From the NCBI GenBank assembly GCA_028448965.1, contig JAONQT010000006.1, forward strand, positions 1 to 34,147: a stretch of 34,147 bases of DNA, read 5' to 3'. Each line of letters opens with the position of its first letter. The stretch's first letter is position 1. This document shows positions 1 to 34,147 of this stretch, one piece after another. The notes beneath the pieces were generated by a model. That model had not been told where the DNA came from. It was given only the letters and a program-made list of their open reading frames with translations, and did no database searches. This DNA is from Candidatus Nitrosopumilus sp. (GTDB lineage: Archaea; Thermoproteota; Nitrososphaeria; Nitrososphaerales; Nitrosopumilaceae). The position numbers and the translations under genes are program-made.

Positions 1-867
1 ATTGTAATCTAAATTTTCAGAATGATGTGGTTTAACATATTCCATCCAATTATTTTGTATTTGATTATCAGATGAATCAATAGTGAATGTAATGGCATCT
101 CTATAATGATTTTCTTGTGGATCACCTGCTCTATGAATACATGCTGATGGTCTACCAAAAAACGATGTCCCAGCAAGTCCAGTCATTTTTGTTACAAACA
201 TTGGATCCTCCATTATAGTGGAAGGTAAATGATAATCCAATCTACTCCCAAATCCTTTTTCAATTAGTTCTTTAGTTCTAGAAATAGGTTGAACAGTAAA
301 TGGTCCATCATTTTCACTTACATCAGAAAGATAAACAAAATATTTAATTTGAGAGACAGGATCTAAATCAAAATGCCAAAAATTTGAAAACATTTCATGT
401 TCTTTACGTATATTTTCAGGTACAAAATAATTTCTATGACACTGTATGTGAGAAATTGTAAAATTAGATTTATAATATTTTTGTAAAAAAGACAAAACAT
501 CACTTGTAATTAATTTAGATAGTTCAGGAAAAATTTTGTATGGTTGATTAATCATACGTAAATAGGTCTTATTTTTAAATTGAGAAATAGGTTTAGAATA
601 TTTTTCATCTTCTATTAAATTTTGAAATTTATTTTGAATTTCTTTAATTAAGGAGATATCATAAGAATTATCAAATTTAGAAAATCCATCAGTTACTGTA
701 TGATATAATTGTGGATCAGTATTTTTTACACTTTCATCAAGAGAAGTAAAAATTTTTTGCCTACCACGCATATTTCTCATAAATCCAGTTTTATTACCAT
801 AAAATGTTTTACTTAAACGAGTATCAATTTTATTAAAAAGAATTGAACTTTTAGAATGACGTTTCAT
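1..867 (-). CDS. Phytanoyl-CoA dioxygenase (PhyH)-like 2OG-Fe(II) oxygenase, C-terminus cut by window edge
   Basis: Not in the ORF track because it is open at the window edge. Reading from ATG at 867(-): MKRHSKSSILFNKIDTRLSKTFYGNKTGFMRNMRGRQKIF...FWHFDLDPVSQIKYFVYLSDVSENDGPFTVQPISRTK...GTSFFGRPSACIHRAGDPQ; no stop through position 1. HxD plus distal H and (HR)xG pattern is typical of PhyH-type enzymes. Confidence 0.75.
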   Translation of the reverse strand, partial: MKRHSKSSILFNKIDTRLSKTFYGNKTGFMRNMRGRQKIFTSLDESVKNTDPQLYHTVTDGFSKFDNSYDISLIKEIQNKFQNLIEDEKYSKPISQFKNKTYLRMINQPYKIFPELSKLITSDVLSFLQKYYKSNFTISHIQCHRNYFVPENIRKEHEMFSNFWHFDLDPVSQIKYFVYLSDVSENDGPFTVQPISRTKELIEKGFGSRLDYHLPSTIMEDPMFVTKMTGLAGTSFFGRPSACIHRAGDPQENHYRDAITFTIDSSDNQIQNNWMEYVKPHHSENLDYN

Positions 868-1001
868 ATTTTTGATATTAAAATACAAGATTTAACATTA
901 TCGATTTTTTAATATTGTATTCACAATAAGAAAAAATTATGACTAGATAAGGTATTTAGAAATTACAATCTTTTTTTATATGTAATAAATTACTAAAAAT
1001 A

Positions 1002-1391
1002 ATGGGTCAAAGCTGGGTAAGAGAAAGATGGTGGGAATTTAGAACAGGTCATAGTACATATTTAATTTTTATGTTAACATTTGTAAATTTTGTTTTAATT
1101 TCATACAGGTTATTAATTGAAAAAGTACCAGCATTCCAACAATTAATTCCAGAATTATGGATTTTTGCGTTATTATTTCTTGGATTGTACATTCCAACTG
1201 CAATTATAATTGGTTACTGGCATAGACGCACACAGCTCAAAGTAGAAAATACAATCACAATGCAACAGAATCCATTTTATGCAAAATTATTTCGTATGCT
1301 AATAGATGTTGAATTAGGAAATTTAACAAAAGAGGAAATTGAAAAGTATAGATCTTTTTTAATTGATATTGAGAAAAAAATGGATTACTAA
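1002..1391 (+). CDS. Small membrane protein of unknown function, two predicted TM segments (paralog A)
   Basis: Intact 129 aa ORF; two hydrophobic segments; strong similarity to the next ORF. Confidence 0.8.
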   Translation: MGQSWVRERWWEFRTGHSTYLIFMLTFVNFVLISYRLLIEKVPAFQQLIPELWIFALLFLGLYIPTAIIIGYWHRRTQLKVENTITMQQNPFYAKLFRMLIDVELGNLTKEEIEKYRSFLIDIEKKMDY

Positions 1392-1789
1392 TGAAGTTAA
1401 ATAAAAAATGGATTAGGACTAGATGGTTGGAAGAAAGATTTGGTCATGCATATTACTTGATGTTTGCATTAACTTTAGTTAATTTTATTTTAATTTCATA
1501 TAGATATTTTATTGAACAAGATCCAAAATTACAAGAAATAATACCAAATTTATCAATATTTACAATAATTTTAGTAATTTTTTATATTCCAACATCAATT
1601 ATAATTGGTTACTGGCATAGAAAAACACAATTAAGTACTGAAAACACAATTAAACGATTAGAAGATCCATTACTGGCTCATATTTGTAGAATTATTTTAG
1701 ATACAAGAATAGGAAATGTATCTAAAAAAGAAATTAATGAATTAAAAGAATTATTATTAAAAATTGATGATGAAAAAAATGAGGAATGA
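1391..1789 (+). CDS. Small membrane protein of unknown function, two predicted TM segments (paralog B)
   Basis: Intact 132 aa ORF; TAATG stop/start overlap with the upstream paralog; shared W(V/I)RxRWxExRxGH...YL...VNFxLISYR...YIPTxIIIGYWHRxTQL. Confidence 0.8.
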   Translation: MKLNKKWIRTRWLEERFGHAYYLMFALTLVNFILISYRYFIEQDPKLQEIIPNLSIFTIILVIFYIPTSIIIGYWHRKTQLSTENTIKRLEDPLLAHICRIILDTRIGNVSKKEINELKELLLKIDDEKNEE

Positions 1790-1844
1790 ATATTAAATTT
1801 TTGTATATAGATTAATTAAATTATAAGTAAAAATTCTAAAAATC

Positions 1845-2909
1845 ATGAAAGGAATAATTTTACACGGAGGTCATGGTACACGCTTACGTCCTTTAACACA
1901 TACAGGTCCAAAACAACTACTTCCAATTGCAAACAAACCAATGTCTCAATATTGTGTAGAAACTTTAGTTAATGCTGGAATTATAGACATTGCATTCATA
2001 ATTGGTGGGATAGGATCAGATAAAGTTAAAGATCATTATGGAAATGGTGAAGAATTTGGTGCCAAATTTACATATATTAAACAAGATTCTCCTAAGGGTA
2101 TAGCACATGCAATTTCATTATGTGAAGATTTTGTAAATGATGAAAAATTTGTAGTATTTTTAGGAGATAATATCATTCAACGTAAAATTAATGAATATGT
2201 TTTAGATTTCAAAAAATCTAATGCATCTGCTTCTCTTTTATTATGCGAAGTTGATAATCCCTCACAATTTGGAATTGCGGAAATAGAAAATAATAAAATA
2301 ATTAAAATTACTGAAAAACCAAAAAATCCTTCAACCAATCTTGCAGTTACAGGAATTTATTTTTTAACTCCATATATTTTTGAAGTAATAGAAAAATTAA
2401 AACCATCTTGGAGAGATGAATTAGAAATTGCTGATGCATTACAAATATTAGTTGAAGAAGAAAAAGAAATTATTTATGGAATGATAACGGATTTTTGGAA
2501 AGATACTGGTACACCAAACGATATCATTGAAGCTAATAAAATAATTTTAGAAAATATGCCCGAATCATTCCAAGGTATAAAAGAAGAAAATGTAATAATC
2601 AAAGGGAAAATAATAGTTGGTAAAGGTACAACTATTAAAAATGGAGTAAAAATTTTAGGACCGACAATAATTGGAAAAAATTGTATTATTGAAGGCAACA
2701 CAACAATTGGAGGAAATACAAGTATTGGTGGAAATTCTCATCTTGATGGCTGCAACATATCAGATTCAATTATCATGTCGAATTGTACAATTAAAGGTAA
2801 ATTAAATATTCAAAATAGCATAATTGCATCTAATTCAAAAATAACTAAAGAAGAAAATGAAAACTTGAAAAAATTCCTGTTAGGTGAAGGAACACAAATA
2901 TCATTGTAA
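1845..2909 (+). CDS. Sugar-1-phosphate nucleotidyltransferase (RmlA/glucose-1-phosphate thymidylyltransferase-like, with left-handed beta-helix C-terminus)
   Basis: N-terminal GGHGTRLRPLTHTGPKQLLPIANKP; GDNI motif; C-terminal hexapeptide-like repeats (IIGKNCIIEGNTTIGGNTSIGG). Confidence 0.9.
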   Translation: MKGIILHGGHGTRLRPLTHTGPKQLLPIANKPMSQYCVETLVNAGIIDIAFIIGGIGSDKVKDHYGNGEEFGAKFTYIKQDSPKGIAHAISLCEDFVNDEKFVVFLGDNIIQRKINEYVLDFKKSNASASLLLCEVDNPSQFGIAEIENNKIIKITEKPKNPSTNLAVTGIYFLTPYIFEVIEKLKPSWRDELEIADALQILVEEEKEIIYGMITDFWKDTGTPNDIIEANKIILENMPESFQGIKEENVIIKGKIIVGKGTTIKNGVKILGPTIIGKNCIIEGNTTIGGNTSIGGNSHLDGCNISDSIIMSNCTIKGKLNIQNSIIASNSKITKEENENLKKFLLGEGTQISL

Positions 2910-3008
2910 GTTAATCAATCTAACCCATAATTACACGCCTAAAACGTATTAATTCTTAGTTAAGAAGATAAATCAGTTAAAAGATACTGAATTAGAGGCA
3001 GAATAGAT

Positions 3009-3839
3009 TTGAATCTACTGGGAATTGATTTTGAAGATTGGTATCATCCAGAATTAGTGAAACCTTTTGTATCTCAAGAAGACAGAAAACCTGCAATGTT
3101 CAAAGGTCTTGATAAGATTTTAGAACTTTTAAGAAAAAATGATTCACAAGCTACTTTTTTTACAGTTGGAGAACTTTTAAAATCCAATCCCGAAATACTT
3201 GACAAAATTATATCTGAAGGACATGAAATTGGTTTTCACACTATGAACCATACAAGATTGGATTCATTAAATTATGAATTAGAATTTAGAAAAGAATTAA
3301 AAGAATTTGAAAAACTTACTGATGGAAAATCAATTGGATTTAGAGCTCCTACTTTTTCATTAAATAAAAAAAGTTCTTGGGTAATTGATGAATTAATAAA
3401 AAATCGATACAAATATGATAGTAGTGTTATGCCTGCAAAGAGTAGCATGTATGGAATACCTAATGCACAAAAATCACCGTATCGGATAACCAGTTCAAAT
3501 ATAGAAAAAGATGACCCAAGTGGCACACTGATAGAATTTCCTTTAATGGTAACAAAATTTTTGGGAAAAACAATACCTGCTGCTGGTGGTTTTTATCTAA
3601 GATTTTTGCCATTAAAAATAATAAAAAATGCAATTAGATCATATCAAAAAATCAATACACCATCAACATTGTATATACATTCATGGGAATTAACTCCAGA
3701 ATATTTTCCTAAAATCAAATTACCAATAAAAAATCAATTTATTACATTTCATAAAATAGAAAAAACATTTTCAAAAATGAATGAATTGTTAAAAGAATTT
3801 GAATTTACATCATTTGAAACATATTATAAAAAAATATGA
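3009..3839 (+). CDS. Polysaccharide deacetylase family protein (TTG start)
   Basis: GIDFEDWYHPE, TFFTVGELLKSNPEI, EGHEIGFHTMNHTRLDSL, GFRAPTFS motifs of the NodB/PDA family. Confidence 0.88.
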   Translation: MNLLGIDFEDWYHPELVKPFVSQEDRKPAMFKGLDKILELLRKNDSQATFFTVGELLKSNPEILDKIISEGHEIGFHTMNHTRLDSLNYELEFRKELKEFEKLTDGKSIGFRAPTFSLNKKSSWVIDELIKNRYKYDSSVMPAKSSMYGIPNAQKSPYRITSSNIEKDDPSGTLIEFPLMVTKFLGKTIPAAGGFYLRFLPLKIIKNAIRSYQKINTPSTLYIHSWELTPEYFPKIKLPIKNQFITFHKIEKTFSKMNELLKEFEFTSFETYYKKI

Positions 3840-3908
3840 ATCAACTATTATTAAAAAAATTTAAAAAGTGTTAATATATCCAATTCCATCTAGAAAATTA
3901 TTACAATT

Positions 3909-5429
3909 ATGGAAAAATTAAAAACTAAAAATGAAGAGAAAAATATTCTAGTATGGTTAGATTTTGATGCTTATTCATACCTAAATTTTGGAATTATTAA
4001 TGCATTATCAAAACTAAATAATTTTAATTTCTTTGGAATCGTTACAACCAAACAGGATATTAGCTTTTTTGAAAAACAACAATTAATTCCCTTCAAAAAA
4101 ATCATGTATTATCCTGATTGTTACATAAATAAATCATCATTTAATATAGACAAATTAAAAGAATTTGAAAAGAAATATCAATTAAATATTTGGTCAGACA
4201 TTTTTACAGAAAGAAGTTTTTATAAATATTGGACAGATTTTTATAAATTTTCACGAGAAGAAATATTATCAATTACCCAGAATTCATTTTTATTTTTTAT
4301 AGAAATTCTAGAAAAAATTAAACCGAGTTTAATTTTAATGCAACATCCTGGAGAAAATATTTCAAATTTACTATTATACAAATTAGCAAAAAAAATGGGA
4401 ATTAAAGTATTATTTCCAAATCCATTATACATTCACAATAAAATTTTAATATCTGATAACATAGAAAGTAATGAAATTTTAGATGAGTATTATAAATTAA
4501 TTAAAAATTTTAAAAATGATGACCAAATATTTGATGAAAATTATATTAAAAAAAATAATTTAAGAGAGACTGTAAATATTCAATCTAGTTATAACTATGG
4601 AACTAGAAGTTTTTCACAAAAATTCCATTATTATATTAAGAGAATATCACAAAATTCAGAATCAATTTACAAAAATATGGGAAAAACAAAATATAATATG
4701 TTAAAATATAAAATTCAAACTTATTTTAAAGTAAAAAATAGAGCAAAATTCCTTAATGAAAATTCAATTAAAAAAATTAATGATGAAAAATTTTTTTATT
4801 TTCCACTCCAAAGTGAACCAGAATCAAAAATTTTAACATCATCACCATTTTATACTAATCAAATTGCATTAATTGAAAATATAGCAAAATCTATTCCAAT
4901 TAATTATGTACTATATGTCAAAGAGCATCCAATACAGAAAGTAAAATTATGGAGATCAGTAGAAGATTATAAAAAAATTATATCAATTCCAAATGTTAAA
5001 CTTGTTGATCCAAATGTTGATGCTCAAAAATTAATTTCTAAAAGTTCAGGCATCATATCAATTTCAGGGGCAACTGGATTTGAAGCACTATTTTATGGAA
5101 AACCAGTCATAATTTTTGCAGATGAATATTATGAAGGACTATCTTCAGTAACTAAAGTAAAAACTTTTTCAGAATTACATGATAAAATTAAAAAAACATT
5201 TTCTAATTCAGAAATCAATAATAGAGAATTAAATGTATTAATGAAATCATTAGAAATTCATTCAATTTCAATTCCATATTTTTCAATAATTGATGATGGA
5301 ATTATTTTATCATCAATTCAACGATATGGGGAAAATCCAATATTGACAATAATGAATTTTAAAAAATTTTATGAATTTCATAAAAAATCATTTAAATCAA
5401 TAGCTGAAGCAATATATTCCAAAATATAG
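3909..5429 (+). CDS. Capsular polysaccharide biosynthesis / surface carbohydrate glycosyltransferase-like protein
   Basis: 506 aa ORF with KEHP...W and GATGFEALFYGKPVIIFADEYYE, typical of KpsS/LipB-like proteins. Confidence 0.6.
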   Translation: MEKLKTKNEEKNILVWLDFDAYSYLNFGIINALSKLNNFNFFGIVTTKQDISFFEKQQLIPFKKIMYYPDCYINKSSFNIDKLKEFEKKYQLNIWSDIFTERSFYKYWTDFYKFSREEILSITQNSFLFFIEILEKIKPSLILMQHPGENISNLLLYKLAKKMGIKVLFPNPLYIHNKILISDNIESNEILDEYYKLIKNFKNDDQIFDENYIKKNNLRETVNIQSSYNYGTRSFSQKFHYYIKRISQNSESIYKNMGKTKYNMLKYKIQTYFKVKNRAKFLNENSIKKINDEKFFYFPLQSEPESKILTSSPFYTNQIALIENIAKSIPINYVLYVKEHPIQKVKLWRSVEDYKKIISIPNVKLVDPNVDAQKLISKSSGIISISGATGFEALFYGKPVIIFADEYYEGLSSVTKVKTFSELHDKIKKTFSNSEINNRELNVLMKSLEIHSISIPYFSIIDDGIILSSIQRYGENPILTIMNFKKFYEFHKKSFKSIAEAIYSKI

Positions 5430-5475
5430 AATTTATTTAAAATGATTTATAATGAAATTGATTCAATTAAAAAAA

Positions 5476-6480
5476 TTAAAAATTACCTGCATCCCATGGC
5501 AAATATTTACCATTTAATCTTTGTTCCCATCTATGAATATCTTCATCGACCATAAGTTTTACTAAGTCAGTAAATTTTGTTTTAGGTTTCCAACCTAATT
5601 TCTTTTTTGCTTTAGAGTAATCACCTTGAAGGTGATTAACATCAAAAGGCCTAAGATTTTTTTTATTAGTTTTTAAACATTTAATTGAAATATTTGCAAT
5701 CTTACATGCTTCTTCAACAAATTCTTTAACAGAATGTGATTCATTTGTAGCCATAACATAGTCATCAGAATTTTTAACTTGTAATGATTTCCAAATTCCT
5801 TCAACATATTCTGGAGCATAACCCCAATCCCTTTTTGCCAATAAATTACCTAATTCCAATTTTTTAGAAATTCCAAGTGAAATTTTTGCAACTTGATTAG
5901 AAATTTTTCGAGTAACAAATTCTAAACCTCGTAAAGGTGATTCGTGATTAAATAGAATCCCATTTACTGCAAAAATACCATATGCTTCTCGATAAAGTTT
6001 TGTTTGCCAATAGGCATATAATTTTGAAATTGCATACGGACTTGAAGGCATAAATGGAGTTGATTCATTTTGGACAAGAGATTTACCAGATCCAAACATT
6101 TCACTTGATGATGCTTGATAAAATTTAATTTTTTTATTAAATTTCAAAATTTGATCTAAAATTCTAACGGTACCAAGACCTGTCACATCACTAGTGTAAA
6201 GTGGCTGATCAAATGATGCTGCAACAAAACTTTGAGCAGCTAAATGATAAATTTCTGTTGGATTTGAAATTTCTAATGCACGATATAATGAAGTCGAATC
6301 TAATATATCTGCAGAAATTAATTTAATTTTATCAGAAATATTGAGGTAATGCAATCTCCAAAAATTTCCTGAAGATTGTCTTCTATAAGTACCAAAAACA
6401 GTATATCCCTTTTTTAGTAAAAATTGTGCAAGATATGCACCATCCTGACCTGTAATGCCAGTAATCAGTACTCTTTTCAT
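5476..6480 (-). CDS. gmd: GDP-mannose 4,6-dehydratase
   Basis: ITGITGQDGAYLAQFLLKKGYTVFGTYRRQSS; YHLAAQSFVAASFDQP; SSSEMFG; SPYAISKLYAYWQTKLYREAYG; NHESPLRG. Confidence 0.93.
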   Translation of the reverse strand: MKRVLITGITGQDGAYLAQFLLKKGYTVFGTYRRQSSGNFWRLHYLNISDKIKLISADILDSTSLYRALEISNPTEIYHLAAQSFVAASFDQPLYTSDVTGLGTVRILDQILKFNKKIKFYQASSSEMFGSGKSLVQNESTPFMPSSPYAISKLYAYWQTKLYREAYGIFAVNGILFNHESPLRGLEFVTRKISNQVAKISLGISKKLELGNLLAKRDWGYAPEYVEGIWKSLQVKNSDDYVMATNESHSVKEFVEEACKIANISIKCLKTNKKNLRPFDVNHLQGDYSKAKKKLGWKPKTKFTDLVKLMVDEDIHRWEQRLNGKYLPWDAGNF

Positions 6481-6572
6481 AATATTTTACCTTGTATTTA
6501 CTTTTTAAGGCTATATAATAAATTAATTAAAAGAGAAATTGAAATAATCCAATAAATAAGTAAAATAAGATT

Positions 6573-7466
6573 TTGAAAAAAATACTCATAACTGGTGCTA
6601 CAGGATTTATTGGAACTAATCTAATACCGCAATTAATTAAAAATCATAAAATTGTAGGAATATCAAAAAATAAAATAAAGTCTTCAAAAAATTTTAGTTC
6701 CTCTAGTGTAGATATTACAAATAAAAATTTAAAAATCAAAAATAAATTTACAGATATTATTCATATGGCAGCATATAGTGATGTCACTTATTGTAATCTC
6801 AATCCAACAAAATGTTATGAATTAAACGTAAAATCTACTCAAAAAATGTTAGAAATTGCAAGGAAAAAGGATTCTAATTTTATTTTCTTAAGTTCAAGTC
6901 ATGTATATGGTAATCCAATTAAACAACCCATTGCAGAAGATTCTTTATACAATCCATCAACACATTATGCTTCAAGTAAAAGAATGAGTGAAATACTATG
7001 TGAAACATATGCAAAAACTTATGGTTTAGATATACAAATTGCAAGACTCTTTTCGGTATATGGTCCTAAAAGTCCAAAATCAAATCTAATTTTTAATATT
7101 ATGAATCAAATAATTAATAATTCAAGAATAATTTTAGGAAATACATACCCAAAAAGAGATTTTATTTTTATTAGTGATGTAATTATGGGTTTAATAAAAA
7201 TTTTAAATTCAAAAAAGAAAGGATTTCAAGTTTATAATCTTGCAAGTGGTAAAAGTACGTCTGTAGAAAATATAGTAAAAAATTGTTTAACTATATCAAA
7301 TAAAAAATTAAAAATAGTCTCATCAAAAGAAAAAAGAAGAGAAAATGAAATAATGAATATACAAGCTAATGTTTCTAAAATGAAAAAAGAATTTAATTGG
7401 AAAACAGAAATTTCATTAAAAAAAGGACTAGAAATTACATATAATCATTATATTTCAAAAATATAA
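6573..7466 (+). CDS. NAD-dependent epimerase/dehydratase (extended SDR; TTG start)
   Basis: ITGATGFIGTNL, SSSHVYG, YASSKRMSE (YxxxK), RLFSVYGP, RDFIFISDV. Confidence 0.88.
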   Translation: MKKILITGATGFIGTNLIPQLIKNHKIVGISKNKIKSSKNFSSSSVDITNKNLKIKNKFTDIIHMAAYSDVTYCNLNPTKCYELNVKSTQKMLEIARKKDSNFIFLSSSHVYGNPIKQPIAEDSLYNPSTHYASSKRMSEILCETYAKTYGLDIQIARLFSVYGPKSPKSNLIFNIMNQIINNSRIILGNTYPKRDFIFISDVIMGLIKILNSKKKGFQVYNLASGKSTSVENIVKNCLTISNKKLKIVSSKEKRRENEIMNIQANVSKMKKEFNWKTEISLKKGLEITYNHYISKI

Positions 7467-7503
7467 ATAAAAAAATAAACATAGTATAAAATAAATAATT
7501 TAA

Positions 7504-8340
7504 TTAAATTTCAATCATTTTTTTAGAACTTAAAGGATGACCTATATGTACACCATTAATTTTTTCACCATATTTTGGAGATCTGTACAAATCTTCAATA
7601 TCTTTAACTTTAAAATTTTTTATAAGCTCACTTTTACAAAAAAAAGCATTCACTCCATTACTGTCACAACCCAATAAAGTATAATTTTTTTCTAGACTAA
7701 GATTTTTTAACGCTAATAAGCTTGCTCCAAAATAATTTGTGCCATCCCATTGAGCATCAGAATCATAAGGTACTACTTTGCTTTGAGTAGGAGGTATAGA
7801 TGAATTAAATTCAATGACTAATACACGTGGATGAAATTTACTAATTGCTTTCCATACCCAAAAATCATTGTAATCAATATCTATAGATAATAAATCAAAA
7901 TATTCAGGAACTTGATATTTTTGAAGTAAATTTTCAATGTTTTCAGCAGTAATTCGTTCATTTTTAATATCTAGTTTATAATGTCTCGAACGTTCTTTAC
8001 GTTTAATTATTTTTTTAGAAAATTTAACATATTTTTTAATATTTTCACTAATTCCAATATTTTTATTCGACCAAGCTTTTTTCAATACTCCTTTCCATTG
8101 AATATCTTGATCTGCACCATAATCCATCATTAATCCAGTCCAACCTTTTTTTTCTAAAAGATTAACAGTATTACATTCAAATCCATTTCCTACTCCAAAT
8201 TCAACAGAAAATTTGTTAGTTGTTCCAATTTTAGAAAAAATATATTCTAAAATTCCATCTTCACCATTTTGAGAGTAAATTTTTTTTTCATGTAAATTAA
8301 TATCAAATATTTCTGAGTTCATTTTATTATCACAATTCAT
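7504..8340 (-). CDS. FkbM-like / uncharacterized SAM-methyltransferase-fold protein
   Basis: YSQNGEDGILEYIFSKIG...SVEFGVGNGFECNTVNLLEKKGWTGLMMDYG; DLLSIDIDYNDFWVW. Confidence 0.55.
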   Translation of the reverse strand: MNCDNKMNSEIFDINLHEKKIYSQNGEDGILEYIFSKIGTTNKFSVEFGVGNGFECNTVNLLEKKGWTGLMMDYGADQDIQWKGVLKKAWSNKNIGISENIKKYVKFSKKIIKRKERSRHYKLDIKNERITAENIENLLQKYQVPEYFDLLSIDIDYNDFWVWKAISKFHPRVLVIEFNSSIPPTQSKVVPYDSDAQWDGTNYFGASLLALKNLSLEKNYTLLGCDSNGVNAFFCKSELIKNFKVKDIEDLYRSPKYGEKINGVHIGHPLSSKKMIEI

Positions 8341-8377
8341 TATTTAGTATATTTTAACATATCATAAAAATTAGACA

Positions 8378-9355
8378 TTATATTAATTCATTATAAATTT
8401 TGATCACTTTTTTAATTTCAATATTTGCATTATAGTTTTTTAAAATTTCATTTTTTAATTTTTTACCTAGATCATTTCTAACATCTTCATTTTTTAAATA
8501 ATCAATTTGATTTGCTAAATCTTCATTTGTTTTTCCAAGACACACATAATCATTTTGAAAATCAAGATTTCCTATAGGTGTTGTAACTATTGGCATTTGA
8601 CAAGCTGCTGCTTCAATAAATTTCGTTTTTGAACCTAAATAACAAGCAAATTCTGGATAAGGAGCTAATAAAACACTGCATGTTGTTAAAGTATCAATAT
8701 AATTATCTACTTGGCCAGTGAATGTTGTATTTTTAAATTGTAATGCATCAAAAAATATTTTATCAGTTGGACCAATAAAAACAAATTCAATATCTGGAAA
8801 TTTTTGAACAATAAATTGAATCATATCAAAACCATAATAATTTAATTTTCCAGGTAAAAATGGACCCACTAAAGCAATTTTTAATTTTTTACATTGAGTT
8901 GGAATATAATTTTCTGGAAAAACGGCATTTCGAACTAAAGTTGCATTTTGAATATTTTTTACTTTATCAAGAATATTTTCTCCAGCACAAATAATATGTT
9001 GAGAATTTTTAAAAATTTTAGTTTCTAATTTTTTGTAGTGGTATGATTTAGCTAAAAAAGCCCATCTACGCCAAGAAGAATAAGAATAACCATTTACCAT
9101 ATGTGAAGAAAATACAAATTCAAGTCCATGTGCATCAACAATATATCGATGTTTTTTTAATAATCTACCACTCAATTGTTGAGCATGAATTAAATTATTT
9201 GATAAATGAGAAACTTTTTCTTCATTAAATTCATCAATTAATTCAACATTCTCAAAACCATTTTTTTTAAGAGCATTAAGTTCCCATTCAGCCCTATTTC
9301 CGCTAGCATCAAAACCATCAATTTTTCTTTCAGTAATCATTGAAACTTTGTTCAT
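8378..9355 (-). CDS. Glycosyltransferase (GT4/GT-B-like)
   Basis: GPFLPGKLNYYGFDMIQ; VLLAPYPEFACYLGSKTKFIEAAACQMPIVTTPIGN. Confidence 0.75.
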   Translation of the reverse strand: MNKVSMITERKIDGFDASGNRAEWELNALKKNGFENVELIDEFNEEKVSHLSNNLIHAQQLSGRLLKKHRYIVDAHGLEFVFSSHMVNGYSYSSWRRWAFLAKSYHYKKLETKIFKNSQHIICAGENILDKVKNIQNATLVRNAVFPENYIPTQCKKLKIALVGPFLPGKLNYYGFDMIQFIVQKFPDIEFVFIGPTDKIFFDALQFKNTTFTGQVDNYIDTLTTCSVLLAPYPEFACYLGSKTKFIEAAACQMPIVTTPIGNLDFQNDYVCLGKTNEDLANQIDYLKNEDVRNDLGKKLKNEILKNYNANIEIKKVIKIYNELI

Positions 9356-9457
9356 TTTTGTATATCATCAGAATAATGATTAAAACCTTCTTCTTAATGA
9401 TAGGAATATGAATATCATGCTATGGAATTATAAAATTTATTAATATGAAAAAAATTT

Positions 9458-10462
9458 TTAATAAATTTCTAGTAACATTTTTTTGATTTCTAACTTTGTA
9501 ATAGGTTTTAAACTTTCAAAATAATTCTTAATATTTTTTGGTTTTTTTGCATTCCTGTATTTTTTTTGTAGAGAAGAATCAAACATAGACGGAATAATAA
9601 AAAAATCTTTAGTTTCTAAAACATGTTCTAATTCAAAATTACTTAGAAGATATTCAGTGATTTTCTCACCTGGACGAACACCAATAATTTTTGTTTTAAT
9701 ATTTAATGGTTTTAAATTATAATTAGGAGCTATTGTTTCCTTCATAACATCAAAAAGATCATTTAATAGAATTAGAGGCATTTTTAAAACGAATGTCTCA
9801 CCACCTTTAGCATATTCAGTTGCTTTTAATATTAAATCAACAGATTGATTTTTTGTCATAAAAAATCTTTTCATATTTTTATCAGTTAAAGTTACAGGAC
9901 CACCATTTTTAATTTGATTTTCAATTCTTGGAATTATTGAACCTCTTGTTTGTAATACATTTCCAAATCTTACGGATGAAAAAATTGTTTTTGATTTATT
10001 ATGAAATGATTCAGATGATATTAATTTTTCAGAAAGTAATTTTGTTGCTCCTAAAACACCAATTGGATTTACAGCCTTATCAGTACTGATATTAATTACT
10101 TTAGAAACAGATTCTTTAATTGATGCCTTGCAAATATTATACGTTCCAATACTATTAACGGTTAATGCTTCAAATGGATTTAATTCACATCTATCAACAT
10201 GTTTTAGTGCAGATGCATGAAATACAATATCAGTATCTTGTACAATTGAATTAACAGTTTCAGAATTACGTATATCTCCTATAATATACTCAGTATTTTT
10301 TCCAGAAAATTCTAATTCTGTTTCATAAAGAGCATTTTCATCATTACTAAATATTTTAACTAATGAAGCACCTTCAGAAAGTGATTTTTTAACTAATTCC
10401 TTTCCAATAGAACCGGAACCACCAGTCACAAGAATAGTTTTTCCTTTTAAAAGAGAAGACAT
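9458..10462 (-). CDS. CapD/PseB-type UDP-N-acetylglucosamine 4,6-dehydratase family protein
   Basis: TILVTGGSGSIGKELVKK; HASALKHVDRCELNPFEA; NISTDKAVNPIGVLGATKLLSEKL; VRFGNVLQTRGSIIP; MKRFFMT. Confidence 0.88.
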   Translation of the reverse strand: MSSLLKGKTILVTGGSGSIGKELVKKSLSEGASLVKIFSNDENALYETELEFSGKNTEYIIGDIRNSETVNSIVQDTDIVFHASALKHVDRCELNPFEALTVNSIGTYNICKASIKESVSKVINISTDKAVNPIGVLGATKLLSEKLISSESFHNKSKTIFSSVRFGNVLQTRGSIIPRIENQIKNGGPVTLTDKNMKRFFMTKNQSVDLILKATEYAKGGETFVLKMPLILLNDLFDVMKETIAPNYNLKPLNIKTKIIGVRPGEKITEYLLSNFELEHVLETKDFFIIPSMFDSSLQKKYRNAKKPKNIKNYFESLKPITKLEIKKMLLEIY

Positions 10463-10564
10463 ATTTTATTTAAAAATGAATTGCAATAAATTATTTCCTA
10501 TACTAAATTTAATAGCATATAATTCAAAAACTTTAGATTAAATTCAAGTTGAATAATCATAATA

Positions 10565-11416
10565 GTGATGAAAAACTCAATTTTGATTACAGGTACAACA
10601 GGGTTTATTGGAAAACATTTAGTTAAAAAAATTCCAAATTATAATATGGCAGTAGATCAAAATGGAAAAAAGATAGATTTACGAATTAGAGAAGAAGTAT
10701 TAAAAATTAAAAGAGTAGATATTGTAATACATTTAGCAGGAAAAATTCCGTCAGAAAAAAATTATTCAAAAAATATATTTTTTGAACATAATGTTTTAGG
10801 AACGTTAAATGTTTTAGAATATTGTATTAAAAAAAAAGTAAAGAAAATAATTTTTGTGAGTAGTTATGTATATGGTAATCCAGAAAAAAATCCAATAAAT
10901 GAGAAAAATAAAATAAAACCTCATAATACATATACAAAAAGTAAAGTTTTATCAGAAGAATTATGTAAAATATATGCAGAAAAATATAAAATAGAAATAA
11001 TAATACTAAGACCATTTAACATATTTGGGAATTTACAAAAAGATAATTCTCTTATTTCAAATACAATTAAATCAATTAAAAATAATAGTCATATTACAAT
11101 AATTAATAAAAATGATAAAAGAGATTATTTATTTATTGATGATTTAATTAATGCAATAGTTAAATTAATTGATTATAAATGTAAATTTGAAATTTTTAAT
11201 GTTGGTTCAGGGAAATCTTACTCGTTTGAAAATGTAGTTCAATTATTTGAAAAAAAAAATAAAAAGAAAATAAAAAGAAAATATAAAACATTTAAAAAAA
11301 ATAGTATACCTAAAATTCAAGCAGACATTAGTAAAATAAAAAAAGAGATAAAATGGATTCCAAGATACACTCTAGAAGAAGGTATAGAAAAAATTGTTTC
11401 AAAAAATACTAAGTAA
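10565..11416 (+). CDS. NAD-dependent epimerase/dehydratase (extended SDR); ATG at 10568 is an alternative start
   Basis: ITGTTGFIGKHLV; FVSSYVYGNPEKNPI; YTKSKVLSEEL; RPFNIFGN; RDYLFIDDL. Confidence 0.86.
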   Translation: MMKNSILITGTTGFIGKHLVKKIPNYNMAVDQNGKKIDLRIREEVLKIKRVDIVIHLAGKIPSEKNYSKNIFFEHNVLGTLNVLEYCIKKKVKKIIFVSSYVYGNPEKNPINEKNKIKPHNTYTKSKVLSEELCKIYAEKYKIEIIILRPFNIFGNLQKDNSLISNTIKSIKNNSHITIINKNDKRDYLFIDDLINAIVKLIDYKCKFEIFNVGSGKSYSFENVVQLFEKKNKKKIKRKYKTFKKNSIPKIQADISKIKKEIKWIPRYTLEEGIEKIVSKNTK

Positions 11417-12428
11417 GCAGAGATTCGTATAAATCTAAATATTTTTTTCCTATATGTTCCCATTCAAAATTTTTAATTAATTCAGATGATTTTTGACCAA
11501 AATTTTTAACAAGAATTTTATTTTCAGAAAGATTAATAATTTTTTCATTAATTTCATCAATAGCTTCAGGATTAACAAGAAATCCATTTTCATTATTAAT
11601 AATTAATTCCTTATTACCACCAACATTAGATGCAATAATTGGAATTCCACAAGCCATGGCTTCTAACATAGTAGTACTAATTCCTTCAGCAAGAGATGGT
11701 TGAATTAAAGCAAAAGAACCACGAATTAATGGTATAACTTCATTTTTTGGTAAATATCCCAAAAAATCTATGTTAGAATGATCTTTCGCAGTTTTTTTTA
11801 CTTCATTTTCTAAAGGGCCAGAACCAACAATTACTAGATGTATGTTTTTTGGCAAAATTTTGGATAAACGAATTAAAGATTCAATTCCTTTTTCTTTTGA
11901 TAAACGTCCTACAAAGATAATTTGTTTTTCATATTTTTGATTAATATCTAGAGGTAACGAATCAATCTCAATTGCATTTGGGATGTAGTGTGGATGATGT
12001 CCTTGATTTGAATAATAATTAAAGGAATCTTTGGATCCAGTTGTGATTGCATCTGCCCAATTTAATGCATTTTCTTCATATTTATTTGATAAATTTTGTG
12101 CAGTCTTCCCATGTAACATTCCAATTTGATTACTAAAAATTCCATGAAATGTTACAACTTTTTTAGCTGAACTGCCTTTAAATGCAAGAGCGGCCATTGG
12201 ATGATGGGCATGAATTATGTCATAATTTTTACTAAATTTTGTTTTAATTAATGCAGATAACATAAAACTTGGATTTTTTAATTTTTTTATAGGAATTGTA
12301 AATGTATTATCTGATGAAATTATTTTTACAAAATGATTTTTTGATTCTAAATAATTTGTAAGTCCTTGTACATGTTTAGCTGTTCCACCAATTCCTGATT
12401 GTGTAGTTGAAATTATTAGAATTTTCAC
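11409..12428 (-). CDS. Glycosyltransferase family 4 (GT1-type GT-B)
   Basis: HAHHPMAAL; FVGRLSKEKGIESL; GSGPLENEVKK; SLAEGISTTMLEAMACGIPIIASNVGGNKELI. Confidence 0.92.
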   Translation of the reverse strand: MKILIISTTQSGIGGTAKHVQGLTNYLESKNHFVKIISSDNTFTIPIKKLKNPSFMLSALIKTKFSKNYDIIHAHHPMAALAFKGSSAKKVVTFHGIFSNQIGMLHGKTAQNLSNKYEENALNWADAITTGSKDSFNYYSNQGHHPHYIPNAIEIDSLPLDINQKYEKQIIFVGRLSKEKGIESLIRLSKILPKNIHLVIVGSGPLENEVKKTAKDHSNIDFLGYLPKNEVIPLIRGSFALIQPSLAEGISTTMLEAMACGIPIIASNVGGNKELIINNENGFLVNPEAIDEINEKIINLSENKILVKNFGQKSSELIKNFEWEHIGKKYLDLYESLLT

Positions 12429-12582
12429 AAAAGAAAATTAATTGTAAAGCTTAAAAGGTATTGGATTAAAACTTCTGTAATAATATTATTTTTTAGGCAC
12501 AAATATGATTAAATTATCATCAAGAAAAATAAATTTTAAGAAAATTAAGATTTTATAAATTAATTAAATATAGATAATTAAA

Positions 12583-14730
12583 TTATGGAATATTAGATGG
12601 AACATAATTTTGATTAATTTCATAAACAAAAACAAGATTTACTTGTCCATTTTCCTCATTACTAAAACTAGGTGATGAATGCACTAATTTTAGTGGACCG
12701 CTATCAGAGAAATATTTTACATCTTCAACATAGAGAGGGTAAAATCCAGGTCTAAATTCATTATATGATTGTCCAGATGTTTGATCATAATATGCAATTG
12801 GAGTATATGGAATCATTTGACCTAATAATGTATTATTGAAGAAATTATTATTTACAGTATACAAATCAGAAAACAAATAGTTTTGTACTGGTAATTCAGC
12901 TATTCGAATAAACCATTGTGCTTTAGTTTCATCTCCACCAGTACCAAGTATATACAAACGCTCACCTGAATTAGAATAATGGTTTAATCTTTCAGCTGCA
13001 ACAAATACAACTACATAATTAGCATCCCATTCTTTTAACATATTCCATGCATCATCAGGATTACTAAGAAAAATTTTTGCCATATGTTTAATTCTTGAAT
13101 CAATTAATGTGGCATTATCAACGAATGTTATCCTATCAGACATTGTAGTAATCCAATATCCGTAATCCCACCACGAAGCAATAATTGCATCTTGAGGAGT
13201 ATTATTTTTCATCCATTCAAGAGTTTCTAACCAATCATTACCAGGCGCTGCAATATTTCCTCCTCCAGTTAGAATTGTTGGAGGAATATCAAGAACACTA
13301 ATCCAATTTCCACTACTAGACTCAGGGTATACCAGTGGAATGGTAAATAGAACAAAAATAATTACTACATATGAGATTTTGAATGCATAGTTTTTCATAC
13401 CAGAAAAATTAATCTTAAAAATTTCTTTAGTTAAAATAGATAAACCAATTGATGCAAGAATAATTAATGATAAAGATGCGAATAATTCTAATCTTACAAA
13501 TGCAGAACTGATATACACACTAGTGATTCCCAAAATTAGAACAAATGCAATTATGTCTTTTTTTATGAAAATTTCACTTTGAATAACTTTTTTACTTAAA
13601 ATTATCCAAATTCCAATTCCTGCAAAAATCATATAAATTGAATTAAAAATAAAAGATGATGAAAGATCAGTAGTTGCATGTTCTGAAACTGAATCAGTTA
13701 ATGGATCCATTGTCAACATGAATGGATTAATTGCATTTAGATAACGATAACTTGGTAAATTAATAAAATTAGAATCTCCATTTATTATCATTAGAGATGA
13801 ACCAATCACAATAATAAATAATAATAAAATTAATCCATTTCTTGTTTTATTTTTCTCTTTGCTTAATTTTTGAATAAATATACAAGTTATTAGGAAAACA
13901 GTAGGTAAAATTAAAGAAAAACCTCCTAAACCAAATACAAATGATAATCCAGGTCTTTCAAAAAGACTTGCAGTTATAAGAAATGTTACTACAAATAATG
14001 GGATACTCCAAACTAAAAATTTATGATCTTTACGAATAAACGGTAATACAAGAATAAATATTCCAATTGGAATTATAAAAAATTGGTTTCCCCCCCATGA
14101 AGCCATTCCAAAAGTCATAATTACACCTCCAGAAATAATTTTTAAAATTGCGATTTTTTTATTTTCAGATTTTATTCCACTCAAAAAGAAATACAGTCCA
14201 AGTAAACCATAAAAAATTCCTAAAGGTTCAGATTTGAACCATCCAGCCATTCCTCTTATAGCAATTGGAAGGGATATTGCAATTAGTAAAGATGAAATTA
14301 AACCTGCAGTGGTTCCTGCAAATAATCTAACTAGTGCAAACATTACAAATATAGATAATGAAGAAACAACTAATGGAAAAAGTATAGTAAAATCATATAG
14401 ACTTGAATTTCCACCAAATATTTGATAAGTTATAGCTGCGGTTATGTGAAGCATAGTTTGAGAAGTTGCTGAAACATCTCTTCCTGTAGGATACCAACTT
14501 TTGTCATCATGCCATTCAAAATATTCAGAAAATCCATTTTCTACAATATATCCAGTAGCACGAAAATTGAAAAATGGATCAAATTCATTTAACTCATTTC
14601 CATAATCAAGTCCTTGAGATTTTATTGTATAAGATATTGAGAAAGATAGCAACAAAATTCCAATTACAGCAAGATGATGTAATTTGAACTTAAAAGAAGC
14701 AGTTTGAAATAATGTAGTATTATTCATCAA
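12583..14730 (-). CDS. aglB: Dolichyl-phosphooligosaccharide--protein glycotransferase, STT3/AglB-type
   Basis: Multi-TM protein; FDPFFNFRATGYIVENGF (N-terminal DxD-like region); WWDYGYW catalytic motif. Confidence 0.93.
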   Translation of the reverse strand: MMNNTTLFQTASFKFKLHHLAVIGILLLSFSISYTIKSQGLDYGNELNEFDPFFNFRATGYIVENGFSEYFEWHDDKSWYPTGRDVSATSQTMLHITAAITYQIFGGNSSLYDFTILFPLVVSSLSIFVMFALVRLFAGTTAGLISSLLIAISLPIAIRGMAGWFKSEPLGIFYGLLGLYFFLSGIKSENKKIAILKIISGGVIMTFGMASWGGNQFFIIPIGIFILVLPFIRKDHKFLVWSIPLFVVTFLITASLFERPGLSFVFGLGGFSLILPTVFLITCIFIQKLSKEKNKTRNGLILLLFIIVIGSSLMIINGDSNFINLPSYRYLNAINPFMLTMDPLTDSVSEHATTDLSSSFIFNSIYMIFAGIGIWIILSKKVIQSEIFIKKDIIAFVLILGITSVYISSAFVRLELFASLSLIILASIGLSILTKEIFKINFSGMKNYAFKISYVVIIFVLFTIPLVYPESSSGNWISVLDIPPTILTGGGNIAAPGNDWLETLEWMKNNTPQDAIIASWWDYGYWITTMSDRITFVDNATLIDSRIKHMAKIFLSNPDDAWNMLKEWDANYVVVFVAAERLNHYSNSGERLYILGTGGDETKAQWFIRIAELPVQNYLFSDLYTVNNNFFNNTLLGQMIPYTPIAYYDQTSGQSYNEFRPGFYPLYVEDVKYFSDSGPLKLVHSSPSFSNEENGQVNLVFVYEINQNYVPSNIP

Positions 14731-14779
14731 TAAATAAAAAATTGATTGAACTGTTATTACTCTTTTGAATTAAATTTTA

Positions 14780-16444
14780 CTACATTGTTGCTTGAGATGC
14801 ATCATGGAACATCTGACTTTTTGCACAGCCAGCAGCAAGTTCATCGCCTGCACCACGTCTCATAAGACCTCTATAAAGACCGTCTTCAAGTTTTACACCT
14901 TCACGTTCTTCCCATTCTTCTACAGTAATAGAATATTTCTTTTGAATTCTGTCTCTATACCATTCTGGGATTACATTAAATGCACAGAATGGAACTATTC
15001 TAAGATCTGGAGTAACATAGTGAATATCACATCTTTGTAATCTTTCAAGATCTTCATTGTATTTATCTTGGAAGTGCATCATACCAAGGAATAATCCTTT
15101 GACGTGCCATGAACCAACTGAATCAAATGATCTCTTCATGAGAATATTACCAAACATTTTTGCTAAATCTAATCCTGCTGGTTGTTTTTTAGTATCAACA
15201 AAGCCTTTTAGTTTTCTTACTACTTCAAGCATTGTAAAGTATTTGTTTTTACCAGAACGAATTTCTTCTGCTTTATCTTCAAAGAGTTCTAACATTCCTT
15301 GAATATCACAGAATTTAGTTAATGGAACAAATTTCTTTGTATCAGCATCTTCAAAGATGTATGTTCCTGCACCACAAGCAAAGTGAATAGATAGTTCATA
15401 TTTTGGTTTGCTTGAGAATGCTTCAATTACATTAGTTAGTGGCATACAACTTGGAACTGGGAACCAATCATCAACGGTTACTTGACCATCTGTTTGTTCT
15501 TCAATTCTTTGAACACAGTCAGGGACTGTAATTCTGTATTTTTCACGTTCAGATTTACCCATTCTTCCAGTTAATGATACTGGTTGGAAGTTAACGGCGT
15601 GAACTACATCCATATTCTTTTGTGCATATCTAATAATTCCACCTAGTTCATGATCGTTAATTGATTTGATTACAGTTGGAACAAATACTACAGTAGTACC
15701 TGTTTTTCTACAACTATCAAGAGCATATGGAATTTCCCAATGATTTTTAGGATTTGTTCTTGCAGTTACACCATCAAAGGAAAGATACAAGTTATTACAT
15801 CCGGCAAGTCTTACTTCTCTTGCTGCTTCTGGATCCATTGCATGTCTAATGCCATTAGTATTCATTTGAATATGGTCAACACCTTCTTCTTTCATAATTT
15901 GAATAACATCAGCAATATCTTCTCTGAGCATTGGTTCACCGCCAGTAATTTGCATAGAGTTTCCTGGAATTGGTCTTTCTGCTCTTAGAGTTTTCATCAT
16001 ACCTCTAACTTGAGTATGATCTGGTTCATACATGTAAGCGCCTTCAAGGCCTTTCTTTACATAAAAGAAGCAGTACCAACATGTTAAATCACATCTATTA
16101 GTTACAATCATGTTTGCTAATCCACTGTGAGATAAGTGATTTGAACACAAACCGCAATTATTTGGACAAGAACATTTGTCAATCATTACATTTGGAGAAT
16201 GTGCACCTTTTCCATCCATCCAATAGGTACTGAATTTTTTGTACATTTCATAAGAACCAAAGTATAATTCCTCACACTCACCATGAGTTGGGCAAATTTT
16301 TGACATGAAAACTTGACTATCTCGCTCAAAGACTTCAGCATCTAAAATCATATTACAATCAGGACATATACTTTGAGTAAATCTGATAGTAGATTTTTTA
16401 CCTAAATTTTTACTTGATTGATTGGAAATCTGAATTAGTGCCAT
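14780..16444 (-). CDS. tes: Radical SAM tetraether lipid synthase (Tes, MJ0619-type) homolog; start re-called at ATG 16444 (MALIQIS)
   Basis: N-terminal Zn-like Cys motifs (CPDCNMIL...CPTHGE), CPNNCGLCSNH, radical SAM core CDLTCWYCFFYVKK, ITGGEPMLRED, C-terminal CAFN. TATA-like ATTATATA at 16473-16480(-) lies 29-36 nt upstream of ATG 16444 and too close to the track start at 16465. Confidence 0.85.
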   Translation of the reverse strand: MALIQISNQSSKNLGKKSTIRFTQSICPDCNMILDAEVFERDSQVFMSKICPTHGECEELYFGSYEMYKKFSTYWMDGKGAHSPNVMIDKCSCPNNCGLCSNHLSHSGLANMIVTNRCDLTCWYCFFYVKKGLEGAYMYEPDHTQVRGMMKTLRAERPIPGNSMQITGGEPMLREDIADVIQIMKEEGVDHIQMNTNGIRHAMDPEAAREVRLAGCNNLYLSFDGVTARTNPKNHWEIPYALDSCRKTGTTVVFVPTVIKSINDHELGGIIRYAQKNMDVVHAVNFQPVSLTGRMGKSEREKYRITVPDCVQRIEEQTDGQVTVDDWFPVPSCMPLTNVIEAFSSKPKYELSIHFACGAGTYIFEDADTKKFVPLTKFCDIQGMLELFEDKAEEIRSGKNKYFTMLEVVRKLKGFVDTKKQPAGLDLAKMFGNILMKRSFDSVGSWHVKGLFLGMMHFQDKYNEDLERLQRCDIHYVTPDLRIVPFCAFNVIPEWYRDRIQKKYSITVEEWEEREGVKLEDGLYRGLMRRGAGDELAAGCAKSQMFHDASQATM

Positions 16445-16472
16445 GACTGTATATTGAGTTTTCAAAAAACAG

Positions 16473-16480
16473 TATATAAT
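16473..16480 (-). promoter_or_regulatory. Putative TATA box for tes
   Basis: ATTATATA on minus strand, centre about 32 nt upstream of ATG 16444. Confidence 0.5.
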
Positions 16481-16492
16481 TTGTTACATACT

Positions 16493-16531
16493 AACCCCCG
16501 TGTGGAATTTAGTAGATACGCGTGAGGGGTT
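16493..16531. promoter_or_regulatory. Putative operator: inverted repeat AACCCC...GGGGTT in the tes/TrmB divergent region
   Basis: AACCCC at 16493-16498 and GGGGTT at 16526-16531, with partly matching extensions CGTG / CGTGA; unusually GC-rich within an AT-rich intergenic region. Confidence 0.4.
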
Positions 16532-16537
16532 TAAATA
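16530..16537 (+). promoter_or_regulatory. Putative TATA box for the TrmB-DtxR operon (leaderless transcript)
   Basis: TTTAAATA centred about 27 nt upstream of ATG 16561. Confidence 0.55.
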
Positions 16538-16560
16538 TCAAAACTGATCGATTAGATCGC

Positions 16561-17328
16561 ATGAGTATATCTGATAAAACAAAAAAATCTTTAGAAAAAA
16601 TTGGTCTTACTAGTTATGAAATCAAAACATTTTCTACATTACTAAAATCAGGAGAAGTTACAGCATCTGATCTTAGTCAAAAATCAGGCGTTCCATATTC
16701 AAAAATCTATGAAGTATTAGGATCATTAGAAGAAAAAGGATGGATCGGTTCAGATGATTCAAGACCAACAAAATATTTTGCAAAATCGCCATCTACAGGA
16801 GTGGAAAGTACAAAACAAAAGATGGAAAGTGATTTTTTACAAAATCAAAATATTATTTTAAATGAATTAGTTCCCTTGTATGAAAAAAGTGGAACAAGTG
16901 AAAGACCAGACATATGGGTACTTTCAGGAGCAGTTAACATTACTGCTAAAATTTTAGAGATGGTAGAAAGTTGTAGAGATGAAGTAATGATCACATTGCC
17001 TGAAGCTGGTGTAGAATTAGTTAAACAGGCGTTACCAAAATTAAGAGCACTTCATGATAAAGGAGTTAAAATTACAATTCTTACATCAGATAAAATAGGT
17101 AAAGAAGCAATTACAGCAATTAAAAGAGTTGCAGAAGTTAAAATTAAGAAAGGTTTGTTTGGAGGAGGAATAATTTCAGATAAAAGATATGTTGTAATTT
17201 TATTAGGTCCAGAAATTGCAAGTGAAAATTCTTCAGAAGTTGTTGCAATTTGGGCAGATCATACAGGTTTAGCAGGATTTGCACGTCAGTATTTTGAATA
17301 TTTATTAAAAGATTCAAAAAAGGTATAG
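16561..17328 (+). CDS. TrmB-family transcriptional regulator (start re-called from GTG 16522 to ATG 16561)
   Basis: N-terminal winged helix LEKIGLTSYEIKTFSTLLKSGEVTASDLSQKSGVPYSKIYEVLGSLEEKGWI typical of TrmB; ATG 16561 fits the TATA box position. Confidence 0.88.
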   Translation: MSISDKTKKSLEKIGLTSYEIKTFSTLLKSGEVTASDLSQKSGVPYSKIYEVLGSLEEKGWIGSDDSRPTKYFAKSPSTGVESTKQKMESDFLQNQNIILNELVPLYEKSGTSERPDIWVLSGAVNITAKILEMVESCRDEVMITLPEAGVELVKQALPKLRALHDKGVKITILTSDKIGKEAITAIKRVAEVKIKKGLFGGGIISDKRYVVILLGPEIASENSSEVVAIWADHTGLAGFARQYFEYLLKDSKKV

Positions 17329-17330
17329 TT

Positions 17331-17777
17331 ATGGATATACTCAAAGAAGAAACATTGTTTGTTGGAACTGCAGAAGCAGAACATGTTGAAATGTATCTTA
17401 AAGCAATTTGGCACATAAGAGAAAGAGGAGAAGATGTTAAAATTAGTACAATTGCAAAAATGCTTAACATAAGACAGCCAAGTGTAGTTCAAATGTTAAA
17501 AAAATTAAATGGTAAAAATCTTGTTGAATATAACAAAGCAGGAGTAAATCTTACAGAAGAAGGAGAAAGAATTGGTTCTAGTATGATGAGAAATAGTCGA
17601 TTATTAGAAGTCTTGATGGATAGTGCATTAAAAGTAGCAATTGATGAAGAAATGGTATGTGGAATTGAACATCATATGAATAAACAATTTACAGATGCAT
17701 TATGTACAATGTTAGGACATCCAAGAAAATGTCCACATACTCATGATATTCCAATGGGCGAATGTTGTAATAACTAG
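17331..17777 (+). CDS. DtxR/MntR-family metal-dependent transcriptional regulator
   Basis: EHVEMYLKAIWHI...ISTIAKMLNIRQPSVVQMLKKLNGKNLVEY...LTEEGERIG...EHHMNKQFTDALCTMLGHPRKCPHTHDIPMGECC. Confidence 0.9.
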   Translation: MDILKEETLFVGTAEAEHVEMYLKAIWHIRERGEDVKISTIAKMLNIRQPSVVQMLKKLNGKNLVEYNKAGVNLTEEGERIGSSMMRNSRLLEVLMDSALKVAIDEEMVCGIEHHMNKQFTDALCTMLGHPRKCPHTHDIPMGECCNN

Positions 17778-17816
17778 TATCCCAAAAGATATATCATATT
17801 AAGAATTAGATTTGAC

Positions 17817-17981
17817 ATGGCATGTTTTTGTGGTTGTGAAACCTATGTGAAAAATGAAGATGGTTTTAAAATTGCATGTGTAAAATGTGAACACGGACCT
17901 CAAAATCATGATGATGCATTTAGAGATGCTGCAAGAAAGAATGAATCACAAAGTCAGAAACGTGATGCAGATTTTGGATAA
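17817..17981 (+). CDS. Small Cys-rich (zinc-ribbon-like) protein, 54 aa, unlisted in track
   Basis: My translation: MACFCGCETYVKNEDGFKIACVKCEHGPQNHDDAFRDAARKNESQSQKRDADFG*; CxCxC plus CxxC. Confidence 0.6.
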   Translation: MACFCGCETYVKNEDGFKIACVKCEHGPQNHDDAFRDAARKNESQSQKRDADFG

Positions 17982-17985
17982 AATA

Positions 17986-18405
17986 TTATTCTCCAATAAT
18001 TTTAACTAAAACTCTTTTTAATCTTTTACCATCAAATTCTCCATAGAAAATTTGTTCCCACGGACCAAAATCTAATTGTCCATTTGTAATTGCAACTACA
18101 ACTTCTCTTCCCATAATCTGTCTTTTTAAATGAGCATCTGCATTATCCTCACCAGTATTATTATGATCATATTGTTCAATGGGTTCATGTGGTGCTAATT
18201 CTTCTAGCCATTTTTCATAATCATGATGTAATCCACTTTCATTATCATTAATGAAAACACTTGCAGTGATATGCATTGCATTAACAAGACAAAGACCTTC
18301 CTGAATTTTACTTTTTGATACTAATTTTGAAATATCAGAAGTAATGTTAACAAACCCTCTTCGTTTTTTAACTTGAAAAGTTAGATAATCAGTTAAGAAT
18401 TTCAC
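17986..18405 (-). CDS. YjbQ (UPF0047) family protein; probable GTG start at 18405
   Basis: [22 protein letters not shown]...[39 protein letters not shown]...[50 protein letters not shown]. The track start at 18438 adds a non-conserved-looking N-terminus abutting the sRNA. Confidence 0.88.
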
Positions 18406-18441
18406 ATAATAACAATACAAATCAAGCATTAAAATCATAAG

Positions 18442-18502
18442 GCAGGCTCAGAACTCAAGATCCTCATCACTAGTCAGAAGGATAGGGATCATCACAGCCT
18501 GC
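18442..18502 (-). ncRNA. C/D box sRNA (2'-O-methylation guide)
   Basis: Minus strand: GCAGGCT GTGATGA TCCCTATCCTT CTGA CTA GTGATGA GGATCTTGAGTT CTGA GCCTGC. Box C, D', C' and D are all canonical; 7-bp terminal stem GCAGGCT/AGCCTGC (its 3' arm overlaps the final A of box D); guides of 11 and 12 nt. Confidence 0.9.
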
Positions 18503-18576
18503 AAGCCAAATTTTAGAGATATTCCTATTGAGTCTTTCAAGAAGCTTGATAAATGGCGAATAGTTAGTCAAGCAAA

Positions 18577-18993
18577 ATGGTCACAATTAGCACTCCATCA
18601 ACATTAGAAAGTTTTAGAAGATTTATCATATCTAGTACCTGTAAATCATATGCTCCAAGAAGTTATTTGGAAGATTCAGAAGTGTTTGCAGAAAGAGAAG
18701 ATAATTTGGGTGCAATATACGTTGAAGCTGCAGATAAAGTAACGTTAAAAAAAATTAGAGATATTACATTTATGAATGCAAGAGATGTACTTGGAATTAT
18801 TTATAATTCAAAAAGTGGAAACACATCTCTAAAATGGCGTCAAATAAGAAGAATGGAAGGTAAAGTAACAGGTGAAGCTTCCCCAAATTCTTTAACAAAC
18901 TTAGCAGAATCAGGAGTTCTTACTTTAGATTGGGTTGAAAGTTATCTAAAGAAAAAATCACAAGAAGAAAAAACTACTGAAACAACAAAATAA
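18577..18993 (+). CDS. Conserved-looking hypothetical protein
   Basis: Intact 138 aa ORF with acidic/lysine-rich tail; no family recognised. Confidence 0.75.
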   Translation: MVTISTPSTLESFRRFIISSTCKSYAPRSYLEDSEVFAEREDNLGAIYVEAADKVTLKKIRDITFMNARDVLGIIYNSKSGNTSLKWRQIRRMEGKVTGEASPNSLTNLAESGVLTLDWVESYLKKKSQEEKTTETTK

Positions 18994-19025
18994 ACACTTT
19001 ACTTTTTGTAAATTATAACAGTATC

Positions 19026-20069
19026 ATGATTACAAAGATAATAGATGAAAATTTAATTTCAGTTATTCCAGAAGATTCAGAAGATTTATTGAATTTACGA
19101 CGTATAATTAAAGAAAATGATAAAGTGATCGGAGATACAACAAGAGTTTTAAAACAAGATAAAGAATATGCAAGACCAGATAAAGGAGAAAGAATTAAAA
19201 TTAGAATTGCATTAACTGTAGAAAAAATTTCTCTTGATGAAGTTTTAGATAAATTACGAATTGGAGGGGTAATTTCTGAATCAAGTAATGAATCAGTACC
19301 ACATGGTTCTCATCACTCATTTATTTTGCAACTTAATGATGGAATAACAATTTCAAAGAAAAAATGGCTACCAGTTGAAAAAAAACTTTTGAAATCAAGT
19401 AACAATCAAACAAGTTTTGTTTTAATTGCAATTGATACTGCAGATTGTGGAATTGCAAGATTAAGAGGAACCCATTTAGAATTTATGCCAAATATTTATT
19501 CAGGGTCTGGTGGAAAGAGATACAAAACTAATTTCAATATTGAAAAGTTTTTTGAGCATGTACATCAAGCAATAACTTCTATTTTCAAAGAAGGAGATAT
19601 GATAATAATTTTTGGTCCTGGTGAAACAAAAAAAAGATTTGCAAATCATATTCAAAAATTACAAAAGTATAAAATTCAAGTTGTTGATGGAATTGATTCA
19701 GGTGGAGAAGATGGAATTTATACATTTACAAAATCTCAAACAATGCATGAAATAATGTCAGATAGTAAATTAGCAAAAGCTGCATCAATAATTGATGAAA
19801 TAATGATTCTTGCAAATAAAAAAAGTAAAAAATTTACAATGGGTTATGATGAAACTTTGAACGCAAATCAATTGGGAGCAGTAGAATCAATAGTATTTTC
19901 AGATAAAGTGATTCAAGATAATAATGAACAAGAGATAATGAATTTTCTAAATGATGTTGAAAATAAAGGAGTTAAAATTTACAGTGTTGATTCATCTACA
20001 GACATTGGATTAAGAGTTACAGGATTAGGTGGAATAGTTTCTTTGTTACGATATTCTTTAGAAACTTAA
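19026..20069 (+). CDS. pelA: mRNA surveillance protein Pelota (Dom34)
   Basis: NDKVIGDTTRVL; VPHGSHHSFILQLNDGITISKKKW; FGPGETKKRFANHI; ADHTG-like central and C-terminal domains in order. Confidence 0.9.
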   Translation: MITKIIDENLISVIPEDSEDLLNLRRIIKENDKVIGDTTRVLKQDKEYARPDKGERIKIRIALTVEKISLDEVLDKLRIGGVISESSNESVPHGSHHSFILQLNDGITISKKKWLPVEKKLLKSSNNQTSFVLIAIDTADCGIARLRGTHLEFMPNIYSGSGGKRYKTNFNIEKFFEHVHQAITSIFKEGDMIIIFGPGETKKRFANHIQKLQKYKIQVVDGIDSGGEDGIYTFTKSQTMHEIMSDSKLAKAASIIDEIMILANKKSKKFTMGYDETLNANQLGAVESIVFSDKVIQDNNEQEIMNFLNDVENKGVKIYSVDSSTDIGLRVTGLGGIVSLLRYSLET

Positions 20070-20377
20070 TTTGTTGATTTTATTAACCAATTTAAATAAT
20101 CTTTATTTATTGAAGTAACATCAATTTCTGCTATTTCTGGAATATCATATGGATGAGTTTCAGCAATTTTTTTTTTGAGTTTAATTTTATTTTTTGTCAT
20201 AGTTTTGAATATTGCAATATATTCTGATGAATTTTGAATTTTACCATTCCATGAATAAACTGAATCAATTTTTGAAATATTCACACATGCTATAATCTTA
20301 GTTTTTACAAGATCATTAGCAATTTTTAGAATTGATTTTTTATTAGGATATGTTGAGATAATCAAGACAGGTTTCAT
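20066..20377 (-). CDS. cutA: Divalent cation tolerance protein CutA
   Basis: ISTYPNKKSILKIANDLVKTKIIACVNISKIDSVYSWNGKIQNSSEYIAIFKT...HPYDIPEIAEIDVTSINKDYLNWL. Confidence 0.92.
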   Translation of the reverse strand: MKPVLIISTYPNKKSILKIANDLVKTKIIACVNISKIDSVYSWNGKIQNSSEYIAIFKTMTKNKIKLKKKIAETHPYDIPEIAEIDVTSINKDYLNWLIKSTN

Positions 20378-20420
20378 AGTAACCGATAAATGCCTGTACT
20401 TTAAAAAATTAACAATTAGT

Positions 20421-21617
20421 TTGGAACTTGATTTTATTACTGAAAATGCGATAATTTACGTCTTAATGGCTTGGGTAGCTATTTTTGTAACTGCAAAAGC
20501 TCTAAAATTAGAAAAATATGGTGTTGAAATTAAGGCATATAGTCTTGTTTACAAAAATAAAAGTGTCAATGATGTTTTAATTCGAATTCTTGGAAGAACA
20601 AAACGAGGTATCAAAGTATTTGCAAATGTTAGTGTAATCGCAGGTTTTATTATGATGGGTTTTGCATTTTGGTTTTTACTCAATAATGTTTCAAACTTTT
20701 TTGTTGCACAATCAGAATTTAATGAATTAACTGTACTAATTCCAGGAATTACTTTAACTTCAGCACCGGCTATTACTTACTTTTTACTTTCAATTCCAAT
20801 TGTACTTGTAATGCATGAAGGAGGACATGGAATTGTTGCTGCACTTGAAAAAATTAAAATTAAAACAGGAGGGTTTGCAATTTTTATTGCAATGTTTGCA
20901 GGGTTTGTAGAACCAGATGAAGAAGAATTTGAAAAAGCAAAAAAGATTTCAAAATTAAGAGTAATTGGAGCAGGTGCAACATCAAATGTATTATTTGCAC
21001 TTGTTTTAGGTGCCATATTATTAACAAATCCATTCTTTGCAATGGTAGTACCTGAACCATTATTGAGTATATTTTACGAATTACCAGAAGGTGTTTTGAT
21101 ACTTTCAATTATAGAAAATTCAGGAGCTGAACAAGCAGGATTACTTGCAAATGACATAATCACTACAATTAATGGTATATCTATTTTTAGCCCAGCTGAT
21201 TTTCCCAGTTTGAATCCAGGAGAAATAGCTAGTGTGTCTGTTCTTAGAGATGGTCAACCATTAGACTTTGGATTAGAAGTTATGCCAGCACCAGATGATC
21301 CTGAACGGGGATTAATTGGAATTATGAGAGATAATTCATTTGCATATACACCTGTAATGAATTTCATTGAGTGGAATGATCCTAATGTTTCAATGTTCTT
21401 GTTATGGTTATGGATGATTTCATTTTTTATAGGTATAATCAACATGCTTCCATTACCAATTCTAGATGGTGGAAAATTTATTCATATCATTATTGATAAA
21501 AGATTTTCAGATAAAGCAGTTAAAGCCACAATGTGGATAATTTACGCATTCACATTTGCACTATTTGGTCTCAATATTGCATTATCATATATGAAATCTG
21601 GTTGGTTTACAATCTAA
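20421..21617 (+). CDS. Site-2 protease family (M50) intramembrane metalloprotease with PDZ domain
   Basis: VMHEGGHGIVAA (HExxH), PDZ-like region ENSGAEQAGLLANDIITTINGISI, NMLPLPILDGGKF. Confidence 0.9.
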   Translation: MELDFITENAIIYVLMAWVAIFVTAKALKLEKYGVEIKAYSLVYKNKSVNDVLIRILGRTKRGIKVFANVSVIAGFIMMGFAFWFLLNNVSNFFVAQSEFNELTVLIPGITLTSAPAITYFLLSIPIVLVMHEGGHGIVAALEKIKIKTGGFAIFIAMFAGFVEPDEEEFEKAKKISKLRVIGAGATSNVLFALVLGAILLTNPFFAMVVPEPLLSIFYELPEGVLILSIIENSGAEQAGLLANDIITTINGISIFSPADFPSLNPGEIASVSVLRDGQPLDFGLEVMPAPDDPERGLIGIMRDNSFAYTPVMNFIEWNDPNVSMFLLWLWMISFFIGIINMLPLPILDGGKFIHIIIDKRFSDKAVKATMWIIYAFTFALFGLNIALSYMKSGWFTI

Positions 21618-21627
21618 ATTACCTAAA

Positions 21628-21653
21628 GAATAATTAATGAAAAATAATTATTC
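21628..21653. repeat. 9-bp perfect inverted repeat (potential hairpin), 5 nt upstream of the tRNA-thiolase start codon
   Basis: GAATAATTA-ATGAAAAA-TAATTATTC. Confidence 0.6.
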
Positions 21654-21658
21654 AGTTT

Positions 21659-22579
21659 ATGACCTGTGATAGATGTAAAAATCAAGCAGCTTATACAAGA
21701 AAATATTCAGGTGAGAAGTTATGTTCTCAATGTTTTTCAAAATCCATTGTAAAAAAAACTGCTAAAACTATTTCAAAATATAAAATGATTAAATATAATG
21801 AATTAGTTGCAGTTGCAGTATCAGGTGGGAAAGATTCACTAGCATTACTCAAAGTTATTCATGAAATGTCATTAACACATAGTTTTAGAATTAAAGTTAT
21901 AACAATTGATGAAGGGATTCCAGGGTATAGAAATGAAGCATTAGAAATTGTCAAAAAAGTTTGTAATCAACTTAATGTAGAATATAAAATTTATTCTTAC
22001 AAAGACCTTTTTGAATTAACACTTGATGAAGCATTAGATTTACGAGAAAATGAAAAAACATCATCATGTTCAATGTGTGGAACGTTTAGAAGACGTGCAA
22101 TGGATTATGCTGCAAAAGATATTGGAGCAGATGTAATTGCAACAGGTCATAATTTAGATGATACATTACAAACATTTGTCATAAATATGATCTCAGGTGA
22201 TACAACTAAAGTAGGTTGGATGAATCCAGATACATCTACAAATTCTCTAAGAAAAATAAAACCATTTTGTGAGATTTATGAATCTGAAATTGTTTTTTAT
22301 GCATTTACAAATAATATGCCATTTCAATCGGAACCATGTCCACACATGAATGAAGGAATAAGAACAGATATTCGTGAATTTTTAAATTCGTTAGAAACTC
22401 AACGGAGTGGAATTAAAAATAATTTTTATCAATCTATAATCAAAGTTTCTGAAGTAATGAAAAATTCTGATTCAAATATTAAAGTAAAAACAAATTGTGA
22501 AAAATGTGGGAGTGAATGTACAGGTAATGTATGCTCAGTTTGTACCATGGTTTTAAAATTAAAATCAAATCAAACCTAA
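21659..22579 (+). CDS. TtuA/Ncs6 (Ctu1)-type tRNA 2-thiolation protein
   Basis: N-terminal CDRCKNQAAY...GEKLCSQCF Zn finger, PP-loop AVSGGKDSLALL, SSCSMCGTFRRRAMD, GHNLDDTLQTF, C-terminal CEKCGSECTGNVCSVC. Confidence 0.9.
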   Translation: MTCDRCKNQAAYTRKYSGEKLCSQCFSKSIVKKTAKTISKYKMIKYNELVAVAVSGGKDSLALLKVIHEMSLTHSFRIKVITIDEGIPGYRNEALEIVKKVCNQLNVEYKIYSYKDLFELTLDEALDLRENEKTSSCSMCGTFRRRAMDYAAKDIGADVIATGHNLDDTLQTFVINMISGDTTKVGWMNPDTSTNSLRKIKPFCEIYESEIVFYAFTNNMPFQSEPCPHMNEGIRTDIREFLNSLETQRSGIKNNFYQSIIKVSEVMKNSDSNIKVKTNCEKCGSECTGNVCSVCTMVLKLKSNQT

Positions 22580-22582
22580 TGC

Positions 22583-22590
22583 AAATATAA
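22583..22590 (+). promoter_or_regulatory. Putative TATA box of SRP RNA gene
   Basis: AAATATAA, about 24 nt upstream of the SRP RNA 5' end. Confidence 0.45.
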
Positions 22591-22610
22591 CATACCTTCT
22601 TAGAAAAAAT

Positions 22611-22926
22611 GGTAGTAGGTAGGATTGGGGTGCTAGCCGTGCCCTATTCTGAAACCGGCTATATGCAGAGATCAGTAACTGTTGGGTAAATCTCTAGATG
22701 GGTAATTCCCGCTTGGTGTGCGGAAATGAAATCACGCCGAGGCGGGTGGTTGCAGGACTAGAAATATTCGAAGGAATAACTTCTAAGACCGAACCATCGA
22801 AAGGGATGAGGTCCGGGAGGGAGCAATCCTAAGATGGGGCATCCACGCTTCCTCGTCTACGTGGCGGATCTTGTACGCCTTGAAATGGGGCTATTCGTCT
22901 AGACTGGAACCAACGGATCTACTACC
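22611..22926 (+). ncRNA. Archaeal signal recognition particle RNA (7S RNA)
   Basis: Conserved SRP54-binding helix 8 block GAGGTCCGGGAGGGAGCAATCC (about 22808-22829); complementary termini GGTAGTAG/CTACTACC; GC-rich structured non-coding block of about 316 nt. Confidence 0.9.
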
Positions 22927-22955
22927 TTTATAATTAAAATTAAATTTGCAGGGTT

Positions 22956-23288
22956 ATGGATGGATTAATTTCATTTGGAAATAAAAGAAATTATGAAGAT
23001 TTTAAAAAACAAATTCCAGTATCAGTGTTACCTATGTTTGATTCAATTAGAGAATTCTGCTTCAATTTAGGTGAAAATGTCTTAGAAGATGTTAGAATGC
23101 ATAGAGTTGTTTTTTGTAAATCAATGACATTTAGATGGTTTCTTGATGTACAACCAGAAAAAGAAGGTGTAATAATTAAAATTCAAAAAAGTAGAAAAGA
23201 CCCAATCCAAACTATTCAAATTAAAAAAGATCAACAAATTTCAGAATTTACTGAATTATTCAAAATAGCATATGAAAATATCCATTAA
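22956..23288 (+). CDS. DUF5655-like protein
   Basis: MFDSIREFCFNLGENVLEDVRMHRVVFCKSMTFRWFLDVQPEKEGVIIKIQ resembles DUF5655 by eye. Confidence 0.5.
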   Translation: MDGLISFGNKRNYEDFKKQIPVSVLPMFDSIREFCFNLGENVLEDVRMHRVVFCKSMTFRWFLDVQPEKEGVIIKIQKSRKDPIQTIQIKKDQQISEFTELFKIAYENIH

Positions 23289-23563
23289 TACAAAACATCA
23301 AATTTTGTAAATTTATTATCAAATTTTTCATTATGAATTTCAACATTTTCAACTATTGCATTTGCAGGACCATCATGAGCCCATTTTACAAGTATAGAAA
23401 TATTTTCTTCAGTACCTTCTAAAAGGCATTCAACACGACCATCTTGAAGATTTTTTACCCATCCAAAAATATTATTTTGTATAGATTTAGCTTTTAGACT
23501 CTGACGAAAAAAAACTCCTTGTACTCTACCTGTTACAAAAAGTCTTATACATTGATTAGACAT
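23285..23563 (-). CDS. acyP: Acylphosphatase
   Basis: RLFVTGRVQGVFFRQSLKAKSIQNNIFGWVKNLQDGRVECLLEGTEENI. Confidence 0.95.
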   Translation of the reverse strand: MSNQCIRLFVTGRVQGVFFRQSLKAKSIQNNIFGWVKNLQDGRVECLLEGTEENISILVKWAHDGPANAIVENVEIHNEKFDNKFTKFDVLY

Positions 23564-23613
23564 TGATAGAAAATTTGAGAAACTTATTAATCAATTTTAG
23601 CTTTAAAGAAAAA

Positions 23614-24348
23614 CTACTTTCTTTCTTTAATTCTAGCTCTACCAGTTTTTCTGGCAGCAATACTTCCGACCTTTGCGCCAGGAGGTGCATCTCTAGATAC
23701 AGTAGAACTTTGTCCAACGTGTTGATGTCTACCACCACCGTGTGGGTGAACATATGCTGCTTGTGCAACACCTCTAACAATTGGATATTTCTTTCCTTTA
23801 GCTTTAAAACTACGCCATTTGTTACCGGCACTCATAAAGTGACGTTCAGTTGCTCCTCCACCAGAAAGAGTACCAATCATAGCTCTATTTTTTGGATTAA
23901 GAGTTGCAAATTTACCAGAAGGAAGTTTAATTGTAACACCATCATCACCGTGAGAGAAAATAGTTGCATCAGTTCCTGCAGATTTTACTATGGCGCCACC
24001 GTCTCCAAAATGTCTTTCAATATTACAAACAATAGTTCCATCAGGAATATTTTGAACACTAATCACATTTCCTTTTTCAATTTTTGATTTTAAGCCAAAT
24101 TCTAAGGATTCGCCTACTTTAGTTCCAAGAACTGCTGGAATAAATGAAACAGAACCATCTTCAAATCTAACTTTAGATAGCGGTGCTTCTCTTCCACGCT
24201 CATGAATTAGATCTATAATTTCACCAGTATGATTTTCTGCAAGTGGAAAACGTGGATAAGTAGCAGTTTTTCCTACTTTACCAGTAGAAGTTGATCTAAA
24301 TTGATTACCTCCACGGCCTCGTCTACGTACTAATGGTCTTTTACCCAA
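23614..24348 (-). CDS. rpl2: 50S ribosomal protein L2 (TTG start re-called at 24348)
   Basis: (L/M)GKRPLVRRRGRGGNQFRS...AVLGTKVGE...GAIVKSAGTDATIFSHGDDGVTIKLPSGKF...VRGVAQAAYVHPHGGGRHQHVG...GAKVGSIAARKTGR. The track start at 24417 adds a non-L2-like leader. Confidence 0.93.
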   Translation of the reverse strand: MGKRPLVRRRGRGGNQFRSTSTGKVGKTATYPRFPLAENHTGEIIDLIHERGREAPLSKVRFEDGSVSFIPAVLGTKVGESLEFGLKSKIEKGNVISVQNIPDGTIVCNIERHFGDGGAIVKSAGTDATIFSHGDDGVTIKLPSGKFATLNPKNRAMIGTLSGGGATERHFMSAGNKWRSFKAKGKKYPIVRGVAQAAYVHPHGGGRHQHVGQSSTVSRDAPPGAKVGSIAARKTGRARIKERK

Positions 24349-24446
24349 GTTGATCGTTTCCAATTGAAAAGAGAATTTTAAGCTTTGGTATGTATTATAA
24401 TATGAAAGAATTACCACAAAGGTATAAAAATTAGATTAGAGGTTCT

Positions 24447-26654
24447 TTGTATATGAGTCAAAATGCACTTTCTCTCAAAGTTCTTGAAGCATATACAAGA
24501 GATGTCGGAAGAGGGGTAGCAAGAATTGATTATGATTCAATGGATACTCTAAATGCATCAACAGGTGATGTTATTGAAATTAAAGGTAAAAGAAGAACAG
24601 TAGCAAAATGTCTTCCACTTTATCCATCTGATGAGGGTAAAGGAATAATCAGAATTGATGGACTTGGTAGAAATAATTCAGGTATAGCAATTGGTGATAC
24701 AATTTCAGTTAGAAAAATTAAAGCAGTTGCTGCTGAAAAAGTAGTAGTTGCACCATTAGAAGCAATTCCTCCAATAGATGAAAGATATCTTGCAGATGCA
24801 TTAGAAAGTGTCCCATTAATCAAAGGTGACAATGTAATGGTTCCATACTTTGGTGGACGTTTAACATTCCAAGTAATTGGTGTAACACCAGCAGCTGATG
24901 CAGTTTTGATTACACAAAAAACAGTTTTCCATATTGCAGAAAAAGGTGAAACACTACGTGGTGTTCCTCAAGTTACCTATGAAGATATTGGTGGCATACA
25001 TAATGAAATTAAAAAAGTAAGAGAGATGATTGAACTTCCATTAAGACATCCTGAAATTTTTGAAAAGTTGGGTATTGAAGCTCCAAAAGGTGTTTTACTT
25101 TATGGTCCACCAGGAACTGGAAAAACTTTACTTGCAAAAGCAGTAGCAAATGAAAGTCAAGCACATTTCATTAGTATATCAGGTCCAGAAATAATGAGTA
25201 AGTTTTATGGTGAAAGTGAAGCTAGATTAAGAGAAATTTTTAAAGAGGCAAGAGAAAAAGCACCATCAATAATTTTCGTAGATGAAATTGATTCAATTGC
25301 ACCAAAAAGAGAAGAAGTTACAGGAGAAGTAGAACGTAGAGTAGTATCACAAATGTTATCATTAATGGATGGATTAGAAGGAAGAGGAAAAGTTATTGTA
25401 ATTGCAGCAACAAATAGACCAAATGCAATTGATCCTGCACTTAGAAGACCAGGTAGATTTGATAGAGAAATTGAGATTAAAGTTCCAGATAAAAAAGGAA
25501 GAAAAGACATTCTTGCAATTCATAGTAGAAATATGCCTTTAGCAGCAGACGAGCAAGAATATCCAGTAGATATTGATAAAATTGCTTCAGTTAGTCACGG
25601 ATATGTTGGTGCAGATTTAGAATATCTCTGTAAAGAAGCAGCAATGAAATGTTTGAGAAGATTATTACCAGAACTTAATTTAGAAGAAGAAAAACTTCCA
25701 CCTGAAACATTAGATAAATTAATTGTAAATCATGATGATTTTACAAAAGCATTGATTGAAGTTACTCCATCTGGAATGAGAGAAGTATTCATTGAAAATC
25801 CAGACATAAAATGGGAAGAGGTTGGAGGTTTAGAAGATGTTAAACGAGAATTGCAAGAAGCAGTAGAATGGCCAATGAAATATCCAGGGTTGTACGATAA
25901 ACTAGGACATAATATGCCAAGAGGTATCTTGCTTCATGGTCCAAGTGGAACTGGAAAAACTTTACTTGCAAAAGCAGTAGCAACACAAAGCGAAGCAAAT
26001 TTCATTTCAGTGAGAGGACCTGAACTACTATCAAAATGGGTAGGTGAATCAGAAAGAGGAATTAGAGAAATTTTCAAAAGAGCAAGACAATCAGCTCCTT
26101 GTGTAGTATTCTTTGATGAAATTGATTCAATTGCACCAATTAGAGGAGCAGGTGGAGAAACCGCAGTTACTGAAAGAGTTGTTAGTCAATTACTTACTGA
26201 ATTAGATGGTATGGAAAATATGCATGGAGTTATAGTTTTAGCTGCAACAAATAGAGCAGATATGATTGATCCAGCATTATTAAGACCAGGAAGATTTGAT
26301 AAAATTATTCAAATTCCACTTCCAGATAAAGAAAGTAGAAAGAGTATTTTGAAGATAAATGCAGAAAAAATACCAACAATTACCGAAGCAAGTGATCCAA
26401 AACATGTTGACTTTGAAAAACTTTCAGAAATAACTGATGGACTTAGTGGTGCAGATACAGCATCTATTGCTAATACTGCAGTATCATTAGTAATACATGA
26501 ATTCTTAGATTCACATCCAGATGTAAAAGATATTGAGAAAACCACTATTGATGCTAAAGTTACAATGAAGCATTTTGAAGAAGCAGTTAAGAAAGTTAGA
26601 GAGCAAAAAGACCTAAAGTTGGGCGAAAAACTAGTAGCTTCCTATTACAGGTAG
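24447..26654 (+). CDS. CDC48/VCP-like AAA+ ATPase (ATG at 24453 also possible)
   Basis: CDC48 N-domain, tandem AAA modules: GPPGTGKT / [12 protein letters not shown] and GPSGTGKT / [20 protein letters not shown]. Confidence 0.95.
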
Positions 26655-26686
26655 TTTTAATAAAATAGTAAATCTAATTCTCATAA

Positions 26687-27976
26687 ATGTCAGAATATAC
26701 AGGATACAATGGAAATTCATTAGAATTTCTTAAAACAAATAAAATTTTAGTTGGTGATTCTGTAAAAATTTTGGCGGATATTACATATTCAGGAATAGTA
26801 ATGCCAAGATATGAACACAGTGATGATAAACATATTGTTTTAAAATTAAAAAGTGGATATAACATAGGTCTAGAAATTAACAAAATTATAAAAATTGAGA
26901 AAAAGGTATCAATAGGGAAAAAAATTGAGAAAAATCAAGAAGTTGAAAAAAATGATAATCTACCAAATATTTTATTATTATCAACTGGAGGTACAATTGC
27001 AAGTAAAATTGATTACAGAACAGGTGCTGTTACACCAGTATTAACAGCCGAGGAATTAAATTCATCAGTTCCAGAACTTGGTGAAATCGCAAACATTGAC
27101 ACAAAAGTACTATTTTCAGAATATTCTGAAAACATTATGCCTAAACATTGGTTAAAAATTGCTGAGACAATAAAAAAATATAGTCAATCAAATTATGCCG
27201 GAATAATTATTGCTCATGGAACAGATACTATGCATTATACTTCATCATATCTTTCTTTTTCACTGGCAGGTTTTCCAATACCTATAGCATTAGTTGGATC
27301 ACAAAGATCATCAGATCGTGCATCATCAGATGCAGCATTAAATTTAATCGGAGCAATAAAATTTCTTATTGAATCTAAAACAAATGGAATCTACATAGCA
27401 ATGCATCAAGATGAAAATGATGAAACAATTGCATGTCATATTGGTACACGTGTAAGAAAAAATCATACTAGTAAAAGAGGAGCATTTCAAACAGTAGGTA
27501 ATGATCCAGCATTTTTAATTGTAAATAATGAAATTCATAAAAATATTAAAACAGAATTTTTTACAGTAAATAAATTTGATCCTAAAATAAAAATAAATGA
27601 AAAAGTTGCTTTAGTAAAATATTACCCAGGATATAATCCAAATTTGTTAAAAAATATAATAGATTTAGGATGTAAAGCAATAATTTTTGAAGGTACAGGG
27701 TTAGGGCATATTGGAGAGAATATGTATCCAGTAGTAAAAATAGCAAATGAAAAAGGAATTTTCATGGGAATGACTTCACAATGTATTGATGGTAGGGTAA
27801 GAATGACAGTATATGAAAGTGGTAGAGATCTATTAAATCTAGGAATAATTCCACTTGAAAATATGATTCCAGAAATTGCATTAGTTAAAGCAATGTGGGT
27901 AACAGGAAATACTGAAAAATATGATGAAATTAAAAAAAATATGCTTAAACAAATTGCATCAGAATTTACAACATAA
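26687..27976 (+). CDS. gatD: Glutamyl-tRNA(Gln) amidotransferase subunit D
   Basis: ILLLSTGGTIASKIDYRTGAVTP; IIAHGTDTMHYT; ALVGSQRSSDRASSDAALNL; TSQCIDGRVRMTVYESGRDLL. Confidence 0.95.
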   Translation: MSEYTGYNGNSLEFLKTNKILVGDSVKILADITYSGIVMPRYEHSDDKHIVLKLKSGYNIGLEINKIIKIEKKVSIGKKIEKNQEVEKNDNLPNILLLSTGGTIASKIDYRTGAVTPVLTAEELNSSVPELGEIANIDTKVLFSEYSENIMPKHWLKIAETIKKYSQSNYAGIIIAHGTDTMHYTSSYLSFSLAGFPIPIALVGSQRSSDRASSDAALNLIGAIKFLIESKTNGIYIAMHQDENDETIACHIGTRVRKNHTSKRGAFQTVGNDPAFLIVNNEIHKNIKTEFFTVNKFDPKIKINEKVALVKYYPGYNPNLLKNIIDLGCKAIIFEGTGLGHIGENMYPVVKIANEKGIFMGMTSQCIDGRVRMTVYESGRDLLNLGIIPLENMIPEIALVKAMWVTGNTEKYDEIKKNMLKQIASEFTT

Positions 27977-27987
27977 TAGGTGCTAAT

Positions 27988-29895
27988 ATGGAAAAATTTT
28001 CAATAAAAGATGTAGGTGTAAAAGTAGGCTTGGAAATTCATCAACAGCTCAAAACTAATAAAAAATTATTTTGTAATTGTTCTCCAATTGAATCAGAGGA
28101 TTACTCTCTTAAATTTCAAAGAAAATTACGAGTTTCTAAAAGTGAATTAGGTGAATTTGATCCTGCTGCATTATTTGAAAGTAAAAAATCAAAAACTATC
28201 ATGTATTATGCAAATGAAGAAAGTAGCTGTTTGGTTGAACAAGATGAAGAACCACCACATGAATTAGATAAAGATGCAAGAAAGATTGCATTAATTATTG
28301 CTGCTGCATTAAAATCAAATATTTTTAGTGAGATTTATCCTATGAGAAAAACTGTAATTGATGGTTCAAATACAACTGGATTTCAACGTACAATGCTAAT
28401 TTCACAAGGTGGATTTTATAATTCAGGGGAAACAAAAATTGGAATTCAATCAATTTGTTTAGAAGAAGATGCAGCAAAAATTTTAGGAGAAGAGGGTAGT
28501 ATTAGAAAATTTGGATTAGAACGTTTAGGTGTTCCATTAGTTGAAATTGCAACAGATCCTTTTGAAGTAGATTCAACAGAAATTAAAAAAATAGCATTAT
28601 CCTTAGGGAGAATTTTGAGAAGTACAAAAAAAGTAAAAAGAGGGTTAGGATCAATCCGACAAGATGTTAATGTATCAATTAGAGATGGAAAAGGAGTTGT
28701 AATTGAAGTTAAAGGAGTTCAACAATTAGATCAATTAGAAAAAGTTGTAGAATATGAAGCAAAAAGACAACATGGGCTATTAAAAATTTCAAAAAAAATA
28801 CAAGAAAGTAATTGGTCATTTGATAATGAAAATAAAAAAGATATTACAGAATTATTTACAAAATGTAATTCAAAAATTATTCAAAATGCTATAAAGAAAA
28901 ATCAGAAGATATTAGCTGTTTCTTTTAAGAATATGGCTGGAATATTTGGATATTTACCCTATGAAGGTATCAGATTAGGAAAAGAAGTAGCTGAATTAGT
29001 AAGATTTTTTGGAATTGGTGGAGTTTTTCATTCAGATGAACTACCAAACTATGGTATAGAACAGTCAGATTTAGAAGAATTAAAGAATTTTTTAAAAATT
29101 AATGAAAATGATGCATTTTTAATTTTAGCATCTCCTGAAGAAAAAATTCATACAATAATAGATCAAATTATTTTAAGAATAGAGCATATCAAAAATCAGG
29201 GCATACCAATCGATACAAGATTAGCTACTCAATCTGGTGAAACAAAATTTCTTAGACCAAGACCAGGAGCTGCACGAATGTATCCAGAAACAGACATTCC
29301 TCCAATAATTATTAGTAAAGATGAATTAATGGATGCAGAAAAAAATATTCCAAAATTATGGGATGAGTCAATTAAAGAAATAGAAATAAAATATGAAATG
29401 AATTCACAGCTTGCAGAACAAATTTTTGATTCTAAATATATTGAATTATTTGAGAATATAATTGAAAAAATTAAAACAAATCCAACATTTGTTGCATCAA
29501 TTCTTTGCTCAACAATTACAAACTTAGAAAGAAAAGGATTAGATTCAGATTTATTAAAAAATGAAGATATTTTTAAATTATTTAAATTATTAGAAAAAGG
29601 TGAAATTGCAAAAGAATCATTTGAAATAATATTTGAAAATATAATGTCAAAAAAATCAAAGAGTGTAGAGGAAGCCATGAAAAATACTTCAATTGAATCC
29701 ATTAATGAAGAAGATTTGGATGAAATTATCAAAGAAATAGTAGATAAAAATCAAGAAATTATTAAAAATCAAAAAGAGAGAGCAATGGGACCATTAATGG
29801 GAATTGTAATGAAAGAACTTAGAGGTAAAGCCTCTGGTGAAATAATAAACAAACTTCTTTTAAAAAATATTAAAAAAAAATTAGAAGATAATTAA
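27988..29895 (+). CDS. gatE: Glutamyl-tRNA(Gln) amidotransferase subunit E
   Basis: VGLEIHQQLKTNKKLFCNCSP; RKTVIDGSNTTGFQRT; RLGVPLVEIATDP; RGLGSIRQDVNVSI; RPRPGAARMYPETDIPP. Confidence 0.95.
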   Translation: MEKFSIKDVGVKVGLEIHQQLKTNKKLFCNCSPIESEDYSLKFQRKLRVSKSELGEFDPAALFESKKSKTIMYYANEESSCLVEQDEEPPHELDKDARKIALIIAAALKSNIFSEIYPMRKTVIDGSNTTGFQRTMLISQGGFYNSGETKIGIQSICLEEDAAKILGEEGSIRKFGLERLGVPLVEIATDPFEVDSTEIKKIALSLGRILRSTKKVKRGLGSIRQDVNVSIRDGKGVVIEVKGVQQLDQLEKVVEYEAKRQHGLLKISKKIQESNWSFDNENKKDITELFTKCNSKIIQNAIKKNQKILAVSFKNMAGIFGYLPYEGIRLGKEVAELVRFFGIGGVFHSDELPNYGIEQSDLEELKNFLKINENDAFLILASPEEKIHTIIDQIILRIEHIKNQGIPIDTRLATQSGETKFLRPRPGAARMYPETDIPPIIISKDELMDAEKNIPKLWDESIKEIEIKYEMNSQLAEQIFDSKYIELFENIIEKIKTNPTFVASILCSTITNLERKGLDSDLLKNEDIFKLFKLLEKGEIAKESFEIIFENIMSKKSKSVEEAMKNTSIESINEEDLDEIIKEIVDKNQEIIKNQKERAMGPLMGIVMKELRGKASGEIINKLLLKNIKKKLEDN

Positions 29896-30056
29896 CTAAA
29901 ACTACCAGGAATGGAATTTAAACCACAAATTTCTAAAAAACAAGAATCTGAATATGATATCATGGTAATTATGTCGAGTAATTCCCGAATTATGAATTTA
30001 AAAATAACTTCTTTATTATACAAGAAAATTAAATATTAAATTGATTAAGTGATAAA

Positions 30057-30221
30057 ATGGAATTTAGAGAAATTTATTGTACAAGTTGTAAAAAAGTAAT
30101 TGGACGCTATAACATAAAATTTTACAGTGAAGATAAGATTGCCGAATTAATGAAAACAAGCCATGTAACTCATGTTAGAAATGGACATCAAATAAACATT
30201 AGAAAGTTTGTAAAAAATTAA
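30057..30221 (+). CDS. Small 54 aa protein with CxxC motif, unlisted in track
   Basis: My translation: MEFREIYCTSCKKVIGRYNIKFYSEDKIAELMKTSHVTHVRNGHQINIRKFVKN*. Confidence 0.6.
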   Translation: MEFREIYCTSCKKVIGRYNIKFYSEDKIAELMKTSHVTHVRNGHQINIRKFVKN

Positions 30222-30757
30222 TATGATTTGATTATTTCAATTGCTTCAGAAAGATTTGAAATTCTAAATAATTTATCATTAGAAATATGCTGATTCCAGG
30301 GTTGTGAATATAAAATCACTTTTTTATTATTTTCAAGAAATTTTATTGCATTCAAAGGTGAATCATCAATAAATATATCATAATCTAAATCAGCTTTCAT
30401 TGGACCATCAATTACTGATACATAATTATTATATGAAATATCATGATAGTTTAACCAATTTTTTACAAAAGAATCAGTGGAACGTTCTCTAGCAGTTACA
30501 ATATCTACTTGACCAAGAATTGAAAGATTTTTTGTAATATCTGATAAATTCTTTTGTGTAGTAGGAATGGATTTCCAATTTTTCCAACAAGAACTTAGTT
30601 CGGAATAAAAATCAAATGGATTAATGTCAAATTTTTTCCAAAATTCCCAATTAGTAACTTGATTTTTAGAAATATGTGGTCTAATTGAATTACTATAATT
30701 TATCCAAGATTCTATTACGTCTGCAAGAACTCCATCAACATCTAATGCAATTTTCAT
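30218..30757 (-). CDS. HAD-superfamily 5'-nucleotidase, deoxy (NT5C-like); start MKIALDVDG at 30757
   Basis: MKIALDVDGVLADVIESW; DIVTARERS; YDIFIDDSPLNAIKFLEN. Confidence 0.82.
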   Translation of the reverse strand: MKIALDVDGVLADVIESWINYSNSIRPHISKNQVTNWEFWKKFDINPFDFYSELSSCWKNWKSIPTTQKNLSDITKNLSILGQVDIVTARERSTDSFVKNWLNYHDISYNNYVSVIDGPMKADLDYDIFIDDSPLNAIKFLENNKKVILYSQPWNQHISNDKLFRISNLSEAIEIIKSY

Positions 30758-30766
30758 TATTATCAA

Positions 30767-31822
30767 CTAATCAGAAGTTTTTTGAAATTCATCTAAAAGG
30801 TTTTTTTGATGTTTATTGAGTTTTTTAGGAATATTTACGACCATTCGAATATACTGATCTCCAGTTCCTCTTGAATTGATATGAGAAACTCCTTTTCCTT
30901 TTAATTTTATTATTGTATTAGGTTGACTTCCAGAATCAACTTTAATTTTTTCATTTCCTTGTAAAGTTGGAACACTAATTTCACAACCTAACGCAGCATC
31001 AATCATAGAAATATCTTGATCATAGAAAATATCTTTTCCATCTCTATTGAAATATCTATGAGGTTGTACTTTAACTCGAATTACTAAATCTCCATTTATT
31101 CCATCTGGAATTTCATTTCCTTCATTAGAAACAATATAGTCACCTGAATCTATTCCAGGTGGAATTTCAAAATCAACTTTTTTAGTTCCTTTAACTCGTC
31201 CTTGTCCTTTACAATTACTACATGGTGTTTCGATCATAAAACCTTCACCCCTACAACTAGGACATGGTGCAGCAGTTACAAATGAAGCAAATCCCATATT
31301 ACGAGTTTGTCTTACTTCTCCTTGACCGTTGCATGTTGTACATGTTTTTTTATTAGTACCAGGTTTACAACCAGAACCCTGACAATTATCACATTTAATC
31401 TGTTTTTGTAAATTAATTTCCATTTTTTTCCCATGTAACACATCTTCTAATGTTACTGTTGTTTGGTAAAGAAGATCAGATCCACGTTGTTGTTGTTGGG
31501 TAAAACCTCCAGCTCCACCACGGCCAAAAATTGATTCAAAAATATCATTAAAACCACCACCGCCTCCTTGAAAAATATCTTCACTGCTGTATCTACCATC
31601 CACTCCTGCATGACCATGTTGATCATAGGTTTGTTTTTTTTCAGAATCTGAAAGAACAGCATATGCTTCAGAAATTTCTTTGAAATGTTCTCCAGCATCT
31701 GCAGATTGATTACGATCAGGATGAAATTTTAATGCTAATTTTCGATATTGATTTTTTATTTCATCTGAAGAAGAAGTTTTTGTAACCCCTAAAACTTCAT
31801 AATAATCACGTTTTGCACTCAT
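30767..31822 (-). CDS. dnaJ: Molecular chaperone DnaJ
   Basis: J-domain KRDYYEVLGV...HPDRN; G-rich region; four CxxCxGxG zinc motifs. Confidence 0.96.
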   Translation of the reverse strand: MSAKRDYYEVLGVTKTSSSDEIKNQYRKLALKFHPDRNQSADAGEHFKEISEAYAVLSDSEKKQTYDQHGHAGVDGRYSSEDIFQGGGGGFNDIFESIFGRGGAGGFTQQQQRGSDLLYQTTVTLEDVLHGKKMEINLQKQIKCDNCQGSGCKPGTNKKTCTTCNGQGEVRQTRNMGFASFVTAAPCPSCRGEGFMIETPCSNCKGQGRVKGTKKVDFEIPPGIDSGDYIVSNEGNEIPDGINGDLVIRVKVQPHRYFNRDGKDIFYDQDISMIDAALGCEISVPTLQGNEKIKVDSGSQPNTIIKLKGKGVSHINSRGTGDQYIRMVVNIPKKLNKHQKNLLDEFQKTSD

Positions 31823-31872
31823 GAGTTATTTGTTCATTATAATTACACTATAAATGATTAAATTCGAAAAAA

Positions 31873-33747
31873 TTAGTTAGTTTTAGTTTCTTCAGTTGAG
31901 TCTGATTTGGTAGTTTGTCCATCTGTACCTTGTTGTCCATCTGTACCTTGTTGTCCATCTGTACCTTGTTGTCCATCTGTACCTGGAGGTGGTGTAGCAT
32001 TTTTGTAAAGTTCTGTAGTTACTTCGTTAACTAAAGTTTGAAGTGCTTCAAGCTTAGGTTTTAATTCAGATGGTTCTTTATCCAAAACTTCTTTCACTTC
32101 TTTTACTGCATCAGTAATTTTAATTCCTTGTTCTTGTGAAATTTTATCTTTTAAATCATGATTTACTAATTTTTCAGTAGTATAGATATAACTCTCAGCT
32201 TCGTTTTTAATATCAATTTTTTCTTTCTTAATTTTATCTTCATCAGAAAACTTTTCAGCATCTTCTTTTAATTTTTCAATTTCTTCTGGAGATAATTTTG
32301 AATTAGATTCAATAGTAATTTTTGCTTCTTTTTGTGTACCAAGATCTTTTGCTGTAACATTGATAATTCCATTTGCATCAATATCAAATTTAACTTCTAT
32401 TTGTGGAACTCCTCTTGGAGCGGGTGGTAAATCGGTAAGATTGAAACTTCCTAATGAAACGTTATCAGTTGCCATTGGTCTTTCTCCTTGAACAACATGA
32501 ATAGTTACAGCTGTTTGATTATCAGCAGCTGTTGTGAAAACTTTACCTTTAGAAGTTGGAATAGTTGTATTTCTTTCAATTAGTGGTTCCCTTACACCAC
32601 CTAATGTTTCAATTCCTAATGTTAAAGGTGTTACATCTAGTAAAACAATATCACTGGTTACATCACCAGCAATGATTCCTGCCTGAATTGCAGCACCCAT
32701 TGCAACCGCTTCCATAGGATCAACACCAGATTCAGTTTCTTGTCCAACAACTTCACTAACAAATTTTTTGACTAAAGGAATTCTTGTTGGTCCACCTACC
32801 ATGACAATTTTATTAATATCAGAATTTGATAATTTTGCATCTTCTAATGCTTTTATTATTGAAGGCTTACATCTATCAACAATTGGTCCAATTAATTCAT
32901 CTAATTTAGCTCTTGTAATTCTTAATTCAAGATTTTTAGCACCTGCAGAAGGATCATGTGCAATAAATGGTAAATTTATATCAGTTTCCATAACTGTGGA
33001 TAATTCAATTTTTGCTTTTTCACAAGCCTCTCTAATTCTTGTCATTGCAGTTGAATCAGAAGTTAAATCAACACCCTCCTTTTTCTTAAATTCATCTACA
33101 ACATAATCAATTAGAACTTTATCCATATCCGTTCCACCTAATTTAGTATCTCCAGATGTACTAAGTACTTCAAAGACACCACCACCCATTTCCATTATAG
33201 TGACATCTAATGTACCACCACCAAAATCAAAAACGAGTATTTTCATATCTTGTTTAGCTTTATCTAATCCAAATGCCAAGGATGCAGCAGTTGGTTCATT
33301 AATAATTCTAACAACATCAAGACCAGCAATAGTTCCAGCATCTTTAGTAGCTTGACGTTGATTATCATCAAAATATGCAGGAACTGTAATTACTACTTTT
33401 TCAATTGGTTCGCCAACAAATGCTTCTGCATCTTTTTTAATTTTTTGAAGAATAAATGCAGAAATTTGTTGAGGTTTGTATTGTTTATCTAAAATTTTAA
33501 AAGTTTCATCAGAACCCATTTTTCTTTTAGCAGCGACAATAGTATTATCTGGATTTGTAACAGCTTGTCTTCTAGCAGGCTCACCAACTAAAAGTTCACC
33601 ATCCTTACTAAATGCAACAACAGATGGAAATGCTTTACCACCAACAGTTGCTCCCTCAGCAGCTGGAATAATAGTTGGTTTTCCACCCATTACAACTGCT
33701 GCTGCAGAATTACTTGTTCCTAAGTCAATACCAATAATTTTAGTCAT
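31873..33747 (-). CDS. dnaK: Molecular chaperone DnaK (Hsp70); start [10 protein letters not shown] at 33747
   Basis: [40 protein letters not shown]; substrate-binding domain. Confidence 0.96.
31915..31983 (-). repeat. 18-nt tandem repeat (about 3.8 copies) encoding (GTDGQQ)n in the DnaK C-terminal tail
   Basis: Near-exact tandem copies of CCATCTGTACCTTGTTGT on the + strand. Confidence 0.95.
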
Positions 33748-34147
33748 TTTTATCATTATCCTCTTTTTTTGAAATTTCTACTAGCGTAGGTCTTATGGTC
33801 TTCTCATGAGAAATATATCCCTTCCTGATCTCTTTAGTGATTGTATTATCATCTAAAGTAGGATCAGAGATTATAGAAATAGCCTCATGGAAATTTGGAT
33901 CAAAAATTTCACCTAATGCCTCAATAGGTGTAACATTATATTTTTGCATTAGTGATTCCATGTTTTTTAAAATCGAATTTAAACCATCTGCATTAATTTT
34001 ACTTTCAGATATTACTTCTTTAGCTCGTATAAAATCATCATAAATTTTGATAAAATCCAACATAAATTCATTAATTTTAGAATTAACACCATATTCAATA
34101 TTAGATTGTGTTTTTTTACTAAGATTTTGAAAATCTGCTAATACATG
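33740..34147 (-). CDS. grpE: GrpE nucleotide-exchange factor, N-terminus cut by window edge
   Basis: Frame remains open upstream of the track start: [42 protein letters not shown]...[25 protein letters not shown] and FDPNFHEA are GrpE signatures. Confidence 0.92.

Follow-up and report, generated by a model that had tools for sequence, protein, structure and literature searches.

We report a box C/D guide sRNA on the minus strand of a Nitrosopumilus contig that very probably directs fibrillarin-made 2'-O-methylation of C34 (Cm34) in tRNA-Leu(CAA) through its D guide. This reading is carried by the anatomy of the RNA, its conservation, the register of the guide on the tRNA of the same genome, a matched change between guide and tRNA seen in one distant family, and the host's own fibrillarin gene. 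A Cm34 guide for this tRNA had been proposed in the first-pass annotation of the window, i.e. the whole stretch of 34,147 nucleotides that was analysed, and the proposal is now supported at the level of prediction by host pairing, register and conservation at ten of ten loci. The genome to which the window belongs (G000) is incomplete (653 kb, 54% complete); its closest named relative, judged by the UPF0047 protein, is the Nitrosopumilus isolate AH-660-L10. The features of the locus are as follows:

17986..18438, minus strand: neighbouring UPF0047 (yjbQ) gene (Pfam PF01894, 130.8 bits)
18442..18502, minus strand: box C/D guide sRNA, minimal extent of 61 nt, delimited by boxes, stem and conservation
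18497..18502, minus strand: 5' arm of the terminal stem, GCAGGC (pairs 1-3 intact in 61/61 homologues)
18489..18495, minus strand: box C, GTGATGA
18478..18488, minus strand: D' guide region, TCCCTATCCTT, without a convincing target
18474..18477, minus strand: box D', CTGA
18464..18470, minus strand: box C', GTGATGA (degenerate in many relatives)
18452..18463, minus strand: D guide, GGATCTTGAGTT, complementary to nt 30-41 of the host tRNA-Leu(CAA), position 5 opposite C34
18448..18451, minus strand: box D, CTGA
18442..18447, minus strand: 3' arm of the terminal stem, GCCTGC

Read on the minus strand from 18502 to 18442, the sequence is GCAGGC-T-GTGATGA-TCCCTATCCTT-CTGA-CTA-GTGATGA-GGATCTTGAGTT-CTGA-GCCTGC and, judged by its sequence, is a complete archaeal box C/D sRNA. 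The boxes stand in the archaeal order C (RUGAUGA), D' (CUGA), C' (RUGAUGA) and D (CUGA), and the guides of 12 nt (D) and 11 nt (D') and the D'-C' spacer of 3 nt agree with the guides of about 10-12 nt and the short spacer of this class, so that the four canonical boxes and 11/12-nt guides described earlier are borne out. The terminal stem had been given as 7 bp. Six of these pairs (GCAGGC/GCCTGC) stand, outside the boxes and closing the C/D K-turn; pairs 1-3 are formed in all 61 homologues and show two-sided changes (CG/TA; GC/AT; GC/AT). The seventh pair, between the T before box C and the last A of box D, was not accepted because the nucleotide before box C varies (T 14, C 7, A 21 and G 19 among 61 distinct homologues) while the last A of box D is invariant; this is the behaviour expected of the unpaired bulge position of the K-turn. 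The nearest Rfam models are likewise C/D sRNAs, namely snoPyro_CD (RF00095; 33.6 bits, E 1.2e-5, gathering threshold 45 bits) and sR5 (RF01304; 31.1 bits, gathering threshold 40 bits). A normal Rfam scan returned no entry at the locus, and the RNA is indeed unlisted in that no Rfam family reports it at its own threshold.

The UPF0047/yjbQ gene follows the sRNA directly downstream, on the same strand. The true start of that gene is probably a GTG near 18405, and a T/A-rich stretch just past the sRNA looks as though it could be its TATA box. On the other side of the sRNA, a block of about 36 nt (18520-18556), situated before a divergent gene at 18577 (plus strand), is nearly invariant in the genus. 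A sequence within it, TTGATAAA, could act as a bidirectional TATA box, and the block is a probable divergent promoter; a coding sequence on its plus strand was rejected, given a stop in that frame in a relative (read by eye). Elsewhere in the window, an archaeal SRP RNA gene was found at 22613-22924 on the plus strand (RF01857, 110 bits). A search of a plasmid collection gave no match.

The complementarity of the D guide had been argued from a typical archaeal anticodon arm, and here the host's own tRNA was used. The tRNA-Leu(CAA) gene is present in the incomplete genome (G000:C4:1054-1154) and is interrupted after position 37 by an intron of 16 nt (AGGGACTCAAG / ATCTATAATATAGGAA / ATCCCT). 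With the mature anticodon arm, AGGGA-CUCAAGA-UCCCU, all 12 nucleotides of the D guide are paired without interruption, in 11 Watson-Crick pairs and one U-G pair at guide position 1, and C34 falls opposite the fifth guide position upstream of box D (N+5). Fewer than ten contiguous pairs had been named in advance as evidence against the proposal; twelve were found. The best-scoring target of the D guide is tRNA-Leu(CAA) both among the 42 tRNAs of a nearly complete sister genome (G006) and among the 27 tRNAs recovered from a genome of another family (G037). The best score was equalled somewhere in the tRNA set by 8 of 400 permuted guides when the register was not required, and the pairing score, taken by itself, is no more than moderately unusual; the argument therefore rests on conservation and register.

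Conservation was examined by similarity, by pattern and by synteny. BLAST of the sRNA region retrieved close homologues from 26 other genomes of the genus with E-values below 1e-13. Pattern searches recovered the RNA from 153 of 300 genomes of the order (38 of 64 genera) and 152 of 397 genomes of the phylum (60 of 166 sampled genera), and a reversed-pattern control gave none in the order and only isolated matches in the phylum. As such searches select for the guide core, loci fetched by the UPF0047 protein alone served as the unselected test. Exact GATCTTGAG occurred in an sRNA immediately upstream of the UPF0047 gene at 10/10 thaumarchaeal loci versus 0/70 bacterial loci, and the nine core guide bases are kept at all ten of these syntenic loci; conservation of the guide upstream of yjbQ in relatives had been named earlier as a check. 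Across the homologues, in rows that were themselves selected for the core, the core is constant and changes fall outside the seed, at guide positions 1, 2 and 12, in box C' and on the D' side. At one locus (L223, genome G265) the D' guide and its neighbourhood are now a long (AT)n repeat, with C, C', the D guide, D and the terminal stem intact. In two families of the order (f8 and f10), tRNA-Leu(CAA) genes are present and a recognisable guide was almost never found by pattern search. Stronger matches to the SpoU family of methyltransferases were seen in f2, f4 and f10 genomes, f10 having a SpoU protein, and the match in f8 (two genomes) is at most weak; in f8 and f10, C34 modification may be either not universal or made otherwise.

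The guide of several other families reads GGTCTTGAG, with G for A at position 10. One genome of a distant family, G387, combines the guide GGGTCTTGAGTG with a tRNA-Leu(CAA) bearing C39 (CGGGCUCAAGACCCG), as against A10 and U39 in the host of the window. This tRNA gene, recovered from stretches of the genome, is intronless, with the arm GCGGG-CUCAAGA-CCCGC. Exchanging guide or tRNA between the two genomes would cost one pair or create a wobble, and the pair between guide position 10 and tRNA nucleotide 39 appears to have changed from A-U to G-C across two separate genes, as seen in this single genome. The distant genome G462 has G10 in its guide and U39 in its mature tRNA, a wobble pair; its intron opens with ACU, and G10 pairs with the intron C at +2 in Watson-Crick fashion, better than with the exon U39. 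This genome counts as one exception where the spliced target is concerned and may be read as one hint for the precursor. For G504, of a second family with a G10 guide, no tRNA-Leu(CAA) was found in the roughly 800 kb taken, and no covariation was seen by eye between guide position 12 and tRNA or intron.

The intron begins with AUC or AUU in almost all listed intron-bearing tRNA-Leu(CAA) genes of the order, echoing the AUC of the 3' exon; in contrast, the tRNA-Tyr intron of G006 starts with UUG and is followed by exon AAA. Since the intron start repeats the exon start, precursor and mature tRNA both offer the guide 11-12 nt of pairing, and with the host precursor the guide forms ten Watson-Crick and two G-U pairs. 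The guide may conceivably act on the unspliced precursor, in which case a trans-acting guide RNA would hold intron starts under selection and C34 would be methylated before splicing, a proposal that we put forward tentatively and consider rather doubtful. The AUC start of the intron was rejected as proof of a link to the guide: f10 introns start with AUC too, without a detected guide, and the tRNA-Leu(CAA) genes of that family share the start CUCAAG/AUC.

Several other explanations of the locus were weighed. The sRNA could be real and serve mainly through its D' guide, which would reach an important target such as rRNA, the tRNA match being secondary. The D' core is itself conserved, as ATCCC in the host's family and as AGCCC or TCTRRCCC elsewhere, and one 16S site is matched repeatedly across the family, weakly and with G-U pairs. 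However, no D' match of at least ten standard pairs without wobbles was found in the rRNA operons of eight genomes, the tRNA sets of G000, G006 and G037, or SRP RNA, where the matches were weak and GU-rich only; moreover, D' drifts between families and has given way to the repeat in one genome, whereas the D guide is constant. We regard a primary role of D' as unlikely, and its guide either lacks a target or has one that was not found here. A D' guide without a target is not unusual, because tRNA-directed sRNAs of Pyrobaculum likewise have one guide for the tRNA and the other without a target (PMC7994747).

It is also conceivable that C34 is methylated by a stand-alone TrmL-like protein, as Cm34 is made by TrmL in E. 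coli (PMC6313347), and that the sRNA is a relic or, from its place immediately 5' of yjbQ on the same strand, a regulatory element of that gene. Neither TrmL nor TrmJ was seen in the Nitrosopumilus genomes searched (five relatives in the genus). Each of these relatives has one SpoU-family match, three of them over the cut-off, and in one of them the match was identified, as aTrm56, which makes Cm56. In addition, the guide core is retained in other families and classes too, and a relic is not expected to retain nine guide bases, which makes this explanation very improbable. That the locus is a chance resemblance and not an sRNA gene could be argued from the short, AT-rich intergenic region and the Rfam scores below gathering. 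Against this, the four-box pattern occurs once in the window and in none of 300 Markov-1 simulated windows (both strands), the stem covaries and conservation is phylum-wide; chance is refuted by this conservation and deserves practically no credence.

A guide for Cm34 of tRNA-Leu(CAA) is therefore the reading that we retain, with the following predicted course. The RNA would be transcribed and assembled into an RNP, with L7Ae, Nop5 and fibrillarin bound at the C/D and C'/D' motifs; the D guide would base-pair with the tRNA-Leu(CAA) anticodon arm, and fibrillarin would add a 2'-O-methyl to C34, the wobble base. The benefit would presumably be the usual one, namely that a CmAA anticodon reads UUG firmly. 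Fibrillarin is encoded in the host by a partial gene at a contig end (G000:C17:6-650, 303 bits), and was found in 13 of 13 other genomes searched.

Related guides were seen alongside. In genome G081, a related C/D sRNA (L150:~1440-1520, minus strand) carries a guide, GGATTATGAGTT, that is complementary to the anticodon arm (ACTCATAATC) of the host's CAU tRNA (L028), which has an intron. Box D of this RNA is ATGA, yet in L150 a 6-bp stem (GACCTA/TAGGTC) closes it, and it is probably a C34 guide for a CAU tRNA with an unusual box D. The same 22-mer occurs in four more genomes (G262, G120, G274 and G276) and a CTGA variant in G505. The tRNA with anticodon CAT at L028 and L283 has its intron at a non-canonical site ahead of the anticodon, where it separates the 5' anticodon stem from ACTCATAATC. 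A further guide variant, GATCTCGAG (G355, G493, G385, G440 and G430), would match the anticodon arm CUCGAGAUC with C34 of tRNA-Ser(CGA). From these sequences, wobble-C guides may form a set whose members are one or two bases apart.

As a principle, a guide route to C34 has a precedent, since C34 of tRNA-Leu(CAA) had earlier been named as the predicted target of C/D sRNAs in Pyrococcus (PMC7994747; PMC7668247). By mass spectrometry of P. furiosus, predicted methylations including that of C34 of tRNA-Leu(CAA) were undetected in the tRNAs analysed (PMC7668247). As compared by description, the Pyrococcus guides share with the present sRNA the RNA class, the predicted target and the use of one guide per tRNA, whereas the Nitrosopumilus sRNA belongs to mesophilic marine Nitrososphaerota and is fixed upstream of yjbQ in the genus. 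RNA-guided Cm34 is established for tRNA-Trp, and the Cm34 of tRNA-Met is predicted to be sRNA-guided (PMC2584109). These systems, the C/D RNA in the pre-tRNA-Trp intron and the sR49-type tRNA-Met guide of Haloferax/Pyrococcus (PMC2584109), resemble the present one in archaeal, fibrillarin-made, RNA-guided Cm34 and in intron-containing pre-tRNAs; the Nitrosopumilus sRNA differs in being a separate gene, not an intron, and in its tRNA, Leu(CAA). Bacterial TrmL shares the modification of tRNA-Leu (Cm34/cmnm5Um34); it is a protein-only SPOUT enzyme, in contrast to the RNA guide predicted here, and was not found in the Nitrosopumilus genomes searched. In the literature searched, no paper was found that treats a C/D sRNA of the Nitrosopumilus group.

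Ammonia oxidisers of the Nitrosopumilus type occur in the sea in very high abundance. The sRNA described here provides a concrete guide-target pair for predicted RNA-guided wobble methylation outside hyperthermophiles, together with a clean genetic prediction, and the pairing common to intron and exon allows a test of whether methylation or splicing comes first. That the RNA recurs in 60 of the 166 genera sampled from the phylum points to an old tRNA guide.
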